A stretch of 64,000 bases of DNA. Source: Drouetiella hepatica Uher 2000/2452. GTDB taxonomy: Bacteria; Cyanobacteriota; Cyanobacteriia; Elainellales; Elainellaceae. The stretch spans positions 1 through 64,000 of the forward strand of contig JAHHHD010000028.1 in NCBI GenBank assembly GCA_019359505.1, read 5' to 3'. This document shows, one piece after another, positions 1 to 64,000 of the stretch. The translations under genes and the position numbers were made by a program. The notes under the pieces are model-generated. The model had not been told where the DNA came from, searched no databases, and saw only the letters and a program-made list of their open reading frames with translations. How positions within the stretch are numbered: position 1 is the stretch's first letter; each line of letters starts with the position of its first letter.

Positions 1-171
1 CCCAACAAGCCATTCATCTAATAGAAAAAACCCTGTAAATCAAGGCCTTTAAGATTAGCTTAGTAAAGCTGTGACTAACTTTATGCCTAAATCTTGAGTC
101 CAGGCGGCGGGAATCCTGCGGCATCTTGGGAGCTTTGTAGGACTGAAAAACCCGCACCTGAATTTGAAGGG

Positions 172-375
172 CTATTTTATGCCGCCTTGTGGTTGTGCTT
201 TACTCTCTAAAACCCAGCCCAAGCTTTCTAGAACTGACTGTTTGCCGACGACAATATTACCCGCCGCAATCTGGATCAAGACGCTGACCTCTACCTGATA
301 AACCGTGCCTGTTCTGCCCGTTGCCTTGTTTACAAGCCGATCGCCCACCTTCCACGCGCCAAGCTTTTCCATCAA
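172..375 (-). CDS. small SH3/KOW-like hypothetical protein
   Basis: A 67-residue ORF lying just downstream of the portal gene on the same strand (30-nt gap), so probably the last gene of that operon. The pattern GDRLVNKATGRTGTVYQVE suggests a small beta-barrel of the KOW/SH3 type, as does the unrelated 70-aa protein at 42821-43033. No function can be assigned. It could start at the first or second Met. Confidence 0.55.
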   Translation of the reverse strand: MMEKLGAWKVGDRLVNKATGRTGTVYQVEVSVLIQIAAGNIVVGKQSVLESLGWVLESKAQPQGGIK

Positions 376-405
376 AACCTTTCGCCCAGCCTAGCGAGGA
401 TTCGG

Positions 406-1965
406 CTATTCGGGTGGCTGTCTCGGCTCTGGCTGTGGCGGCTCAAACGCTGCGGCATCCGCCTGGTCAATTTCCTCGATCGCCTTGGTCATCGCCTTAG
501 CATCCAGCCCATAGGACTTGCCTACCCGCCGCACCAAGAATTTTGTTGTCTCACGCTTAAAGGTTGGAGAGGGGATGGTCACTGTCTGGAGTTGCTGCAT
601 GTCTGTGACCTCTTCTAGAACCCCCTCCCCAAGGAAGTCGTCGAAGCCATCTACCGTCCAGCGCACGTCCTCAGCATGGGCGATCGAGGCTACCCTCAAA
701 ATCTGTACGGCATATTCTCGAATGAGCTGCCCATAGGTTTCCAGCAAGATTTGCTCTGGTCGCCTATCTTCGCGCTTACTTGCTCCGCTTCGTGCCATGA
801 TTGCCGTGCCGTCCGCTGCACTCAGGGCAATTTGCTGGAGCTGGTCATAGATATCGCGCTTGATTTCGCCCCGATAGGTAATAGCTGTCGTGATAGTTCT
901 GCCCGGTCGCTCGAAGGCGCTAATGGTTTGCCCCGGCTTCAAAGTCAGGTAATAGCCCTCGCCGATTTTCTGGGTTTTTAGCGGGTCATCGTCGGCATCT
1001 TCCACGCCGCTGACTACCGGGATACTGAAGTTATTGGTGTAGAGGGCATATTCCAGCGCCGCCGTCTGAGCAAAAAAGGACTTCTGGGGCTCAAAAAGCT
1101 GATCGGCAATGTGCAATCCAGGCGAAACCGTCAGCGTGACGATCGGGAACTCAAACACGCCCCGATAGTTGAAAATCGGCACATTCTCCAGCGGCTGCCC
1201 GTTCGGCATCTGCATAGGGATGATATCTACATCCTTCTCTTGCAGCTGGTCGAGATCGAATGGCTCCACAGGCGGCTTCTCGTTTTCCTTCGGTCGCCTG
1301 CGAATCGAATAGCGGCTGGCGACGATCGCCCCTTCTTCGGTGCGCTGGTAGATCGTAAAGTCATGCTCTCCAACGGGCGGCATATCCCACCGATCGCGCT
1401 TCACCACCCAACGATGCAGCTTGGCAAAGCAGAAGCCCTTTGCGTCCGACTCCCAATCCCAGAGCGACGATCGCGGGTGCAGCAACACATAGGGCTGTAG
1501 CTCGCCCGTACTGTCCTGATCTACCAGGGATAAAGCTTCCCCACTGGCAATGCGGGTGTCTATCTGAGCGATCGCTTTACCCGTCACCAGGCACTTGAAC
1601 ATGGACTCCCTTAAGAAGGTGCTGAAGCTGGCTCTAGCATCATCGTCACCGTCGAGTAGCGCTCCATAAGGGAGAAAGCGATCGTCCCAAAAGGGAGCTT
1701 TCGAGCCGCTAAAGCTGGCAGGCTCTGAGAAAAGCTGAGAATTGAAGCGGGTAAGGATGGGGCTGATCTTATTGGTATAGGTGGCAAGCTTGATTCGCTC
1801 CTGTACTACCGCATCGGGTCTACCGTCCGGGTTGGGCAGAATCTTCCGCTTCATCGCGTCAGTCATCGCCGCGCCCCCGGCTACCATTGCCTCAAGCAGC
1901 GCCCAGCGATCACACTGGGCGCGATGTTCAGGATGGCGATGTCTGAGGCTTTCAAGGAGATTCAT
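406..1965 (-). CDS. phage portal protein (DUF4055-like)
   Basis: A 519-residue protein of the size of phage portals, which form the dodecameric DNA gate at one capsid vertex. The N-terminus (HPEHRAQCDRWALLEAMVAG, then PNPDG and a Y..Y..R-like helix region leading to FSEPASFSG) follows the layout of DUF4055 portal proteins, and the middle has the conserved-looking HIADQLFEPQKSFFAQTAALEYAL segment split over a long helix. The C-terminus is Pro/Gln-rich. It is transcribed on the minus strand, opposite to the coat gene, as third gene of an operon starting at 2704. The family call is from pattern memory; the portal role also fits the position next to scaffold and coat genes. Confidence 0.72.
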   Translation of the reverse strand: MNLLESLRHRHPEHRAQCDRWALLEAMVAGGAAMTDAMKRKILPNPDGRPDAVVQERIKLATYTNKISPILTRFNSQLFSEPASFSGSKAPFWDDRFLPYGALLDGDDDARASFSTFLRESMFKCLVTGKAIAQIDTRIASGEALSLVDQDSTGELQPYVLLHPRSSLWDWESDAKGFCFAKLHRWVVKRDRWDMPPVGEHDFTIYQRTEEGAIVASRYSIRRRPKENEKPPVEPFDLDQLQEKDVDIIPMQMPNGQPLENVPIFNYRGVFEFPIVTLTVSPGLHIADQLFEPQKSFFAQTAALEYALYTNNFSIPVVSGVEDADDDPLKTQKIGEGYYLTLKPGQTISAFERPGRTITTAITYRGEIKRDIYDQLQQIALSAADGTAIMARSGASKREDRRPEQILLETYGQLIREYAVQILRVASIAHAEDVRWTVDGFDDFLGEGVLEEVTDMQQLQTVTIPSPTFKRETTKFLVRRVGKSYGLDAKAMTKAIEEIDQADAAAFEPPQPEPRQPPE

Positions 1966-1967
1966 GG

Positions 1968-2195
1968 TTAGTCCTGAGCTTGGAAGAGCTGAAGTTCGCC
2001 CTCAGATTTGATAAAGGTGTAAATATTGCCGTCCGTGCCTTTAAAGCGTCCGCCGATCGTCTTGCCTTCTTTCTGCCAGAGCGGATCGTAGACAAACTCA
2101 GCGACCTGGATACCCTCTTCTTCATAGACGGATTCAATCAGAGTCTTCAGGCTGTCTTCAAGCTTTTGCTTCAATTCGTCGGGTGTAGGCATCAA
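1968..2195 (-). CDS. hypothetical protein upstream of portal
   Basis: A 75-residue acidic protein with an amphipathic N-terminal helix (PDELKQKLEDSLKTLIES) and a C-terminal part with aromatic residues (GTDGNIYTFIKSEG). Its start overlaps the end of the preceding gene by 4 nt (ATGA) and its stop is 2 nt before the portal start, so translation is probably coupled. No family recognised; a small head-assembly protein is a guess from position only. Confidence 0.65.
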   Translation of the reverse strand: MMPTPDELKQKLEDSLKTLIESVYEEEGIQVAEFVYDPLWQKEGKTIGGRFKGTDGNIYTFIKSEGELQLFQAQD

Positions 2196-2704
2196 GCTGT
2201 CCTCGGCTGTAGTGATGGTTGCTGGATTTTACCCTTGAGGGATTTTGCGGCTTTCACGAGATGTGGTGTCAGCGCAGCCGAAGCCGCCATGCCGATCGCC
2301 TGTCCTCCGTGGGGAAGCACTGCATCGGCGGCAGCTCCTACGCTATGCTTTACCGCTCCAGCTATAAGATGCCCAAAAATATCGCCCATGCCTTTAGCTT
2401 CAACCGCATCAGCCGAATCATCGACCGCCTGTTCAAACTTGGCATGATGCCCTTCAATTAATTTCTTGCCCACTTCGATCGCCGTCCTGGCTCCCAGCAT
2501 TGCCGCCATTGCCCCAGCTTCCCCACCGATGTGATGTCCTAATGCTCCAGCACCCGCGATCGCCCCTTTTTCGGCAACGGTTTGAGCTAGCGCCTTAGCC
2601 TGATTGCCCATAGCGGCAAAGCGCCCATCCCCGTCTCTAGGCTGGTTTGGATTGCCGCCTGAATGTTGAGCGGCAGCGTTTTTAAGAGCCTGAAGTTTTG
2701 ACAT
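2192..2704 (-). CDS. Gly/Ala-rich hypothetical head-region protein
   Basis: A 170-residue protein beginning MSKLQALKNAAAQHSGG. The frame stays open to 2851, but the promoter-like box at 2726-2741 points to the Met codon at 2704, 21 nt downstream, so that start is chosen. The middle is Ala/Gly-rich with small-residue helices (GAGALGHHIGGEAGAMAAML) that resemble glycine-zipper or holin-like segments, but it may simply be a structural protein. First gene of the minus-strand portal operon. Function unknown. Confidence 0.6.
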   Translation of the reverse strand: MSKLQALKNAAAQHSGGNPNQPRDGDGRFAAMGNQAKALAQTVAEKGAIAGAGALGHHIGGEAGAMAAMLGARTAIEVGKKLIEGHHAKFEQAVDDSADAVEAKGMGDIFGHLIAGAVKHSVGAAADAVLPHGGQAIGMAASAALTPHLVKAAKSLKGKIQQPSLQPRTA

Positions 2705-2725
2705 AGGAGTGGCGCGGGTGCAGTA

Positions 2726-2741
2726 CCCCCAAAGTGCCCAA
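2726..2741 (-). promoter_or_regulatory. class I box upstream of portal operon
   Basis: On the minus strand the sequence TTGGGCACTTTGGGGG ends 21 nt before the start codon at 2704. It belongs to the recurrent intergenic element described in the findings and faces away from the plus-strand copy at 2776. Confidence 0.6.
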
Positions 2742-2775
2742 CGGCGATCGGTGGTTTGCAAACGACTAGCAGCCC

Positions 2776-2791
2776 TTGGGCACAGTAAGCC
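2776..2791 (+). promoter_or_regulatory. box upstream of scaffold gene
   Basis: TTGGGCACAGTAAGCC lies 42 nt before the start at 2834. The leader between them can form CCTGC-gctt-GCAGG. Spacing is intermediate between the two classes seen elsewhere. Confidence 0.5.
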
Positions 2792-2833
2792 TGGAAATCC
2801 TATTTCAAGCCTGCGCTTGCAGGAAGGCGATCG

Positions 2834-3649
2834 ATGTTTACTCCAGAGCAAGAGAAGTTTTTAAACAACCTGCTAGCCGAAAACAGCAAGCTAGTGGCGG
2901 ATCAGTTCAACAATGCCCTTTCAGGATTAGCGAAGCGGCTAACGGTGGATGAGATTCCCAAAGCCATTAACGCCCAGCTCAGCCCCATCTCAGATCAGCT
3001 CAAAGGACTGAGCAAAGACGAATTAGGCGGCGTGGTCAAGGCTCAATTTGACGCGCTGTTAGAGGAATTAGCGAAGCAGGGAGAGGACAGCCCGATCGCG
3101 CCTGTTGCTAACCAAGAGAGTGGGGCGATCGCTGCCCTACAGAAGCAGCTTGACGATATGGGCAAAATGCTCGACTCCACCCGCAAGATTGCCGAAACCG
3201 AGCGCAAGACCCGCGAAAAGCTGTCTGAAGAGGCGCGGTTGCAAGGTCTAGATGACACCGTTCTCGACTCCCTACGCGGCAAGGTAAAGCCCGGAACCGA
3301 GCGGGAACTGTTGACCTTAATCAAGAGCGCCGGACTGCTGGTGGAGAACAAAGAAGCCAATCGGTTTGAGGTAGAGCTACCCGATGAGTTTGGACTTCCC
3401 ACCCGGAAACCTGCCGTGGAAGCGATCGGCAATATTGTGACTCAGCGCTGGGCGCACTATCAGGATTCTCGCCCTGGTACGGGTACGGGCGCGGCTCCAT
3501 CGGCGGGTCAGTCGGGCGGCGGATCAACTCAGCTCAAGCACTTCCGCAATCAGGGCAATGGTTTGACCCTAGACGATGCCACTTTAGAAGAGGCAGCATC
3601 TAGCGGCAAACTGGATGAGTTGATCAAAGAGCTTGCCTCTGCAAGTTGA
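2834..3649 (+). CDS. probable phage scaffolding protein
   Basis: A 271-residue highly charged, helix-rich protein directly upstream of the coat gene, where tailed phages place their scaffold. Residues about 90-140 (ALQKQLDDMGKMLDSTRKIA and following) form a coiled coil; a Gly/Ser/Thr-rich linker (GTGTGAAPSAGQSGGGST) precedes an acidic C-terminal helix. No protease motif seen. Called from context, composition and length; an internal minor capsid protein is the alternative. Confidence 0.6.
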   Translation: MFTPEQEKFLNNLLAENSKLVADQFNNALSGLAKRLTVDEIPKAINAQLSPISDQLKGLSKDELGGVVKAQFDALLEELAKQGEDSPIAPVANQESGAIAALQKQLDDMGKMLDSTRKIAETERKTREKLSEEARLQGLDDTVLDSLRGKVKPGTERELLTLIKSAGLLVENKEANRFEVELPDEFGLPTRKPAVEAIGNIVTQRWAHYQDSRPGTGTGAAPSAGQSGGGSTQLKHFRNQGNGLTLDDATLEEAASSGKLDELIKELASAS

Positions 3650-3658
3650 CGATCGACT

Positions 3659-3744
3659 GAGGGAACGATAGAAGCATCACGGCTTGCCCTTGCCTTAGTA
3701 GGGATGTCCAAACCGGAAAGCACACCACTTTAAAGGACATCCCT
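3659..3744 (+). promoter_or_regulatory. class II box and hairpin leader of coat gene
   Basis: The box GAGGGAACGATAGAAG (3659-3674) lies 70 nt before the coat start. Between them a perfect 10-bp inverted repeat, AGGGATGTCC (3700-3709) and GGACATCCCT (3735-3744), abuts the ATG and includes part of the AAAGGA ribosome-binding sequence. The leader of the 123-aa gene at 20206 shares a CTGCCC(C/T)TGC-like stretch and a GGATG/CATCC hairpin; the tape-measure leader also has both. Confidence 0.6.
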
Positions 3745-5082
3745 ATGACTATTAATTTTGCGCCTGATGCGCTGATCACCGAGAAGCTTGTTGCCCGTCG
3801 CACTCTCACCCAGCTCAACCGCCTGAGCGTTTTTACCACTGCTGGCATGGGCGACTTTGAACCCCAAGGCACTTGGGAAGTGGGCAACACCGTTAAGTTC
3901 CGTCGCCCTCGCATTTCTGAAGCCGTTGAGTACGATCCTCGCACTGGATCAGGCTTAACCCTGACCCAACCGGGCTATATCACTGGAGAGCTGGCACTAG
4001 AGAGCCTGCTTGCTAACGGTTTTCCCGTCTACAGCTCTGACTATCGAGTTGATCAGTACATCCAAGATTTCTCTAATCAGATGTCGCTGTCGATCGGCGT
4101 GAAGTTCGACACCAATCTCTACAACAAATTCCGCACTCCCATTCATGCCTCTACGGGTGAAGTGGGCTATGCGGCGAACCCCCCGATCGCCTGTGTTGCA
4201 GCAGAAAGCAGCAGCGGTCAGCTCACCGACTTCAACCGTCAGGTTTTGGTCAATGCTGGCACGGTCCTCGACCGAGAGAACACACCTCCTACCGAGCGCT
4301 ATGCACTGCTGTCCTCGACTGCTAAAGGTGCCTACATCGGTGAATCCATTCCGGTTGAAGCTGGCTATGTCGAGGCTTTAGCGGGTGGCGCTGGAATGCT
4401 GACCAACGGAATGCCTGTTGGTCAGTTCACAATGCGGCACGGCTTCATGGTGGGATCGGGCAACGTCATCGGCTCTCAAACTGCCGTAGACGACTTAGAT
4501 GCAAACGCTGGCAGCTCAGCATCTGTGGCAATCTCCGCTTCGGTGGTTGATACGGCAAACGGCGGCAATCCGTTCTTTGTCAAATCTGACTACGCGACTG
4601 CTACCCCATTGGGCACGATCGTCCTCACCTTGACCACCACGGGCGCTTTGCAAAATGTCGCAGTGGGTCAAATCGCTCGGATTGGCGCGGCAAATGCCAC
4701 GGCTAAAGCCTACGGCGTGATCCTGCGGGTTGACGTGGCTAACAAGAAGGTCTGGCTTGTACCTTTCTCAGTTAAGGGCTTGCAGCTCACAGCTCCTCAA
4801 ATCAACACCAGCACCGACCTGTTCAGCGTTCCTGAGATTCCTTCGATCTCAATCTCACTGCACAAAGAGGCGTTGGTCTACGCCACCCGCCTAATGCGCC
4901 CTCCTTCAGAAGGTTCTGGCGCAATTTGTGTGACCCAAGTTGATCAGCAAGCTAATCTGGCCCTGCAAGTTTGGCGCGGCAGCTTCGACGTGACCCGCTT
5001 CCGTGAGTCGCTGGTTGCCACGGTGCTGATGGGTTCCAAGATCACTGATTACCGCAAGGCTGTTTTGATCCTCTCTCTCTAA
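3745..5082 (+). CDS. major capsid (coat) protein, P22-like
   Basis: A 445-residue protein close in length to the P22 coat protein (430). Signature stretches are the N-terminal LVARRTLTQLNRL, EVGNTVKFRRPRI and SGLTLTQPGYITGE, typical of P22-type coats with the HK97 fold; residues about 245-300 are Ser/Ala/Thr-rich and could be the inserted domain. It assembles the icosahedral head with the scaffold encoded just upstream. Its leader hairpin suggests strong or regulated translation. Confidence 0.82.
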   Translation: MTINFAPDALITEKLVARRTLTQLNRLSVFTTAGMGDFEPQGTWEVGNTVKFRRPRISEAVEYDPRTGSGLTLTQPGYITGELALESLLANGFPVYSSDYRVDQYIQDFSNQMSLSIGVKFDTNLYNKFRTPIHASTGEVGYAANPPIACVAAESSSGQLTDFNRQVLVNAGTVLDRENTPPTERYALLSSTAKGAYIGESIPVEAGYVEALAGGAGMLTNGMPVGQFTMRHGFMVGSGNVIGSQTAVDDLDANAGSSASVAISASVVDTANGGNPFFVKSDYATATPLGTIVLTLTTTGALQNVAVGQIARIGAANATAKAYGVILRVDVANKKVWLVPFSVKGLQLTAPQINTSTDLFSVPEIPSISISLHKEALVYATRLMRPPSEGSGAICVTQVDQQANLALQVWRGSFDVTRFRESLVATVLMGSKITDYRKAVLILSL

Positions 5083-5086
5083 CCCT

Positions 5087-5467
5087 ATGTCCTTTGTCAT
5101 TCTTCACACGTCTGACGGGCAACCCTGGCAGGTGCCGCTCTCTGAAGTAGGGCGGTTCCTGGCTCTGGGCTACCGTCGCCCCGAAGTGCAACCTGTGCAG
5201 CCGCCTAATGAGCAAAGCAGCGAAACCCTTTCGTTCGAGCTGCCTTCGGTTCCTAAAGTGTCCTTGCCAACCGCGATCGTCCAGATCAACCGCGATTCCC
5301 TCGCCAAGTTGATTAAGTTGCCGCTCGTGGGCACGGCGATCGCTAAGGAAGTGATTAAAAACCGCCCCTATCAATCCATTGAAGACCTGATTGGGCGGGT
5401 GGCACTTCCGGCAGGGCAAAGCTGGGTTGCTCTAGAACACCTGATTTCTTTTGAGGCAAATCTATGA
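5087..5467 (+). CDS. helix-hairpin-helix domain phage protein
   Basis: A 126-residue protein 4 nt after the coat stop. The N-terminal 40 residues look like a small beta domain (MSFVILHTSDGQPWQVPLSE). Residues about 75-115 contain a ComEA-like helix-hairpin-helix: INRDSLAKLIKLPLVGTAIA, then KNRPYQSIEDL, a fold that usually contacts DNA backbone. In this position it may be a head or connector component touching packaged DNA; that role is inferred. It overlaps the lysozyme start by 4 nt. Confidence 0.65.
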   Translation: MSFVILHTSDGQPWQVPLSEVGRFLALGYRRPEVQPVQPPNEQSSETLSFELPSVPKVSLPTAIVQINRDSLAKLIKLPLVGTAIAKEVIKNRPYQSIEDLIGRVALPAGQSWVALEHLISFEANL

Positions 5468-6198
5468 GCTATTCACTTAAAATCCTTAATCCCACCTGGT
5501 TCAAGCAGGATACCGAGCAGTCCGTTGTCTTGTCGATCGCACAGAAGGTTCTAGTGGACGCTGGACAGATTTTCCCAATCTCCAGCTTTGCCCCTTCTCA
5601 GTCTCAACACGTCAAGTTTTCTCTGGGCAAGAATGACCAGGGCAAGCAAATAGCGCTGCAAAGTAAAAACACCTGGTACGCTTACAGCCCTCACGTTCAA
5701 ATGCTCAAAGATGGCAAGCCTTTCTCGGCGGCTGATGTGCCTCGCTCAGGTGCGATCGGCGCGGCGGGTCTGGAGCTAATAAAAAGCTTTGAAGGCTGTG
5801 TTCTGGACGCTTATCAAGACGTGGTAGGGGTTTGGACGATCGGCTATGGCAGCACCGGAGCGCATGTCTATCCGGGGCAATCCATTACTCAGGAGCAGGC
5901 AGAGGCGTTGCTTAAGAAGGACTTAGAGCGCTTTGAAGCGGCGATCGGCTGGATGGTAACAGCGCCAATTAACGGCAATCAGAGAGACAGCTTGATCTCA
6001 TTTGCTTTTAATTTGGGCGAAGGCGCTCTACAGGGTTCAACCCTGCTGTGGCGGCTAAATCAGGGCGACTATGCAGGCGCTGCGGATCAGTTTCCCCGCT
6101 GGGCGAACGCTGGAGGAGAGCAGCTCGCGGGGTTGGTTCGTCGCCGGAAAGCAGAGCGATCGCTTTTCCTCAGCCAAAACTATACCCAATATCTGTAG
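5464..6198 (+). CDS. phage lysozyme, GH24 family
   Basis: A 244-residue endolysin-type muramidase. Residues about 100-235 match the T4/lambdoid GH24 fold: SFEGCVLDAYQDVVGVWTIG followed by YGST, with the catalytic Glu in FEG and the Asp/Thr of the triad in the following loop; FAFNLGEGALQGSTLLWRLN and WANAGGEQLAGLVRRRKAE are typical of the C-terminal lobe. The first ~95 residues are an extra domain, possibly SH3-like. Because it sits among head genes rather than lysis genes it may be virion-borne or the endolysin; no holin is adjacent. Confidence 0.88.
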   Translation: MSYSLKILNPTWFKQDTEQSVVLSIAQKVLVDAGQIFPISSFAPSQSQHVKFSLGKNDQGKQIALQSKNTWYAYSPHVQMLKDGKPFSAADVPRSGAIGAAGLELIKSFEGCVLDAYQDVVGVWTIGYGSTGAHVYPGQSITQEQAEALLKKDLERFEAAIGWMVTAPINGNQRDSLISFAFNLGEGALQGSTLLWRLNQGDYAGAADQFPRWANAGGEQLAGLVRRRKAERSLFLSQNYTQYL

Positions 6199-6202
6199 CG
6201 TC

Positions 6203-6568
6203 ATGCCCTTAAGCGATCGTCAAGAACACCTGTTGTTTGAGCTGTACGGCATTCCTTACAGCTCAAAAACGATCAGCCTGGGATCTAACGGCTTGGCTTC
6301 AATGCCTCCATTGACCGAGCTGCACCAATCCGCAAAAGATCGGCTGCAAGAGGCGATTCTAGAAATCAACATCGATCCGTTCAAAACCGAACGGGTGGGT
6401 GAAATTTTGGCAGAGTATGAGGGCATTAGCCTTGACCCCTCCACGATCGAGCGTGAGGGCTACTCGTTTCGCTTCGGGCGCAGTATTTCCAATCTCAAAG
6501 ATCGCCTCTATGCCTACACCGGGATTCGGGTCGCAGGTTCCTTTTCAAATCGGATGCCTTTAGGATGA
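6203..6568 (+). CDS. hypothetical connector-region protein
   Basis: A 121-residue protein; the frame is open from 6071, but the Met at 6203, 4 nt after the lysozyme stop, avoids a long overlap. It has a mixed helix/strand pattern (LQEAILEINIDPFKTERVGE). The position after capsid genes resembles that of head-tail connector proteins. Its stop overlaps the next start (ATGA). Confidence 0.6.
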   Translation: MPLSDRQEHLLFELYGIPYSSKTISLGSNGLASMPPLTELHQSAKDRLQEAILEINIDPFKTERVGEILAEYEGISLDPSTIEREGYSFRFGRSISNLKDRLYAYTGIRVAGSFSNRMPLG

Positions 6569-6903
6569 CCACTATTGAAAGCCAGGTCGCAGTAATCAAC
6601 TTCACGGTTTATCGTGGGGCTGATTTTGTGCTGCCACTAGACTTTCAGCAAGACAGCGGGGCACCCATTGACTTCACCGGGTCAATGGTCAGCGCCAAAC
6701 TGCGGCGGCATTTTATTCAAGATGTCGCGGTGTTTGGAGTGACGATCGCCCAACCTACAACTGGGAAAGTTGTTTTATCTCTTGACCAGGCAGTGATCGA
6801 CACGCTTAAACCTGCGAGCTATTCATGGGCGCTATTCATTACCGATGCGGCTGGGGTGACCCAGTTGAAGTGTCAGGGAACTGTTGAGGTTGTCCAGCCA
6901 TGA
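6565..6903 (+). CDS. beta-sandwich phage structural protein
   Basis: A 112-residue, strand-rich protein (FTVYRGADFVLPLDFQQDSG, then GSMVSAKLRR and ATGKVVLSLD-like repeats). The pattern of a short domain beginning with an F.VYRGADF element and ending in a GTVEV strand recalls the N-terminal domain of baseplate/BppU-type proteins. It is translationally coupled to both neighbours by 4-nt overlaps. Confidence 0.6.
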   Translation: MTTIESQVAVINFTVYRGADFVLPLDFQQDSGAPIDFTGSMVSAKLRRHFIQDVAVFGVTIAQPTTGKVVLSLDQAVIDTLKPASYSWALFITDAAGVTQLKCQGTVEVVQP

Positions 6904-7448
6904 CATCCCCGATCGTCGTTCGTCCACAAACTACGATCGTTCAAGTTAGCTCCAATTCAGCGATTGTAAAATCGCCGATTGTAGAAACCCAAACGATTGC
7001 GGCGATCGATCAGACGACTGTTTTGAAACCTATTGTTGAAACCCAGACCGTACAGGCAGGGATTCAGGGACAGGCAGGGCGTAACGGTTCTGATAGTACA
7101 GCCACACCGATTATTTACTCCACAGCAACAGCGCTAAGCGCTCTACGAGTGCTGAGGCTAAACGAGCTAGAGCAACTGGAATACGCCAGTTGTGACGATC
7201 CGACAGAAGCCTTTAATATCGCTGGTTTTTTATCGATCGCCGTTGGCTCTGGAGTGCTGGCAACGGTTGATCAACGGGGAATCTTCAGCGATTCAAGCTG
7301 GAGTTGGACACCCAAACGACCGCTGTATTTAGGGCTAAACGGGTTCCTAACTGAAACCCCTCCACAGAGCGGCTTTCTGATCCAACTCGCCACAACGATC
7401 ACCGCTCAAAAAATCACCTTTGAAATCCAAGACGCAACGCTGCTATGA
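6900..7448 (+). CDS. capsid-decoration/fibre-like protein with DUF2190-type C-terminus
   Basis: A 182-residue protein. The N-terminus carries an internal repeat (SPIVETQTI and KPIVETQTV) followed by a short collagen-like GIQGQAGRNG. The C-terminal ~110 residues have the pattern of small phage decoration or fibre-head domains: a GSGVLATVDQRGIF strand pair, then PLYLGLNGFLTETPPQSGF and a final strand ending LIQLATT. Probably a virion surface protein. Overlaps the next gene by 4 nt. Confidence 0.6.
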   Translation: MTSPIVVRPQTTIVQVSSNSAIVKSPIVETQTIAAIDQTTVLKPIVETQTVQAGIQGQAGRNGSDSTATPIIYSTATALSALRVLRLNELEQLEYASCDDPTEAFNIAGFLSIAVGSGVLATVDQRGIFSDSSWSWTPKRPLYLGLNGFLTETPPQSGFLIQLATTITAQKITFEIQDATLL

Positions 7449-7966
7449 CTAACAAATTTTACACCTTCGATTTTGTCAGCAAAGCAAAACGGCTTGTTGC
7501 TGCGATCGCTGCCAGTACAGGCGCTACAGATGCCTCAAAAATCATCTCAACTAATTCCGCTGGCGTTTTGGATGTCTCGTTTTTGCCGCCTGGGGTTGAT
7601 ATCCAAGTCGAGACGATCAACACCTCTGAAGCCCTTGCTGCTGGGGATTTCATAAACATCTACGATGCAGCGGGAACAAGAACCTGTCGTAAAGCCGACG
7701 CTTCTAATAGCCGCATGGCACACGGTTACGTGCTGGCAGCGGTCAGCTCAGGGCAACCTGCCACGGTCTATAAAACGGGCAAGAATTCGGGGCTGAGCGG
7801 TCGAACGCTTGGAACACCTTACTTTCTGAGCGCTGTAACAGCAGGAACCTCAACGGCTTCACCTTCTGCTTACCCAACGGCTCAGATCTTGCAAGTGCTA
7901 GGCTATGCCGACTCTACAACTTCAATTTTGTTTGAATTCGATCAGCCTGATTATCTTGATGCCTGA
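7445..7966 (+). CDS. virion surface protein, related to next gene at N-terminus
   Basis: A 173-residue protein. Residues about 15-48 (LVAAIAASTGATDASKIIST then NSAGVLDVSFLP) are clearly related to residues 14-46 of the next gene, suggesting a shared attachment domain. The C-terminal part (GTPYFLSAVTAGTSTASPSA, QILQVLGYAD) again looks like a small decoration/fibre domain. Operon member. Confidence 0.6.
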   Translation: MTNKFYTFDFVSKAKRLVAAIAASTGATDASKIISTNSAGVLDVSFLPPGVDIQVETINTSEALAAGDFINIYDAAGTRTCRKADASNSRMAHGYVLAAVSSGQPATVYKTGKNSGLSGRTLGTPYFLSAVTAGTSTASPSAYPTAQILQVLGYADSTTSILFEFDQPDYLDA

Positions 7967-8871
7967 TGACCTACTACCCGACGCTAGTTAATGGATTGAC
8001 ACGGTGGCGAAAAGCGATCGCCGCTTCGTTGGGTGTAGCCGATGCTGACAAGCTGATCAAGACTAATTCCAGCGGGATTCTAGATGAAACCCTGTTGCCC
8101 ATTTATCCTCTCAGCTTGATTGAGGGATTAGATCTGAGGATGGATGATAGCGGCAATCCGACCTATCTCAAGTTTGGGGCAGGTGTCGCTACTGTTTTGT
8201 CGGGCACAACCCGATACTTGGCAAGATCATCTGGCATCTTTTACAAAAATCTGGCTGCAACTTGGAGTGCAGGAAGCAACAATGGTGGTAGGTTTGTGGC
8301 GACAGCCGTTGCTGCAAACCAGACATGGCACTGCTTCATTATTCGCAATCAGACAACCAAGGCGATCGACTTTGGCTTTGATTCTTCGTTGACTGGCGCT
8401 AACGTACCGAGCGGCTGGAATGCGCGGATTATTGGCTCAATCATGACAGATGGATCGGCGGCGATCCGCGCTTTCACTCAGGTTTGGGATACGGTCTACT
8501 GGAAAGACGAAGTTCAGGATTATCGTGCCTCCCTCGGAACAACCGCGACGGCGATTACCCTAACCGTTCCTAGTGGCATGGCTCTAGAGGCGATCGTTAG
8601 ACTTGCCTCTGGTTTGCCCACTTCGCCAAATACTAATGCAATTCTCTTATCTTCTTATTCCATGACCGATGTAGCTCCAACCAGATTGGGTGGTGGAGCT
8701 GCATCGGTGGAGTCTGCTTACGTGGCGGGTGGGGTTGAGTTTGAGGCTTCAGTAGTGGAAAGAATTCTCACATCTGGACAAAGCATTAGAGCCAGGGCAT
8801 CCTTCGGTTCCTATATTCATTTTCCGAGAATTGCGACAATCGGCTTTGTTCATCCAAGGGGGCAAGTCTAA
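7966..8871 (+). CDS. fibre-like protein
   Basis: A 301-residue protein starting with the same module as its upstream neighbour (AIAASLGVADADKLIKTNSS, GILDETLLP), followed by a strand-rich body with GTTRYLARSSGIFYKNLA and a C-terminal beta region typical of phage fibres. Start ATG overlaps the previous stop region. Receptor-binding or attachment role is inferred. Confidence 0.6.
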   Translation: MTYYPTLVNGLTRWRKAIAASLGVADADKLIKTNSSGILDETLLPIYPLSLIEGLDLRMDDSGNPTYLKFGAGVATVLSGTTRYLARSSGIFYKNLAATWSAGSNNGGRFVATAVAANQTWHCFIIRNQTTKAIDFGFDSSLTGANVPSGWNARIIGSIMTDGSAAIRAFTQVWDTVYWKDEVQDYRASLGTTATAITLTVPSGMALEAIVRLASGLPTSPNTNAILLSSYSMTDVAPTRLGGGAASVESAYVAGGVEFEASVVERILTSGQSIRARASFGSYIHFPRIATIGFVHPRGQV

Positions 8872-9320
8872 TGGTCTGGGTACAAATTGTTGATAACGTA
8901 TCGATCGGTTTTGCTAGAAACTACCCACCATCAGAGCTTGATGGATCTTATGAAGCTAACTGGATGGAGGTAGCCGAAACTGATCCTAGAGTTGAGGAAG
9001 CGCTGAATTATAGAGCGCCCGAACCGCCTCAGCCTAAATGGGACTTGTTTCGACAAACGCTCGCTCTTGATCCGGGCGTGAAGCGGGTTGTCACCACGAA
9101 CAGCCTCACCATGTATCACTTCAATCAGATCACCGCTTTACTCTGGCAGGTAGGGAATAATCCGGGAGTGCTGACCGAAATTGGAACACAGTGGCATTTC
9201 ATCATGGAGATTGAACCCTTGACTGAGGCAGAACGAATAACCATTAACAATGGACTCGCTCAATGTCTCATGCCGTTTCGATTATCGGGAAAAAATGAGT
9301 TTGTGTTGGAGTTAGCCTAG
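8871..9320 (+). CDS. hypothetical tail-region protein
   Basis: A 149-residue protein, coupled to the previous gene by a one-base stop/start overlap. It begins with a beta region (VWVQIVDNVSIGFARNYPPS) and ends with a helical domain rich in acids. Such small proteins often follow fibre genes as chaperones or caps; no family recognised. It is the last gene before the foreign-looking insert. Confidence 0.55.
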   Translation: MVWVQIVDNVSIGFARNYPPSELDGSYEANWMEVAETDPRVEEALNYRAPEPPQPKWDLFRQTLALDPGVKRVVTTNSLTMYHFNQITALLWQVGNNPGVLTEIGTQWHFIMEIEPLTEAERITINNGLAQCLMPFRLSGKNEFVLELA

Positions 9321-9494
9321 CTACTTGTGATCTTTCGATTTACCCATGCTCACGCCCAGGCACCGCAATAGATTCAACGTTTCTGTATAGGGGCGATTTT
9401 CTTTGATCTGCCGCTCAACCGTCTCGATCCGCTGCTGATTACGAGGACTGGCGATCGCCTGACATGGAACACGCTGAGCGACTTTATGGCTCAA
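9321..9494 (-). CDS. possible 57-aa protein, convergent with tail operon
   Basis: An open frame with an unusually protein-like sequence, including SPRNQQRIETVERQIKENRP and YTETLNLLRCLGVSM. Its stop codon directly abuts the plus-strand stop at 9320. The only reasonable starts are TTG at 9494 or upstream alternatives, so it may be a truncated gene. The opposite strand over 9360-9563 is also open (ending DYLKAALVGTGFDPAIVDLP) without an ATG start; one of the two is probably a gene remnant. Confidence 0.3.
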   Translation of the reverse strand: MSHKVAQRVPCQAIASPRNQQRIETVERQIKENRPYTETLNLLRCLGVSMGKSKDHK

Positions 9495-9590
9495 GAATTG
9501 GACTATCTCAAAGCCGCTCTAGTCGGGACTGGATTCGATCCGGCGATCGTTGATTTGCCTTGATCTAGTTCAGCGTGAAAAGCTCCGATC

Positions 9591-9616
9591 AGTTGCTTCA
9601 GACTGCAACTACTCAA
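9591..9616. repeat. hairpin repeat, left copy
   Basis: AGTTGC, an 8-nt loop and GCAACT followed by ACTCAA. The same hairpin plus ACTCAA tail is found at 11153-11178, on the other side of the two response-regulator genes. Confidence 0.5.
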
Positions 9617-9690
9617 ACTAAAAACGGCTGAAACTCCTGATATTTCGTCACTGTACCAGTTCGCTTAGTCTAGTGAGTTAGTCCAAGCTT

Positions 9691-9759
9691 TTGGGCATTT
9701 TCAGAGGACGGCGATCGTATTTGTCATCGGAGTTAATGTACCCTGAAAACTTGATCGCC
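9691..9759 (+). promoter_or_regulatory. class II-like box and hairpin leader
   Basis: TTGGGCATTTTCAGAG (9691-9706) ends 67 nt before the ATG at 9774. Between them GGCGATC (9710-9716) can pair with GATCGCC (9753-9759). Weaker than the coat, 20206, tape-measure and 39495 leaders, but the same architecture. Confidence 0.35.
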
Positions 9760-9773
9760 TTTCCTGAATTTTT

Positions 9774-9941
9774 ATGGATGCACCGCAAAACACATTTGAA
9801 GCGATCGGCATTGGCAGCACGGCTCAGCTCACACAGAGGCAACGGGCAGCGGCGGGGATGTTTGTGTTTATAGGTGCTGCTCCTGTCCCTTTACCTAGCC
9901 ATAGAGGAAGTGATAAATTAAGGATGAGACATACAGGATGA
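9774..9941 (+). CDS. possible 55-aa protein
   Basis: Begins MDAPQNTFEAIGIGSTAQLT and contains QRQRAAAGMFVFIGAAPVPL, a possible short membrane segment. No family recognised. The class II-like leader at the expected distance is the main argument that it is real. Lies in the accessory region upstream of the response regulators. Confidence 0.4.
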   Translation: MDAPQNTFEAIGIGSTAQLTQRQRAAAGMFVFIGAAPVPLPSHRGSDKLRMRHTG

Positions 9942-10062
9942 TCAAAAAAAGGATAGAGCCGCTCGCCCCCATCCTTCAAGGCTTCTTGGCTAAATAGAGA
10001 GCCTTCCCGGCTGCACGTCGTACAGAGATTTCCTAATTGAAGCTTTGTTTCTGGAGGTTCAT

Positions 10063-10446
10063 ATGTCTAGAATTCTGATTGTTGATGATTTTTTAGATAG
10101 CCTCTTATTTGTAAAAGCACTTTTAGAAAGCGAAGAATATACCGTAGATATTGCCACTAGCGGTTTTGCAGCGCTCGACCTACTTGAGGAGTTACGTCCT
10201 GATGTTGCCCTATTAGACATTTTTCTGTCCGACATGATTGGCTATACCGTCGTTGAACGCATTCGCCAAAATCCGGAGCTGTCTGAAACCCGTGTCGTGC
10301 TAGCAACTGCCTCATCTGTTCTAGATAAGTCCGAGGCAATGGCATCGGGCGCTGATGCTTTTTTGCGGAAACCATTTGACTCAGACCAGCTCTTAGCGAT
10401 CATCAAAAAGCTGTGTAACCAAAAGGCTAAGGGGGTAGAGACATAG
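10063..10446 (+). CDS. single-domain response regulator (CheY-like)
   Basis: A 127-residue receiver domain: acidic pair in ILIVDDFLDS, phospho-acceptor Asp in DVALLDIFLSD, conserved Thr/Ala region in VVLATASS, and Lys in FLRKPFD. No output domain, so it would act by protein contact downstream of a histidine kinase, none of which is in the window. The Met at 10063 is chosen because GGAGG (10051-10055) precedes it. No copy of the phage box lies upstream, unlike the flanking phage genes, which fits a cargo gene. Confidence 0.88.
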   Translation: MSRILIVDDFLDSLLFVKALLESEEYTVDIATSGFAALDLLEELRPDVALLDIFLSDMIGYTVVERIRQNPELSETRVVLATASSVLDKSEAMASGADAFLRKPFDSDQLLAIIKKLCNQKAKGVET

Positions 10447-10561
10447 GGAAAAATCTCTTCACTCTAGCTCTGCAGCCTGCACCAATGTGATGACGTGAGA
10501 AGATACCTCAAAGTCATAGTATGTGAATAATTACCCATAAGCCATCAGTAGGTCTTTTGCT

Positions 10562-10933
10562 ATGGAAAATTCACATCCTTGCTACATCTTGGTTGTAGAT
10601 GATTTAGCAGACAATTTGGTATTGATAAAAACTCTTCTAGAGGCAGAAGGGCACAGAGTAGATGTTGCAGATAGTGGCGCTCTGGCTCTGGCAAAAATTG
10701 AAGCTTCGCCCCCAGATCTAATTTTGCTTGACCTGATGATGCCAGACATAGACGGCTTTGAAGTAACTCGGCGGCTTCGGCAAAATGACCAGTTCTCCTC
10801 TGTTCCAATCTTGATAGTTACGGCTGATCGGATTGTAGAAGAGGAACAAGGGTTGGAGATTGGAGCCAATGGCTTTATCCGTAAACCTGTTGATTTTGAT
10901 GAGCTACTAAAGAAGGTTGAAGCGTTTTGTTAG
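10562..10933 (+). CDS. single-domain response regulator (CheY-like), second copy
   Basis: A 123-residue receiver domain with YILVVDDLADN, phospho-acceptor in LILLDLMMPDIDGFE, VTADR and FIRKPVD. It is clearly related to but diverged from the regulator 115 nt upstream, closer to the classical consensus, and also lacks an output domain. A strong terminator follows 60 nt after the stop. The two probably form one signalling cargo unit. Confidence 0.9.
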   Translation: MENSHPCYILVVDDLADNLVLIKTLLEAEGHRVDVADSGALALAKIEASPPDLILLDLMMPDIDGFEVTRRLRQNDQFSSVPILIVTADRIVEEEQGLEIGANGFIRKPVDFDELLKKVEAFC

Positions 10934-10992
10934 GCAAGACTTCTCCTCAAGTATTACTACAGGTCAGAGTGCGATCGCCCCTCTCCTAAGAG

Positions 10993-11025
10993 AAACCCCT
11001 TAGAACTTGATGTTCTAAGGGGTTT
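10993..11025 (+). terminator. intrinsic terminator after response regulators
   Basis: Perfect 14-bp stem AAACCCCTTAGAAC / GTTCTAAGGGGTTT with a 5-nt loop. It can work in both directions. Confidence 0.8.
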
Positions 11026-11381
11026 AGTGTGTTGTGCTCAGACTGTCATGGGGTCGAGCTGAGATACGTTTAAAATAGTGCCACGGATCTTGAAAATGCT
11101 CACTATGCTTGCATTCTAGCCGTCAACTTCCCTAGTAGTTAATATCTTGAGTAGTTGCTTTAAAAGGCAACTACTCAAGCCTGAACCCTATATTTTCGGT
11201 TGGGGTGTGTGCCAGTTGGCTAACGAGAGATGTAGTGTTTCAGGTTTTGTAGTGAGCATACTACAGTCCAATCCTAGTCCAGTGATGTAGTACGCCTTGC
11301 ACTGTGACAGTTTGCAGTTGACAGCGACGCTTGATTTGCGCTAGTCGATCGCGCCCTTAAAATCCGCAGAGGGTTGGGGAT
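11026..11381. other. non-coding stretch with hairpin
   Basis: No convincing gene. It contains the right copy of the hairpin repeat and a region rich in GTAG/CTAC half-sites around 11230-11310. Just before the box at 11382 there is AATCCGCAGAGGGTTGGGGA, a string also present with one base missing at 47530-47548. Confidence 0.5.
11147..11178. repeat. hairpin repeat, right copy
   Basis: TTGAGTAGTTGC, 8-nt loop, GCAACTACTCAA: a perfect 12-bp stem. The inner part and the 3' ACTCAA tail match the element at 9591-9616. Confidence 0.6.
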
Positions 11382-11397
11382 TTGGGAACTCTGAAAA
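11382..11397 (+). promoter_or_regulatory. class I box upstream of hub gene
   Basis: TTGGGAACTCTGAAAA ends 18 nt before the ATG at 11416. Confidence 0.6.
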
Positions 11398-11415
11398 AAA
11401 GAGCTTTGAACTTCC

Positions 11416-14232
11416 ATGTGGACGATCGCTAATCCTCAGCTGACCACTTTGACCCGCCCTGGCACCGGAGCAATTTGCAGCGTGGCCCTCAATCAATCGC
11501 TGGTACTCACCGAAGTTGATTTTGATGCAGACTGGCGATCGGCTGGCGTGGTTGCCAATCATGATCCGGTTAGTGTGCTGCTGGCAGTGGATGGAGATGT
11601 GATCGAGATTGCAGCTGAGTCTGAGCTGGTGGGTGCAACTGCTGTGATTGTCGAGGGCAGGGTTTTCACGATCGCCGCTGATTTGGACAATCCCCAAGAA
11701 GGCGAGTTCACGCCCATTTTTGCCGACTCTGCTGATACCGGAAAGCTCGGCATTCAGCCTTTAAAACAAATTAGGTTGCATACGACCCAACCGATCGCGG
11801 GTAAACCTGCGGCGATCGTGGCTCAAAAGAAGCGCCCATCCATCCCAACCAACCTGGCAGCGCCTAATATTCTGGACGCGCTCAAAGGGTTACCGATCAC
11901 GGGCAAGTTTAATTGGAGCCTCAGCATCGAACAGCATCCTAGCGGCAGCTTGCAGCTTGCCGTCGATCGCCCTCACGTCAACCAAGTGCGCGATCGGCTC
12001 AAGAAGGGCACCGAGCTAGAGGTTTTAGGGATTGGTTTCAGCGTTTCCAATATTCAAGAAAAGCTAGAAGTCGAAGGCTATTACACGGTTTCCGTTTCGC
12101 TCACAGGCAAGTGGGCGAAGCCCCAGTACAATGATCCGGCGTTTCTCCATACCCCTCGTCGCCGCAACTCACAGCAGCTCAACAATGAGCCACAAATTGA
12201 TTCAGAGTGTGGAGTTGCGCCAAACTCTATTCCACCCTTGAGGCAGCGCCCTCGCTGGGTTTCAATCCCAGAATTAGCCTCTAGAGTCGGCGTGATGTTT
12301 CAGCCGACCCGTGGAGCAACCAATGTTGGAACGACTACCAGCCTTCGCAATCTGTCAGGCGCTTGGGTTGTTGAAGTTCCACCGGACACCCCTCGCGATG
12401 CGGCACGGGCCTGGAGCGCTGATGTTGTTCAAATTGCTAGGCTGCACGGCTCGATCTTGGATTGGAGTCATGCGGGTAAAGTAACCACTCAGGCGATCGA
12501 AGCAGGACGGCTTTGGAATTATCAGGTCGAATCGCTCAACACCACCTATCAGGGCGATACGCTTCACTCGCCTAACCATAAAGGCTATGCCGCTGAATTC
12601 AAAAATGCTCAGCTAACGGGCACATTTGTTGCTGAGAACCTGATCATCAATTCCGATAGGCGGAAGGGTTTGCCTCAAGCCAAATGGAAGCCGCGCACTC
12701 CCAAAAAGGTAACACTGCGATCGGGCGATCTGACCTATGCCTCACCTCCTAGCACGGTCAAGTTCATCCGCACGATGAGCCAGAATTTTGACGCATCGGG
12801 TGACACAAAAACGCTGCATATCACTACGACGATCGACGGTCAGCCGTTTGAGGAGATTGAGTACATCTATGGCTTCAGATTCCAGGCTGAAGATGTGTTT
12901 ACATTCGATCTGATCGTTAATGCTGGGGTCTACTACACCGAACCAAAAGATTTTTGGGGCGTGGTTTCCTACAAAAAGAAGGTTTACCGCTACGACAAGA
13001 GATATGGGTTTCCGCTGGGCCATGTCACGAAAGGATGGAAATATCTACGGTTCAAGCAGGAAAGCGATGAGCTGGAGACGCTAAAGCTGTTTGACCCCAA
13101 CGACCCGATCGACCAGCTCAGCCGCGATCTGTATGTGTTTGAGAAAGTCCCCATTGTGGAGCGTAGCCTAATCAATAACGTTGCCTTCCGGGACTATTAT
13201 GCTGACGCTGAAGAACAGTCGGCATGGGTGCCCTACAAGCATTGCAACCCGGACGGCACAAGTGAAACTCGCTACGTGATTGATCCAACCTGGGCACCGA
13301 CCTGTTTTGCGATCGGCGATCTGACCTACAGCTCATGCTTCAATGTGAAGCCCAACCCAGACCTGATACCGGGTGAGATTTATGAGTATGCTATCAACGA
13401 CATCCCACCCAAACCGTTTGTGATTGCTGGAGATGAATCGATTACCAAGAAATCAATCCGGCTGCGACCTGCCCGACCTGCCGGAATCAACATCCCGCCA
13501 CTGACTGCGGATCAGTCGGCTATTCTGTTCGATCGCTTCACTGAGCGCAATCTGCAGGATTCAGCCACCAACAACTACAACAACAAAGCTGTGATTGAAA
13601 GCTTTGCTGAAAACGAAGGACGACCTAGCCCAGTGAGCCGCAAACCGTCACTGCTGGAGAAAGTTGATCCATCTCAGGATCAGGCGAACAAAACCAGTAC
13701 ACTCAATTCGACCACGCATCAAAGCATCCGCTTCACCGTTTGCACTCCCGGCTATACCTGGAGCGATCCGGTAAATGGCAGCGTGAGCAACGGGCAAGCT
13801 CACACTCTAGACTTTGCCTTTACAGCGGTGAAAACTGACTTGAGGCTGCAAGATATGCAGCAGTCGGTTCAGCATTCGTTTGACGTGCCTTTCAATGGAG
13901 CGCTGCGACCGCTCGATCGCATTTCCCTAACCGCTCAGGGTGAAAATCATTCGGTGATCGTCACCAGCGTTTCCAATAACCTGACGATCGAAGGACGCTA
14001 CGGCAAAATCCCAATCATCACCTGGGAGCCAACGCAGGTTCAGGCAGGAATCGATCGGGAAATCCCGGTAGTGCTTTATAAAACGCTGCTACCTGCCCCT
14101 CCCCAAGGTCGTCCTCAGCCTCAGCCTCCAGCAGAGCAAGACCCCAAAGCTCCTAACAACCCTTATCCGTGGGACATCACGCACCAACAGCTTTTAGGCA
14201 AAATCTCCCCTCGTTCAAGAGGTAATTTCTGA
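11416..14232 (+). CDS. large tail hub/baseplate-like protein
   Basis: A 938-residue strand-rich protein, first gene after the class I box. The N-terminal third contains beta-domain patterns such as GTELEVLGIGFSVSNIQEKL, seen in tail hub-type proteins. The C-terminal third has a HSFDVPFNGALRPLDRISLT element and a long Pro/Gln tail. Possibly the gp27-like hub joining tube and spike, but the match is by general pattern and size only. Confidence 0.5.
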   Translation: MWTIANPQLTTLTRPGTGAICSVALNQSLVLTEVDFDADWRSAGVVANHDPVSVLLAVDGDVIEIAAESELVGATAVIVEGRVFTIAADLDNPQEGEFTPIFADSADTGKLGIQPLKQIRLHTTQPIAGKPAAIVAQKKRPSIPTNLAAPNILDALKGLPITGKFNWSLSIEQHPSGSLQLAVDRPHVNQVRDRLKKGTELEVLGIGFSVSNIQEKLEVEGYYTVSVSLTGKWAKPQYNDPAFLHTPRRRNSQQLNNEPQIDSECGVAPNSIPPLRQRPRWVSIPELASRVGVMFQPTRGATNVGTTTSLRNLSGAWVVEVPPDTPRDAARAWSADVVQIARLHGSILDWSHAGKVTTQAIEAGRLWNYQVESLNTTYQGDTLHSPNHKGYAAEFKNAQLTGTFVAENLIINSDRRKGLPQAKWKPRTPKKVTLRSGDLTYASPPSTVKFIRTMSQNFDASGDTKTLHITTTIDGQPFEEIEYIYGFRFQAEDVFTFDLIVNAGVYYTEPKDFWGVVSYKKKVYRYDKRYGFPLGHVTKGWKYLRFKQESDELETLKLFDPNDPIDQLSRDLYVFEKVPIVERSLINNVAFRDYYADAEEQSAWVPYKHCNPDGTSETRYVIDPTWAPTCFAIGDLTYSSCFNVKPNPDLIPGEIYEYAINDIPPKPFVIAGDESITKKSIRLRPARPAGINIPPLTADQSAILFDRFTERNLQDSATNNYNNKAVIESFAENEGRPSPVSRKPSLLEKVDPSQDQANKTSTLNSTTHQSIRFTVCTPGYTWSDPVNGSVSNGQAHTLDFAFTAVKTDLRLQDMQQSVQHSFDVPFNGALRPLDRISLTAQGENHSVIVTSVSNNLTIEGRYGKIPIITWEPTQVQAGIDREIPVVLYKTLLPAPPQGRPQPQPPAEQDPKAPNNPYPWDITHQQLLGKISPRSRGNF

Positions 14233-14420
14233 TGGACTTCACCCGCCGCACCTTAGATGAACTGGTAGCCTTGCAAGAGGCAATCTATCAAGCCCAACAG
14301 ACCTTGATTGAGGTACAGAACGCTGGCGCTCAGATCAGCATCACACCACCGAAGCAGAACACGATTATTCTGAGGGTAGGCGGATCAACAACGAACGGGC
14401 GATCGGTGAGGTTCCAATGA
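14232..14420 (+). CDS. small hypothetical tail protein
   Basis: A 62-residue protein starting on the last base of the previous stop. An N-terminal amphipathic helix (LDELVALQEAIYQAQQTLIE) is followed by a short beta segment. Coupled by 4-nt overlap to the next gene. Function unknown. Confidence 0.6.
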   Translation: MDFTRRTLDELVALQEAIYQAQQTLIEVQNAGAQISITPPKQNTIILRVGGSTTNGRSVRFQ

Positions 14421-15076
14421 TGACTGATTTAACTGACAAGCAAAAAGCTGTGAACTGGGAAACTCTAAAGCACATCGAAATGGTGATGCAGCTTTTAGCG
14501 ACGATGCAGAATGAGATTGCTCGTCGGATGTTCAGTCACGATCGCTCAAAGCTTACCTCTCCAGAATTGGAGATGTTTGAGCAGTTTACAGATAAATTGG
14601 CTGGGCTAACTTACGGCAGCGAAGAATATGAAGCCTGTCGTCAAGAGATGCTGAAAACGGCTCTAGGTCATCACTATGAAAACAATAGGCACCATCCAGA
14701 GTTTTTTGTAGACGGCGTTGAAGGTATGAACCTAATCGATTTGATCGAAATGGTTTGTGATTGGAAAGCTGCTACACTTCGACACAATGATGGCAATATT
14801 TTCAAAAGCATTGAATACAATGCCAATCGGTTCGGACTCTCTCCACAGTTAGTCAAGATCATTTCCAATACCGTGCCTCTTCTACATAGTGTTTACGGCA
14901 GAAAAACGCAAAAACATCTAAATGACTACTGGCACTGTCTAGCTTGCGGGGCAGGAGACATGGAAGGAAACTTCTGTTGTATGTGTGGAGCAGGAAAGCA
15001 TGATTTTGATGCCGTGCTAGAACCCTTGCCTTCGATCGATGAAATGGCTGGGATATTGAAGGAGAACAAAGGGTAA
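14417..15076 (+). CDS. DUF5662 family protein with C-terminal zinc ribbon
   Basis: A 219-residue protein. Residues 15-155 match the phage-associated DUF5662 family: HDRSKL, TYGSEEYE, HHYENNRHHPEFF, LIEMVCDWKAATLRHNDG and KSIEYN. The family has conserved His/Asp residues that could bind metal. After it, CLACGAG...CCMCGAG forms a two-knuckle zinc ribbon. The family's reaction is not known to me. Last gene of the transcription unit, followed by a hairpin and a terminator. Confidence 0.75.
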   Translation: MMTDLTDKQKAVNWETLKHIEMVMQLLATMQNEIARRMFSHDRSKLTSPELEMFEQFTDKLAGLTYGSEEYEACRQEMLKTALGHHYENNRHHPEFFVDGVEGMNLIDLIEMVCDWKAATLRHNDGNIFKSIEYNANRFGLSPQLVKIISNTVPLLHSVYGRKTQKHLNDYWHCLACGAGDMEGNFCCMCGAGKHDFDAVLEPLPSIDEMAGILKENKG

Positions 15077-15093
15077 TAAGCAGGTTATTACCC
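15071..15093 (+). terminator. hairpin at end of DUF5662 gene
   Basis: GGGTAATAA / TTATTACCC, 9-bp stem overlapping the stop codon; no T-run. Possibly mRNA-protecting or part of a two-step terminator with the stem at 15157. Confidence 0.45.
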
Positions 15094-15156
15094 TTCGCCC
15101 CTCTGGGTATACTACGTTTAGTCGTTCTTCCTCCTTTGGGGTGACTAGGTTAAGTT

Positions 15157-15199
15157 GCAAAAAGCCTGCCGAGATTGATACCGATGGCAGGCTTTTTGC
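15157..15199 (+). terminator. intrinsic terminator
   Basis: GCAAAAAGCCTGCC / GGCAGGCTTTTTGC, a perfect 14-bp stem with 15-nt loop. Separates the hub operon from the fibre gene, which has its own class I box. Confidence 0.8.
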
Positions 15200-15223
15200 T
15201 GAGCTTCAAACGCCGATCGCCCA

Positions 15224-15239
15224 TTGGGAACTGTAGGGA
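15224..15239 (+). promoter_or_regulatory. class I box upstream of fibre gene
   Basis: TTGGGAACTGTAGGGA, one of the best matches, ends 20 nt before the ATG at 15260. Confidence 0.65.
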
Positions 15240-15259
15240 CGTAGCTCAACAGCGCCCCA

Positions 15260-18200
15260 ATGAGAATCCAGTTTGCTTCCGGCTTACCTCAACTCCCTTT
15301 TAGTTCAGACAATCTCAGCGTGATCAGCGGCTCTACAACCACCGCCCGATCGCTCTACTTTGCCATTCTGGGAGAGAACCCGGCAGGATTCAACCTGCTC
15401 AGCTCTATCATTCCGGCGACTATTGGCGTGGGTGCAGGAGTAACAATCACCATCCCCACCACAGCGCACCCGGCAGGTTCGTTTTGGCAAAACTACATCA
15501 TTGCGGCATCCACCACGAACACCCCTAGCAGTCTCGTTCAACTTGCCAAAATCAGCGCGATCGACATCGATGGCAACCCCCGCACCCTGCCCTTGAGCAT
15601 CACCCTGGATGAAGAGGAGATGTTTGCCTTATCCAGCACGATTGCCACTCCAGACCCACTCCCAGAATTGCCCCTCAACGGAATGCTGAGAGCGATCGCC
15701 TCTCTCAGCGGCAACGTGTTTGAGTACGATGAGAACTCATCGCTGCCTCCCAATGACCTGACGGTGATTGCGGCGATCGCGGGTAACTGGGTCTACAAAC
15801 CCGGCAACTTTTCCAGCTATGTTGAGCTAACAACCGATGGCGGCGGCTGCGATCGACCCTTAGCCGACATCCCTAGCACCCTGCAACGTGCCCCCCGCTA
15901 CAGCCCTTCCGGCGCGGCTGGCACGAAGCGAACGTTTTGGATCGTCAATACGGCTGAGGAGGATATTCCGGCTGGCTTGCGAGTTAAGGTCATCGTCTCA
16001 GTTGATGGTGCAGCTCAGGACTCTGAATTTGATGGGCTGTTGGCAGTGCGCTTCAAGGGTTACGCCAACACGGTTACAGGTGCATTAAGGACGCTCGACG
16101 GCGACGGCATCGAATTCCCAAACCTAAACATAGAGCGGGATTACCAAAGCGGCAAATCAGACCTTATCCTGCCTGACGACCTGGCAACCAACGAAGCTTA
16201 CACGCTGGAAATCTACCCAAAATTCAGCCTGATTGCTGCACAAAATAAGGTTGCAGACGGCTCCCTCATCTCGATTGCTCTTGACCTGTTTGAAGAGGCT
16301 GGTGTTTACAGTGAGCTGGGTCAAGCGCTGGGTGACTGGCTCTACCCTACCGACGATCGCGGCTACATCGTTCCTGATGATGGGCTTGCTGCCATTGCCC
16401 TAAAGCGATCGGGCATCGTTGCCTCGACTAGCTTCCTCAAGGTGGGCGCATCCCCGCTCTATGAACTGGATATCAACACAGCCAACCAGAAAGCGGCAAT
16501 CAACGGCGATGGAGCAATCTATCTAAGAGATGGCGACCTGCAACCCGCCGAAGCACTCAGAGCGATTCTAGGCACCGTTGCCGGGGACAGCTATGCCTCT
16601 GCCTGGAGTCTGCCTGTCACGGTTAGCGGCACCCAAGCGGTTCAAATTACCTGCACCTATCCGAGCAACGGCACCACTGCCACGATCCGAGCGGATTACC
16701 CCGATGCAATCGCCGGAGTTACAGGCAAGGCTAAATTCAACCCCCCGCTGGTGACTCTGTTCTTGACGGACGGCACGGAGATCCGCCGCTTTGAAGGGTT
16801 CAGCGTGGTAGATGGCGCGACACAAAACTTTTTAATAGACAATTGGAACTCTGGGGTTCTAATTGAAGATTTGCCTGATCCGGCTGCAAACTTTAGCCTG
16901 TTTCGCCCAGAGGGAGCGACCGCGATCGCCACTGCAACAGGCAATATTCCGGTAGGCGAAATTCAGGCGGCATTCTGTTTTACCTACACAGGCGAATCCC
17001 TCACCAGCATCTCTCATGCTGAAGCTGACGGCTGCATTCACGAAGCCAAGCTTACCCTGGCAGAAATGGAAGCGGCTGCCCAGAGCTGGAGTACACCCGT
17101 TGCTGAGAGTGGTATTGTCGATATCCCACAAGGGGCGATCGTCGCATGGCAAACCCGGCGCACCACCAGCGGCAAGCCGATTGTCTATAGTCCCGTGTCA
17201 ACAGCAGAGCATGATGGGGTGAGCGTATGGAAACCCGCCTACAAGCTGGATTCCGACCCTGGCAGGTGGCTCGTCGATAACACTCAAAAAGTGTTGCTCA
17301 CGGGCGAGAATCCCCCGACCAGCGGCGACGGCAGCGAAGGAGACATCTATCTCCAGATCGCTTCACCCGACCTGTTGATCTGGCATAAGGATACGGCTTT
17401 GGATTGGGCGCTCGTCCAAACCATCACCGCACCCACGGGCGCACCAGGGCAAGCCTATACCAACACTACGGCAGCATTCATTCAGCCAGCAGTCAACGCA
17501 ACCGTCACAGTCTCGCTCGCGGCTGGGCAGTGGATCGCGACAGGTGCAACGGTATTTGTGGAATCGGCTGGATATTATCAAGTCGTTACCCCCGGCTCAA
17601 CCAGCGTCGTGCTACGAAATCTAGGATACAGCGCCAATGCTGCCCCCTCAACCAACATCTTGACCAATCGTAAGATCAGCGCATCCGGCACCGCTGGGGC
17701 AACCGGATCGATCTCAGATGCCGATCGCCTCATTCTCAACCTGATCAGCACACCTCCAACCGTTGCCGTCGATCAAATGGCAGTGTTCAATCAGGGCGAA
17801 AAACTGAAGCTGCGTAAGGCTTCTGATGGGGTGATCCAGACGATCGCAGTTCTAGAAGCCCCTCAGACCTTCACCAAAGCTCAGTCAGTTCGGGCTGTCT
17901 CGCTGACACCTGGATCAACAGTGGCGATCGATGCCACGTTGGGCAATACTTTCGCTCTTAATGTCAGTCAAACAACCTTAATTAGTAATCCCACGGGCTT
18001 GATTGATGGCGGCGTTTATTATCTGCGGCTGAGGCAGTCGGGAGCGGGTAGCTATGCAATCACGTTTGAGGATGCCTGGGTATGGGAGCTAGACACCCCT
18101 CCTAATCTGGTTACGGCTGCTGATCGCCTTTGGGTGATTGAAGCCAACTCAGACGGCTCTAACCTCTACGCCAGGGCGCGAGGATGGTTCACAGCTCCAC

Positions 18201-18832
18201 CACTGCCGATCGCTTACTGGACGTTGGATGACAGCAGCTATGCCGATTCGATCAACGGCTATGATCTCTTGGCTGAAAGTGGAGCGCTGATCGATATCGT
18301 TGATGGCGCGGCAGTGTTCACGGCTGCGACTGGAATTAACAGCATTCTCTACACATCTGAAACTGAGCTGAAATTCACAACTAATCACGCTGATGATGAG
18401 CAGTATCCACCACAGAGGGATTGGCGGCTTGAGTTCAAACTAAGCTATAGCAACGCAGGTAGCGAAGATCTGCTGATCGCTCATACTGGCGATCTGTTTG
18501 GTAACGATGATGATTGGCGGGTGTATTTAGACGCTGGCGGAATTTTGAATTTTGGAATTGTGACTACTGGAGGGGAGGGGAGCAACTTTGAATATTTAGT
18601 AAGCACAGTTGCGATCGCCCCTAATACCACGTCCAGCATTGTGCTGGCTCTAGATGCCACTCTTGGAAAAACCAGCCTAAGCATTGATGGCGTTTTAGTA
18701 GAGCTAACGCTGACTAATGTAGCCGTTGCGCCAAGCCTTGAAATCTTCAAATTAGCGTTCGGTCTAGACTACACCGCCACGGCTGGCAGTACCCTAACCC
18801 TGGACGATATCAAACTGTTCTTCCCCTCTTAA
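15260..18832 (+). CDS. large tail fibre/adhesin with C-terminal LamG-like domain
   Basis: A 1190-residue protein, probably the receptor-binding fibre. Most of it is strand-rich and Thr/Ala/Gly-rich with short repeats; about two thirds along is a collagen-like TAPTGAPGQAYTNTT linker. The last ~190 residues (PLPIAYWTLDDSSYADSING, then DWRLEFKLSYSNAGSEDLLI and LSIDGVLVELTLT) have the jelly-roll pattern of laminin-G/concanavalin-like lectin domains, suitable for binding surface glycans. Host-range role is inferred. Confidence 0.7.
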   Translation: MRIQFASGLPQLPFSSDNLSVISGSTTTARSLYFAILGENPAGFNLLSSIIPATIGVGAGVTITIPTTAHPAGSFWQNYIIAASTTNTPSSLVQLAKISAIDIDGNPRTLPLSITLDEEEMFALSSTIATPDPLPELPLNGMLRAIASLSGNVFEYDENSSLPPNDLTVIAAIAGNWVYKPGNFSSYVELTTDGGGCDRPLADIPSTLQRAPRYSPSGAAGTKRTFWIVNTAEEDIPAGLRVKVIVSVDGAAQDSEFDGLLAVRFKGYANTVTGALRTLDGDGIEFPNLNIERDYQSGKSDLILPDDLATNEAYTLEIYPKFSLIAAQNKVADGSLISIALDLFEEAGVYSELGQALGDWLYPTDDRGYIVPDDGLAAIALKRSGIVASTSFLKVGASPLYELDINTANQKAAINGDGAIYLRDGDLQPAEALRAILGTVAGDSYASAWSLPVTVSGTQAVQITCTYPSNGTTATIRADYPDAIAGVTGKAKFNPPLVTLFLTDGTEIRRFEGFSVVDGATQNFLIDNWNSGVLIEDLPDPAANFSLFRPEGATAIATATGNIPVGEIQAAFCFTYTGESLTSISHAEADGCIHEAKLTLAEMEAAAQSWSTPVAESGIVDIPQGAIVAWQTRRTTSGKPIVYSPVSTAEHDGVSVWKPAYKLDSDPGRWLVDNTQKVLLTGENPPTSGDGSEGDIYLQIASPDLLIWHKDTALDWALVQTITAPTGAPGQAYTNTTAAFIQPAVNATVTVSLAAGQWIATGATVFVESAGYYQVVTPGSTSVVLRNLGYSANAAPSTNILTNRKISASGTAGATGSISDADRLILNLISTPPTVAVDQMAVFNQGEKLKLRKASDGVIQTIAVLEAPQTFTKAQSVRAVSLTPGSTVAIDATLGNTFALNVSQTTLISNPTGLIDGGVYYLRLRQSGAGSYAITFEDAWVWELDTPPNLVTAADRLWVIEANSDGSNLYARARGWFTAPPLPIAYWTLDDSSYADSINGYDLLAESGALIDIVDGAAVFTAATGINSILYTSETELKFTTNHADDEQYPPQRDWRLEFKLSYSNAGSEDLLIAHTGDLFGNDDDWRVYLDAGGILNFGIVTTGGEGSNFEYLVSTVAIAPNTTSSIVLALDATLGKTSLSIDGVLVELTLTNVAVAPSLEIFKLAFGLDYTATAGSTLTLDDIKLFFPS

Positions 18833-18834
18833 CC

Positions 18835-19020
18835 ATGAAACGCCTTATCGATCCGTTCCTCTCTCGTTTCCGCTGGTATCGCCGCGCCCGTGGCGGCGTT
18901 TGGGCGTGGGTACACAATCTGAATACAGGGAAGCGATCGGGCTGGGTTCGGCTCGCTGATCACCTTCCTCTCTTCCCCTATCCAACTCCCGGCATTCGCG
19001 AAGTGGAGCGGCATCACTAA
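18835..19020 (+). CDS. small Arg/Trp-rich protein
   Basis: A 61-residue basic, aromatic-rich protein (FLSRFRWYRRARGGVWAWVH) 2 nt after the fibre stop and overlapping the next start by one base. The tight spacing supports expression. No family recognised. Confidence 0.5.
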   Translation: MKRLIDPFLSRFRWYRRARGGVWAWVHNLNTGKRSGWVRLADHLPLFPYPTPGIREVERHH

Positions 19021-20084
19021 TGCGTAGCTTTGAGGAACTGGAAGCCAAGCTCAAGGAAGTCCAGGCGCATTACGAGAATCTGGCGATCGGCGTTGGGGGT
19101 GGTGCAGTAGGCTCTACGGCATCATTCACTCTAGAGCAGCCGTTGAATGGGGTGAATACCGTTCGAGCAACCTGCTTCACGCCATGCCCACCAGGGCGAT
19201 CGCAGTTGTTCAAAGATGCAAACGGCTCTTGGTATGCGATCGGTTCAAACGCTGCGGTTCTGCAAAGCATTGAGATCGCCCAGAATCGAAGGCGTACGGC
19301 TCAAGAACCGACTCAGCCTATACGGTTTGCAATGTCAGTATCGGTTTATTCCGGATCGCCTTTCGATGCAGGTCAAGGCGTTGTTTCTCTGTTGGGCGCT
19401 AAAAATGATTCGTATGTAATCGTTGAGGGCAGACCTTACCTAGTGATGTCTCGAACTCAAACAAGCGTGGTTATTGATTCCGAGGGTGTTCCTGTCATAG
19501 TTGATGATCAGGGGGAGCAGGGCTTTAGTTCTCCGATTCTCTCTGCTGATAAAAACGGTACAGTATACGTCGATTATCAAACGTTCGACAGTCAGCGATC
19601 GCAGGGTGGCTATGCCCGGTATAACTATCATTTTCGGATCAATGGAGGGGTCGTTAGCGCTCTGAGCGAGTCCCCTTCATGGCGTGGTAGCTTGGTCAAT
19701 GGCTTGCTATCGAGCGATCTTGAGATTGATCCTGATTCAAACGCTTGCGTGAACTATTTTCGGACAATCCTGTACTCCAATATTCAAGATCGCAACGTTT
19801 GGACTCTCTTCGGATTTGACACCGATCGCGGCAGACTTGCGGGTGAACTAGGGTTTCCTGGAGGATCAAACCGACTGAATGACAACGCAGTTTTGAACCA
19901 TCTCAAAACTAATACGCTCCGCACAACAGCAACGATCTCAAGACTCCAAACAGAGGGCGATCGCTGTTTGACGGCTAGTGGTGGCACCCAAACTGAGCTG
20001 AGGAAATTTGACCTGCCAAGAATTCGATGGGATGTGCCGGAAGGAGCTAACGCAATCATCACTTTTGCGGCGATCGCTTATTAA
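19020..20084 (+). CDS. hypothetical structural protein
   Basis: A 354-residue protein with an N-terminal coiled-coil segment (FEELEAKLKEVQAHYENLAI) followed by strand-rich sequence with repeated short beta motifs. It follows the fibre gene and ends with a hydrophobic strand (GANAIITFAAIAY). A second fibre component or a fibre tip is likely from position. Confidence 0.55.
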   Translation: MRSFEELEAKLKEVQAHYENLAIGVGGGAVGSTASFTLEQPLNGVNTVRATCFTPCPPGRSQLFKDANGSWYAIGSNAAVLQSIEIAQNRRRTAQEPTQPIRFAMSVSVYSGSPFDAGQGVVSLLGAKNDSYVIVEGRPYLVMSRTQTSVVIDSEGVPVIVDDQGEQGFSSPILSADKNGTVYVDYQTFDSQRSQGGYARYNYHFRINGGVVSALSESPSWRGSLVNGLLSSDLEIDPDSNACVNYFRTILYSNIQDRNVWTLFGFDTDRGRLAGELGFPGGSNRLNDNAVLNHLKTNTLRTTATISRLQTEGDRCLTASGGTQTELRKFDLPRIRWDVPEGANAIITFAAIAY

Positions 20085-20118
20085 CAGAGGGCGAGCTTTG
20101 CAATCGATCGCCCTTCGG

Positions 20119-20185
20119 TTGGGCACACTGAAAGCAACGCCTGCCCCTGCGACTTGGGGATGTCCATTTGGAATGCTAAACATCC
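20119..20185 (+). promoter_or_regulatory. class II box and hairpin leader
   Basis: TTGGGCACACTGAAAG (20119-20134) lies 71 nt before the ATG at 20206. A CTGCCCCTGC stretch and a GGATGT (20158-20163) / ACATCC (20180-20185) hairpin follow, paralleling the coat leader. Confidence 0.6.
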
Positions 20186-20205
20186 TTTGAGGCAGGTAAA
20201 GTTTT

Positions 20206-20577
20206 ATGCCCACTAACATCAATTGGTCACGTCCGTTTTCTGAAGCGGCTGAAGTCAAAACCAGCGCCGTGACTCACGCCCTAACCGTTTCGGGTGGCAA
20301 GGCAATTATCGACGTGACGGCTACGGTCAACGCAGCTACCAAGATTCTTGAGCGGATCATTCTCACTCCTAAAGCCAGTAATACAGGCACAACCCACACC
20401 GTTAAGCACCTGATCTTTTCGGGCGGCTCGGATTCTGTTTATGTCAGCGCCACCAACCCAGCCGACTCAGTTGCCACCAACGCTGCAACGGCTGTAGAAA
20501 CCGTGCTACCTGACACGCTCAACCTTGACAGCTTCTACACGGCTGCTGGCGTAGGACGCACCGACCCAACTCCTTAA
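20206..20577 (+). CDS. small structural protein with class II leader
   Basis: A 123-residue Thr/Ala/Val-rich protein with a fibronectin-like strand pattern (THALTVSGGKAIIDVTATVN). Its leader resembles those of the coat and tape-measure genes, suggesting high late expression, so a decoration or tail-tube-associated protein is plausible. Confidence 0.6.
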   Translation: MPTNINWSRPFSEAAEVKTSAVTHALTVSGGKAIIDVTATVNAATKILERIILTPKASNTGTTHTVKHLIFSGGSDSVYVSATNPADSVATNAATAVETVLPDTLNLDSFYTAAGVGRTDPTP

Positions 20578-20636
20578 GCCCGATCGCTCGGCTATTCACC
20601 AAGCCATTCATTAAGCTTTTTATCCAATAGAACACT

Positions 20637-21455
20637 ATGGCTAACGCAATTCTCGGATTCCGCACAATTAACAAGTGCTTTTTGCACCGCTACGTTTTTG
20701 AAGGCTCTCCAGCCGTTCTCACGCCCAAACCCATCTCCCTACTGATTCCGCCCAGCATGGCTGAAATCGATCCAGGGATTACGATCGTTGACATCGATGG
20801 TCGCACCGCAAACGGAGCCATGCAATCAGCTCTGACCTACAAAGACAAGATCATGCCGAAGTTGAAGCTTAGCTTTGACGTGGGTGGCCCCGAACTTGAG
20901 CAGATGATCCACGGTCAGGTGGTGAAGTCTTACACCAACGTTGTCTCTGCCGTCTTGTTTGAATTTGAAGCCACGACCCAAACCTTTGCCGCACGGGAAC
21001 CGGGCGAGCATGGCTATCAGGTCACAGCTCAAACCGATGGGGCAAACTCAATGGTTTACTACACCGATCCGCTGACTAAGCTATCGGTCGCTTTGACAGT
21101 CGTTGCCGCCAATCCTATCGGCAATCAGATCGTCATCGGCGAACACCTGGCGCTAACCGTTTCCCCAGAGCTGGCAGCAACAGGTTATCCGATCTCTGGT
21201 CGGGTCAATGCAGTGGTTCCTTCTGCTACGGCAATGAGCAATAAGCAAATGGGGCTTGTAGGCGTGTTCCTAACGGGCATCTACCATGACCAGACCGTGA
21301 AAACCTTCAGCGCTCGCTACTGCTCCCTCGACTTCGGCTCTCAGCTCAGTGCTGACGGTAAGCGATCGGTCAACCTCCGAATCCTGCCTGATGCCAACTG
21401 CCGATCGGGTCTGGGTTGGGATGTTGAGGATGTGCCACTGCAACTGGTTGCTTAG
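20637..21455 (+). CDS. probable major tail tube protein
   Basis: A 272-residue protein in the usual position upstream of the tail chaperone and tape measure genes. It starts ANAILGFRTINKCFLHRYVF, has TAQTDGANSMVYYTDPLTKL in the centre and an SLDFGSQLSADGKRSVNLRI segment near the end, consistent with the beta-barrel fold of tube proteins. Called from context and fold impression; no box lies upstream, so it is probably co-transcribed with the preceding gene. Confidence 0.5.
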   Translation: MANAILGFRTINKCFLHRYVFEGSPAVLTPKPISLLIPPSMAEIDPGITIVDIDGRTANGAMQSALTYKDKIMPKLKLSFDVGGPELEQMIHGQVVKSYTNVVSAVLFEFEATTQTFAAREPGEHGYQVTAQTDGANSMVYYTDPLTKLSVALTVVAANPIGNQIVIGEHLALTVSPELAATGYPISGRVNAVVPSATAMSNKQMGLVGVFLTGIYHDQTVKTFSARYCSLDFGSQLSADGKRSVNLRILPDANCRSGLGWDVEDVPLQLVA

Positions 21456-21462
21456 AAGGCGA

Positions 21463-21478
21463 TTGGGGAATACTCTGT
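21463..21478 (+). promoter_or_regulatory. weak class I-like box
   Basis: TTGGGGAATACTCTGT ends 21 nt before the GTG at 21500. The spacing fits class I but the box carries an apparent insertion. Confidence 0.3.
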
Positions 21479-21499
21479 GTATGGTGGGTTATACGAAAT

Positions 21500-22249
21500 G
21501 TGAATGTTTTTCCCGTTGGAGCGGCAGAGCAATCCAGCGGGATTTTTAATGCAAACGAACATGGGCGATCGGGCACTAATAAGCTGTTCGAGTTAGATTC
21601 ATGCCCCATGTACGAGCGCGTTGACTTCTTAGACGGCACATTCCTAATGGTTTGCCTTCCGCTGGCACGTCATGCCCTGATTAGCGCTTATAGACAAGAG
21701 TTGCGATCGAACCTGGAAGGGATCGGCTATTGGGTACCCTCAATGGATTCAACTTTGTTCGCCACATGGGGCATTTACTACACCCAAATATCGAAGCTCA
21801 TGGAACCCGCTTTTGATGCGGCTGCCATGACTCCCGATTCCCGGCACAGGTTTTTCATTTGCTCTACCCCAGTCGAGCGTAATGGGGAAATGTTTGTCGG
21901 CTTACCACAGCTCGATCTGCTGCTGGGCATGGGCTACCCTGAACCTGTCACAGTCGATCGCCCCAATCAGAATAAGGGCATCGTTCATATCACATCAGGC
22001 GATCCAGCCCGTGACCTGCTGGCAGACTTGCTGATTATGTTTAAGGATCAGGCATTGCCACTGAGCGATCGCTATTCCTTCGATTACCTCAACAAGCTTG
22101 TTCTACAAACTGCACAGCGTAAAGATCCTGAGCTACAGAAGAAGCTGCAAGCCGAAGCCGATAAAAAGCGGTTCGAGCAACTGAACGCCGGAGCCGCTGT
22201 GAGGGAACACTATCGGAGAATGAATATCGTAGTCCCAGACGATTTTTAA
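21500..22249 (+). CDS. hypothetical tail-assembly protein
   Basis: A 249-residue protein between tail tube and tail chaperone genes. Starts with GTG at 21500; a Met at 21608 (MYERVDFLDGTF) is an alternative. The C-terminal 60 residues are a charged helix (RKDPELQKKLQAEADKKRFE). No family recognised. Followed after 1 nt by the next gene. Confidence 0.6.
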   Translation: MNVFPVGAAEQSSGIFNANEHGRSGTNKLFELDSCPMYERVDFLDGTFLMVCLPLARHALISAYRQELRSNLEGIGYWVPSMDSTLFATWGIYYTQISKLMEPAFDAAAMTPDSRHRFFICSTPVERNGEMFVGLPQLDLLLGMGYPEPVTVDRPNQNKGIVHITSGDPARDLLADLLIMFKDQALPLSDRYSFDYLNKLVLQTAQRKDPELQKKLQAEADKKRFEQLNAGAAVREHYRRMNIVVPDDF

Positions 22250-22250
22250 T

Positions 22251-22505
22251 ATGCCTCAGTTCAGAAAGAAGCCCGTTGTAGTTGAAGCAATGCAGTTTAC
22301 GGAAGATTCAAAGAATCAAGTATTCAACTTTGTAAGGTGCAGTTGTCATGCTGACTTTATAGACGGAAAGCCAGTTCTAAAGATCGAGACTCTTGAAGGT
22401 AGCATGACCGCAAGTTTAGGCGACTGGGTTATCAAAGGAATAAAAAACGAGTTCTATCCATGTAAGCCCGATATCTTTGAAGCAACTTACGAGCCAGTCT
22501 CATAG
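22251..22505 (+). CDS. conserved small phage protein
   Basis: An 84-residue protein. The pattern MPQFRKKPVVVEAMQ, then GDWVIKGIKNEFYPCKPDIF and EATYEPV, is one I recognise as a widespread small phage protein of unknown role. Two Cys near residue 30 (RCSCHAD) are an addition to the usual pattern. Confidence 0.7.
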   Translation: MPQFRKKPVVVEAMQFTEDSKNQVFNFVRCSCHADFIDGKPVLKIETLEGSMTASLGDWVIKGIKNEFYPCKPDIFEATYEPVS

Positions 22506-22524
22506 ACTCATCAACGCTAAAACC

Positions 22525-23049
22525 ATGCAACCCTTTTCAGTCACGCTTCGCGATAAAACCTATACTGCCTCTGACCCCACCTCTCGCGAGATGCGGGTGC
22601 TGGCATCCGTCTTTTTTAAGGGTGAATCAGAGCGCGATCGCATTCAGTCGCTGATGGATTCGATCAGCGGTAGCAATCCGTTTGAGTTTGACCTGAACGA
22701 CCCCAACGACCTGCAACGGGCAACGGTTGTACTAATCGTGCGGATGGACAGCCCAGCTGTTCAGGCAAGCCTAGCTCATGTGCTGCGATCGCTCTTTCCC
22801 GACCTGCCTGAGTCTCTGGTGAACCATCGGCTCATCTACGCGCCCAACGGCGAGCAAGAGGTTAAAACCGTTTGGAAGTTGGACGATGATGAGGCTCCCG
22901 CCCTGGTTTTAGAGGCATTGAAGCATCTTCAGGCTGAACATGACTTGCAAAATGAGCAAGATGCAAAGCTGTGGACTGAGAAGGCTGAACCTCAAGGCTT
23001 TGCCGTAGCCGCCAAACCCAAGCGCACCCGCAAGCTGAAAGCCGCATAA
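22525..23049 (+). CDS. tail assembly chaperone-like protein
   Basis: A 174-residue protein immediately upstream of the tape measure gene. It begins MQPFSVTLRDKTYTASDPTS, a small beta domain, followed by helices and a basic tail (AAKPKRTRKLKAA). The Met at 22525 is preferred to an upstream start overlapping the previous gene. The position is that of lambda G-type chaperones, but no -1 slippage extension is visible. Confidence 0.55.
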   Translation: MQPFSVTLRDKTYTASDPTSREMRVLASVFFKGESERDRIQSLMDSISGSNPFEFDLNDPNDLQRATVVLIVRMDSPAVQASLAHVLRSLFPDLPESLVNHRLIYAPNGEQEVKTVWKLDDDEAPALVLEALKHLQAEHDLQNEQDAKLWTEKAEPQGFAVAAKPKRTRKLKAA

Positions 23050-23107
23050 ACAAGTTTCCTCCCTGTTGTCTGTTGGAGCTGGAGCGTTTCTCGCCTCAGC
23101 TCTTTTT

Positions 23108-23186
23108 TTGGGCAAACTGAATTCATAAGCCTGCCCTGGCTCAAACTGGGATGCCCGTTCGGGATGCGATCGCTTCACTCATCCCA
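23108..23186 (+). promoter_or_regulatory. class II box and hairpin leader of tape measure gene
   Basis: TTGGGCAAACTGAATT (23108-23123) lies 72 nt before the ATG at 23196. AGCCTGCCCTGGC and a TGGGATG (23147-23153) / CATCCCA (23180-23186) hairpin lie between. Confidence 0.6.
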
Positions 23187-23195
23187 CGGGCAATC

Positions 23196-26100
23196 ATGGC
23201 ACTTAACCCGATTAAGCTTGTTGTTCAAGCCGTCAATCAAACACAGCCGATCGTCAGTGAGATCGGCAAAAATCTGGACGGGCTGAAAGCTCAGGCAGCG
23301 GCAGTTGGAGAGAGATTTGAGCTGATTCGCAAGCAGGCGGGCTTCGGCTCATTGGATAAAGAGATTTCCTTGCTGGCAAAGTCGCTAGGGAAAACCTACA
23401 AGGAGGCTGAGCAGCTCTCCAAAGGGCTGGGTCTGAGCAGTGACCAGATTCAGAAAAATATCAAGGCAATCAAGGAACTCTCAGCCCTCAAGCTTGACCC
23501 TAAGCAGATTTTTGAAAAGCTCAACAAAGAGCTGGGGACAACTGAGGAGCAATTTAATAAGCTCCATGCCGCTGCCAATGGCGACGGCGGCGGTGGAAGG
23601 AAGGGCGGCTTTGGCGGTTTAGGAGGGGCGATTAGCAGTGCCGCTGGCGCAATGGGCACGTTTGGGCTTGCCGTCCAGGGCGCTCAGGCAGCGATGGCAA
23701 TCCTGTCGAAGAACTTTGATCAGGTGATTGGGCAGAATATTCGCCTCAGAGAGCAGATTCAGTCCACCGCGATTACCCTTGCCTCTAAGCAGGATGTGCT
23801 GATCAACGGCAAGATCGAAACCGATCCTAGAAAGGCGATCGATGCTCTGCGCCCGATGATCAAGGAGCAGATCGACAAGCTTGCCGTTGATGCAACCAGC
23901 CTCAGCGGGGTGACTAGCACTGATCTGATTCCCAGTTTTCAGGCGGCATTAGCGGCTAGCGGTCGGCTGAAGCTTGGTAATCAGCAGGGCGCGGGCAAGG
24001 ATTCAGCCGATAATGCCCGACAGCTCACGACGCAGCTCACGGCTCAAGGGTTGATGCTAGGGCGCGATGCAGGGCAAATCACCAACGATATTTCCCAAAT
24101 CACGGGCGGTAACATTGACCCTCAATACAACGCCCTTGCTAAGTTCCTCAACCTAAATAACGCCAGAGTTGCCCAACTTTCCTCAGAAGGGAAGCTGATG
24201 AAGTACATCGAAGAGCGGACTCAGGCGGCGGTTGCAGGTCAGGCACAGCTAGCAGAACAGTGGAAAGGCGCGACCTCCAATATTCAGGAGTATGTCCAGC
24301 TCATTACCCGTGATTTTGGCGGACCACTGTTAGACGTGATGCTGAAGCCGATCGTCAAACTTGAGCAATCCCTCAAAGGGCAGCTTGAGAATATGCGCAC
24401 CTTTGCCAAGGGTGCAGGTGAGGCGATCGGCGGTGGCTTAATGCAGGTCTGGAGCCTGATTGACCAGGCAATTGATGGGGTGGGCGCTGTCTACAACAAA
24501 AACCTGAAGCAGATCAGCGGCTTTATCAATGATGCGGTTCAAGCGGGTTCAGGTGCATGGGAATGGCTTAAACAGGCGGCTACAGATGTCTGGGATTACC
24601 TCACTGAGCAGGTCAAGAGCCTAGCGCCCGATCTGCAATCAATGGGCGCTGAACTGCAAAAAAACTTTATGCCCGTCTGGGAATATCTAGTGCAGGTTCT
24701 GCCACCCGCACTGGAGAAGATCGGCAACTTTCTGAAGGCTGGAATCATTGGGCTGATTGCCTACATCGTTCAAGGGCTTCGCAACTTTACAACAACAGTG
24801 AAAATCATTGCCCCACTGTTGAGTGGGATAACGACCACGCTGGTAATGGCTATCGACGGTTTCAATATTTCCGTAGAGAAGGCACAGCAAACCGTCGCAT
24901 CCTTTATCTCGATCGCTTCTAAAATCCCCGGCGTTAGCGCCCTCATCGGTGATCCAATCAAGGATGCCGCTGAAGCATTGGACTCTCTCAGTCGGGCAAG
25001 CACACAGCTTGATACCCAATCCCTGAAAACCCTGGATCAGGTGAATGCGGCAAAGGCTCAAGGGACTAACCTCAGTGCTGAGCAGCTTAAGAAAAACACT
25101 CAAATTGCTGAACTTGCCAAGCAGCAGATTGAAGCAATCGATCAGCAGATTGCCTCAGAGAAAGAACTTGCCGTCTTCACTCCAGAGCAGAAGGCTAAGC
25201 AGCAAGCCGATATTGCGTTTCAAGAGAACCGCAAAAAAGCGCTTGAGGAAGCGTTAAAGGGATTAAAGATTCAATCTGAAGAGGAAGCCAAGGGAACCGC
25301 TAACGTTACCACCCAAAACAGGAAGCTGGATGATAGGGGAACGATTATCAAGCAGCTTGCTGATAAGGCGAAAGCCTTTCAGGAAGCACTAGACAATCCA
25401 ATTGACCAGGCAGCGGCGATCGAATCTGCTAAACAGTTGATGGCGGTGACTCAGCAGCAGATTGACGCGGGAGCCATCACCGCGCAACAGGGTGAGGATA
25501 GGCTGAAGGCGATCGCCAAAAACGCCGGACTCGACATTGAAACCCGGCAAGCTGCTGAGAAGGCGATCACCGGGATTCGTAAGGGTGAATTAGAAGTCCA
25601 GAAGCAGAACATCGCTACTCAAATCGCTGAGGTTGAAGCGAAAGTTAAATCGGGTAATTTGGGTGAGGTTGAAGGGGCAAAGCAGCTCACGGCTTTGAAG
25701 AAGAAGGAGTTAGATCTACAGCTCAAAGATGTAGACGACGCGATTAAAACTGAGCAAGACCTGATCGCTAAAGGTGGCGGCAGTAAAAAGGTTCTGGCTA
25801 AGTTGCAGAACGATCGTAAGGGCATTGTCGCTCAGCAGGTTAAACAGGAAACCGAAGGCGAGGAATCGATCCAAGCCGCAAGAATGGCTGTGCTAGAACG
25901 CGCCCAGAGGAAGGCGATCGATACAGCTAAACAGTCCGAGATTGAGCGTAACAACGCCAATCAGGAGTTGCTGAATAAGCATGAGATCCGGCAGGTTGAA
26001 TTCGATCGCCGCCGCATCATTAACCAGCGCTCAACCATTGAAACCGAGCTGCAAAACGAGAAAGACAAGCTTGCCGCCCTGGAAGCCGCGCCCAAGTACG

Positions 26101-27410
26101 ATGACCCGGCAAAGGAAGCCGAACGGCAAGCGAAGATCCGCGCCTCTAAGATTCAGCTCTCTCAACTCACCGGGCAGCTCCTACAAAACGAATACGAACA
26201 GCAGCAAGCCAACCTACGGGCACTGGCTGAAAAGCTCGATCGCGAAGTTCAAGGCTTGCAGAACCGCACCCATGAACAGACTTTAGGCTTAGAAAAACAG
26301 CAGCAGGTTTACGACGCGATCACCCGATCGATCGAGCAGCAGAAAAAGCTGATGGAGGAACAGCAGAACCTTCGCAAAGCCCAGACTGATGCCGTGCTGG
26401 GTGAGTTGAACGTTATGGAACAGATTGCCCAAACGGAATCGGAGAAACGCCGCTATGCTCGCGCTGAGGAAGCGATTAAGCTGCGAGCGCTGAAACTTCA
26501 GCATGAGGCAGAGCTAACTAACCTGAAGATCCAGCAGCAACAGACCGAGCTTGCCCGTGAGCGCGAACAGATTGAGCTGCGGATGAAGAAGCTTCAGAAT
26601 GAGGCTGACATCGCCCAGAAGGAAGCTAACTTGCAAAAAGCTAAGGCTGATCCCACATCAACCCCTGAAGTCATCCGAGCGGCTGAACTCGATCTCAAGT
26701 CATCTCAACAGCAAGGCGGCTTTTTGGTGCAGCAGGAAACCCTGCTGGCGCGTCAAGCTGGATTCGATCGCCAATCCTATGCCCTTCAGGAAAACGCCCT
26801 ACGCACCCGGCAGGGCAGTGAAGACCTACAGCAGCAGTATGCCTTTGCCAACACGCTTCAGGGCAGCCAGAGGGCTAACGCAATGCGGCAGCTCCGTAAT
26901 CAAATTGCCGGAAACTTTGGCGCAACGGGGGATAACAGCCGTCTTGATTTCCAAGCAGGTCTAGAATCCCTGGTTAATCAGACGGCTAATGATGCCTTCG
27001 GCACCCAGAAGCGCAACTTAGGCGGCAATAGTGCGACGATCGCCCAAAGTCTGCTTAGTGAGGCGGGTTTGAGCAATCCGAAGGGTAAGGCAATTGCCTC
27101 TAGGATCGGGCAACTTCAGCAGCTCGATCTATCCGGCAGCCTGAAAAGCGAGCTGAACTACACCCCACCCCAACCGGGGGCGATCGAAGCCAGTTCGGAC
27201 TCACTAGGGCAAATCCTGACGGCAGTAACAGAGATCGCCAACAAGTTTGGGGATTTAGACGCGCTGGTGCAGATCGATCAATCCAATCAAATCATCAACC
27301 AATTCCAGGGCGGCGGCTCTCCGTCTCGCTCAGATATGAACCGCGTTGACGAGCAAATGCTCAGCATTCAATACGACCTGCTTCAAAAAATACGGCAACG
27401 CCAAGGCTAA
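23196..27410 (+). CDS. tail tape measure protein
   Basis: Largest ORF of the tail module (1404 residues from this start; the frame opens at 23151). The Met at 23196 (MALNPIKLVVQAVNQTQPIV) is chosen because it puts the class II box at the same 70-72 nt distance as in the coat leader. It has a Gly-rich linker near residue 130, hydrophobic helices around 490-620 and a very long Gln/Lys/Glu coiled coil over about 640-1180, as in siphovirus/myovirus tape measures that set tail length and help DNA entry. Confidence 0.85.
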   Translation: MALNPIKLVVQAVNQTQPIVSEIGKNLDGLKAQAAAVGERFELIRKQAGFGSLDKEISLLAKSLGKTYKEAEQLSKGLGLSSDQIQKNIKAIKELSALKLDPKQIFEKLNKELGTTEEQFNKLHAAANGDGGGGRKGGFGGLGGAISSAAGAMGTFGLAVQGAQAAMAILSKNFDQVIGQNIRLREQIQSTAITLASKQDVLINGKIETDPRKAIDALRPMIKEQIDKLAVDATSLSGVTSTDLIPSFQAALAASGRLKLGNQQGAGKDSADNARQLTTQLTAQGLMLGRDAGQITNDISQITGGNIDPQYNALAKFLNLNNARVAQLSSEGKLMKYIEERTQAAVAGQAQLAEQWKGATSNIQEYVQLITRDFGGPLLDVMLKPIVKLEQSLKGQLENMRTFAKGAGEAIGGGLMQVWSLIDQAIDGVGAVYNKNLKQISGFINDAVQAGSGAWEWLKQAATDVWDYLTEQVKSLAPDLQSMGAELQKNFMPVWEYLVQVLPPALEKIGNFLKAGIIGLIAYIVQGLRNFTTTVKIIAPLLSGITTTLVMAIDGFNISVEKAQQTVASFISIASKIPGVSALIGDPIKDAAEALDSLSRASTQLDTQSLKTLDQVNAAKAQGTNLSAEQLKKNTQIAELAKQQIEAIDQQIASEKELAVFTPEQKAKQQADIAFQENRKKALEEALKGLKIQSEEEAKGTANVTTQNRKLDDRGTIIKQLADKAKAFQEALDNPIDQAAAIESAKQLMAVTQQQIDAGAITAQQGEDRLKAIAKNAGLDIETRQAAEKAITGIRKGELEVQKQNIATQIAEVEAKVKSGNLGEVEGAKQLTALKKKELDLQLKDVDDAIKTEQDLIAKGGGSKKVLAKLQNDRKGIVAQQVKQETEGEESIQAARMAVLERAQRKAIDTAKQSEIERNNANQELLNKHEIRQVEFDRRRIINQRSTIETELQNEKDKLAALEAAPKYDDPAKEAERQAKIRASKIQLSQLTGQLLQNEYEQQQANLRALAEKLDREVQGLQNRTHEQTLGLEKQQQVYDAITRSIEQQKKLMEEQQNLRKAQTDAVLGELNVMEQIAQTESEKRRYARAEEAIKLRALKLQHEAELTNLKIQQQQTELAREREQIELRMKKLQNEADIAQKEANLQKAKADPTSTPEVIRAAELDLKSSQQQGGFLVQQETLLARQAGFDRQSYALQENALRTRQGSEDLQQQYAFANTLQGSQRANAMRQLRNQIAGNFGATGDNSRLDFQAGLESLVNQTANDAFGTQKRNLGGNSATIAQSLLSEAGLSNPKGKAIASRIGQLQQLDLSGSLKSELNYTPPQPGAIEASSDSLGQILTAVTEIANKFGDLDALVQIDQSNQIINQFQGGGSPSRSDMNRVDEQMLSIQYDLLQKIRQRQG

Positions 27411-27413
27411 ATC

Positions 27414-27941
27414 ATGGAAGACTACGCTTTCTATAAACGGATTTTGATTGAGTGCAGCACGACTATCAAAAATCAGCATCCAGCCGTTGCCGCTGAGATG
27501 TTTGAGGTGATCGGCTCTAAGACCTACCTGCGGTTGTTGGTCGATCGCCGTAAGTACACCCCCATTGAAGACGAACTAAAAACCGACTACATTTTTACAG
27601 GCACCGGGACGATCGCACCTGTGGGAGTCTCCAAGCGTGGCTTTGATGCCGTTTGTGATTATCCTGATGCTGAAGTTCTAGGGCTAGTTCGACATCTAGC
27701 GAAGGCTTGCACCTCTGCCAATCTGCGGCAGTTTACCCCGATCGAAGTGCTGGATTTCTTGGCAGAACTTGACCCGATTCCGGCTAATCGGCGCGTCCTC
27801 AATGGCGAGTTCTACACCCGCTGGCTAGGGCGGATCATGTCGATTCAGCCGAAAGGGTTTGGGGTGGGCTTTGGATCAGCGCTCTATGGAGAGGGGTTCT
27901 CGCTGAAATTCAAGCAGGGCGATCGCTCTTTGAGCCTGTAA
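27414..27941 (+). CDS. hypothetical tail protein
   Basis: A 175-residue protein 3 nt after the tape measure stop. Mixed alpha/beta with FYKRILIECSTTIKNQHPAV at the N-terminus and a C-terminal strand pair (GEGFSLKFKQGDRSLSL). Position fits a distal tail or baseplate component. No family recognised. Confidence 0.6.
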   Translation: MEDYAFYKRILIECSTTIKNQHPAVAAEMFEVIGSKTYLRLLVDRRKYTPIEDELKTDYIFTGTGTIAPVGVSKRGFDAVCDYPDAEVLGLVRHLAKACTSANLRQFTPIEVLDFLAELDPIPANRRVLNGEFYTRWLGRIMSIQPKGFGVGFGSALYGEGFSLKFKQGDRSLSL

Positions 27942-28028
27942 GTACGTACGTTCCCTGAAAGCTTTGTGTGAAGTGGCACTTAAACAGAGTAGAAATACTT
28001 GAGGGGTTCGGCATGTCGCTTTAATAGA

Positions 28029-28358
28029 ATGAAGCCACCGCCTCACTTTCAAGCTTCTATGCATATCATCTCCGGTTCGGCTTACGCACATCCTCAGAGA
28101 GAGATTGGCATCTGCGGCGTAGCGCTGTTGGTTGCCATTCGCAGTTTACGGGTCGATCGGGCGCTGGGCATTGCGCGGCTCAATCGTGAAATTGACGGCT
28201 TATCACGCTACCCTGAACCCGAAATGCGACGGATCGCTCAACTGGCAATGTCGTTTCTTTCCCCTGCGGATCTTGCCATGCTGCGAGAGGTGCAGAGCGA
28301 GGTTGAGTTCGGCGTGCTGTCCGGCGCAGCAGACGATAACCGGGTGTTGGCGGCATGA
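28029..28358 (+). CDS. hypothetical protein
   Basis: A 109-residue protein from Met 28029 (MKPPPHFQASMHII); a later Met at 28059 is possible. It contains a hydrophobic stretch (IGICGVALLVAI) and a helical C-terminus. Overlaps the next gene by 4 nt, so the pair is co-translated. Confidence 0.5.
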   Translation: MKPPPHFQASMHIISGSAYAHPQREIGICGVALLVAIRSLRVDRALGIARLNREIDGLSRYPEPEMRRIAQLAMSFLSPADLAMLREVQSEVEFGVLSGAADDNRVLAA

Positions 28359-28702
28359 CAGATCTTCATCAGCTACCCCAAGCGATCGCCCAAATCCAGC
28401 GTCAGGCATTGGCTCAAGAGGGTGAGATCCGATACCTCAAAGCCACGCTGACCACCTTTGATCGGGAAATTGAAGGGACGATCGCCTTCGATCCTGAGCT
28501 GAAGAACGAGTCTCAGCGCAAGGCAAAGAAAGCTGAATTGCAGGCTGAAGAGGACTATCAAGCGTTATCAATTAAGCTGCAACGCGCTCAGGATGGGCTA
28601 ATTGAGCTACAAATCGAATCAGAGCTGTTGAGATCTCAGCTCTCTATTTTAAAGCTGGAGATGCGTGGGGCGATCGCTCGACTGGAAGCTGAAGCCGCGT
28701 AG
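28355..28702 (+). CDS. coiled-coil protein
   Basis: A 115-residue, almost fully helical protein with long heptad patterns (LHQLPQAIAQIQRQALAQEG and ELQIESELLRSQLSILKLEM). Likely forms a parallel or antiparallel coiled coil. No function assigned. Confidence 0.6.
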   Translation: MTDLHQLPQAIAQIQRQALAQEGEIRYLKATLTTFDREIEGTIAFDPELKNESQRKAKKAELQAEEDYQALSIKLQRAQDGLIELQIESELLRSQLSILKLEMRGAIARLEAEAA

Positions 28703-28726
28703 CCAGACGCAAACGGACTGAGGCGA

Positions 28727-28742
28727 TCGGGCATCTTAGGGG
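28727..28742 (+). promoter_or_regulatory. class I box
   Basis: TCGGGCATCTTAGGGG ends 23 nt before the ATG at 28766. Confidence 0.55.
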
Positions 28743-28765
28743 CATCGCGCTTCATCCCCTATCCA

Positions 28766-29047
28766 ATGAATCAGCCTACAGAATTTCCTTGTCCAGAAAC
28801 CTGCCCTAATCGCAAAGCCACCGGGCTAGATCTGTTTGGCTGGCACGTTGACCCGCTAGAGCTAGTGCTACATGGCATGATCCTAATCTGCCTGGGCATC
28901 CCAGCCGCCAGGGCATCAGTAAAAGAAGACTTCGGCATAGAGCAAGGGCTGAAGTGGCTAACCGCGATCGCTGGGGCCAGCACCCTGATCCGCATGAGTC
29001 CGACCGATCGCATTGATGCTTACCTGAAGCTCAGTGGCAAGGGTTAG
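28766..29047 (+). CDS. small membrane-associated protein
   Basis: A 93-residue protein with a short Cys-containing N-terminus (FPCPETCPNRK) and one hydrophobic segment (LELVLHGMILICLGIPAA). It has its own class I box and precedes a gene by 6 nt. A lysis-related role (holin/spanin-like) is possible but unsupported. Confidence 0.5.
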   Translation: MNQPTEFPCPETCPNRKATGLDLFGWHVDPLELVLHGMILICLGIPAARASVKEDFGIEQGLKWLTAIAGASTLIRMSPTDRIDAYLKLSGKG

Positions 29048-29053
29048 GCTAAT

Positions 29054-29764
29054 GTGGAGCATCCTAACTGGCTCGATAGCCTCATCAAATGGATTAAGAA
29101 AAGTCTGGGATTCAAGTCAAGCGATCGTCCAACGGTGGAAATCCTTGACGAGTATCACGCAGACGGAATCAGCGTATTTCAAATTAAAGACGGCAGCATA
29201 CCCGGATGCTGCGACCTCTGGCGAATTGATAGACACCATGAACGAATCCGATTTTTCATCTGCTGCATCAATCTCCGATCTCTACGAGCCGACCTTGCTC
29301 TCATGGGAGGCAGCAGCACTATCGCAAAGTCTGGGGGCGGGGGATTGGTTGGAAATCTCAACCAGCAGATGCAGCAGCAGAGCGCCATTGCCGCTTCACA
29401 TTATTGGGTGTCCGGTTGGAGCAAGACTGTTAGCAGTGTGGATAGTAAAGGTAGACCCTATCAAACTCAACGCACTAGCGGCGTTCAGCTTGTGGCTGTT
29501 GATCTTCAAGGTGCTGCTGACCAGTTTGCAGGAGACAAGTATATCAAGCGCTTTGCTTGGAAGATTATCAAACAACTTGCCGCCAATGATTTCAGAGAAC
29601 TGGAACACCACCGCACCTGGCAAGGCGCGGTAAAAGCGATCGATTGGGTGCAGTGGTTGACGGGTTTGGCTCAAAGTAAAGGCGGCATTGATCCGAACCA
29701 CAATTTGCAGCCCTTGAAGCCCGATTGCAGGAAAATAGGTGATCGGCATCGGATGGGCAGCTAA
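29054..29764 (+). CDS. hypothetical protein (frame uncertain)
   Basis: A 236-residue ORF starting with GTG directly after the previous stop. The last 140 residues look convincingly protein-like (SHYWVSGWSKTVSSVDSKGR, WQGAVKAIDWVQWLTGLAQS). The same DNA is open in a second frame (29034-29633), whose middle (SGELIDTMNESDFSSAAS) also looks real, so a frameshift near 29200-29350 cannot be excluded. Function unknown. Confidence 0.45.
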   Translation: MEHPNWLDSLIKWIKKSLGFKSSDRPTVEILDEYHADGISVFQIKDGSIPGCCDLWRIDRHHERIRFFICCINLRSLRADLALMGGSSTIAKSGGGGLVGNLNQQMQQQSAIAASHYWVSGWSKTVSSVDSKGRPYQTQRTSGVQLVAVDLQGAADQFAGDKYIKRFAWKIIKQLAANDFRELEHHRTWQGAVKAIDWVQWLTGLAQSKGGIDPNHNLQPLKPDCRKIGDRHRMGS

Positions 29765-29832
29765 CGGAGCAAAACCCGGCAGGGCAAAACTCCTGAACCT
29801 GAACCCTAAAATCTAAGGTCTGACAACATCTA

Positions 29833-29905
29833 TTTTGCGACATTCAGTTTTGAGACATTCACAAAACAAGGCATAGCCAGTTATCGGCAAAAGTTTTACG
29901 ACATT
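29833..29905 (+). repeat. three TTTTNNGACATT direct repeats upstream of integrase
   Basis: TTTTGCGACATT (29833-29844), TTTTGAGACATT (29848-29859) and TTTTACGACATT (29894-29905). Such short direct repeats next to a tyrosine recombinase gene resemble arm-type binding sites of an attachment region; transposase end-binding sites (TnsB type) are an alternative. Confidence 0.5.
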
Positions 29906-29931
29906 GGGGCGCTGCAATCGCCCCATAGCCA

Positions 29932-29947
29932 CCGGGCACTCTGGGAG
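29932..29947 (+). promoter_or_regulatory. class I box upstream of integrase
   Basis: CCGGGCACTCTGGGAG; it ends 20 nt before the GTG at 29968, which is therefore taken as the start. Confidence 0.6.
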
Positions 29948-29967
29948 AATCCTAACCCTTGTTTCCC

Positions 29968-30834
29968 GTGTCCTCACTTGCCCTTGCATCCCAAATCAGT
30001 CCAGCCGACCTTGAAGCCGATCGCCGTCTGATTGAGATGTGGCTGCACGGGCGACCGCTTTCAACCCAGCGCACCTATCGAGCCACCATCAAGCCGTTTC
30101 TGGGAGCGATCGCTACTCTCAAGACGGTGACACTAGAAGAGGCGCAAGCCTATACTTCCAGCCTTTCGGACAAGTCCAGCGCGACTCAGGCGCACGCAAT
30201 CCGGGTCCTCAAGTCGCTGTTTCGCTATGCCCATGAAACGGGCTACCTGCCTTTCAACGTCGCAATCCCGCTGAAATCTCCCAAGATTAAGGACACTTTG
30301 GCAGAGCGCATCCTAGAGCCTGTAGAGGTATTGCGCCTGATTGATGCAGTCAAGCAAAGCCCACGCAACCACTTGATGCTTTACCTCACCTATGCGTCTG
30401 GCTGTCGGGTAGATGAGCTGGTGGGTTTGAAATGGCGCGATGCCAAACGGCGATCGGACGGTGGGCAAATCACGATCTTCGGCAAAGGCGGCAAAACCCG
30501 CACGGTTAACCTGCCCGCAAAGGTTTGGCGATCGCTCTCTCAGCATCAGCCTGACCCATGCAGCCTGGATGATCCGATCTTCGTTAGCCGCAAGGGTGGG
30601 CACATTACGCCGCGTCAGGTGCAGCGCATCGTCAAGCAAGCGGCTGAGAAGGCGGGGCTGTCTCCAGAGATTTCGCCTCACTGGTTGCGCCATGCCCACG
30701 CCTCTCACGCAATGGACGCGGGTTCACCCATGCATGTTGTCCAGAAAACCTTGGGGCATACCAGCCCAGCCACGACCGGGCGCTATCTGCATGTGCGTCC
30801 AACTGAATCATCTTCCAAGTATCTACCGCTTTAG
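29968..30834 (+). CDS. tyrosine recombinase/integrase
   Basis: About 288 residues: N-terminal core-binding domain (STQRTYRATIKPFLGAI and the helix around ALKSLFRYA-like RVLKSLFRYAHETGYLPFN) and catalytic domain with the full set: Arg in YASGCRVDELVGL, Lys in GKGGKTRTV, HWLRH (HxxR), LGHTS and the nucleophile Tyr in TGRYLHV. It would integrate or resolve the element. TTG at 29959 is the alternative start. Repeats just upstream may be its arm sites. Converges on and overlaps the 3' end of the next gene by 12 nt. Confidence 0.9.
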   Translation: MSSLALASQISPADLEADRRLIEMWLHGRPLSTQRTYRATIKPFLGAIATLKTVTLEEAQAYTSSLSDKSSATQAHAIRVLKSLFRYAHETGYLPFNVAIPLKSPKIKDTLAERILEPVEVLRLIDAVKQSPRNHLMLYLTYASGCRVDELVGLKWRDAKRRSDGGQITIFGKGGKTRTVNLPAKVWRSLSQHQPDPCSLDDPIFVSRKGGHITPRQVQRIVKQAAEKAGLSPEISPHWLRHAHASHAMDAGSPMHVVQKTLGHTSPATTGRYLHVRPTESSSKYLPL

Positions 30835-31047
30835 CAGCATCGGATACCAGAGTCGCGATCGCCGCCCAGCGCTATAGGTATAGTAGACCTTGCCATCAGC
30901 TCGGAGCAGGTTGAGATGGCGTAGCAAAATAGTCCTGGTGATACCCATTTCTTTATGCAGCGCCGGGATATTGCTTCCCGGTTTGCTGATAACAGCATCT
31001 AGAATTTGCCGCGATCGCTCTGACGTGGCACAGCCTCTAGGTTTCAT
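30823..31047 (-). CDS. winged-helix DNA-binding protein
   Basis: A 74-residue protein with a winged-helix layout: SRQILDAVISKPGSNIPALH, KEMGITRTILLRHLNLLRAD (recognition helix) and a beta wing GKVYYTYSAGRRSRLWYP. Last gene of the minus-strand gp10-like operon; its ATG overlaps the preceding stop (ATGA). Possibly a regulator of the element. It is convergent with the integrase. Confidence 0.65.
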   Translation of the reverse strand: MKPRGCATSERSRQILDAVISKPGSNIPALHKEMGITRTILLRHLNLLRADGKVYYTYSAGRRSRLWYPMLLKR

Positions 31048-31514
31048 CGATGCCCAAGTACAGGATCTCTAAACACCAGCAGCTTGATCCGGCAAGGACA
31101 GACCACATCGACAATCCAGATATGGGACTGCTGACCTTGGGGCTGCTGAAGCGGGGCGCGAGGGTTGCCCGTGCTAATATTGCCGCTGCGTTCGATCCCA
31201 GAAAAGATGCTGCGACGGTTGATATGCCGACCGACTTGAGGCAGCAAGCTATCTAAATTCATGCCCATGCCGATCGCCCATTGGCAAGCTTGCCAGTAGT
31301 CGGAGAAGCCGCCGCTGGCAAAGAAAGTGCAGTTCAAGTACAGCTCTGATGGCATCTCGCCGCTGCTCAAATCTTGAGGGGTAAGGATGGCATAGCGCTC
31401 ACCGCTGAGCGGGTCAGTGCTGCGGAAAGGGGTGGGCAGGTCAAGCGATCGCACCAAGTGAGCATGAACCTCTAAAGCAATCTGGTGAGCAGCTTCGGCG
31501 TATTTGCTAGACAT
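31044..31514 (-). CDS. hypothetical connector-operon protein
   Basis: A 156-residue protein from Met 31514 (MSSKYAEAAHQIALEVHAHL); the frame opens further upstream but overlaps the preceding gene there. Contains ASGGFSDYWQACQWAIGMGM. No family recognised. Coupled to both neighbours by short overlaps in an operon with the gp10-like gene. Confidence 0.6.
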   Translation of the reverse strand: MSSKYAEAAHQIALEVHAHLVRSLDLPTPFRSTDPLSGERYAILTPQDLSSGEMPSELYLNCTFFASGGFSDYWQACQWAIGMGMNLDSLLPQVGRHINRRSIFSGIERSGNISTGNPRAPLQQPQGQQSHIWIVDVVCPCRIKLLVFRDPVLGHR

Positions 31515-31932
31515 AGGGGAATGGCGGCGGGATAGTGACGGGTGGAATGGGCGGAAACTCAACAGTGATGGCTTGGGCAATGCGGAAGTCGAGCGTTCCG
31601 AAGGTGTCCGCGTCTTTGATGCTTTGGCCCTCTAGTTCGCAGTCCAGCTTATTGATGCCATCAGGCGCGATCGCCCAACCTCCCTCGGTCGCTGAATAGA
31701 GATCGAGCCAGCGACGATTCACCTGGCAAGAGTAACGATGGGCGCTGACCTCTTCGCCTGACTTGAGGTTCCGAGGTGTCACGCCCAAATCCACAGCACT
31801 ATTGATTTGCACCTCGATCCAATCCTGCCCAATTGGGCGGAAGTAGAGCCGGGTCTGAAGGAATCCGAGGCGGCGATCGATCCGAGAGAGGCGATCGTCT
31901 ACCTTGCGAAGCCGCTGATTCACGTTGGGCAT
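31507..31932 (-). CDS. hypothetical connector-operon protein
   Basis: A 141-residue protein beginning with a basic helix (NQRLRKVDDRLSRIDRRLGF), followed by a strand-rich domain and a Pro-rich C-terminus (EFPPIPPVTIPPPFPYV). Probably a virion component; role not identified. Confidence 0.6.
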   Translation of the reverse strand: MPNVNQRLRKVDDRLSRIDRRLGFLQTRLYFRPIGQDWIEVQINSAVDLGVTPRNLKSGEEVSAHRYSCQVNRRWLDLYSATEGGWAIAPDGINKLDCELEGQSIKDADTFGTLDFRIAQAITVEFPPIPPVTIPPPFPYV

Positions 31933-31985
31933 AAGAAAGGGGCTGAACAGCCCCCAGGAACCATCAGCCCTAATATGCCCAATAA

Positions 31986-32009
31986 AAAACCCGCGCAGTC
32001 GGCGGGCTT
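31986..32009 (-). terminator. terminator/attenuator within minus operon
   Basis: On the minus strand AAGCCCGC / GCGGGTTT with a 7-nt loop and a T-run. Lies between the genes at 32029 and 31932, so would reduce expression of the three distal genes. Confidence 0.55.
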
Positions 32010-32028
32010 CGGGTGGGTGGTGAACGAT

Positions 32029-32766
32029 TTATGCTGCGGGCTTCTTAGCAGCAGTTTTTGTGGCTGGCTTCCGAGCCGTCTTGGTTGCCATTCTCTTAGC
32101 GACTGGCTTTGCGGCTGGAGCTTCTGCACCATTGACCTCTGGGGTAACTTCTGCGATCGCCTCAGTTGTCCCCATCCCAGCGATCGCCATTTCCAGCTTT
32201 TGCCGCATCAAATTTAGAGAATCTTTGATGGCAGACTCAGGCAAAACGAACCGCCCCTGGCTATAGCGCCATGCGGATTGGGGTACCGCTTCCAAGATCA
32301 AAGAGCCGATCGCATCGTCTGATTGCTGCGTCACTTTCTGAACCTGCCTTAGCACCTCTTCAAAGGTTCCTTGTGTCGATCGCCCACTCTTTGCTGCGCT
32401 AGGTGCCTTAGTCTCTGTCTTGGTTTCTGTGCGCTCCAGGGTTGCCGTTGCCATAAGATCTTCTCCAATCGCATTTAGATCCGATTCTAGGTCAATATTC
32501 GGCAGAACGCATAAGAGTGAAGACTCCCACACTTTTTCATCGCAGAACCAGATCGAAATTTGGGATGTGCCCGTAATGCAGTAGACCTGCTCTTCTAAAG
32601 CACTGTCACCCAGCAAGAGATCGACCTCCGCCTGATAATTGCAGTAGATCTTCAGTTCATCATCCATAAACAAAAGGGTGGTGAACTTTGTTGCCTGCAC
32701 TTGTTGGCGAAGGCGCTCAAGCTTCATCTGGCAAAGGATAGCGATGTCTTCCGAGGTGAGTTCCAT
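32029..32766 (-). CDS. hypothetical protein with Ala/Lys-rich tail
   Basis: A 245-residue protein. The first ~100 residues form a compact domain (DIAILCQMKLERLRQQVQAT, FTTLLFMDDELKIYCNYQAE). A linker follows, then a helical domain (FEEVLRQVQKVTQQSDDAIG) and a low-complexity basic tail (KTARKPATKTAAKKPAA) of the kind that binds nucleic acid. An internal Met (MATATLERTETK) could give a shorter product. Starts 3 nt after the gp10-like stop. Confidence 0.6.
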   Translation of the reverse strand: MELTSEDIAILCQMKLERLRQQVQATKFTTLLFMDDELKIYCNYQAEVDLLLGDSALEEQVYCITGTSQISIWFCDEKVWESSLLCVLPNIDLESDLNAIGEDLMATATLERTETKTETKAPSAAKSGRSTQGTFEEVLRQVQKVTQQSDDAIGSLILEAVPQSAWRYSQGRFVLPESAIKDSLNLMRQKLEMAIAGMGTTEAIAEVTPEVNGAEAPAAKPVAKRMATKTARKPATKTAAKKPAA

Positions 32767-32769
32767 ACT

Positions 32770-33111
32770 TTAAAGTTGGTTGAGTGCTTGGGTGATTTGA
32801 GCTTCGATAACGGCTTCCAGCTTGCTGCTGTCTTCGGCGGCTGGATTGACCAAAGGATTGCCTTGCAGAGAGCGATTGCGATCGGGTCTGGCATTCGGCG
32901 CGGCTAGAGGGTAGTGATTGATGCGGTAGTCTACGGGGCTAGCAACAGTCACTTCAAGGCTGTCGGGGGTTGCCCGTTGGACGATCGCGTAGGACTCTCG
33001 CAAGCGACCCGATTGCACTTGAACGTGTTCGCGGATGTCGGTCAAGGCGATTTCAGCGACTTGGTTCAAGCCTTGCGCGATCGCCCCATTAATCTGCTGT
33101 TCTAAGTCCAT
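32770..33111 (-). CDS. HK97 gp10-like tail completion protein
   Basis: A 113-residue protein. The pattern VQSGRLRESYAIVQRATPDS, LEVTVASPVDYRINHYPLAA, with long helices on both sides, resembles HK97 gp10-type neck/tail completion proteins. Head of a minus-strand operon with its own class I box. Confidence 0.6.
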   Translation of the reverse strand: MDLEQQINGAIAQGLNQVAEIALTDIREHVQVQSGRLRESYAIVQRATPDSLEVTVASPVDYRINHYPLAAPNARPDRNRSLQGNPLVNPAAEDSSKLEAVIEAQITQALNQL

Positions 33112-33132
33112 TCGCCTTGCCTCTAACCATTG

Positions 33133-33148
33133 CCCCTAGACTGCCCAG
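33133..33148 (-). promoter_or_regulatory. class I box upstream of gp10-like operon
   Basis: Minus-strand CTGGGCAGTCTAGGGG ends 21 nt before the start at 33111; a plus-strand copy lies 20 nt away facing the other direction. Confidence 0.6.
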
Positions 33149-33168
33149 AGGCTAGTGGTTTTGCTCGA

Positions 33169-33184
33169 TTGGGCAATCTGAAGT
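33169..33184 (+). promoter_or_regulatory. box pointing to terminase region
   Basis: TTGGGCAATCTGAAGT. Unlike other copies it lies about 196 nt before the next plus-strand start (33381), so its target is uncertain. Confidence 0.4.
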
Positions 33185-33271
33185 ACAGACGGCTGCCCAG
33201 TCGTCAAAACGCACCCTAAGCCAGCTACAGCGCCAAAGTTGGCGGCTTTGCTGCATACCTCCACAAAAGTT

Positions 33272-33375
33272 CAGTAGAGCTACTTAAGAACGACTCAAGG
33301 CATGGAACACCCCGCACGATCGCCCTCTCGCCTGACTCCAGGCGGCTTCAGACCAGACCCCTCAGTAGAGCTACT
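33272..33375. repeat. pair of CAGTAGAGCTACT repeats
   Basis: Identical 13-mers at 33272-33284 and 33363-33375, each with AGTAG/CTACT dyad arms, the second ending 5 nt before the terminase small-subunit-like start. Candidate operator or packaging-recognition site. Confidence 0.45.
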
Positions 33376-33380
33376 CAGTT

Positions 33381-34145
33381 GTGCCTAGAAAGTTTGAGCC
33401 AGAGAAACACTGTGGAGCGATCGGCAAGAACGGTCAGCCTTGCACCCGCCCCAAAGGATCGGCAACCGATCATCCCGGTGAGGGCTGTTGCTACCTGCAT
33501 GGGGACGCGGCGATCGTGCCTGTTGATGTGCCTGTGGAAGCGATCGCTGAGGTGGTCGTTCCCATCGCTGTCCGCCATCCCAACAAAGCCAGACCCGCCA
33601 ATCAGAACGCGGTCAAGCATGGGCTATATGCCAGAGTATTGACGGGCGCGGCGGCAGTGCGGTTTGAGGCAGTGCAGCAACATGATCCGGCTTCCATCCT
33701 GCGAGAAAGTTTCTGCATGGTCCATGCCCGTGCCCTAGGGCTACTGGAAGGAGAGGGCAAGTTCGATCGCCAAGCTCAGACCGTTCTGGAAGCTTGCACC
33801 GTGCTAGTTGAGGCAGGGGAGCTGTCCGAAGATTTTGTCAAAGAGCTGGAGCTGCGGCTCTTGAATCTGGACATTGAGCGCCTTGCCCGTATCCTCAACA
33901 GCACGGTCAACCTGGCAAATGCGGCGGTATTTCATGAGCGCATGGGCAATTTGCAGCGGCAATACGATCGCCTGATGGGATACCTGCAAGATTCGGTGAG
34001 ATTGGGCGATCGCTCTATTAAGGAGCTGGCACTGCAAGCGATTCAGGAGCTGAAGCTTGAGGCAGGATTGCCGCTGGAGGAGCTAAATATGGCTTTACAG
34101 GCAATTCAGGAGGTTAAATCGGGTGAGGATGAGGAAGAAGCTTGA
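33381..34145 (+). CDS. zinc-binding terminase small subunit-like protein
   Basis: A 254-residue protein starting with GTG. The N-terminus has a Cys/His cluster (HCGAIGKNGQPCTRPKG, then HPGEGCCYLHG), followed by NQNAVKHGLYAR, a pattern seen in small terminase-like proteins of actinobacterial and cyanobacterial phages. The rest is helical. It would recognise phage DNA for packaging by the large terminase, which here lies 10 kb away. Called from pattern memory. Confidence 0.6.
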   Translation: MPRKFEPEKHCGAIGKNGQPCTRPKGSATDHPGEGCCYLHGDAAIVPVDVPVEAIAEVVVPIAVRHPNKARPANQNAVKHGLYARVLTGAAAVRFEAVQQHDPASILRESFCMVHARALGLLEGEGKFDRQAQTVLEACTVLVEAGELSEDFVKELELRLLNLDIERLARILNSTVNLANAAVFHERMGNLQRQYDRLMGYLQDSVRLGDRSIKELALQAIQELKLEAGLPLEELNMALQAIQEVKSGEDEEEA

Positions 34146-34195
34146 ACTTCCGTACTACAATTGCGCTTAGCGTAGAGTTTAGGGGACTTCTGGCT

Positions 34196-34471
34196 ATGAA
34201 TAAGGCGGAACTCGTGACGGCGATCGCCACCAAGACGGAATTTAGCAAGAAAGATATTGATTTGGTGCTATCAGCGGCGATCGAGGCGATTCAGGGCGCT
34301 GTTGCGGCTGGAGATAAGGTGACATTGGTAGGGTTTGGGAGCTTTGAACCGCGTGAGAGGGCGGCTCGTGAGGGGCGGAACCCTAAGACCGGAGAGGCGA
34401 TGCAGATTCCAGCGAATACGGTTCCGGCATTTTCGGCAGGCAAGCAGTTTAAAGATCTGGTGGCAAGATAG
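34196..34471 (+). CDS. HU-family DNA-bending protein
   Basis: A complete 91-residue HU: MNKAELVTAIATKTEFSKKD, GDKVTLVGFGSFEPRERAAR, the beta-arm GRNPKTGEAMQIPANTVPAF and FSAGKQFKDLV. Starts at 34196 (the frame opens at 34142). A phage-borne HU could compact or bend the element's DNA during replication, packaging or recombination. Followed by the class I box of the ParB-like operon. Confidence 0.92.
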   Translation: MNKAELVTAIATKTEFSKKDIDLVLSAAIEAIQGAVAAGDKVTLVGFGSFEPRERAAREGRNPKTGEAMQIPANTVPAFSAGKQFKDLVAR

Positions 34472-34544
34472 ATTTTCCTTCCAAATAGATGTCAGATAGC
34501 GCTTCTCAGGTCAGGGGCGCTTTTTTGCACGTCGCAAAACGGAG

Positions 34545-34560
34545 ATGGGCACTGTAGGGA
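34545..34560 (+). promoter_or_regulatory. class I box upstream of ParB-like/NblA/radical SAM operon
   Basis: ATGGGCACTGTAGGGA, a near-consensus copy, ends 22 nt before the ATG at 34583. Its 3' half resembles the core of single-subunit phage RNA polymerase promoters, possibly by chance. Confidence 0.65.
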
Positions 34561-34582
34561 TGTTGAAACCGATCGCCCCTCT

Positions 34583-35449
34583 ATGCCCCGTATTCAAACC
34601 GACTGGCTACCCACAGAACAATTAATGACCGCCTTTCACCCGCTGAACCCGATTCAGCATGAGGTCGAGGGCGATGTAAAGGATTTGGCGCTCTCGCTGT
34701 TGGAGGGCGGCTGGGTTGAGCCGATTACCCTAAATCAGCGCAATGGGCGGCTGGTAGGCGGACATGGGCGAGTCGAGGCGGCGAACTGGCTCTTGCAGCA
34801 GTCTGAATCGTGGTTCGAGCATCGCTGGCAGCTATGGACGGCACATCACGAGGGCGGCGTAAGCGATGAAGAGCGTTTCACCGCAGAGTATTGGCAGAAG
34901 GCGCTAGTGCTAATGGTGGATCTGAGTGAGGCAGAGCATGAGGCAATGCTGATCCGCCTGAACGACACCGAGAGCCAAGGCAAGGACGACCCGGAGAAGT
35001 TGAAAGCGCTGCTAGGACAGCTCCCCGGCAGGTTAAAGCAGCTAGCCGGGTATAGAGAGGCGATAAGTGCTTCACACCCACAAGTGACCGCCCCAGAACC
35101 CCAGACCACCGAAGACTTTCAGGACAAGCAGCGGTTTGAAGCAGCAGGAGCGATCGATTATCGCGTCGCCGATGCACCGGAGCCAGACACGGCAGAGTAT
35201 GCCAGTGGGGACGTGACAGAGTATGACGATCCGGATCAGGCGGGTGAATGGATTGAGGACGAAGAAGAGGATGAGCCTATTGAGCCGAAAGCGCCGCCGC
35301 CTGTGAGGGCTTTGTCGGTATCGCTGACCTGGGCACAGTGGAAGCTTTGGAATACCTGGAAGCGTGAGAACGATATCTCCAAGGATACCGATGCGTTTGT
35401 TAAGGGGCATGATGCCTATCAAGTTGTGGAGGAACCCGCCGATGCCTGA
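34583..35449 (+). CDS. ParB/sulfiredoxin-fold protein (first copy)
   Basis: A 288-residue protein. Residues about 22-125 carry a phage-type ParB-like domain: NPIQHEVEGDVKDLALSLLE, GGWVEPITLNQRNGRLVGGH-GRVEAANWL (nucleotide-binding GGHGR box) and the LVLMVDLSEAEHEAMLIRLN strand-helix end. No ParB HTH is evident. An acidic linker leads to a C-terminal segment (VSLTWAQWKLWNTWKRENDI) that has a counterpart in the copy at 35611. Phage members of this fold are linked to packaging and DNA modification; which applies is unknown. Confidence 0.75.
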   Translation: MPRIQTDWLPTEQLMTAFHPLNPIQHEVEGDVKDLALSLLEGGWVEPITLNQRNGRLVGGHGRVEAANWLLQQSESWFEHRWQLWTAHHEGGVSDEERFTAEYWQKALVLMVDLSEAEHEAMLIRLNDTESQGKDDPEKLKALLGQLPGRLKQLAGYREAISASHPQVTAPEPQTTEDFQDKQRFEAAGAIDYRVADAPEPDTAEYASGDVTEYDDPDQAGEWIEDEEEDEPIEPKAPPPVRALSVSLTWAQWKLWNTWKRENDISKDTDAFVKGHDAYQVVEEPADA

Positions 35450-35618
35450 ACTGAGCTTAGAACAGTGCTTTGCGCTAGCGCACTTAGAGAAGGAATGCGA
35501 GCAAATGACGCTCGATCAAATCCGCGATCGCCTGATTCAGACCTACGAGCGCACTTTGCGAATGGAAGCACAGTATCGCGCTGCGCTTAAGAAACAGTGG
35601 GGGATTGGCGATGCCTAA
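35442..35618 (+). CDS. nblA: phage-encoded NblA-like phycobilisome degradation protein
   Basis: A 58-residue protein with the NblA layout: ELSLEQCFALAHLEKECEQM, MTLDQIRDRLIQTYERTLRM and EAQYRAALKKQWG. NblA (about 55-65 residues, two helices) brings the Clp protease to phycobilisomes in starved cyanobacteria; some cyanophages carry nblA to dismantle the antenna during infection. It overlaps both ParB-like genes by 8 nt, so it is made with them. The frame is open upstream (35364), but Met 35442 fits the family length. Confidence 0.82.
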   Translation: MPELSLEQCFALAHLEKECEQMTLDQIRDRLIQTYERTLRMEAQYRAALKKQWGIGDA

Positions 35619-36528
35619 GAAACCGGAGATCCTTTATAAGACCGTCACTGAGCTGATGGCGCGGCATCACGAGGATAATCCTCGCGTCCACGGTTGGGAT
35701 GCTGATTTGCCCAAATTGGTCAGGAGTCTCCTATTCTCAGGCTGGTGTGAGTTGCCCTCCTACAACGAGAATAACGATCGCCTCATCGGGGGGCATGGGC
35801 GCGTCATGGCGGCTGAGTGGATGATTCAGCAAACGAAGGCTTGGTATGAAGAGCAATGGCAATCCTATCTAGCCGTCAATCCTAGGGGCAGCAAGAAGGA
35901 TAGAGAGCGGTTTGACGCGGGGTACTGGCTAAAGGTGCCTGTGCGGGTGAATCGTCTGGATGACTCGCTGCACAAGGCAATGATGGTGCGGCTCAACAAC
36001 CCAACCAGCCGGGGACGCACTAAGGAAGATATGAGGACGCTGCTCCTGTCGCGGCTGACTCCAGCGGCTCAAGACATTGCCATTCCCGACCCGGAACGCC
36101 GATCGCGGCTATTGGGGGCGATCGCCACTAAACGGGCTGAGGGTGCAGATGCTGAGGTGATCGAGCAGCAGGAACAGGCTGAAGGGATGGCGCGGGTGCA
36201 AGAGTCGCTAGCGGGTTTCGTGCCGCAAGAACCCAGTGATGCACCGCCCTCAGCTTTTGCGCCTGTGGCAAATCCCCAGACCTCTGCGGATTTGGATGCA
36301 GCCATTGATCCGGAGCCAGTCATTGAAGAAGGCGGGGCGCATTACAACGAAGATCCGGAGCCGGGGAAGAAGAAAGCGATCGCTTACCCACTGGCGATCG
36401 TGCTGTCGAATCGGCGCTGGCAAGAGTTTGAGGCTTATAAGGCGGCGATCGGGGTAGTCAGTGACCAGGTGGCGTTCCTCAAGGGCCATGTCGTATTTAA
36501 TCAGAAAGAGGAAGAAGGCGATGAGTGA
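35611..36528 (+). CDS. ParB/sulfiredoxin-fold protein (second copy)
   Basis: A 305-residue paralogue of the protein at 34583. It shares SLLFSGWCELPSYNENNDRL, IGGHGRVMAAEWMIQQTKAW, YWLKVPVRVNRLDDSLHKAM and MVRLNNP, again with the GGHGR box and without a clear HTH. The C-terminal segment (YPLAIVLSNRRWQEFEAYKA) parallels that of the first copy. Overlaps NblA and the radical SAM gene by 8 nt each. The two may form a heteromer. Confidence 0.75.
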   Translation: MPKKPEILYKTVTELMARHHEDNPRVHGWDADLPKLVRSLLFSGWCELPSYNENNDRLIGGHGRVMAAEWMIQQTKAWYEEQWQSYLAVNPRGSKKDRERFDAGYWLKVPVRVNRLDDSLHKAMMVRLNNPTSRGRTKEDMRTLLLSRLTPAAQDIAIPDPERRSRLLGAIATKRAEGADAEVIEQQEQAEGMARVQESLAGFVPQEPSDAPPSAFAPVANPQTSADLDAAIDPEPVIEEGGAHYNEDPEPGKKKAIAYPLAIVLSNRRWQEFEAYKAAIGVVSDQVAFLKGHVVFNQKEEEGDE

Positions 36529-37753
36529 GAGTCTGAGTGTGTTTTGGGGTGGGCTGTTCAACAATGCCTGCATCCCTCTAGAGATGAGCTTGAATTGGTG
36601 CAGTATGGGCTGCTCTTACTGCTTTGCCAATCTGAACAGCCCTGATCGCACGGGCAACATGAGTCAGATCATGGGGCTGATTAGCCAGTTTCAAGAGAAG
36701 AACACTTACGCGGCGGCGCTGCTGCGATCGGGTTATCCCGTTACCCTTTCCAATCATGTCGATCCGTTTGCCGACAGCAATTCCCGTCAGGCGCTCGTCA
36801 TTCTGGAAACGATGACCGAACTGGGCTTGCGCTACTCAATTCAAACCAAGTGCGGTAAATCGGGCTATGACTTTCTGAAGTTTGCATCGCCAACGGTGTT
36901 CTATATCTCGATCGCCACCATGGATGAAGAGGTGCTGCGGCGTGTCGAACCCGGTGCGCCATCAGCTAAAGAGCGGTTCAAGTTTATTGAGGCGGCGCGA
37001 GCTGCGGGGCATCGGGTTTGTGTAGGCATTAACCCGGTGGTGCCGGAATGGATTGGCGATCCGAATCCCCTATGCAAAACGCTGGCTAGTATTGGCGTAG
37101 AGAGCGCCTGGGTGCAGCCGCTGCACTTGAGCTGTCATCATGTGGACAACATGAGCGATCGCGAGAGAGCGGCAATGGGTGAAACCGTTCTGAAGCGAGG
37201 GCGCAGGTTCCGCAAAGACCTGGAGATGAAAGAGGCTTGCACCCGCACCCGTGACGCAGCGGTTGAGCATGGGCTAGAGGTTTATGACGCGCAGCAGCGA
37301 GAGCGATCGGATTACTTCAGACCCTACAAAGAGACGTATCCCAAGACTTTCCCGCTGGTTCAGGACTTTGTAAACCACTGTTATGACAAGGGATTAGCTC
37401 CGAATGATCCCATCTACTTTGAAGATTGGCGAGACTTTATGCTGCCTCAGCTTCCGGCTGGTGTGCATCCGCTAAGGAACCACTTGGGAGCGGTGCAGTA
37501 TCAGCAGTTTTGGCGGAGCGATCGCAACGATGAGATCCCGCGCTACATGACCTATGAGACGTTTTTGGAGATTACCTGGAATAACCATGACATCGTGTTT
37601 CATCCCTGCCATGTGGGCTGCTTCACGCTAGCAGGGGGCGCTAAGAATGAAGAGGGCAAGTATCCGCTGCATCTAGACGATAACGGGCGCTATATCCTGC
37701 TGTTCCGTCCAGACGGCTGCTATGAGCGTGCTGCTGAGTGGGAGATGTGGTGA
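36521..37753 (+). CDS. radical SAM protein (SPL/DUF5131-like)
   Basis: A 410-residue protein with Cys27, Cys31 and Cys34 in NWCSMGCSYCFANL, the 4Fe-4S ligands of radical SAM enzymes. Further marks are LSNHVDPFADSNSR, RYSIQTKCGKSGYD, FYISIATMDEEVLRRVEPGA and AGHRVCVGINPVVPEWIG, as in spore photoproduct lyase-like and phage DUF5131-type proteins that act on nucleic acids. The C-terminal 130 residues include paired Cys (CHVGC) for a possible extra site. Substrate unknown; operon partners suggest DNA. Confidence 0.75.
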   Translation: MSESLSVFWGGLFNNACIPLEMSLNWCSMGCSYCFANLNSPDRTGNMSQIMGLISQFQEKNTYAAALLRSGYPVTLSNHVDPFADSNSRQALVILETMTELGLRYSIQTKCGKSGYDFLKFASPTVFYISIATMDEEVLRRVEPGAPSAKERFKFIEAARAAGHRVCVGINPVVPEWIGDPNPLCKTLASIGVESAWVQPLHLSCHHVDNMSDRERAAMGETVLKRGRRFRKDLEMKEACTRTRDAAVEHGLEVYDAQQRERSDYFRPYKETYPKTFPLVQDFVNHCYDKGLAPNDPIYFEDWRDFMLPQLPAGVHPLRNHLGAVQYQQFWRSDRNDEIPRYMTYETFLEITWNNHDIVFHPCHVGCFTLAGGAKNEEGKYPLHLDDNGRYILLFRPDGCYERAAEWEMW

Positions 37754-37873
37754 TTCTTCTCGTTGGCTGACTCACTAGACGCATAGCAATTGAGCGATCG
37801 CTGTGCTGCATCCCCCTTTAAAGACTCTGATGCACTAACCACTTTGCGCTTTTGCATCCTGGTTGCCCTCTAG

Positions 37874-39199
37874 CTAGTCTTTCAATCCAGCGGCATCTGT
37901 AATCACTGTTCCAATAGAATTCGCAAAGAACTCAGGCGGCAGACCGCAAGCAAGACCAAAATTCAAGCACAAATGCAACCAAAGAGTATCTTCAGTACCA
38001 ATAAATAGTCCCTTTTCCTCGTCCTTAGGAAATCGTACATAATCCCTCATAAGCACAGGTAAGCCTAGCTGTTGAACGTGTTCTCCCCACGAGTCGAAGT
38101 CGTAGAACGGTACATGCCTCCACACACCATTAAGTTCTAATGCCACCTGAAAGTCAGTCAGGCTTGTTGTCTCACCAAGCCACTCCAGATAGTAATTCGC
38201 CAAAAAAGCAATCGTCAGCCAGATTGTGCCGACATTAAAGAATTTGAGGCTTGTATGGTGTCTACCACCTTTTATTTCAAGTCGATCAAGAATTTGCTGA
38301 CGCACTATGGGTGAGCGAATTTTTGAAAAATCTTGCAGTTCAATTTGAGATAATGGGATAAAGATTTTTGCCCTACCGAGCGAGTCAAGCTCCATGGTGA
38401 GCGAGTGAAATGCTTCGTTCTGAATATTTGTGAGTCGGAGTACCACAGAGCTAGGAGTTGGATGGGCCGCATTAAACGCTATGTTTCCTGATATTGTTGT
38501 CGCCTCAGGATTACTAAATAATGGAATCTGAATTGCTTTTTCGCTGGCTTTGAGTAAACCTTCAATTACCGATTTAGAACGTACATCAGGATGGTCAGTT
38601 AAGCCTAAGGGATATGGAGAAATATAGATTTTCAACCAACCATCCTCCTCAGCATTGCTGAAAGTGCGATCATCTTTTGAAAATCGTGCAAATTGTTTTG
38701 AAACTTCTTTTCCTCGTTCAACAAGCTGATCCACGGCATAACGACTCGATTCTGGTATGGGGTCAGAAGAATCATGAGTACGTCGATATAATCGTCCATC
38801 TCTTGTAATGAACGGAGTCTCCTGTTTATCAGGAATATGTACGACAAGCACTAAATTTCCGGTATCGAGCGTAATGACCTGTGGAAAAAAGACAGGCACC
38901 GGATCAATATGGTGCTTAACCAAATCGCGAACGACTGAGATTGGATCATGACAGGATGCAGGGTCAAAGCCGGAGACTACTGCTGCAACATTATGCTCAT
39001 CAGTCTTGATCCCTACGATGTACCAACCACCATAAGTATTTGCAAGGGATGCCAAACTTCGACCTATCTTTGTTGAGTTCGGCATCTCCCCTTTGTACTC
39101 GACGTAATAGCCTTCCGCTACTTGCCGTGTAATTAAGGTCTGAAGATCCTCAGGCTGAAGTGGTTCTCCAACTGCTTTGTCAAAAGGGTTATAGCTCAT
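37874..39199 (-). CDS. Schlafen AlbA_2-type protein
   Basis: A 441-residue protein. Residues about 25-150 match the AlbA_2/Schlafen fold: EGYYVEYKGEMPNSTKIGRS, LASLANTYGGWYIVGIKTDE and the FITRDGRLYRRTHDS strand pair. The remainder is unrecognised. The gene lacks HIP1 sites and is AT-richer than its neighbours, which suggests recent acquisition. Such proteins occur in defence and regulatory loci; RNA or DNA binding is likely, function unproven. Converges with the radical SAM gene. Confidence 0.7.
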   Translation of the reverse strand: MSYNPFDKAVGEPLQPEDLQTLITRQVAEGYYVEYKGEMPNSTKIGRSLASLANTYGGWYIVGIKTDEHNVAAVVSGFDPASCHDPISVVRDLVKHHIDPVPVFFPQVITLDTGNLVLVVHIPDKQETPFITRDGRLYRRTHDSSDPIPESSRYAVDQLVERGKEVSKQFARFSKDDRTFSNAEEDGWLKIYISPYPLGLTDHPDVRSKSVIEGLLKASEKAIQIPLFSNPEATTISGNIAFNAAHPTPSSVVLRLTNIQNEAFHSLTMELDSLGRAKIFIPLSQIELQDFSKIRSPIVRQQILDRLEIKGGRHHTSLKFFNVGTIWLTIAFLANYYLEWLGETTSLTDFQVALELNGVWRHVPFYDFDSWGEHVQQLGLPVLMRDYVRFPKDEEKGLFIGTEDTLWLHLCLNFGLACGLPPEFFANSIGTVITDAAGLKD

Positions 39200-39406
39200 G
39201 TAATAAAGTGTCTAAAGGGCACTGAGAAATCTGTCGTCAAACATAAAGACGTTAAATATCGCAAGATTTGCAACTGCTCTAAATCGATCGCCCTCCTATT
39301 CACTGCATTTTGACCTTAATGATAGACGAGGAGACTTTGTATGTCCGCTCTATGCCTTGCGTAGCTAGGGCAGCTAAGGAACTTTGGGGGGATTGCTCTT
39401 GAGGTT

Positions 39407-39490
39407 TTGGGCATCATAGACCTAGCAACCCAAATGAGACTCCTAATGTCGAGTGGTTCGCTGCAATATCTCGACTAAATTCTAGGAGTC
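39407..39490 (+). promoter_or_regulatory. class II box and RBS-covering hairpin
   Basis: TTGGGCATCATAGACC (39407-39422) lies 72 nt before the ATG at 39495. The leader forms GACTCCTA (39438-39445) with TAGGAGTC (39483-39490), extended by GTCGAG / CTCGAC; the right arm contains the TAGGAG ribosome-binding site. Confidence 0.6.
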
Positions 39491-39494
39491 CAAA

Positions 39495-39929
39495 ATGGAA
39501 GATTTGATTTGTATTCAGCAGAGCAACGGCGCTCAGGCTAGCAGCGTTGATGTCACCGCTAAAGAGCGGGTTTTGGCAAACGGCGCACGCGCTTACCAAG
39601 CAGTTGACAATGCTACGGGCGGCAACAGCGATCGCGGCAGAAACTCTGGCTTTTCTTCCTTCAGCCGGACTGCCAATCGAATCACTGGAAGCGCTGCAAA
39701 ATCGCAGGAATCAGCGGCTAAGAGCCTCCTGACTCGCGCTCAGCGTCAGATGCAGAGCGCAACAGGCGCTGCGAAAGATAAGGCTAGCAAGTTCTTGGCG
39801 AAAGCTAAAGCTAAAGCGGCAGACACCTTTACTGCACCCGTCAGCGCAGCGCGATTGGTTAATTCCAAGTCCAAGAAGTCTCAGGCGGGTAAGCGCACGA
39901 CCTCCAGCCGGGTCAAGCAAGCCGCGTAG
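39495..39929 (+). CDS. basic Ala/Lys/Ser-rich protein
   Basis: A 144-residue protein whose C-terminal half is histone-H1-like in composition (AAKDKASKFLAKAKAKAADT, SKSKKSQAGKRTTSSRVKQA). It may bind DNA or be a packaged internal protein. Its leader has the same arrangement as those of the coat and tape measure genes, which suggests late, abundant expression. No family recognised. Confidence 0.6.
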   Translation: MEDLICIQQSNGAQASSVDVTAKERVLANGARAYQAVDNATGGNSDRGRNSGFSSFSRTANRITGSAAKSQESAAKSLLTRAQRQMQSATGAAKDKASKFLAKAKAKAADTFTAPVSAARLVNSKSKKSQAGKRTTSSRVKQAA

Positions 39930-39954
39930 TTTAACTTCTCTCCTCACACACCAA

Positions 39955-39990
39955 GCCTCGATCGCGGTTATCCTGATCGGGGTTCTTTTT
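39955..39990 (+). terminator. terminator after basic protein gene
   Basis: CCTCGATC / GATCGGGG stem (one wobble) followed by TTCTTTTT. Confidence 0.6.
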
Positions 39991-40111
39991 GCCCCTAAAC
40001 GGGTAAGGTTCGGTTGACTTGGGGTAGTACCTAAAACTCTGTAAGGACGGTTTAGAGGGGGTTTTAGAGGGGTGTAGAGAGATGGAAAATAGGGAGATTA
40101 GAGGTAAAGAA

Positions 40112-40142
40112 AACCCCGATCCTGAGTACCAGAATCGGGGTT
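40112..40142 (-). terminator. terminator of clamp-like/ASCH gene
   Basis: AACCCCGAT / ATCGGGGTT, 9-bp stem with a T-rich tail on the minus strand, 25 nt after the stop of the gene at 40168. Confidence 0.65.
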
Positions 40143-40167
40143 GTACACCACAACTTGAAGAGGCAGC

Positions 40168-41262
40168 TTAGCCTTCAACTTCCTCCACTTCAGCCTCACG
40201 TTCGATGTCCACCACAATCCGATCGCTCTCAAAGCATTTGCGGAAGGCGGCAGAGTGAGAGGGATTATTGGGAGTCCAAAACTCATGCAGTAGACCGCTC
40301 TTGAGGGCGATCGGTTCAGAGAACATCATAGGACGTTCCAGGATCACCCCCCAGACATCACCATTGCCAGCGGCGGCAGAGATCTCGGCAAGGCTGACCG
40401 GATAGCCGTGAACCTCTGCCTGGTAGTCTTCTTCCCAAGTTGCCGGGGTGTACTTTTTCACTTCCTTGATGAAGGCATAGCCCAGGATGCTGTTCATAGG
40501 TGCATCGGTGCGATCGATCTCCAGATCTCGCAATCCTTTCATCATCTGATCTTCCAGTTCTCCAGAAACTTCGGTGGCATGGATGATTAGATAGCGCCCT
40601 TCAAACTCGCTGACATCTTGGGAGTAAGGAATCATGCTAGTGATGGCACAAACCGCCTCAAACGCCTGATCCGGACGCAGGGATACTGCGACGGCGCTCT
40701 TGATTTCATCCAGACTAATTACGTGATTGGGCATAGGTGTTTTGACCTCTCCTGCTAATTGCTTGAGCAGCTGCACCGTTGCCTCACTGCTTTCAGGCTC
40801 TAGCGTACCCACTTCAGGATGAACCCTGATAGGACGGGTGAAAGGAACGATCGCGTCTTTCGGTTCTGGCGCAGGGGCAACCACGGGCGATCGTCGTTCA
40901 TCCGGCATCACGGGGTACCGCTCAACACCAGGTGCACTAAACGTATAGCGGAATGTGTCGCTCGTGAACTCAATGCCAGTAGCGATCGCGTTGATCCAGA
41001 CCTGCTCACAAGTCCTAGCGACTGCCCTTAGCCATTTCTTAACTAGGTAGAAGGGACACAACACTTCAAACGTTGTAGGCTCAGGAGGAAGGACGATCCG
41101 CTTCCATCTGCCATCCAGGTTGTAAGCGGCGATCGTCGTTTGTTTACCGTCGCAGATGATACGGACGCAGCTCATTGCCTCGTCGTGTATGCGGAGCTTG
41201 GATTCGGAAGGGACGATCGAGTTGAGCTGCTTGAAGGCGGCGTAGAGCGCTTTGGCTTGCAT
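40168..41262 (-). CDS. sliding-clamp-like domain fused to ASCH domain
   Basis: A 364-residue protein. Residues 1-125 follow the pattern of one DnaN (beta-clamp) subdomain: VRIICDGKQTTIAAYNLDGR, TFEVLCPFYLVKKWLRAVAR and FSAPGVERYPVMPDE. Residues about 180-350 look like an ASCH domain, which usually binds RNA or modified bases: GRYLIIHATEVSGELED, NSILGYAFIKEVKKYT, GDVWGVILERPMMFSEPIAL. The combination is unfamiliar to me. Neighbours (ArdC, OB-fold protein) suggest a role in element DNA or RNA metabolism. Confidence 0.5.
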   Translation of the reverse strand: MQAKALYAAFKQLNSIVPSESKLRIHDEAMSCVRIICDGKQTTIAAYNLDGRWKRIVLPPEPTTFEVLCPFYLVKKWLRAVARTCEQVWINAIATGIEFTSDTFRYTFSAPGVERYPVMPDERRSPVVAPAPEPKDAIVPFTRPIRVHPEVGTLEPESSEATVQLLKQLAGEVKTPMPNHVISLDEIKSAVAVSLRPDQAFEAVCAITSMIPYSQDVSEFEGRYLIIHATEVSGELEDQMMKGLRDLEIDRTDAPMNSILGYAFIKEVKKYTPATWEEDYQAEVHGYPVSLAEISAAAGNGDVWGVILERPMMFSEPIALKSGLLHEFWTPNNPSHSAAFRKCFESDRIVVDIEREAEVEEVEG

Positions 41263-41291
41263 GATGGGGAAGGTTGGTAGGGATTATGTTG

Positions 41292-41324
41292 ATACGCGCC
41301 CCTAGTGCATCTAGGGGCGCGTAT
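41292..41324 (-). terminator. terminator of ArdC gene
   Basis: Perfect 14-bp stem ATACGCGCCCCTAG / CTAGGGGCGCGTAT with a 5-nt loop, just after the stop at 41330 on the minus strand. Confidence 0.75.
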
Positions 41325-41329
41325 TTAGG

Positions 41330-42235
41330 CTATGCAGCTTCGGCTTGCTCGATTAGCCCTGCATTGGTCATCAGGAAGGTTGAAGCTTTTTGAGCGGCTG
41401 AAGCGGCTTTAAAGAACGCTTTGTTATCACCCTTTAAAGCTTGTAGCCAGTTGTCTAGGTAGCTAGCATGGTTCTCAATCTCAGACTCAATCCCCAACTC
41501 ATTGCAGACAAACGCCGCGCCTAGTTCAGCGATCAGCTCTTCAAAAGCGTAGGACTGAGAGCCAAACCGACCGGAGAGATCGCGATCGCAGCGGCTGCTA
41601 TGACCTGTCCAGTGAGTTAGCTCATGGATCAGGGTTGCGTAATAGGTAGCGGCGCTGGTGAAGTCTTCAAACTTTGGCATGGCGATCGCATCGCTAGAAG
41701 GGCTGTAGCAAGCCACATCACCCAAGTGTTTGACCGTGGCTTTCTGGGTTTGGATAAAGGATTCTGCATCCATCCGACGAGAATCTGGATTAGAACCGGA
41801 TACAGATTTGAGGTGTTCTGACACCTTGCGATCGGCTTCAGAATCATCTAGACAGGCAATGTTGAAGACCTGTAGCCACTTAGCAGTGCCGAAGAATTCC
41901 TTTTCGGTAGAACCATCCTCTAGCTTGGTTTCTTTGCAGACGGTACCGCCCCAACGAAGCCAGGTGGACTTAGACCCTTTACGAACCTTCCAGCCCATCT
42001 CAGAAGCTTGTGAGAAGCCGATAAAGTAGGGTTGCTCATAGTCATAGGTCATCATGTCGATCGCGCAGAGTAGCGGGTTAATGCCCCGATAGGTATGACC
42101 TGAGATCAGATTGCCGTAGGGAACAGAGTGCCAGGGCTTCACCCAAGGTTTAACGCCTTGCTCCATCAACTGAACGATCTTGTCGGTAACGATCTGAAAC
42201 TTGTCGGCAGCTTGCTTTTTGGTTTGTGCTTTCAT
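41330..42235 (-). CDS. ardC: ArdC-like antirestriction protein
   Basis: A 301-residue protein. The N-terminal domain (DKFQIVTDKIVQLMEQGVKP, NLISGHTYRGINPLL, GWKVRKGSKSTWL) matches the ssDNA-binding half of ArdC; the C-terminal half is a zincin metallopeptidase-like domain with HELTHW and a downstream FEELIAELGAAFVC helix. ArdC proteins are carried by plasmids and phages and protect incoming DNA against restriction. Full length. Confidence 0.88.
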   Translation of the reverse strand: MKAQTKKQAADKFQIVTDKIVQLMEQGVKPWVKPWHSVPYGNLISGHTYRGINPLLCAIDMMTYDYEQPYFIGFSQASEMGWKVRKGSKSTWLRWGGTVCKETKLEDGSTEKEFFGTAKWLQVFNIACLDDSEADRKVSEHLKSVSGSNPDSRRMDAESFIQTQKATVKHLGDVACYSPSSDAIAMPKFEDFTSAATYYATLIHELTHWTGHSSRCDRDLSGRFGSQSYAFEELIAELGAAFVCNELGIESEIENHASYLDNWLQALKGDNKAFFKAASAAQKASTFLMTNAGLIEQAEAA

Positions 42236-42316
42236 GGTGGTTAATGCTTGTCGTGATTGGTGAGCAGGGAGGCGATCGCCGAAGCCGTTGGAAGTTGCGG
42301 CGATCGCTGTAGAAAT

Positions 42317-42748
42317 CTATCTCATGCCTTGAATGAACAGGGTTGTAGCGATCGCCCGAAGTTCTGAGGGATCGTCTATTAGCCCTTGCATCTGCTGCTG
42401 GGCTGTCTCATAGCAGAATCGGAAGAACTTAGCGGACTGCTCAACATCGGCGGCGATCCGCTTCTTCGCCTGGTTAAGGGTCAAGGCTTCTTTGCCAGTA
42501 GCGGGAGCCTGGACAACTTCGGGAGCTGCTTCATAGGCGGCAAGCTTGAAGCCTTTACCGTCGTTGATGACCTGGACTTCCTGACCTTTCTTGAGTTGGG
42601 AAATCTCGCTGTCTGGATTACCCCAGAGCTTGATTTCTTCCCCACCGTTAGTGGGAGTAAGAACGACATTGACGCGATCGCCGTACTGACCTGGAAAGAC
42701 TTTACCTGCGGGGAACTTGACCTTAGCGGTGGTGAGTGTGAGTGCCAT
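42317..42748 (-). CDS. OB-fold, possibly ssDNA-binding protein
   Basis: A 143-residue protein from Met 42748 (MALTLTTAKVKFPAGKVFPG). Residues 1-75 have an OB-like strand pattern (YGDRVNVVLTPTNGGEEIKL, KGQEVQVINDGKGFKLAAYE); the C-terminal half is helical. It may act with ArdC on single-stranded DNA. A family was not recognised. Confidence 0.55.
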   Translation of the reverse strand: MALTLTTAKVKFPAGKVFPGQYGDRVNVVLTPTNGGEEIKLWGNPDSEISQLKKGQEVQVINDGKGFKLAAYEAAPEVVQAPATGKEALTLNQAKKRIAADVEQSAKFFRFCYETAQQQMQGLIDDPSELRAIATTLFIQGMR

Positions 42749-42820
42749 TGTGATGAGGGTTGTGAAGGGTGGTAGGAAGCGATCGGGATGCCAGTTAACC
42801 GCCACTGGCAGGATGAAGCC

Positions 42821-43033
42821 TTACTCGATTCCGGTAAGCTCGATTACTTCGCTGACCCAAATATTGAAGTGAACTGAATCCTCATAGAGGTGAGAACCTA
42901 GAGCAAACATCGCCCCCATCTCTTGCCACTTAACCCGGTAGTGAAATCCTTTGGTGGTTCGATCGAAGCCTACGATCGTTCCTAGCCAGCCTTGTTGGGT
43001 AAGAATCTTGGTGCCGTTAGAGATAGGTTTCAT
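42821..43033 (-). CDS. small KOW/SH3-like protein
   Basis: A 70-residue protein (GTKILTQQGWLGTIVGFDRT, FHYRVKWQEMG) with the look of a small beta-barrel. First gene of the ArdC cluster, divergent from the RHH regulator at 43177, with repeated operator-like sequences between them. Confidence 0.55.
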   Translation of the reverse strand: MKPISNGTKILTQQGWLGTIVGFDRTTKGFHYRVKWQEMGAMFALGSHLYEDSVHFNIWVSEVIELTGIE

Positions 43034-43080
43034 TTGATTAACTCCGGTAGTGGTTTGCTTGTTTCTCTATATCCCTAATA

Positions 43081-43143
43081 TATCCCGGATAGATATGGGA
43101 GTAATCCGTGATTATACCGATATTTATCCGGGATGTTTATGGG
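43081..43143. promoter_or_regulatory. tandem operator-like repeats between divergent genes
   Basis: TATCCCGGATAGATATGGG (43081-43099) and TATCCGGGATGTTTATGGG (43125-43143), 15 of 19 positions identical, start to start 44 bp (about four helical turns). A further ATATCCC lies just upstream. Likely bound by the RHH protein encoded at 43177. Confidence 0.55.
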
Positions 43144-43176
43144 TTACAATCGGGAAAACAAAACGAGCTTTACGCC

Positions 43177-43413
43177 ATGTCAGATCCTGAATATCCACCA
43201 GGCAAGCATCCTGCCTCGCTGCAAAACCTAGCTAAGACCTCTAGACCCGGTAGAAGCCAGAGCTATGGCGAAGCCAAGAAAACCCGCGAAGTGAGCATCA
43301 CCGAAACGGGCTGGGAGGGAGTTAAAACACTTGCCCACGAGCTGAACTGCAAGAGCGTCAGTGAGTTAATTGAGCGGCTGGGCAGACGGGAGCTGCACAT
43401 CACTGAAGAGTGA
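43177..43413 (+). CDS. ribbon-helix-helix-type regulator
   Basis: A 78-residue protein from Met 43177 (MSDPEYPPGKHPASLQNLAK). The second half, TREVSITETGWEGVKTLAHE, CKSVSELIERLGRREL, has the strand-helix-helix pattern of RHH regulators. Probably autoregulates and controls the divergent ArdC cluster through the repeats in its promoter region. Confidence 0.6.
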   Translation: MSDPEYPPGKHPASLQNLAKTSRPGRSQSYGEAKKTREVSITETGWEGVKTLAHELNCKSVSELIERLGRRELHITEE

Positions 43414-43432
43414 CGCGATCGACCTTCTGACG

Positions 43433-43448
43433 CGGGGAACTGTAGAGC
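43433..43448 (+). promoter_or_regulatory. class I box upstream of large terminase
   Basis: CGGGGAACTGTAGAGC ends 21 nt before the ATG at 43470. Confidence 0.55.
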
Positions 43449-43469
43449 TGTCGCGCTCCATAGCCGCCC

Positions 43470-43547
43470 ATGCTTGAAACCATCGTGATCTCGCTCTACA
43501 TCCTCTCGGTTTGCGTCCTAGCCGATCGCTTCACTAGGAGCGCTTAG
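43470..43547 (+). CDS. 25-aa membrane peptide upstream of terminase
   Basis: MLETIVISLYILSVCVLADR followed by five residues: a single short hydrophobic helix. The stop overlaps the terminase GTG start by one base, and the class I box is placed for this start rather than for the terminase, so it is probably translated. It could couple terminase translation or be a tiny membrane peptide. Confidence 0.5.
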   Translation: MLETIVISLYILSVCVLADRFTRSA

Positions 43548-45034
43548 TGGGACATTGGGCGGCGCTGCTGCAGGATGAAATTGACTTGCGGCGGCAGGTA
43601 GAGGCAGAAGCTGACGTAGGCTGTACGCTGTTTGAGAAGTTCTCGCCTAGACCGGGTGGGCAAAGTCGGTTCTTTGAGTTCGCGCCGATCGCCAGCACCG
43701 AGCCGATGGATACGCGCTGGCTCGGCTTGATTGGGGGCATCGGATCAGGTAAGAGCCATTGCGGGGCAGCCTGGTTCTGTTCTCGGATGCTGCTTGATCC
43801 AGATAGCCGGGGGCTGGTCACAGCCAATAGTTATGGGCAGCTTGCGAGATCTAGTCTGATGACGCTGGCTGAGATTTGTAGAGACTTCGACATTCCGCTA
43901 GAGCCTTGGGTAAGTGGCTCTGTGGAAGATACGGCGTTAGCGATCGCCAATCGTCAGCGCTGTTACATTGGCGAGGATCGGGCGTTTGTCTATGTCCTGT
44001 CGCTCAATGCGTTTATGGGCAGAGTGCAATCAGCACGGGGTTTACAGGTGAGAACCTCGTGGATTGATGAGGGAGCTTATGCAGGTGAAAAATCGTTTCA
44101 GACGCTGGATGGAAGATTAGGGCGTGGACCCGGATTTCTCAAAGGGCAAGGGCTGATCACCTCATCGCCCAACGGCTTTAATTGGATTTACGATCGCTTC
44201 GCTGACCCCAACAGAGCTGCTGAACTCAAGGTTCTGTATGTGATGTTTTCTTGCTCAACCCGTGACAATGTGGAGTCGCTGGGCGAAGACTATGTGCAGT
44301 CGCTCGAAGCCAACTACACCGATGAGCTTGCCGCTCAGGAGCTTGAGGGTGCGTTCATTAACACCACTACTGGACGGGCTTACAAATACTTCGATCGCGC
44401 CAAACATGCGATGCAGGGTGAGGATGCTGAGATCCTGTTCTATGACCCAAATCTTGACCTGCACGTTAGCTTTGACTTCAACTACAGCCCTGCAACTTGC
44501 ACCTTGGCCCAGGTTCGAGGGAATGAGGTGCATTTCTTCAAAGAGTTTTTCGTGATGGATTCAGACACTTGGGAGATCACGTCGATGGTAACGGAGGCGA
44601 TCGCTCAAGGCAAACATCAAGCAGAAATCTATATCTATGGCGATGCGTCAGGTTCGGCGCGAACGGCGGTGAGTCGCCAAAGCAATTGGGACATTGTGTT
44701 CAACGGCTTTAAAGACATTGGCTACCACCTGGGCTTAGGTGGCAGGCTGCATCGGCGATTCGCTAAGGCGAACCCGCCCGTGAAGAACCGAATCAATAGC
44801 TGCAACTGCCTGTTCAAGGCTAATCGCGTGTATGTGGATTTGGAGCAGTGCCCAGAGCTAACGAAGGATTGGGAAGTGGTGGGCATCATTGAGGGGGAGC
44901 TGGACAAAACAGACCCGCTGCGAAGTCACTTGTCGGACGCAGCGGGTTATTTGATGCATACGCTCTTTCCCTACAAGAATGTGGCGATCGAGCTGCGGGG
45001 GAATCATGGGGCTGTTAAAGGGATTGCAGGTTAG
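43547..45034 (+). CDS. terminase large subunit
   Basis: A 495-residue packaging motor. Walker A is GLIGGIGSGKSHCGAAW (about residue 65); a Walker-B-like acidic pair is in TSWIDEGAYAGE. The C-terminal RNase H-like nuclease shows VSFDFNYSPATCTLAQV, YIYGDASGSARTA and SHLSDAAGYLMHTLFP (acidic metal ligands). GTG start directly after the 25-aa peptide. It would cut and pump DNA through the portal with the small subunit encoded at 33381. Confidence 0.9.
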   Translation: MGHWAALLQDEIDLRRQVEAEADVGCTLFEKFSPRPGGQSRFFEFAPIASTEPMDTRWLGLIGGIGSGKSHCGAAWFCSRMLLDPDSRGLVTANSYGQLARSSLMTLAEICRDFDIPLEPWVSGSVEDTALAIANRQRCYIGEDRAFVYVLSLNAFMGRVQSARGLQVRTSWIDEGAYAGEKSFQTLDGRLGRGPGFLKGQGLITSSPNGFNWIYDRFADPNRAAELKVLYVMFSCSTRDNVESLGEDYVQSLEANYTDELAAQELEGAFINTTTGRAYKYFDRAKHAMQGEDAEILFYDPNLDLHVSFDFNYSPATCTLAQVRGNEVHFFKEFFVMDSDTWEITSMVTEAIAQGKHQAEIYIYGDASGSARTAVSRQSNWDIVFNGFKDIGYHLGLGGRLHRRFAKANPPVKNRINSCNCLFKANRVYVDLEQCPELTKDWEVVGIIEGELDKTDPLRSHLSDAAGYLMHTLFPYKNVAIELRGNHGAVKGIAG

Positions 45035-45207
45035 GGCGCGGTGCGCCACTCGATCGCATCTAGATAGGGAATGCCAGCGGCTTCGGCGGCTTGGCGATCG
45101 CTTCCTGTCTAGGCTTCTCAGCACTCCGTTCTCCATTGCATCAAACTCACATGAAGAATCTGACGATTCGATATACTTTGTGAGAACCAACTACAAGTTG
45201 AAGGTGC

Positions 45208-46659
45208 ATGAGAGACTTATTTTCCTGGAGACTTCGTCTATCTGAAGCTGAGGTTTCAAAGCTGTGGGAGAGCGCCATTTTTGTCTTTGATACAAACTTT
45301 CTCCTAGATTTATATCGGTTATCGCGCAAAACTACTAACGATCTTTTAACGATATTAGAGCGTATTCAAGACAGAATTTGGATACCTTATCAAGTGGCTG
45401 ACGAGTTCTTTAGAAATCGAGAAGCCACTATTGACTCAGAAGCAAGGTCTTTTGAAAAAGCATTATCAGAACTGGAAAGCTGGAAACTTCAACAACAAAA
45501 ATTTGGTAATCTTAGAGACAAACTCAGCAGCGCAGGAAGGACAATAGCTGCTGAATTAGTGTACTTCCTGAATGGACAAGAGAATTATCTTGACGAGCAA
45601 AAGCGTTATCTTGATGCAGTTGATGAGTTAGTAGAAGCCTCTCGAGAAAAAATTAAACAGATTGAGAGCGCTCATTTTCCGCTCAATGCAGATGAAGATC
45701 TTATTTTAGATAAGATCCTCTTGCTATTTGACTCGAAAGTAGGAAAAGCCTTTGATGACAAGGCTTTACAATCCTTATACAAGGAAGCCGACGAAAGATA
45801 CGACCAATTAATACCTCCTGGCTATTGCGATGTCACAGACAAGAAGGGTAATGAAAAATACGGGGACTTTATTCTTTGGAAGGAATTACTAAACTTTGCA
45901 AAACAGGAATCCCGGCCAATTATTCTTGTGACCAGTGAAAAGAAAGAAGACTGGTGGATTAAACAACAAGATGGAAAAATTAAATCTCCACGTTTAGAAT
46001 TGCGTCGCGAGTTCCAAGAATATGTGAACCAGCCATTTTGGATGTATCGAACTGGGCATTTTCTTAAAGAGGCTAAGGAGAAGCTTGAGATTGAGATTGA
46101 TCCAAAATCGATCGAAGAAACGGATGCAATTGCCGATATTGAGTTAGTTGACGAAAAAAGGCGTGACACTTTAAGGCAAGTAGCTGAGCATATAGTGTTA
46201 AAGCAGCTAGGAGGCCCTAGTGCTGCCATTGAACAGATACTTGAGAGAACAAGGTTGCCGAACGCTGAAATGTTAGAGCAGCTAGGAGGCGCTAGTGCTG
46301 CCATCGAACGGATGCTTGAGAGAACAAGGTTGCCGAACGCTGAAATGTTAGAGCAGCTAGGAGGCACTAGTGCTGCCATCGAACGGATGCTTGAGAGAAC
46401 AAGGTTGCCGAACGCTGAAATGTTAGAGCAGCTAGGAGGCGCTAGTGCTGCCATCGAACGGATGCTTGAGAGAACAAGGTTGCCGAACGCTGAAATGTTA
46501 GAGCAGCTAGGAGGCACTAGTGCTGCCATTGAACGGATACTTGAGAGAACAAGGTTGCCAAACGCTGAAATGTTAGAGCAGCTAGAGTTGTCTCATAAAC
46601 CTCAAGTGAGAAGCGAAAAACCGAAACCTGAACAGGAAGATCCTTCTCTTGATAGCTAA
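45208..46659 (+). CDS. PIN-like nuclease (PIN_8/DUF4935) with repeated C-terminus
   Basis: A 483-residue protein. Residues 20-280 match PIN_8/DUF4935: IFVFDTNFLLDLYRLS (catalytic Asp), IPYQVADEFFRNREATI, YGDFILWKELLNFAKQ and PIILVTSEKKEDWW with further acidic residues. The C-terminus holds five near-identical 25-residue units (LEQLGGASAAIERMLERTRL), probably a helical repeat. AT-rich and without HIP1 sites, so probably acquired. PIN domains cleave RNA; a role in defence or host shut-off is possible. Confidence 0.72.
   Translation: MRDLFSWRLRLSEAEVSKLWESAIFVFDTNFLLDLYRLSRKTTNDLLTILERIQDRIWIPYQVADEFFRNREATIDSEARSFEKALSELESWKLQQQKFGNLRDKLSSAGRTIAAELVYFLNGQENYLDEQKRYLDAVDELVEASREKIKQIESAHFPLNADEDLILDKILLLFDSKVGKAFDDKALQSLYKEADERYDQLIPPGYCDVTDKKGNEKYGDFILWKELLNFAKQESRPIILVTSEKKEDWWIKQQDGKIKSPRLELRREFQEYVNQPFWMYRTGHFLKEAKEKLEIEIDPKSIEETDAIADIELVDEKRRDTLRQVAEHIVLKQLGGPSAAIEQILERTRLPNAEMLEQLGGASAAIERMLERTRLPNAEMLEQLGGTSAAIERMLERTRLPNAEMLEQLGGASAAIERMLERTRLPNAEMLEQLGGTSAAIERILERTRLPNAEMLEQLELSHKPQVRSEKPKPEQEDPSLDS
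46195..46569 (+). repeat. five 75-bp tandem repeats inside PIN gene
   Basis: Units start near 46195, 46270, 46345, 46420 and 46495, differing at only a few bases, mostly in the first unit. In-frame (25 codons), so unit number can change without breaking the gene. Confidence 0.9.
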
Positions 46660-46674
46660 CAAGCCTTGATGCAT

Positions 46675-46800
46675 TAGAAAAGAATTTCTGTTAGCTACCC
46701 CACCACGTTCCGAAGAGTGGGGATGAGGACGACCCTTAATTGAAGCCTTACCAAGGGTGGGAGGTTTGAGAGAACTCACCTAGCTGGACACTTCTAATTA
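46675..46800. other. possible IS200/IS605-type end remnant
   Basis: TAGCTACCCCACCACG and GAGTGGGGATGAGGACG form a CCCCAC/GTGGGG hairpin, followed by CCTTACCAAGGGTGGGAGG. This resembles the 3' ends of cyanobacterial IS200/IS605 elements; no transposase gene is present. Confidence 0.25.
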
Positions 46801-46815
46801 GTAAGAAGCGTTTTG

Positions 46816-47040
46816 ATGGTTCTTGCCTACATCAGGGCTAGGCGGAATTTTGGGGCGGCAATTGCCGAGAACCGCAAAGCACCTAACGGTGCAGATCTGA
46901 TAATTGCCAACTCATCTGAAGCAATTTTGAATCGAGGTCAACAGGCGGCTCTGGCAGCAGCTTTAAGTAGCCGAGGGAGCGGCTGCAATAAGCGCCATCG
47001 TTTCACGGCGATCGTCCTTTTGAGTATTTGCATACGATGA
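46816..47040 (+). CDS. possible small protein
   Basis: A 74-residue ORF (MVLAYIRARRNFGAAIAENR, GADLIIANSSEAILN) whose 3' end runs into the duplicated block that begins near 47003. The sequence before that point looks protein-like. Could be a gene truncated by the block. Confidence 0.35.
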   Translation: MVLAYIRARRNFGAAIAENRKAPNGADLIIANSSEAILNRGQQAALAAALSSRGSGCNKRHRFTAIVLLSICIR

Positions 47041-47378
47041 GAATAAGACGATCGGGTTGCATCCACACATCATGTTTGACACATGACCAACTGCGATCGA
47101 CTCTAGCCCTGGTACTGAATGATGAAAAGAGCAATCGCCCTACTAGAGAGCGATCGCGGTTGGTCACAGGATTCTAGAAGGGCAAGGGTCTAGCGGCTGC
47201 TACGAGTGCCATCATCTCGCGTCTATCCCAGTACCAGTTCCACAGGCTTTCACGGGTGCCCACGAGGGTTTTACCGGGCATTGCCATCTCGTAGAAGCGA
47301 GGGTTGCACGGGTTCTGGGTGATGATGCCGCCGACGCGAGCGTAGATGGTGCGCAGCTCTTCCAGAGTAGGGAGGAAG
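47003..47378. repeat. inverted duplicated block A, left copy
   Basis: This stretch, including the 3' part of the gene at 47174 and about 170 bp beyond it, recurs in opposite orientation at 57597-57968 with high identity by eye. Both copies keep an extended non-coding string around CGGGTTGCATCCACACATCA. Confidence 0.85.
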
Positions 47379-47575
47379 GCATCACGATCGATGATGCGGC
47401 GGTACTTGTTCAGAAGCGAGTCTTCAGGGGCGATCGCGTCTGCCTGCTGCTCGATGTGGGCATTGAATTCAGCTTGGGCGATCGTTTGAGTGTCGAGGGT
47501 GCGACCGGAGCCGCGATCGACTGGGGTTAAATCCGCAGAGGTTGGGGATTTGCGATCGAGAGTTTGGTTTAACAT
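47174..47575 (-). CDS. hypothetical protein, intact paralogue of pseudogene at 57597
   Basis: A 133-residue protein from Met 47575 (MLNQTLDRKSPTSADLTPVD); a longer frame would run into the operator repeats. Its C-terminal half (LPTLEELRTIYARVGGIITQ, TRESLWNWYWDRREMMALVA) is the part duplicated at 57597-57798. Divergent from the XRE gene at 47748. No function known. Confidence 0.6.
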   Translation of the reverse strand: MLNQTLDRKSPTSADLTPVDRGSGRTLDTQTIAQAEFNAHIEQQADAIAPEDSLLNKYRRIIDRDAFLPTLEELRTIYARVGGIITQNPCNPRFYEMAMPGKTLVGTRESLWNWYWDRREMMALVAAARPLPF

Positions 47576-47662
47576 GGGCGTAATCCTGTAAAGGGTTGAT
47601 TTAGAAGGGGCGGCGAACTTTCCACGGTGTGCCGCCCTCTCTATTAACAGTATACTCAAATC

Positions 47663-47710
47663 AATTTGATGTAGCAATATTTAATTTGATATTTTACAAA
47701 TTAATTTGAT
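47663..47710. promoter_or_regulatory. three AATTTGAT repeats with exact 20-bp period
   Basis: AATTTGAT at 47663, 47683 and 47703, between the divergent gene at 47174 and the XRE gene at 47748. Two-turn spacing places all on one DNA face; likely repressor sites. Confidence 0.55.
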
Positions 47711-47747
47711 GTAATATAGGGAGTAGAATTCAAATAGAGGTAGCCTA

Positions 47748-48005
47748 ATGGTGATGAGATTGGTAACTCCATTGAAGGTAAGCTTTGGACAGTGGCTCAA
47801 ATTAATGCGCGATCGGCTCGATCTCCCTCAAGCCAAGATTGCTGACGCGCTCAGCGTTAAGGCTCAGACCGTTTCCAATTGGGAAAATGGGAAGTCAATC
47901 CCTAGCTTGACTCCAGAGCAAACTAGAGAACTTTGCGACCTGCTTCAGGTCAATCTGAATACTTTGGCAAAGGCTTATAGAGGAGAGGTTGAGATCAATG
48001 ATTGA
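47748..48005 (+). CDS. XRE-family transcriptional regulator
   Basis: An 85-residue HTH protein: FGQWLKLMRDRLDLPQAKIA, DALSVKAQTVSNWENGKSIP and LTPEQTRELCDLLQVNL. Nearly full-length single-domain Cro/CI type. Probably binds the 20-bp-spaced repeats in front of it. It has a diverged inverted counterpart at 57218-57454 in the same relative position to the duplicated gene. Confidence 0.85.
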   Translation: MVMRLVTPLKVSFGQWLKLMRDRLDLPQAKIADALSVKAQTVSNWENGKSIPSLTPEQTRELCDLLQVNLNTLAKAYRGEVEIND

Positions 48006-48047
48006 TCTTCAGCTTTCTAACTGTGGTTTTTTAGTTTAGGAGTAGAC

Positions 48048-48689
48048 ATGAAAGTATTGCGTGAGCTGAAGCTGATTGGCAGTCCTGGCGAACAAGAAAA
48101 ACTGATAGATGCAATTGAGCAGCACCTTTCCAACGGGTGGGTTAGAGACAGGGAGAAGGAGGCTAAACTCAAGTCTTTAACTGCATATAAATACATAATT
48201 TTTACTTGTTCGGAAACGGTGACTAGACCCGCAGTGGAACTAAGCCTCACGTCGGACGAAAATAACTATTTGTACTTATGCACCATTACTCCTAGAGACA
48301 TTGGAGACTTAAGCAAAGATGCTTATAACGCCATCCTGGAAGAGTTTCTAACTCAGTTTATTGAACCCGCAACACAAGCTCTGGACATTCAGGTCATTAC
48401 AACGCCTGAAGACCGCAGTTTTGAAACTTCCATGAGCCATGAAATGTCTCAATTATTGAGACATTTTTCTAGTGCAGCCAACAAGTCATCCAGCGCAGGA
48501 CATCCATCAGACGAAAAAAGGTTCTTTGGCTTTATCATCCAGGCTCATAGCGAGGGAGCACTATTAGACGAGGCTGAGCTAAGAGGCTTACTTGTTGAGG
48601 ACGGATGGCCTGAAGTAAATGCCCAGAATCTTTCGTCCAAGTATCGCTTTGGACGGGATTTACTCAATCAAGCTGCAAGAAAGGAGTGA
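48048..48689 (+). CDS. hypothetical protein downstream of XRE gene
   Basis: A 213-residue protein (MKVLRELKLIGSPGEQEKLI, LTAYKYIIFTCSETVTRPAV), AT-richer than the phage genes and without HIP1 sites. It lies 42 nt after the XRE gene, an arrangement seen in toxin-antitoxin pairs, but no toxin fold is recognised. A following gene starts 7 nt later. Confidence 0.55.
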   Translation: MKVLRELKLIGSPGEQEKLIDAIEQHLSNGWVRDREKEAKLKSLTAYKYIIFTCSETVTRPAVELSLTSDENNYLYLCTITPRDIGDLSKDAYNAILEEFLTQFIEPATQALDIQVITTPEDRSFETSMSHEMSQLLRHFSSAANKSSSAGHPSDEKRFFGFIIQAHSEGALLDEAELRGLLVEDGWPEVNAQNLSSKYRFGRDLLNQAARKE

Positions 48690-48696
48690 AATTACA

Positions 48697-49050
48697 GTGA
48701 GTGAGCTAGATGACATTAAAGCAATCCTGCGACAGGTAGCAGAGAATCAGGCTACCCAGCAGCGGCAGCAGCGCACCCAGCAGCAGATAGAGCAGCTTGC
48801 CGCTTAAGTACAGGGAACGATTCAGGAAACCGCTTCAGACGTTGTATCCATGATCGGCTCCCTAGCGCATGACATGGATGCCCTATCTTCCAACGTGAAC
48901 GCTTATATCGCGCAATCCACAGCATTCCTAGCGGCTGAGCAGCGCGATCGCTCAGAGTTCCGGCAGCAGATGGTAGGTCTGCAAACCGAGACGCGCAATA
49001 TCTTGAGGGAGCTGGCAGATTTAAGGCGATCGCAGGGTACAGATAATTAA
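48697..49050 (+). pseudogene. coiled-coil gene interrupted by in-frame TAA
   Basis: GTG start with AAGGAG 11 nt upstream. The frame reads MSELDDIKAILRQVAENQ and a Gln-rich helix ending QIEQLAA, then TAA at 48805-48807, and continues in the same frame as VQGTIQETASDVVSMIGSLA to a stop at 49050 (ending SQGTDN). One C-to-T change (CAA to TAA) would explain it. Readthrough or restart at Met 48850 are alternatives. Its last codons lie in block B. Confidence 0.6.
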
Positions 49051-49233
49051 CGAGTTACAGCCGCACAGAACAGTAGTCTGAGCCGCTGGAAACTATGCGA
49101 AGAGACGGTTTTACAGGCGCACAAGTTGATGTGCTTGCGATCGCAGGTGACTTGGACAGACGGAGCAGTAGCAAGCTATCGGGATTTTTGGGCTAATCTT
49201 CCCAATAAATAACCGAGTTGGGAGAAAGTATTA
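49033..49233. repeat. inverted duplicated block B, left copy
   Basis: About 200 bp from CGCAGGGTACAGATAATTAA onward, found inverted at 56843-57042. A partial third copy follows in tandem at 49230-49315. Together with block A this forms a nested inverted arrangement A-B...B'-A'. Confidence 0.8.
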
Positions 49234-49315
49234 ACAAGTTACAACCGTGCAAAAAGGCAGTCTGAACCACTGGAAGCTATGCAAGGACGCGGTTTCACAA
49301 CCGAGCAGAACGCTG
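49230..49315. repeat. partial tandem copy of block B
   Basis: TTAACAAGTTACAACC and GCAGTCTGAACCACTGGAAG match TTAACGAGTTACAGCC and GTAGTCTGAGCCGCTGGAAA of the preceding unit with several transitions. Open frames through it (SLNHWKLCKDAVSQ) look like remnants of a coding sequence. Confidence 0.6.
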
Positions 49316-49324
49316 CACATCACA

Positions 49325-49362
49325 ACAAACCCCGCGATCCTGAATGCGATCGCGGGGTTTGT
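49325..49362 (-). terminator. bidirectional terminator
   Basis: ACAAACCCCGCGATC / GATCGCGGGGTTTGT, perfect 15-bp stem with an 8-nt loop and T/A runs, 3 nt from the stop of the RHH gene at 49365. Confidence 0.8.
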
Positions 49363-49364
49363 TT

Positions 49365-49649
49365 TTAAATATCGTCTGGAGCCTTGCCCTGCTTCAATCG
49401 ACTAATCGACAGTTTTAGTTTCTCGTTAACTAGCTGCTTGTTTTCGTATTCAACCTCTACGGACTCTTCCTGGAGAAGCCCAGGCAAGCCCCGTTCCACC
49501 GCCATGCGGATCATTGTGGCGCGATCAACATTTCGACGCTCTGCAATCTCTTCCAGCCTTCTCAAAGCAGGCTTGGGCAGGCGGAGCGAGATTTGCTCCA
49601 TGTTGTCATCTTTTGGCGGCATGGTCACAGGGTCTTGTTTTGGATTCAT
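49365..49649 (-). CDS. ribbon-helix-helix (CopG-like) regulator
   Basis: A 94-residue protein from Met 49649 (MNPKQDPVTMPPKDDN). EQISLRLPKPALRRLEEIAE, RRNVDRATMIRMAVERGL is a clear RHH fold; the C-terminus is a charged helix. Divergent from the translocation-module operon that begins at 49810, which it may control. Confidence 0.75.
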   Translation of the reverse strand: MNPKQDPVTMPPKDDNMEQISLRLPKPALRRLEEIAERRNVDRATMIRMAVERGLPGLLQEESVEVEYENKQLVNEKLKLSISRLKQGKAPDDI

Positions 49650-49809
49650 TTTACTCGCCTCTCTTGTCACAAAATTCAGATAAATCTCATTAAAGCAATT
49701 TTTGAATCCCACTTGAACCTCACTTGGGATTTATGTGCTATTTTTTGTTTAGTTGCTCCACCGGACTCAAACCGGAATCCGGAGCGGAATCTGTTTTCAG
49801 TCCGGCACC

Positions 49810-50055
49810 ATGCAGACCGAAATTGTCCAAGACGACTGGAGTAGCGAGGATTTGCGGCGCGAGCTGCTGATCTGGGCAAACATCGAACTGAAGCGATCGC
49901 AGTTCTATCTATGGCTGAAGCACGCCTATATCAAGCCGCAACAGCCAAACGTTTACACGGATAGCGATCGAGCTAAGTTGCTAAGATTTGCCCACCTGAT
50001 GCAACGCTATCGCAGCCTCAAGCTTGCCAGCAAAAAACTCTACGAATCCTTATAG
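49810..50055 (+). CDS. small helical protein, start of translocation-module operon
   Basis: An 81-residue protein from Met 49810 (MQTEIVQDDWSSEDLRRELL). Contains a basic helix-turn-helix-like C-terminus (DRAKLLRFAHLMQRYRSLKL). Could be a small DNA-binding accessory protein. Followed after 9 nt by the next gene. Confidence 0.55.
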   Translation: MQTEIVQDDWSSEDLRRELLIWANIELKRSQFYLWLKHAYIKPQQPNVYTDSDRAKLLRFAHLMQRYRSLKLASKKLYESL

Positions 50056-50064
50056 GAGCCAAAG

Positions 50065-50532
50065 ATGCCTACAGAACAAGAACAGCAAATGTTTGAGCAA
50101 TTGCACGGAAAGCGACCCGAACTCAAACGCCCCACCCACCCGACCACAGCCCGATCGCCCCACCAATCCAAGCCCAGCGACAGCGCCCAGGTCAATCAAG
50201 TGCGCCAGCAATCCCAAAGCGCGATCGGACTTGCCAGCCAGGGCATCATTGGCAGCTCCGGCGAATCTTTGCAAAAGCTAGATCAGCAGCTATCCCGCTT
50301 TGAAGATCGCTACGTCACCACCGTGCAGCAGCGCATTGCTGAAGTTCCTGCCCGAATTGAGGCAAAACTAGCCGCCGCATTGACTTGGGGGCAAGAAGGG
50401 ATTGACCCGCTAGATGCGCTGTTCGCTGAGCTGGAGGCCTGGGATGTTGCTGAAGTCAGCAGCATTGACCAGTTCTTGTTTGGAGAGAAGGCGCTCGCGT
50501 CCCTGCCCACCTCACAGCAGCTTTCGGAATAG
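50065..50532 (+). CDS. hypothetical helical protein
   Basis: A 155-residue protein with a Pro/Ser/Gln-rich N-terminus and a long helix (GESLQKLDQQLSRFEDRYVT, TVQQRIAEVPARIEAKLAAA). RBS GGAG 11 nt upstream. No family recognised. Confidence 0.6.
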   Translation: MPTEQEQQMFEQLHGKRPELKRPTHPTTARSPHQSKPSDSAQVNQVRQQSQSAIGLASQGIIGSSGESLQKLDQQLSRFEDRYVTTVQQRIAEVPARIEAKLAAALTWGQEGIDPLDALFAELEAWDVAEVSSIDQFLFGEKALASLPTSQQLSE

Positions 50533-50544
50533 TCCACAAATTAG

Positions 50545-50578
50545 AGCCAGTCCCGACTTTGCACGGCTGGGGCTGGCT
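50545..50578 (+). promoter_or_regulatory. intergenic hairpin
   Basis: AGCCAGTCCC / GGGGCTGGCT, 10-bp stem with one wobble, no long T-run; possible attenuator between operon genes. Confidence 0.4.
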
Positions 50579-50612
50579 GTTTATCCACTAATACCACTCA
50601 GAGGATTTTTCA

Positions 50613-51107
50613 ATGCTAAGCGAAAGCGATCGCGCCCATCCAGACACCAAGCCCAGGCCCCGTATGGATTTTGGGGCAGTCTTCGACGACGAAAACGATC
50701 GCTCTGACACGAGACAAGCAGCCCCACATGATTCATGGGCGATCTTGATTGGGCTGGAGGCTCTAACAGCAGAGCAACAGAAGGATATAGGGTTTTTGTT
50801 TGAGGAGATTAAGCGAGTCTCTGTCTTGGAATTAAAGGTTGAGCGCTTGGATAGCACGGTCAAGACACTCGAAGACATTCTGGACAATAGCGACAAAAAA
50901 GCAATTCGGATAACGACCCGCCGCTATCAGGTCAGCGAGTTCATGCGGTTCATCGGCATGACAGCTCTAGGTTTTACTGCGGTTCTGTTCGTCGGCTCTA
51001 CTCTGTCCGGCGATCGCCTTCAGAAGGATGAATATGCCCAGACTGCCGTACTCGCTGGACTGACAGCAGTTACAGCAATGTCGATCGGCTTCAACTTGCA
51101 GGATTGA
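50613..51107 (+). CDS. membrane protein with cytoplasmic coiled coil
   Basis: A 164-residue protein. The first ~100 residues are soluble with a helix VSVLELKVERLDSTVKTLED; two membrane helices follow (MRFIGMTALGFTAVLFVGST and TAVLAGLTAVTAMSIGF). Likely an inner-membrane component working with the ATPase encoded at 52183. Confidence 0.6.
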   Translation: MLSESDRAHPDTKPRPRMDFGAVFDDENDRSDTRQAAPHDSWAILIGLEALTAEQQKDIGFLFEEIKRVSVLELKVERLDSTVKTLEDILDNSDKKAIRITTRRYQVSEFMRFIGMTALGFTAVLFVGSTLSGDRLQKDEYAQTAVLAGLTAVTAMSIGFNLQD

Positions 51108-51204
51108 GCCAGTCATCTCATCCTCCAAAATAAAGCAGGGCTGAGCAACGCCCAACCCCGCCAATACATTCGTGCCCACATTCTAACTGTTTGGAGGATG
51201 CCCG

Positions 51205-51558
51205 ATGCTACGACTCATCACGATCGCCGCCGCTGCCCTGGGCGCTGCCATTGCTGGAAGCAACTTCTTTACCGATTTCACCAATCACAAGAACTGGCGT
51301 AGCTTCGGGCAGTACGAAGTGATCACCCAATACGATGCAGGATTCTATTCAGCCTGTGGAGCGCTTTTAGGAGGAGCGATCGGACTCAGCGTTGAATTGG
51401 CGCTAACCCGCTACTTGATTTACCGCAATAGCGACAGACTTCGCCGCGAACTGCTTCAGATGCGAGATTTACCCGGAGTCACGCCTGAGCAACAGCAAGC
51501 GATCGACCTCACCCTTGCAGGGATTGCAGAAAACAAAGCCAGAGCCATAAGAACATGA
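51205..51558 (+). CDS. two-helix membrane protein
   Basis: A 117-residue protein: N-terminal hydrophobic helix (LITIAAAALGAAIAGSNFF), a second at residues ~47-70 (YSACGALLGGAIGLSVELAL), then a helical tail with RRELLQMRDLPGVTPEQQQA. GGAGG precedes the start. Overlaps the next gene by 4 nt. Confidence 0.6.
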   Translation: MLRLITIAAAALGAAIAGSNFFTDFTNHKNWRSFGQYEVITQYDAGFYSACGALLGGAIGLSVELALTRYLIYRNSDRLRRELLQMRDLPGVTPEQQQAIDLTLAGIAENKARAIRT

Positions 51559-52199
51559 ACCTCAAAGCGGTCATCTTGCTCCCGTTGGTGGCAGCGGCGG
51601 GCATCACGATTTTTGCCACCAGCCTCAGACCTCAGATTCCTAACCTCAATATCGCCGTTCCCGGTGCAGCCGTAGCCTCTGCACCCCAACCGGAAGGGCA
51701 GCTTGCCAGTCCTGTGCTCACCAAAGGCGAAGACAAATCACGGGTTGCTGTGGCGCGGGATGCTTACCTTGACAAGGCGATCGACACCATTGATAGCCAG
51801 CTTGCAAACATTGTCTGCACCCGCAAAAACCTCTACCTGAGCCAAGCTCAAGAGTGGAGCCGTCAAACCGGAGGCAGTACCGAAAAGTGGCTACTCGATC
51901 GTCTGGATGTCCTTAAGAGCGATCGGGCTAAGAATCCTAATGCTTTCACCGGGCTGGATGGCAGTACCGACCAATTCACTTACAGCAAGGATTTCAGCCT
52001 AGATGCCTTAGCGCTGATGACCGCTCTGCAAGAGCAGTATCGCGGTGAGGTCAACAGGGGCTGCGTGACCAACTTTGCCACCAGCTTTCAGGAGCTAGAC
52101 AAGTTTCAACGCGAAGCCCAGACCTATCGGGCATTGCTTGAACAACGCCAGCAGCAGTTCACAGAAGCGTCAGGAGAGGGTAATGGTAGCAATCAATAG
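51555..52199 (+). CDS. membrane-anchored or exported helical protein
   Basis: A 214-residue protein: N-terminal hydrophobic segment (LKAVILLPLVAAAGITIFAT) followed by a Pro/Ala linker and an extracytoplasmic-looking helical domain with two Cys (IVCTRKNL and NRGCVTN). Could be a periplasmic part of the translocation apparatus. Overlaps the ATPase start by 17 nt. Confidence 0.6.
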   Translation: MNLKAVILLPLVAAAGITIFATSLRPQIPNLNIAVPGAAVASAPQPEGQLASPVLTKGEDKSRVAVARDAYLDKAIDTIDSQLANIVCTRKNLYLSQAQEWSRQTGGSTEKWLLDRLDVLKSDRAKNPNAFTGLDGSTDQFTYSKDFSLDALALMTALQEQYRGEVNRGCVTNFATSFQELDKFQREAQTYRALLEQRQQQFTEASGEGNGSNQ

Positions 52200-53577
52200 C
52201 GACCGACAATCCAAAGGGCGCAACGCCATGACCTCTATGTTTGGTGCTGCTTTGAGTCTGTGGTTTCTCAACGCTGCCTACACCAGCCCAGCCGCCTTCA
52301 TCATGAGAGCGTTTCTGTTCTTGTCTGGCTCTGCGGTGCTAAGCGCCTCAGTGCATCGGACAGTGAGGCACAGGCTTGGCCCTCAAGATTTCTGGGATGG
52401 CATTACCGAAGTGTTGGCAGATGATGTTGCAGCTACCGGAACGCTGCTATTGAAGTCAGCCGATCGCGCTACTGCACCACTTGACCGGATTGTGTACGAT
52501 CGCCTCCCAGCGTCAATTCAGCGCAGTTTGCCTCCCGCGTCGGTAGGTGATACCGCCTGGTTTGAGCAGGTTGCTTTCTGGCGCGACTCTAAGTTCATTT
52601 TTGGGCGCAAGGGCACAGGTAAATCGGTGCTGATGGGCTATGAGTCGTGGGTCATCAAGTCTACAGATCCAGAGGCAATGCTGTTTGTTCTAGATCCTCA
52701 CCTGGATGCTGAAAGTTTGTGGTTTGGCGGAAACTCTGAACTGATTAAAGCCCATTGCTACAAGTCCATTCAAGACTTTGCCCGCATCTTTGACCTGGTT
52801 GCCTCTGAGCTGGATGACCGCAAGACTCAAGGCGATCGCCGCCGCCCATTATGCAAAATTATTGCGGATGAGTGGGAGTCCATTATCAATGGCTTTGCCA
52901 GCTTACCCGCCCGGTTTCCAGAGGGTGACGATCGCCATGATGAAGCCGTAAAGCTATCGGTCTATGCCGAAAAGATTCCAGCGATCGCCGCGTTCATTCA
53001 GGATGAAGGGCAAAAGTTTCAGGTGGAATGCACGATCGGCGCTCATGGAGGCAAAACCAAACGATCGGGTATTGACTCAGACATCCTGCTTCAGATGCAC
53101 TGGATCGCCTGTGATGACGCGCTGACTATGCCCAATACGCCTTTGCTGCAAGTGGTCAAAGGCGAGGCGCAAAAGCTAGAAGCCAATCGCCGTCGTCTGC
53201 TGCCTTACGCGGGTGAGCATCAGAAGTTTGCAGGAACCGCTATTCTGCGGTGCGTCAAGTCCAGAAGCAAAACAGAGCCTTGCCTAAAAGCGGTTGGGCT
53301 GCCCTGGATTGACTTTGAAGGCGCTGAGGTGATGGCGATCGCGCCTGAGCCAGTAGACGCTCATGTGGCAGACGCTCCTCAGTCAGAAGAAGAGGCTTGG
53401 CTGCAAGAAAATCGGGCGAAGCTAGTCGAGGTTTATCGGTCTGGCACGACCTCTCTTCGCAAACTTTGCGAGACATTTGATGTCGCCAGAGACAGTCGAA
53501 AGGGCAGATTGATTGCTGACTTTCTTCAGCAGATGAGAGCGATCGATGATGCCGAGCTTGAGCCAGATGCCGCATAG
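52183..53577 (+). CDS. VirD4/TraD/FtsK-like DNA-translocating ATPase
   Basis: A 464-residue protein from Met 52183 (GGAGAGGG upstream). Two N-terminal membrane helices (about 15-34 and 38-57) precede the motor: Walker A GRKGTGKS at 141-148, MLFVLDPHLD, a Walker-B-like CKIIADEWESI, and IGAHGGKTKRSGIDSDILLQ. The C-terminus has an HTH-like YRSGTTSLRKLCETFDVARD. The size and layout fit coupling proteins that pass DNA to a secretion channel; no VirB4 or relaxase is seen nearby. Confidence 0.72.
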   Translation: MVAINSDRQSKGRNAMTSMFGAALSLWFLNAAYTSPAAFIMRAFLFLSGSAVLSASVHRTVRHRLGPQDFWDGITEVLADDVAATGTLLLKSADRATAPLDRIVYDRLPASIQRSLPPASVGDTAWFEQVAFWRDSKFIFGRKGTGKSVLMGYESWVIKSTDPEAMLFVLDPHLDAESLWFGGNSELIKAHCYKSIQDFARIFDLVASELDDRKTQGDRRRPLCKIIADEWESIINGFASLPARFPEGDDRHDEAVKLSVYAEKIPAIAAFIQDEGQKFQVECTIGAHGGKTKRSGIDSDILLQMHWIACDDALTMPNTPLLQVVKGEAQKLEANRRRLLPYAGEHQKFAGTAILRCVKSRSKTEPCLKAVGLPWIDFEGAEVMAIAPEPVDAHVADAPQSEEEAWLQENRAKLVEVYRSGTTSLRKLCETFDVARDSRKGRLIADFLQQMRAIDDAELEPDAA

Positions 53578-53595
53578 GCAAAAACGGCACTTTTA

Positions 53596-53740
53596 GCGCT
53601 TCCACCACCACCACCACCAGCGCGACCACGAAAAATCAGTACTTTCAGCCCTCAAAGTGGTCGCGTGGTCGCGCTGGTGGAAGCGCATTTCGACCACAAA
53701 ACGCGACCACGACCACCCCAACGCGACCACTTTCTACCGG
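53596..53740. repeat. CGACCAC iterons and long inverted repeat
   Basis: An inverted repeat of about 30 nt, GCGCTTCCACCA...CCAGCGCGACCACG (53596-53630) against its reverse (53656-53686), the left arm carrying extra CCA triplets. Seven CGACCAC/GTGGTCG copies lie across both arms and 53690-53730. Candidate origin of transfer, replication or partition; the intergenic location after the translocase gene fits. Confidence 0.7.
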
Positions 53741-53752
53741 AGTTTTAAAACC

Positions 53753-54007
53753 ATGACAGACCTAATTGGTAAAGTTTGCCTTGTACTCGTGACCATAGGA
53801 CTGCTCTCTACAGGCATCACCCGATGCTCGATCGATTTGGAGAATGGAGCCAAATTTATGCGAGGTGTTGGTGGCTCCATGCTGGGCACAAGTAACCCAG
53901 AAATCGGCGGGAACTGTGAGGACGGCGTTTGTGTTGAAAGCGGTCGTCCGACTCAGAGCTTCGATCGCCCTAGGCAGCCTACTCAATTCAATCAACCCAG
54001 CCGCTAG
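53753..54007 (+). CDS. small single-helix membrane protein
   Basis: An 84-residue protein from Met 53753 (MTDLIGKVCLVLVTIGLLST), one N-terminal membrane helix, then a polar region with CEDGVC and a Pro/Gln-rich end. Starting here rather than at 53657 leaves the repeat region non-coding. Function unknown. Confidence 0.55.
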   Translation: MTDLIGKVCLVLVTIGLLSTGITRCSIDLENGAKFMRGVGGSMLGTSNPEIGGNCEDGVCVESGRPTQSFDRPRQPTQFNQPSR

Positions 54008-54020
54008 GAGTAAACCAGCA

Positions 54021-54260
54021 ATGCAAGCGATCGAATTTCTTCAAGGATTTGGATGGATTTGCGTTGCTGCCTACTGCCTCAATGGACTGGGATTAGTGCC
54101 TACGTCCTGGATTAATGCAGCTCAGTCCAGGGCGGGTATCCCGGTTGAAGCAGTGAGCAGCCCTAGCCCGTCATCTAGCCCAGTCCCATCGGCAACACCC
54201 AGCCCAACCACGACACCGCAGGAGTCATCAGGTGACAAGCAGTTCAGCACCCAGCAATAG
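54021..54260 (+). CDS. small membrane protein with Ser/Pro/Thr tail
   Basis: A 79-residue protein from Met 54021 with TAGGAG upstream. One helix (FGWICVAAYCLNGLGLVPTS), then a low-complexity tail (SSPSPSSSPVPSATPSPTTT) of the kind exposed outside the membrane. Overlaps the next gene by 29 nt. Confidence 0.55.
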   Translation: MQAIEFLQGFGWICVAAYCLNGLGLVPTSWINAAQSRAGIPVEAVSSPSPSSSPVPSATPSPTTTPQESSGDKQFSTQQ

Positions 54261-55590
54261 CGCAATTGTTAAGTATGGGGCGATTCAGCCCCATGTCCAT
54301 GACACCTATCGCCACCGCTGGGGTTTTGATGAGGATGAGGACTTTGCAGCAGAAGATGCACGAGAAGCCTATGAGCAGTCGGTAAACTGGCGATCGCCCA
54401 ATGCTGCTAAATCAGCGGCGTATCAGGCAGGGCGAGGCACAAGGGAGGCGATCGGTAGTGCAGCCGCCGCAATTCAGGCTTTGGAATACACTCCGCCACA
54501 GTGGATAGGTGATGTTGCCGCCGCTGAGCTGGAGGGCATCAAAAAAGAGTTGGCACGACAGAACAGATTGGCTCATCGGCAGGTCTACAGTAAGCTTCTG
54601 TCGTGGAATACCTATTCGTTGGGCTTAGCGCTGCTGACTATGGGCACTGTGAATGTATACATGGCGCTAGCAAGTCAGTTCAGCCTGCCTCTCGGTCAGT
54701 ATGCCGATCGCGGCTTTGTGGGCACAACTGATGCCGTCTACACAAAGGAAATCAAAGAGGGAGATAACATCAACGGCTACACCGTGACCAGTGGCTTTGG
54801 AGAGCGAGATGCACCGGACACGAATCAAGGCAAGGGATCGAGCTTCCATGAGGGCGTTGACCTAGATACCCCAGAAGGCACGAACCTCTACATGATTGGC
54901 GAAGGCGGAACGGTTGAGTGTGAGCAGCAGCCAGAGGGGGCTGGTACCTATGCCATCATCACCCCTAAAGGATTGCCTTACACCTTCAAGGCAATGCACC
55001 TGAGCAAATGTGAGGCGGGTGAGTACCAGACAGGCTTAGCGTTTGGGCAAACAGGCAACACGGGAAACTCATCAGGCGCTCATCTCCACTGGGGGATGTT
55101 CAAAGATGGTAAGGCGATCGCCCCCACCGAAGGCTATCTCTGGTGGGCGTTAACCGGGAACGCGCCGAAGCCGCATGGAGGCGCTTTGGCTGAGACTGGA
55201 TTCGACGGCGTGGATGACTTTGCTAAGGCGATCGCCCAACAGGAAAGCGGCGGCGATATTAGCATCGTCAATTCGATCGGCGCGATGGGAAAGTATCAGT
55301 TCATGCCCGATACGCTGGACTCTATCTCTCAGTCCTGCTTTGGTCGGCAAGTCAGCCATGATGAATTTCTAGCCAGTGAAACAATGCAAGATCAGGCGGC
55401 TAAGTGCTATTGGCAGCCTGAAATCAACAAAGTACAGCAAGCAACCTCCGACCCGGTGCAGCAGTGTCGAATGATGGCAAGCTACCACTACTCAGGCGAT
55501 GCTGAAGCCTGGGACAGTAATGCTAGTCAGGTCGATGCTCCAACTATTGCGGATTACACAAAGCAGGTTTGTGGCAAGATTCAAGGTTGA
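54232..55590 (+). CDS. bifunctional peptidoglycan hydrolase (M23 peptidase + lytic transglycosylase-like)
   Basis: A 452-residue protein, GTG start. A membrane helix near 121-147 follows a cytoplasmic N-terminus. Then an M23 endopeptidase with SSFHEGVDLDTPEG (HxxxD), TGNTGNSSGAHLHWGM (HxH). The last ~120 residues are SLT/lysozyme-like: FAKAIAQQESGGDISIVNSI, GAMGKYQFMPDTLD with the catalytic Glu in QQESGG. Such enzymes open the wall for conjugation machines (VirB1-like) or phage entry. Membrane-anchored in operon with the ATPase. Confidence 0.82.
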   Translation: MTSSSAPSNSAIVKYGAIQPHVHDTYRHRWGFDEDEDFAAEDAREAYEQSVNWRSPNAAKSAAYQAGRGTREAIGSAAAAIQALEYTPPQWIGDVAAAELEGIKKELARQNRLAHRQVYSKLLSWNTYSLGLALLTMGTVNVYMALASQFSLPLGQYADRGFVGTTDAVYTKEIKEGDNINGYTVTSGFGERDAPDTNQGKGSSFHEGVDLDTPEGTNLYMIGEGGTVECEQQPEGAGTYAIITPKGLPYTFKAMHLSKCEAGEYQTGLAFGQTGNTGNSSGAHLHWGMFKDGKAIAPTEGYLWWALTGNAPKPHGGALAETGFDGVDDFAKAIAQQESGGDISIVNSIGAMGKYQFMPDTLDSISQSCFGRQVSHDEFLASETMQDQAAKCYWQPEINKVQQATSDPVQQCRMMASYHYSGDAEAWDSNASQVDAPTIADYTKQVCGKIQG

Positions 55591-55609
55591 AGGTTAAAGG
55601 AAACTTCTG

Positions 55610-55837
55610 ATGAGATATTTCACTCAAGCTGAAGCAGATGAGATCGCAGTACTTGCGGCAAAGGCACAAGGAATCGCAGATCAGATATCGGGCACACTTA
55701 GAAAGTTGAAGCAGTGTTCACCTGACAGCCAGCAGTGGAACGAGATTGATCAGAGATACCACCTGCTAAGAGCAGAGTACTTTGAGGTTAGCGATGCCAT
55801 ACATGCTATTAAGGAGCGGGTGGAGTCTGAGGACTAA
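55610..55837 (+). CDS. small helical protein
   Basis: A 75-residue protein (YFTQAEADEIAVLAAKAQGI, LKQCSPDSQQWNEIDQRYHL) 19 nt after the hydrolase. Predicted two-helix hairpin. No family recognised. Confidence 0.55.
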   Translation: MRYFTQAEADEIAVLAAKAQGIADQISGTLRKLKQCSPDSQQWNEIDQRYHLLRAEYFEVSDAIHAIKERVESED

Positions 55838-55899
55838 CAGTTCACAACATAACCCCCCACGATCGAAGCGCGATCGCGAGGTTTTGTTTTGAGTCTAAA

Positions 55900-56430
55900 C
55901 TAGCTGGCAGTTTTTGTTCGCTTTGAAGCACTAGCCTTCGCCCGTGCTTCAAAGCTCGGAAAGTTAATTATATTAGCAGAATTCTTTGCTGCCTCCCAAA
56001 CCTCATTCACAATATCGATTAACGGCGGAATGACAATCAGGACATACTGCCCTAAGTCTTTTTTCTTCTTGCTGGCGACTTTCAAAGCTTTTGGCATCTG
56101 TTCATGAAAGTCTGCCCAGTCTGTTCTCACCCAGAAAGCTTCTTCATCAATGACCACAATTTGCTTGTCTCTCAGGGTGTCATCAAATCCGCTCTTGTCC
56201 AAAAATTCAATGATTTTTTTGACGGTTTGAAGAGAGGCTTGCTGTCTAAGATTTTTGATGGCTCGAATCTCTAGAATTTGCTCCCAAGTGTAGAGTACCG
56301 TTGGTTTTTGAGCAGATCCTACCCGTTCTGGAATGATAAGGTTTGCTCTTTCCAGGTATTGCAGACGATTGGACGTGGTTCCTGTAAGAGCCAAAGTTTC
56401 TTGTCTAGTAAAGCCCTCAATGAGACTCAT
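55900..56430 (-). CDS. MerR-like HTH protein
   Basis: A 176-residue protein. Residues 6-75 match a MerR-type winged helix: FTRQETLALTGTTSNRLQYL, ERANLIIPERVG and YTWEQILEIRAIKNLRQQ. The rest (VVIDEEAFWVRTDWADFHEQ) is an unassigned domain with a basic tail. Similar proteins are common in cyanobacteria. May regulate the small basic protein gene transcribed divergently at 56608. Confidence 0.7.
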   Translation of the reverse strand: MSLIEGFTRQETLALTGTTSNRLQYLERANLIIPERVGSAQKPTVLYTWEQILEIRAIKNLRQQASLQTVKKIIEFLDKSGFDDTLRDKQIVVIDEEAFWVRTDWADFHEQMPKALKVASKKKKDLGQYVLIVIPPLIDIVNEVWEAAKNSANIINFPSFEARAKASASKRTKTAS

Positions 56431-56552
56431 GGCTAATTCTGCAAAATATAAACGTTGATTGACTCAGTAAATTTACTATTCATATATAAAGAAAATGTGA
56501 GTTTACGTATTCTTTCTAATGAAATTTAGAATACGTTCAGGTTAGTGTAAAG

Positions 56553-56581
56553 GCATGAGTTAGCTGATACCTAGCTCATGC
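56553..56581 (+). promoter_or_regulatory. leader hairpin of small basic protein gene
   Basis: GCATGAGTTAG / CTAGCTCATGC, 11 bp with one G-U pair and 7-nt loop, 26 nt before the ATG at 56608. Confidence 0.5.
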
Positions 56582-56607
56582 TCACCTTATAACCTCTAGG
56601 AGGTCTT

Positions 56608-56736
56608 ATGTCAGGACGTAAAACAGGCGCGAAAGCAGCACAGGCTGCATCTAAGGTGCTTCGGAGCAAAACGGCTGGCAAGGCGGCTAAAACTGCTGCT
56701 GCGTCTGCCTTATCTCAACGGGCACCTAAGAAGTAG
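56608..56736 (+). CDS. 42-aa basic Ala/Lys-rich protein
   Basis: MSGRKTGAKAAQAASKVLRS, then KTAGKAAKTAAASALSQRAP and KK. AGGAGG is 4 nt upstream of the ATG and a perfect terminator follows, so it is a complete single-gene unit. I recognise similar tiny MSGRKTGAKAA proteins in cyanobacteria; their role is unknown to me. Likely nucleic-acid binding by composition. Confidence 0.75.
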   Translation: MSGRKTGAKAAQAASKVLRSKTAGKAAKTAAASALSQRAPKK

Positions 56737-56764
56737 TTTACCCGGTTAGGGTGACTACTTAACA

Positions 56765-56802
56765 GTTAAGCCCCTTGATCCAATGCGCTCAAGGGGCTTA
56801 AC
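56765..56802 (+). terminator. intrinsic terminator
   Basis: GTTAAGCCCCTTGA / TCAAGGGGCTTAAC, perfect 14-bp stem with 10-nt loop, downstream of the 42-aa gene. Confidence 0.75.
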
Positions 56803-56842
56803 TATGTCTGTAAAAGATATTGCCCTTCTGGCAGTCTATTAA

Positions 56843-57042
56843 TACTTCCTCCCAACCCGGTTATTTATTGGGAAGATTAGCCCAAAAATCCCAGTAGCCT
56901 ACTACTGCTCCGTCTGTCTAAGTCACCTGCGATCGCAAGCACATCAACTTGTGCGCCTGTAAAATCTATCTTTTCATGTGGCTTCCAGCGGCGCAGACCG
57001 CCTTTCTGTGCGGCTGTAACTCGTTAATTATCAGTACCCTGC
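56843..57042. repeat. inverted duplicated block B, right copy
   Basis: Reverse complement of 49033-49233 with scattered substitutions and one 1-nt length change. No intact gene is evident except the 3' end of the gene at 57024. Confidence 0.8.
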
Positions 57043-57221
57043 GATTGTTTGATTGTGAGAATTGCAGCACCAAGCGCCTGCTCTATCAATCCGATAGCAC
57101 GAGTTTGATAACAGTTCGTTGGAGACGCTCTGACAATTGCGCTGATCAATGATTGAGCAGCACTCCTTATTTCAGGGTAATCGTCAAGGCGATCGGCTGG
57201 TTCGGTTGGGTTGGTGGTCAT
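57024..57221 (-). CDS. small hypothetical protein sharing C-terminus with 48697 gene
   Basis: A 65-residue protein (EIRSAAQSLISAIVRASPTN) overlapping the XRE stop by 4 nt. Its last residues SQGTDN equal those of the interrupted gene at 48697-49050 because both run into block B. Confidence 0.55.
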   Translation of the reverse strand: MTTNPTEPADRLDDYPEIRSAAQSLISAIVRASPTNCYQTRAIGLIEQALGAAILTIKQSQGTDN

Positions 57222-57454
57222 GGGTTAGGAAACTCTCTAGCGTCGCAGCCAAACAGATCACAAAGCGTCTTGATCTGCTGAATTGAGAACGCTGGCTGCT
57301 GAGTGCCATTCTCCCAAGTGCTTATGGTTTGCCGGGTCACGCCAAGCTTTTGCCCCAGCTCAGCTTGACTTAGCTCAATCATGCGCCGCTGCATTCCCAG
57401 CCACGCACCAAACTTTGGGGGGTTCATTTGTCCAATCGTTAATTGGGTTGTCAT
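57218..57454 (-). CDS. XRE-family regulator (diverged counterpart of 47748 gene)
   Basis: A 78-residue HTH protein: FGAWLGMQRRMIELSQAELG, QKLGVTRQTISTWENGTQQP and FSIQQIKTLCDLFGCD. Same size and placement as the regulator at 47748, relative to the inverted blocks. Its promoter has paired 18-bp repeats with 20-bp period. Confidence 0.85.
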   Translation of the reverse strand: MTTQLTIGQMNPPKFGAWLGMQRRMIELSQAELGQKLGVTRQTISTWENGTQQPAFSIQQIKTLCDLFGCDAREFPNP

Positions 57455-57498
57455 GTCAATCTTATTTTACCTATTCCAGATTAATCTATCATAAATAC

Positions 57499-57536
57499 GA
57501 CAGATTGACTTGACATATGACAGATTAACTTGACAT
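57499..57536. promoter_or_regulatory. paired 18-bp operator-like repeats
   Basis: GACAGATTGACTTGACAT (57499-57516) and GACAGATTAACTTGACAT (57519-57536), one mismatch, 20-bp period, upstream of the XRE gene. Confidence 0.6.
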
Positions 57537-57596
57537 CCTGATTACTAGGAAAAGCGGCTCGCCGACCAAAGTTAACCGTTTTTCCCAAGACAAAAC

Positions 57597-57798
57597 CCTT
57601 TCCTACCTTAGAGGAGCTGCGAACCATCTACGCCCGCGTTGGTGGCATCATCACCCAAAACCCTCGAAACCCTTGCTTTTACCAGATGGAGATGCCTGGA
57701 AAGACGATCGTGGGCACTCGTGAAAGCCTGTGAAATTGATACTGGGATAGACGCGAGATGATGGCACTCGTAGCAGCTGCCCGTCCGCTGCCCTTCTA
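57597..57798 (+). pseudogene. truncated copy of 47174 gene
   Basis: Reads FPTLEELRTIYARVGGIITQ, NPRNPCFYQMEMPGKTIVGT, RESL-stop-N-stop-YWDRREMM to the same ALVAAARPLPF end as the intact gene. The two stops are TGA in place of TGG Trp codons, and the 5' half is missing. Confidence 0.85.
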
Positions 57799-57968
57799 GA
57801 CCTCTCATGACTACCGCGATCGCTCTCTAGTAGGGCGATCGCTCTTTTCATCATTCAGTACTAGGGCTAGAGTCGATCGCCGCTGCCATGTGCCAAACAT
57901 GATGTGTGGATGCAACCCGATCGTTTTATTCTCATCGTATGTAAATAATCAAAAGGACGATCGCCGCA
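57597..57968. repeat. inverted duplicated block A, right copy
   Basis: Reverse complement of 47003-47378; homology stops near ACGATCGCCGCAACC. The non-coding part is as well conserved as the pseudogene. Confidence 0.85.
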
Positions 57969-58028
57969 ACCTTCCACGGAAAAGCGATCGCCCTCACTAC
58001 TCAACCAGCAATTGAGATATCTACCATC

Positions 58029-58562
58029 ATGGCACTACTTTCGCCCGTCGAGATTTCTGTGACGATCGCTACAGCGACCGTCAACCTTGCACTTCTAATA
58101 AAATGGCAGCAAGCCGAAACTAGGATTCAGCAGCTAACCGTCTGTCCTAGCTACGGATGCTTGACTAGACAAGGTGTTGATATAGAGTGGAAGCGAAGAC
58201 ACGATCGCCCTCCCAAGCCCAGTATTGTTTTCTTCGACATTGATGGCATGAAAGAGGCAAACGCCAAGTGGGGTTACGCTGAGGTCGATCGCCGTATTTC
58301 GAGCGTAGTCTCTCAAATTCGCAGCAGTGAGCTAGTAACACTGGGGCGCTATTTTTCGGGTGATGAGTTTGTCATTATTTGCTCAAAGTCCGAAGCTTAT
58401 GTAACTGCGAATCGCATCTGCAAAGCCTTTGCCGACCAAAGCATGAGTGCCACGTTTGCGATCGCCCCTTGCGTCTCCGCATCGCTTGAAGAGTGCGTCA
58501 GACCCGCCGCTGATGCAGTGCAACTGGCGAAGCTGCAAGGGCGGCGCGGGACGATTAATTAA
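58029..58562 (+). CDS. GGDEF-domain protein (SGDEF variant)
   Basis: A 177-residue protein with one N-terminal hydrophobic helix (ISVTIATATVNLALLI) and a short GGDEF domain: SIVFFDIDGMKEANAKWGYA and GRYFSGDEFVIICSK. SGDEF keeps the catalytic GDEF, so cyclic-di-GMP synthesis is possible, but the domain is compact and may be degenerate. Unusual cargo in a phage-like element; it parallels the response regulators at 10 kb. Confidence 0.75.
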   Translation: MALLSPVEISVTIATATVNLALLIKWQQAETRIQQLTVCPSYGCLTRQGVDIEWKRRHDRPPKPSIVFFDIDGMKEANAKWGYAEVDRRISSVVSQIRSSELVTLGRYFSGDEFVIICSKSEAYVTANRICKAFADQSMSATFAIAPCVSASLEECVRPAADAVQLAKLQGRRGTIN

Positions 58563-58613
58563 CCCGCAATTCCCCTAACAGCCCTCGAATTCCCCCGAAG
58601 CTCGATCGCCCCT

Positions 58614-60269
58614 TCAACCTGCATTCAGTTCAAGCTGTTCACCCTCCCTTTCAATGTGGCGTGCAGAAGATTTTAGGACACCTGCAACTAAGGGCAAGCC
58701 GAGTCTAGTCTTGCCCTCTAGCACCTCTTCAATGGTGACAATCTGAATGCGGGGGGTGTCTGTATTGAACGACTCAGAATGATATAGCCCACAAGCCTTT
58801 GCCTCTTTCACCATTGCCTGTGTTGGCGGCTTGAGGGTGAGGAAGACTCCCAGCTCAGCGTTCTCTCGGCTGATTGTGCCAAACAAATCTCGAATGTCTC
58901 TAGAGTCAACCTTTCCCGACTTTACTTGGAAGATGACGCGACCAAACTTTTTATCAGTGATTGGAAAGAATCCCCACCCATCAACGCCCTGGTCTGCTCC
59001 CTTCTTCTGATTGATGGCGGCGCGGTTACTGGAGTAGGTCAGCACCGCCCATTTCTCAAACTCTTTTCGTAGCCGATCGTCTTTTTTGAGTGCCAACGCC
59101 TCAGCCGATTTTATGTCCTTGGGGATGCCTGTAAGCTTAAGCGAGTCCGAACTCACTACCTGAGCACCATGAGTGTCCTCTAGACGCTTCAGAATGAGGC
59201 TGATGCTTTGGTAGGTGATGTCGATGCCAATCCACTGGCGATCGAGCTTCTGGGCGACCGCTACAGTCGTTCCGCAGCCACAGTAGGCATCTAGTACAAC
59301 ATCCCCTACGTTGCTACTTGCTTGGATGATGCGCTCCAGCAAAGCTTCGGGTTTCTGAGTGGGATAGCCGAGGCGTTCTTTATCATGTGCGCTTAAAGAT
59401 GGAATGTCATCCCAAACATCAGATGTAGGAACCCCAGGCATTTCATCTAGGTAGCGCTTGAGTTGGGGTCGTTTGGATTTGCTATCTGGATACCAAATCC
59501 TGCCTTGAGCATCTAGCCCTGCCATTGTTTCCTTGGAATACCGCCAGCCGTTAGATGGCGATAGAAATCCCTTCCATTCGTACATCATGTTTGGGCGAGG
59601 ACTAGGGCTAGTCATGTCAGATAGCCGATAGCAGCGACCAGCCACGTCTGTGTGACGATAAAAGTCTTTAATATATTTCTCAGAGTAAGGAGAATATTGA
59701 ACATTAAAACAATGTTGATTGCTCTTGGCGTAAAGAAAGATGATGTCGCTTGTAGAACCGTATCGGCGTTTTGCGTCATTATGACCGTTGGTTCTTTTCC
59801 AAGTAATCTCGTTCTTAAAATCTCCGCCTTGTGAGCAGAAAACAGAGTCTAGAACCAACTTCAGATAGTGGCTAGACGTGGGATCGCAGTGCAAATAGAA
59901 GCTACCAGTAGGCTTGAGAACGCGATGAATTTCAGCAATTCGTAGGGTCATGCTGATGAGGTAAGCCAGCAAGCTACTTGCGCCCAAAACGTAATGCAGA
60001 CCGATGATTAGGTCGATCGTCTGCTTGGCGAAAATCCCTCGATTGTTCTCTACGATTTCTTTGTAGCCGTTGATGGCTAAATCGTCCCAGTTCCAAGTAT
60101 CAACAAAGGCTTGAGCCTGAGCTGCATCTTCTTTGCCAACGTTGTTGTAGATCTGGTTGTAATTTCTTTTGGAGTTGAAAGGTGGATCGATGTAGCACAA
60201 ATCCACCACTTCATCTTTGATGTGCTTCCTAAGAACTTCGAGGCTATCACCGTAATACAAGCGATTCAT
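58614..60269 (-). CDS. DNA methyltransferase with C-terminal Mrr-like nuclease domain
   Basis: A 551-residue protein. DPPF at residues 28-31 and [17 protein letters not shown] further on, in the order of beta-class N4-cytosine/N6-adenine methyltransferases. The last ~170 residues carry an Mrr/PD-(D/E)xK-like pattern, [12 protein letters not shown] then [15 protein letters not shown]. Could be a single-chain restriction-modification enzyme or protect the element's DNA. Recognition sequence unknown. Confidence 0.8.
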
Positions 60270-60454
60270 TTTTGAGCATCTTTAGATTAATTGGCACAAA
60301 GCTCCACGCCATTTCTCAATGGCAAAGCTGGGCTAAAGCGTGATTCTGGGTCACATCTTTTAGCCGAAGCGCAATATTGTTAGGCGTAGATTACAAAGTT
60401 CTGATTTTGACTGTTAGAGACAAATTCCCAGACCGTTAAGGATTAGACTACCGA

Positions 60455-60802
60455 CTACTCGCCGCCTGGACGTTCACTTGCAGCTCTGCCACCACACTGC
60501 GAACCATCCGAAGCGATGTCGCTGCCCACCTGACAACCGCCGCTTCCAGCACTGCCGCCGCTGCCTCCAGAAGAGCTGCCTGAGCTGCCACTTGAGCCTT
60601 CAGGGTTGGTAGAGCCGCCGAGGCGAAAGGGCAGAAAAGTGTAAGGGCTGTTGGTACTACCGCTTTTGCTATGAACAGCAGATGATAGAGCCGCATCCCA
60701 ATGATCTACGGGTTCTTCAGCAGACTGAACGGAGATAGGCAGTGCTGAAATGACCAAACTGAAAAGAGTTGTGGCGATCGCCAGATGGAAAATTCTCTGC
60801 AT
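60455..60802 (-). CDS. exported Ser/Gly-rich protein
   Basis: A 115-residue protein with a signal peptide (FHLAIATTLFSLVISALPIS, cleavage likely after QSA) and a Gly/Ser low-complexity region ending in two Cys. Preceded by a class I box that shares its downstream sequence with the next box, which ties it to the phage regulon. Function unknown. Confidence 0.65.
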   Translation of the reverse strand: MQRIFHLAIATTLFSLVISALPISVQSAEEPVDHWDAALSSAVHSKSGSTNSPYTFLPFRLGGSTNPEGSSGSSGSSSGGSGGSAGSGGCQVGSDIASDGSQCGGRAASERPGGE

Positions 60803-60824
60803 AACCCTGTGGTTTCTCGTGGAA

Positions 60825-60845
60825 CGATTCCCTCAGAGTGCCCAG
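60825..60845 (-). promoter_or_regulatory. class I box upstream of exported protein
   Basis: Minus-strand CTGGGCACTCTGAGGGAATC, followed by GTTCCACGAGA; box end to start codon 27 nt. Confidence 0.6.
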
Positions 60846-60894
60846 AAAGGAGTTGACAAATCCCTAACCTTTTGCGATCGGTTGGGGATTTGCT

Positions 60895-61023
60895 CTACTG
60901 CCGCAACTGCCACCACATCCACAAGCCGATCGCACTAGCATACCAAACCAGCTCTAGGAGCGCGATCGGGCTGTCCCAAGAGCCGCCGTTGGAGAGTAGG
61001 GGAATTCCCAAGAATTCAGGCAT
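60895..61023 (-). CDS. 42-aa membrane protein
   Basis: MPEFLGIPLLSNGGSWDSPI followed by ALLELVWYASAIGLWMWWQL: one C-terminal membrane helix. AGGAG lies just upstream and the start is 13 nt after the stop of the preceding small membrane protein gene, so the two form an operon. A holin/spanin-like lysis role is conceivable. Confidence 0.6.
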   Translation of the reverse strand: MPEFLGIPLLSNGGSWDSPIALLELVWYASAIGLWMWWQLRQ

Positions 61024-61036
61024 TGGAGCGCTCCTG

Positions 61037-61279
61037 TTATCTGCTAATTACCTGAAGCACAAAGACGATCGCTCCCAGTAAGAGGTAGCTGATCATCACC
61101 CCTTTTGCCACTTGGTCGGAGATTCCAAAAGTCTTTTTGTCTCTCAGATCTTTTCGCAGCCCAACTACTTCCGTGCTGAGGTCTGTCATTACCTTACGAA
61201 TTTCTTGCATCTCCTTCAGCAAAGGGTAGGGCTGCTGAGCTTGGGTCGGTAGTCTTGGTGTTGGATTTGCGGGATTCAT
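61037..61279 (-). CDS. small tail-anchored coiled-coil membrane protein
   Basis: An 80-residue protein from Met 61279, the start that the class I box predicts (20 nt). A helix LLKEMQEIRKVMTDLSTEVV precedes a C-terminal membrane segment (GVMISYLLLGAIVFVLQVIS). The layout resembles phage XhlA-type or spanin-like small membrane proteins. Confidence 0.6.
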   Translation of the reverse strand: MNPANPTPRLPTQAQQPYPLLKEMQEIRKVMTDLSTEVVGLRKDLRDKKTFGISDQVAKGVMISYLLLGAIVFVLQVISR

Positions 61280-61294
61280 TGTTACTCTCGTGGA

Positions 61295-61315
61295 ACGATT
61301 TTCCCAGAGTGCCCG
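61295..61315 (-). promoter_or_regulatory. class I box upstream of small membrane operon
   Basis: Minus-strand CCGGGCACTCTGGGAAAATC, followed by GTTCCACGAGAG. The first 15 nt are identical to the integrase box at 29932. Confidence 0.65.
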
Positions 61316-61396
61316 GAACGCCCAAAACAAGAGCCACTCCGATCGCTTTTCTGTTCCACGAGGAGGCGATCGGGGTGGCTGCGTCTATTGTGGCAT

Positions 61397-61771
61397 TTAC
61401 CTTTTGGCGTGTGAAAAGTCAGGGCTGGCATCACCCAATTCCGACACGAAGCGCTCGGCTATGGCCTGACCAATCACCGCTACTTGCTGAAGTGGCATCA
61501 GTTGAACCTGTCTAAGGATCTTATCCACCTCACCCTCTTCAAATTCAGGCATTTTATGCCCAGTCAGATATTCAACCAATCCTTCAATGGTATATCCCGC
61601 TCTCGTAGCGATCTGAGCAAGGTTCTTGGTGTCTGGCATAGTCTCACCTTTTTCCCACAACTGCACCGCTGTTGAGGAGACACCTAGAAGCTTCGCAAAT
61701 TGCCGCTGGCTCATCGAACCACGAGCCAGCTTGACCACCTTTATCAACCTCTCCCTTGTTTCTGAGTCCAT
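61397..61771 (-). CDS. XRE-family regulator
   Basis: A 124-residue protein: SMSQRQFAKLLGVSSTAVQL, WEKGETMPDTKNLAQIATRA is the HTH; a helical extension follows. Probably part of the phage switch region with the two HTH proteins at 61838 and 62245. A short dyad ACAAG-CTTA-CTTGT lies in its upstream region. Confidence 0.8.
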   Translation of the reverse strand: MDSETRERLIKVVKLARGSMSQRQFAKLLGVSSTAVQLWEKGETMPDTKNLAQIATRAGYTIEGLVEYLTGHKMPEFEEGEVDKILRQVQLMPLQQVAVIGQAIAERFVSELGDASPDFSHAKR

Positions 61772-61837
61772 ATATGCAAGTGAACTAGCCGCATTACAAG
61801 CTTACTTGTCAAGACTGGCACCTGCAATCGGCTCAAT

Positions 61838-62134
61838 CTATCCAGGAGGGATGGAGCCGTGGCATTCGTATTTTTCTCCCTCATTGATCTCGTGTTGCGT
61901 TTCTTTACAATCCGAACCTTGCATTAACCCATAAAACACTGCGCGTTGCTCGTAACTCAATGCATCAACGACTTTGAACAGCGTGTGACTCAAGAAATCT
62001 ATCCTTCCATTGCGAAATCTGCTGAGTTGATATGGATCAACTCCCGATCGTTGCGCCAGGTCAACAGCCTTGAGCTTAAACGTTGATATGACAAAGTTTA
62101 GAGACTCTCGATGATCCATAAAACACAACTCCAC
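61838..62134 (-). CDS. HTH (CI/Cro-like) regulator, leftward
   Basis: A 98-residue protein; Met 62119 (MDHRESLNFVISTFKLKAVD) may be the true start. AVDLAQRSGVDPYQLSRFRN, GRIDFLSHTLFKVVDAL is an HTH domain. Divergent from 62245 with operator-like palindromes between them, as in lysogeny switches. Confidence 0.65.
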   Translation of the reverse strand: MELCFMDHRESLNFVISTFKLKAVDLAQRSGVDPYQLSRFRNGRIDFLSHTLFKVVDALSYEQRAVFYGLMQGSDCKETQHEINEGEKYECHGSIPPG

Positions 62135-62168
62135 GACCCAACAGGAACCCCCCGATCGTCTAAAACTC

Positions 62169-62496
62169 TTGCGAAAGTACGCAATGAATTTCTCGGCAAG
62201 TGAGATATACTCGATCTGAAATTGCGTACTAAGGCAAGCGCCTCATGAACCGAACAGATGACTTCCTTTGGCTCAAACTCAATGACCTAAAGAAGTTGAC
62301 CGGAATCAGCAATTACCAATGGAGTCGCTGGTTCAACGGTATGGAAATGACCGAGCGATCGATTAATCAGATCGCTGAAGCATTCGATATACGACCATCT
62401 CAAGTCCTGGACTTGGTTAATGAGAGGCGGCGAATTACTAGCTTGCGTAATAACGCAATAGAATTACCGCAAAAAATTGATTGCGTTTAAGCGCAA
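62169..62496. promoter_or_regulatory. four TTGCG-N6-CGCAA-type operator sites
   Basis: TTGCGAAAGTACGCAA (62169-62184), TTGCGTACTAAGGCAA (62222-62237, one mismatch), TTGCGTAATAACGCAA (62443-62458), TTGCGTTTAAGCGCAA (62481-62496). Two lie between the divergent regulators and two at the 3' end of the rightward one, before the gene at 62600. Confidence 0.65.
62245..62490 (+). CDS. HTH (Cro/CI-like) regulator, rightward
   Basis: An 81-residue protein: DDFLWLKLNDLKKLTGISNY, QWSRWFNGMEMTERSINQIA, EAFDIRPSQVLDLVNERR, a compact HTH of the XRE type. First gene on the right arm of the switch; operator sites flank it on both sides. Confidence 0.7.
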   Translation: MNRTDDFLWLKLNDLKKLTGISNYQWSRWFNGMEMTERSINQIAEAFDIRPSQVLDLVNERRRITSLRNNAIELPQKIDCV

Positions 62497-62599
62497 GCTA
62501 TCCGATCGCAGCCCATAAAAATAAGCCGATTTCCCCTAAAAGAAATCAGCCAAAAAATCAGCCACTTAGCCTCTTCACGCCCTTGCAGCATCTCTAGCT

Positions 62600-62899
62600 A
62601 TGGCAACCACAGAGCATCTACCCTTAACCGCACAGCAACGCCAGATCCTCAGCTTCCTAGCCCAGAGTCGCTATCTCTACGATTTTCTAGATGCCAACCT
62701 GATCGGCAACTACCAGGAAGCCAACAGCATTTTGCCTCCAATCATTGCCCGTGGCTGGGCAGGTTGCTCCTTTGAAGAGGGAGCCATGCTCTATAAGCTC
62801 ACAGACCTCGGAAGAGCCGCGCTGCAAAACGGGCTACAGCTCTCCGAGATGCCAACCCCCACCCCGAATCCTTTCAGGTGGCTGGAAAATCGCCAATAA
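62600..62899 (+). CDS. hypothetical protein
   Basis: A 99-residue protein (TAQQRQILSFLAQSRYLYDF, MLYKLTDLGRAALQNGLQ) with a winged-helix-like pattern. Downstream of operator sites three and four, so possibly under the switch. A strong terminator overlaps its stop region. Confidence 0.55.
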   Translation: MATTEHLPLTAQQRQILSFLAQSRYLYDFLDANLIGNYQEANSILPPIIARGWAGCSFEEGAMLYKLTDLGRAALQNGLQLSEMPTPTPNPFRWLENRQ

Positions 62900-62943
62900 A
62901 AAACAGTCGCTTTGCTTTTCCGGGCATTAGGCGACTGTTTTTT
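62898..62943. terminator. shared bidirectional terminator
   Basis: AAAAAACAGTCGC / GCGACTGTTTTTT, perfect 13-bp stem with a 20-nt loop, between convergent genes at 62600 and 62942. Confidence 0.8.
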
Positions 62944-63067
62944 AATTCCTTAATTCAATCCGCTTCTCAAGGGATTCGCAGTCCCAAAGAAGCCGCTCCA
63001 ACCAATAGTCCGTAACCAGGCATTCGTAACTAGGCAATTCGTAGCCATCAATCCGAGCCATTCGCAT
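62942..63067 (-). CDS. 41-aa protein convergent on the terminator
   Basis: MRMARIDGYELPSYECLVTD then YWLERLLWDCESLEKRIELR. The reading frame ends inside the terminator's A/T run, which supports a real short gene. Function unknown; a second Met two codons later is possible. Confidence 0.45.
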   Translation of the reverse strand: MRMARIDGYELPSYECLVTDYWLERLLWDCESLEKRIELRN

Positions 63068-63080
63068 CAGGACAAGCCCA

Positions 63081-63359
63081 ATGAAGCCGAAAGCCGATCG
63101 ATTTCAACCCGACATGACCACAGCTAAAAGCCGCGCTTCATATCTATTTACAAGTGTAGTACATGGGATTCCGAACAAAACGTCACCCCAATCACCAAAC
63201 CCCGCGATCGCGCTCAAAATCCGCCACCTTGCTCAGTTTCCTGGGCTAACCAACGTAGAGCGGGAGCTGGTTGCCTACTGGGACAGGCGCGGCTCCATCC
63301 CATCTCACCACTGGACATCCTTCGTCCACGTCTGGCGAAAGCATGGAGGGCAGCAATGA
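63081..63359 (+). CDS. hypothetical protein
   Basis: A 92-residue protein; the C-terminal half (LTNVERELVAYWDRRGSIPS) looks structured. Overlaps the next gene by 4 nt, forming the start of a small plus-strand operon that runs off the window. Confidence 0.5.
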   Translation: MKPKADRFQPDMTTAKSRASYLFTSVVHGIPNKTSPQSPNPAIALKIRHLAQFPGLTNVERELVAYWDRRGSIPSHHWTSFVHVWRKHGGQQ

Positions 63360-63553
63360 ACGCCAAAGATCCAATCCCAAGAATCCGCTGCTGCTGCAAA
63401 TGCCTCAAGCTCACCCACCTCTGGAAGCCTCGGCTGATTCAAGGCGGGAGAAGGCACTACACGATCGCCGTTTGCACCCAGTGCATCAGCTGCATTCAGA
63501 TTTCACGCTTACAGGAAGAGGCACATGGAAGAGTTGAAGAATTTATTGATTGA
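63356..63553 (+). CDS. small zinc-finger-like protein
   Basis: A 65-residue protein with CCCKCLKLTHLWKP and CTQCISC, likely a zinc ribbon. Basic overall. Coupled to both neighbours by overlaps. Confidence 0.55.
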   Translation: MNAKDPIPRIRCCCKCLKLTHLWKPRLIQGGRRHYTIAVCTQCISCIQISRLQEEAHGRVEEFID

Positions 63554-63908
63554 ATGGGCAGCGCTGGAGCCTACGCGGTGCTATCACCACAAAGATGATC
63601 TCTCGGAGGACTTTAGTGTTCACCGAGGCAAGACTCTCAACACGATTTGGGCAGTAAACCTTGGAGATATCAGCACGTCTGGGCTAGATACCCTTCAGGG
63701 AGCCATTCAGGAAGCGATCGCCTATCGGGGCTATTTATTCACCCTAGAGAGCGCTACAGACGGACTGCTCTATGCCAGGATTCGCGACAAGGTTTTTGCC
63801 AGCGGGGCAAAGGGCTGGTATGGGAAATCAACGGAAGGGGCGATCGCGCTTCTAGAGGCTTATGTGGAGTGTTTGAAAGGGTTGGGGGTGTGGCATGAAA
63901 GAGCTTGA
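63525..63908 (+). CDS. hypothetical protein
   Basis: A 127-residue protein (MEELKNLLIEWAALEPTRCY, GAIQEAIAYRGYLFTLESAT). Overlaps its upstream neighbour by 29 nt. No family recognised. Confidence 0.55.
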   Translation: MEELKNLLIEWAALEPTRCYHHKDDLSEDFSVHRGKTLNTIWAVNLGDISTSGLDTLQGAIQEAIAYRGYLFTLESATDGLLYARIRDKVFASGAKGWYGKSTEGAIALLEAYVECLKGLGVWHERA

Positions 63909-64000
63909 ACGCACTGAACACGAACTCCTTGAAAGCCTTTTGAAGGACTGCGCAGAACTGGAAGAGGGCGAAAGTTTCATTGCACAGACACCATCTGGAG
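63895..64000 (+). CDS. partial hypothetical protein at window edge
   Basis: MKELERTEHELLESLLKDCA continuing past the end of the window. Starts within the previous gene (14-nt overlap). Confidence 0.5.
   Translation, partial: MKELERTEHELLESLLKDCAELEEGESFIAQTPSG

Follow-up and report, generated by a model that had tools for sequence, protein, structure and literature searches.

The question raised by this locus is what two ParB-like proteins and a radical SAM enzyme do when they are encoded together. The original prediction was that a DNA modification, repair or packaging-mark system was possible. The genes lie on a 72,295-bp contig (C3) that belongs to a 6.4-Mb cyanobacterial genome and is also present in IMG/VR; the stretch of DNA that we analyzed, referred to here as the window, comprises bases 1 to 64000 of this contig. 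The last 14 bases of the contig repeat its first 14 (CCCAACAAGCCATT), so that it is probably circular, and genes for a terminase, a lysis-type peptidase, and a phage integrase are all found on it. We regard the contig as probably a circular phage or phage-plasmid of a filamentous cyanobacterium.

Positions 34583 to 37753 of the window hold an operon of four plus-strand genes, in the order ParB1, NblA, ParB2, and the radical SAM enzyme (rSAM). The operon had been described as three genes joined by 8-nt overlaps; such overlaps are indeed present at all three junctions (ATGCCTGA, ATGCCTAA, and ATGAGTGA), but nblA had been missed. Upstream lies the predicted gene for an HU-type DNA-binding protein (34196 to 34471, plus strand; PF00216, E = 4.8e-33), followed at 34498 to 34521 by a terminator-like hairpin (AGCGCTTCTCAGGTCAGGGGCGCT followed by TTTTT), although such hairpins do not exceed the shuffled expectation in this region. 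A class I box had also been placed before ParB1. A promoter scan of the plus strand found no sigma-70-like promoter upstream of ParB1, where only the hairpin after the HU gene was seen, no repeated class I box was found, and a search of the contig for repeats of the upstream sequence gave no strong repeat; we discarded both elements. The gene at 33381 to 34145, labeled small terminase-like, is weakly matched (best PHROG E = 0.001), whereas a real terminase large subunit (TerL) gene, at 43547 to 45034 (plus strand; PF03237, E = 7.3e-16), marks the packaging region downstream. In the window, 5.8 kb separate the rSAM gene from TerL downstream, and the intervening genes encode a Schlafen/AlbA_2 protein, an ArdC-like protein, and others.

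ParB1 (288 aa; 34583 to 35449, plus strand) and ParB2 (305 aa; 35611 to 36528, plus strand) had been read as paralogues of the ParB/Srx fold that share a GGHGR box, and this reading held. The two are 31% identical over 291 aa (E = 9e-38), both have the box, and both match ParB families in PHROG (for ParB1, phrog_620 with E = 3.8e-15 and phrog_498 with E = 3e-14). Structure prediction, suggested earlier as a check, gave an AlphaFold2 model of ParB2 with a mean pLDDT of 61.5, in which residues 31 to 120 mostly scored 82 to 93 and the helical region at 139 to 201 was of low to middling confidence. The model matched Noc (Z = 10.9, rmsd 1.9 over 92 residues), ParB-CDP (Z = 10.8), and sulfiredoxin (Z = 9.0); as modeled, ParB2 has the ParB/Srx fold. 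Neither protein had a Pfam match, PF02195 included, at E <= 0.1. No methyltransferase domain was found in either, and the PADLOC MTase_II model covers ParB1 over its ParB part only.

We also considered the beta-alpha-alpha-like C-terminal tail seen in ParB1. A ribbon-helix-helix fits the sequence pattern, and MazE-mt1 (6kyt) was matched at Z = 3.9, but Pfam returned nothing, and the assignment is still a guess. As a possible signature of ParBs linked to rSAM, the tail gave no match in 50,697 phage records and, in 390 genomes, matched only rSAM-linked ParBs and two chance sequences. The standalone ParBs of loci L166, L172, and L174, which lie upstream of a terminase and have no rSAM, nevertheless carry the same kind of tail, a likeness judged by eye, and we therefore dropped the signature reading.

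The small gene between the two ParB genes (35442 to 35618, plus strand; 58 aa), which overlaps both of them by 8 nt, is by its sequence a clear NblA (PF04485, E = 2.3e-8, 34.8 bits against a cutoff of 25; PDB entry 1ojh, E = 1.5e-8). NblA is a phycobilisome-degradation protein, and its gene is of the host takeover type. The position of nblA within the operon thus implies that the operon does not serve modification purely.

The last gene (36521 to 37753, plus strand) encodes a 410-aa protein that matches the radical SAM family PF04055 (E = 3.5e-10, 40.8 bits against a cutoff of 29.5) and retains, as predicted, an intact CX3CX2C motif at C27, C31, and C34. It consists of a core like that of spore photoproduct lyase (SPL)/COG1533 and a family-specific C-terminal domain of ~200 aa. 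By sequence, the nearest relatives are in SPL/COG1533, with the NCBIfam model Rv2578c at E = 2.6e-12, but the scores fall short of the curated cutoffs (46.4 against 430 bits for Rv2578c and 29.1 against 360 bits for PA0069), and there is a weak match to phrog_9252, a phage family annotated as DNA repair photolyase (E = 4e-5). A structural model, proposed earlier for this protein too, showed a radical SAM fold (pLDDT 81, pTM 0.84), with residues 24 to 45, which include the cluster motif, below a pLDDT of 50. In structural comparison of the core (VIA), the PFL-activating enzyme (PFL-AE) scored Z = 15.3, SPL (4fhe) Z = 13.8 (rmsd 3.8 over 237 aligned residues), and viperin 13.6, with NifB similar. 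Because PFL-AE, SPL, and viperin score about alike, the match to SPL is not specific, and the fold by itself names no substrate.

The C-terminal ~200 aa differ from the aligned cellular COG1533 proteins and gave nothing convincing in Pfam or in a PDB sequence search, yet Q281, N285, and C287 within this domain are invariant in nine family members. A resemblance to MbnC or NCS-1 was put down to chance, its best E value being 0.0094 and the ranking having shifted between two queries. No SPASM/Twitch or RRE domain was reported for the protein by Pfam or NCBIfam at E <= 0.1, searches that remote forms could escape. In a structural second look, only radical SAM families stood out, an absence that we do not count as evidence. 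The rSAM family is previously uncharacterized.

A profile search with the C-terminal domain showed the family to be rare: it occurs in 5 of 390 cyanobacterial genomes, including those of Oculatella sp. LEGE 06141 and Nodosilinea sp. FACHB-131, and viral contigs added loci L121 to L126. These two genomes and two of the viral contigs represent the same loci from different collections, and the independent lineages are few (n = 5: the window, L037, L041, L042, and L121/L122). Members of comparable coverage are 30 to 48% identical. In every lineage with a visible upstream flank (5/5), a ParB-like gene lies immediately upstream of rSAM or one gene further away, and in the four lineages other than the window, genes for the small and large terminase subunits (TerS and TerL) follow soon after rSAM, sometimes past small basic genes. 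Locus L134, which begins inside rSAM, continues with a basic protein, TerS, and TerL. The original prediction would have been damaged had the families failed to co-occur in other phages, and this survey instead found ParB and rSAM together in five lineages. Across these loci the rSAMs are 35 to 48% identical, whereas the TerLs match one another mostly at E >= 1e-3 (best, 4e-5); the TerLs being nearly unrelated and the rSAMs related, distinct phages have assembled or retained the ParB-rSAM arrangement. Between L121 and L122, rSAM differs by 11 synonymous codon changes and 1 nonsynonymous change, which implies purifying selection.

We saw no intact rSAM locus with a visible flank that had no upstream ParB; L124 is a truncated copy that has neither a detectable ParB nor the N-terminal half of rSAM. 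ParB is, conversely, often encoded without rSAM, just upstream of TerS/TerL, as in Vibrio R19R, Rhodobacter RcKemmy, L166, L172, and L174. The dependency is thus one-sided. It fits an enzyme that makes use of a pre-existing ParB and also simple insertion at that site.

The company kept by related ParBs bears on the same question. The L037 ParB, a canonical member, matches 480 phage records, and ~25 of 60 evenly sampled matches carry methylase annotations, a count taken from those annotations in which many proteins are ParB-methyltransferase fusions. Relatives fused to or adjacent to modification enzymes occur in Vibrio X29/phi 2 and the NatCom phages. Among the cyanobacterial genomes, ParB matches without rSAM were L152, L153, and L154: L154 is a fusion to an N6/N4 methyltransferase; L152 lies in an operon with QueE (phrog_2076, E = 3e-36), a QueD-like protein, and a TGT/DpdA-like protein (phrog_887, E = 6e-22); and the L153 ParB adjoins a protein that resembles a SAM-dependent methyltransferase by eye but that no library supports. 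ParBc proteins also recur in contigs that encode CmoX, a phage DNA cytosine carboxymethyltransferase, and the role of ParB-like proteins beside phage DNA-modifying enzymes has been explicitly called unknown (PMC12783734). Taken together, this company and the recurrence near packaging genes support, without proving, a phage nucleic acid modification system.

Our best reading, to which we give somewhat less than an even chance, is ParB-assisted modification of phage DNA by an SPL-like rSAM. The ParB-like proteins would bind or perhaps clamp phage DNA and would either bring it to rSAM or license the enzyme, which would cleave S-adenosylmethionine at a [4Fe-4S] cluster and alter a base or the backbone by radical chemistry shortly before packaging; the change might protect the DNA from host restriction or label it for recognition by the packaging machinery. 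NblA would serve a separate host takeover function, phycobilisome degradation. This reading is favored by the intact cluster motif and by a radical SAM fold that resembles that of SPL, an enzyme that acts on DNA, by an order of ParB, rSAM, and terminase kept in all five lineages although their TerLs are so dissimilar, by the closest ParB relatives being methyltransferase fusions or neighbors of modification enzymes, and by the purifying selection on rSAM. It is weakened because PFL-AE, which acts on a protein, scores at least as high as SPL and because tagged basic proteins encoded beside rSAM could be its substrates. What was originally suggested, a modification, repair or packaging-mark function, accordingly gained from the co-occurrence and from the company of the ParBs and lost ground through nblA and through the generic pairing of ParB with terminase where rSAM is absent.

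These tagged proteins are small and basic (pI 9.6 to 12), flank rSAM in L041, L042, L037, and L121/L122, and share within each phage an N-terminal tag (MASKGGSWKSGKF; MAS[SG]AVR; GRGKGGKAGGS; MAARGGHWSK), the rest of each protein being different. At least four proteins of the Oculatella phage start with MASKGGSWK[SG]GKF or a one-residue variant and continue into unrelated remainders, one of which is an ADP-ribosyltransferase (PF03496, E = 1.4e-14); three proteins of the Nodosilinea phage start with MAS[SG]AVR, the L121/L122 tag is MAARGGHWSK, and that of L037 is GRGKGGKAGGS. A wider pattern, MA-x-KGG-x-WK, returned only the Oculatella phage from IMG/VR and was abandoned. rSAM may act on these proteins, or they may be cargo of the virion. 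It is conceivable, if unlikely, that rSAM modifies these neighboring Gly/Ser/Ala-rich proteins, with the tag as recognition element and the products packaged or ejected with the DNA. The tags shared within each phage and the uniformly basic character of the proteins agree with this, as does a tagged cassette that lies between ParB and rSAM in L121 and is absent there in L122. Several remainders, on the other hand, resemble folded domains rather than RiPP cores, the tags differ greatly among phages, no SPASM or RRE domain was reported for rSAM in the libraries searched, and no clear tag pair is present in the window: the nearest candidate there, a basic Gly/Ser/Ala-rich protein (39495 to 39929, plus strand; pI 10.9) picked out by composition and an uncertain counterpart of the tagged proteins, lies 1.7 kb from rSAM, across an opposite-strand Schlafen/AlbA_2 gene.

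The genes might, alternatively, form no functional unit, the ParBs being ordinary DNA binders of the packaging region or of partition, NblA an auxiliary metabolic gene, and rSAM independent cargo between ParB and TerS. We consider this doubtful. Since ParB precedes the terminase where rSAM is absent, a common arrangement, rSAM may have inserted beside a gene that is generic to the packaging region; nblA within the operon points the same way, as does the low similarity of the ParBs among the five loci, mostly 26 to 43%. Against it stand the ParB upstream of every visible-flank rSAM except the truncated L124, the start/stop overlaps that the window and L037 show, the gene overlap in L122, and the persistence of the arrangement in phages with such divergent terminases. 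We find it improbable that rSAM, loaded by ParB, instead repairs DNA by reversing UV photoproducts in a phage or prophage whose host is exposed to the sun. The rank of SPL among the best structural matches, the weak photolyase match in PHROG, and the SOS regulation of SplB/COG1533 in several bacteria (PMC8565304) would suit repair, but other rSAM families score equally well, the H-donor Cys of SPL could not be placed in rSAM, the C-terminal domain is unlike anything in the aligned cellular proteins, and the gene sits in the packaging region rather than among repair genes.

Returning to ParB-assisted DNA modification, we infer that ParB and rSAM work together on phage DNA, for protection or as a packaging mark, and the recurrence of the rSAM family beside the packaging genes of otherwise unrelated phages may reflect a chemical mark on that DNA. 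A bolder version, which we think somewhat unlikely, is a new class of phage DNA hypermodification: a clamp of the ParB family would load an SPL-like rSAM onto polymeric DNA, where its radical chemistry would leave a mark on a base or the backbone for use just before packaging. Several phage lineages whose terminases are nearly unrelated would share this module. Should polymeric DNA prove to be the substrate of rSAM, the reach of radical SAM chemistry on DNA would extend from repair to the marking of phages. The uncharacterized rSAM family, whose genomic setting is conserved, offers nucleoside mass spectrometry a concrete target, and a compact ParB-rSAM pair with no fused methyltransferase could make the role of ParB testable.

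In agreement with the original prediction, which knew of no described system of this composition, a literature search that reached few subscription papers found no description of a ParB-rSAM system, and the nearest known systems resemble the operon in part. With SPL/COG1533 (SplB; Rv2578c, PA0069), the window rSAM shares CX3CX2C, the radical SAM core, and a similar core sequence; it differs in scoring far below the equivalog cutoffs and in its unique C-terminal domain, packaging-region context, and ParB neighbor. In 7-deazaguanine modification, represented by the L152 operon and by DpdA with DpdB, a ParB-like ATPase that works with it (PMC12839542), a ParB-like protein likewise accompanies an enzyme that modifies nucleic acid bases. 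The enzyme chemistry is different, and a tblastn search of the whole 72-kb contig with the DpdA-like protein and QueE of L152 gave no significant match. The CmoX 5-carboxymethylcytosine system of cyanophage S-B43 also pairs a phage DNA-modifying enzyme with contigs that often encode ParBc, but CmoX is a DNA cytosine C5-carboxymethyltransferase that uses carboxy-SAM and, unlike the window enzyme, is not a radical SAM protein (PMC12783734). The phage ParB-DNA methyltransferase fusions, such as the "DNA modification methylase" of Vibrio X29/phi 2, have a homologous ParB domain with the GHGR box and are often encoded near the terminase; where they carry a methyltransferase domain, the ParBs of the window have a radical SAM gene next door.

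In the rSAM-bearing phage of Oculatella sp. LEGE 06141, four small basic proteins begin with the tag MASKGGSWK[SG]GKF or a version of it that differs at one residue, and are unrelated in sequence beyond this N-terminus (locus L042, 9343-9942, 11210-11863, and 11873-12463; locus L135, around 17159, minus strand). One of the four is an ADP-ribosyltransferase, and the shared N-terminus has the look of a tag for cargo or for targeting to the virion. In the nearly identical viral contigs L121 and L122, a tagged-protein cassette lies between the ParB and rSAM genes of L121 and is absent from L122 (L121 976-1281 versus L122 1500-2153). Because the two differ by one such cassette, these small genes act as exchangeable cassettes.

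At window positions 58614-60269, the minus strand encodes a fusion of a DNA N6/N4 methyltransferase with an Mrr-type nuclease domain (PF01555, E = 4e-42; PF04471, E = 6e-7). Beyond the window, at positions 69503-70081 of the same contig (L038 9504-10082), lies a gene for an ASCH/PUA-like domain protein whose PF04266 match falls just under the gathering score (E = 0.002); this fold is a proposed reader of modified bases. A protein judged by eye to be PIN-like (window 45208-46659) contains about five tandem in-frame copies of the unit EMLEQLGGxSAAIERMLERTRLPNA.

Among other phages, L122 has glycosyltransferase and B12-binding radical SAM genes (10710-13285) downstream of its terminase and head-region genes. 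Another pairing involving an SPL-like rSAM occurs in fecal phage MT836112 (L141 3080-5106), where the rSAM gene directly follows a gene resembling by eye a three-Cys-motif partner. A cyanobacterial prophage (genome G416) carries an operon of QueE, QueD-like, ParB-like, and TGT/DpdA-like genes (L155 8124-11024), with an nblA-like gene nearby; the operon is likely a 7-deazaguanine DNA modification locus containing ParB.
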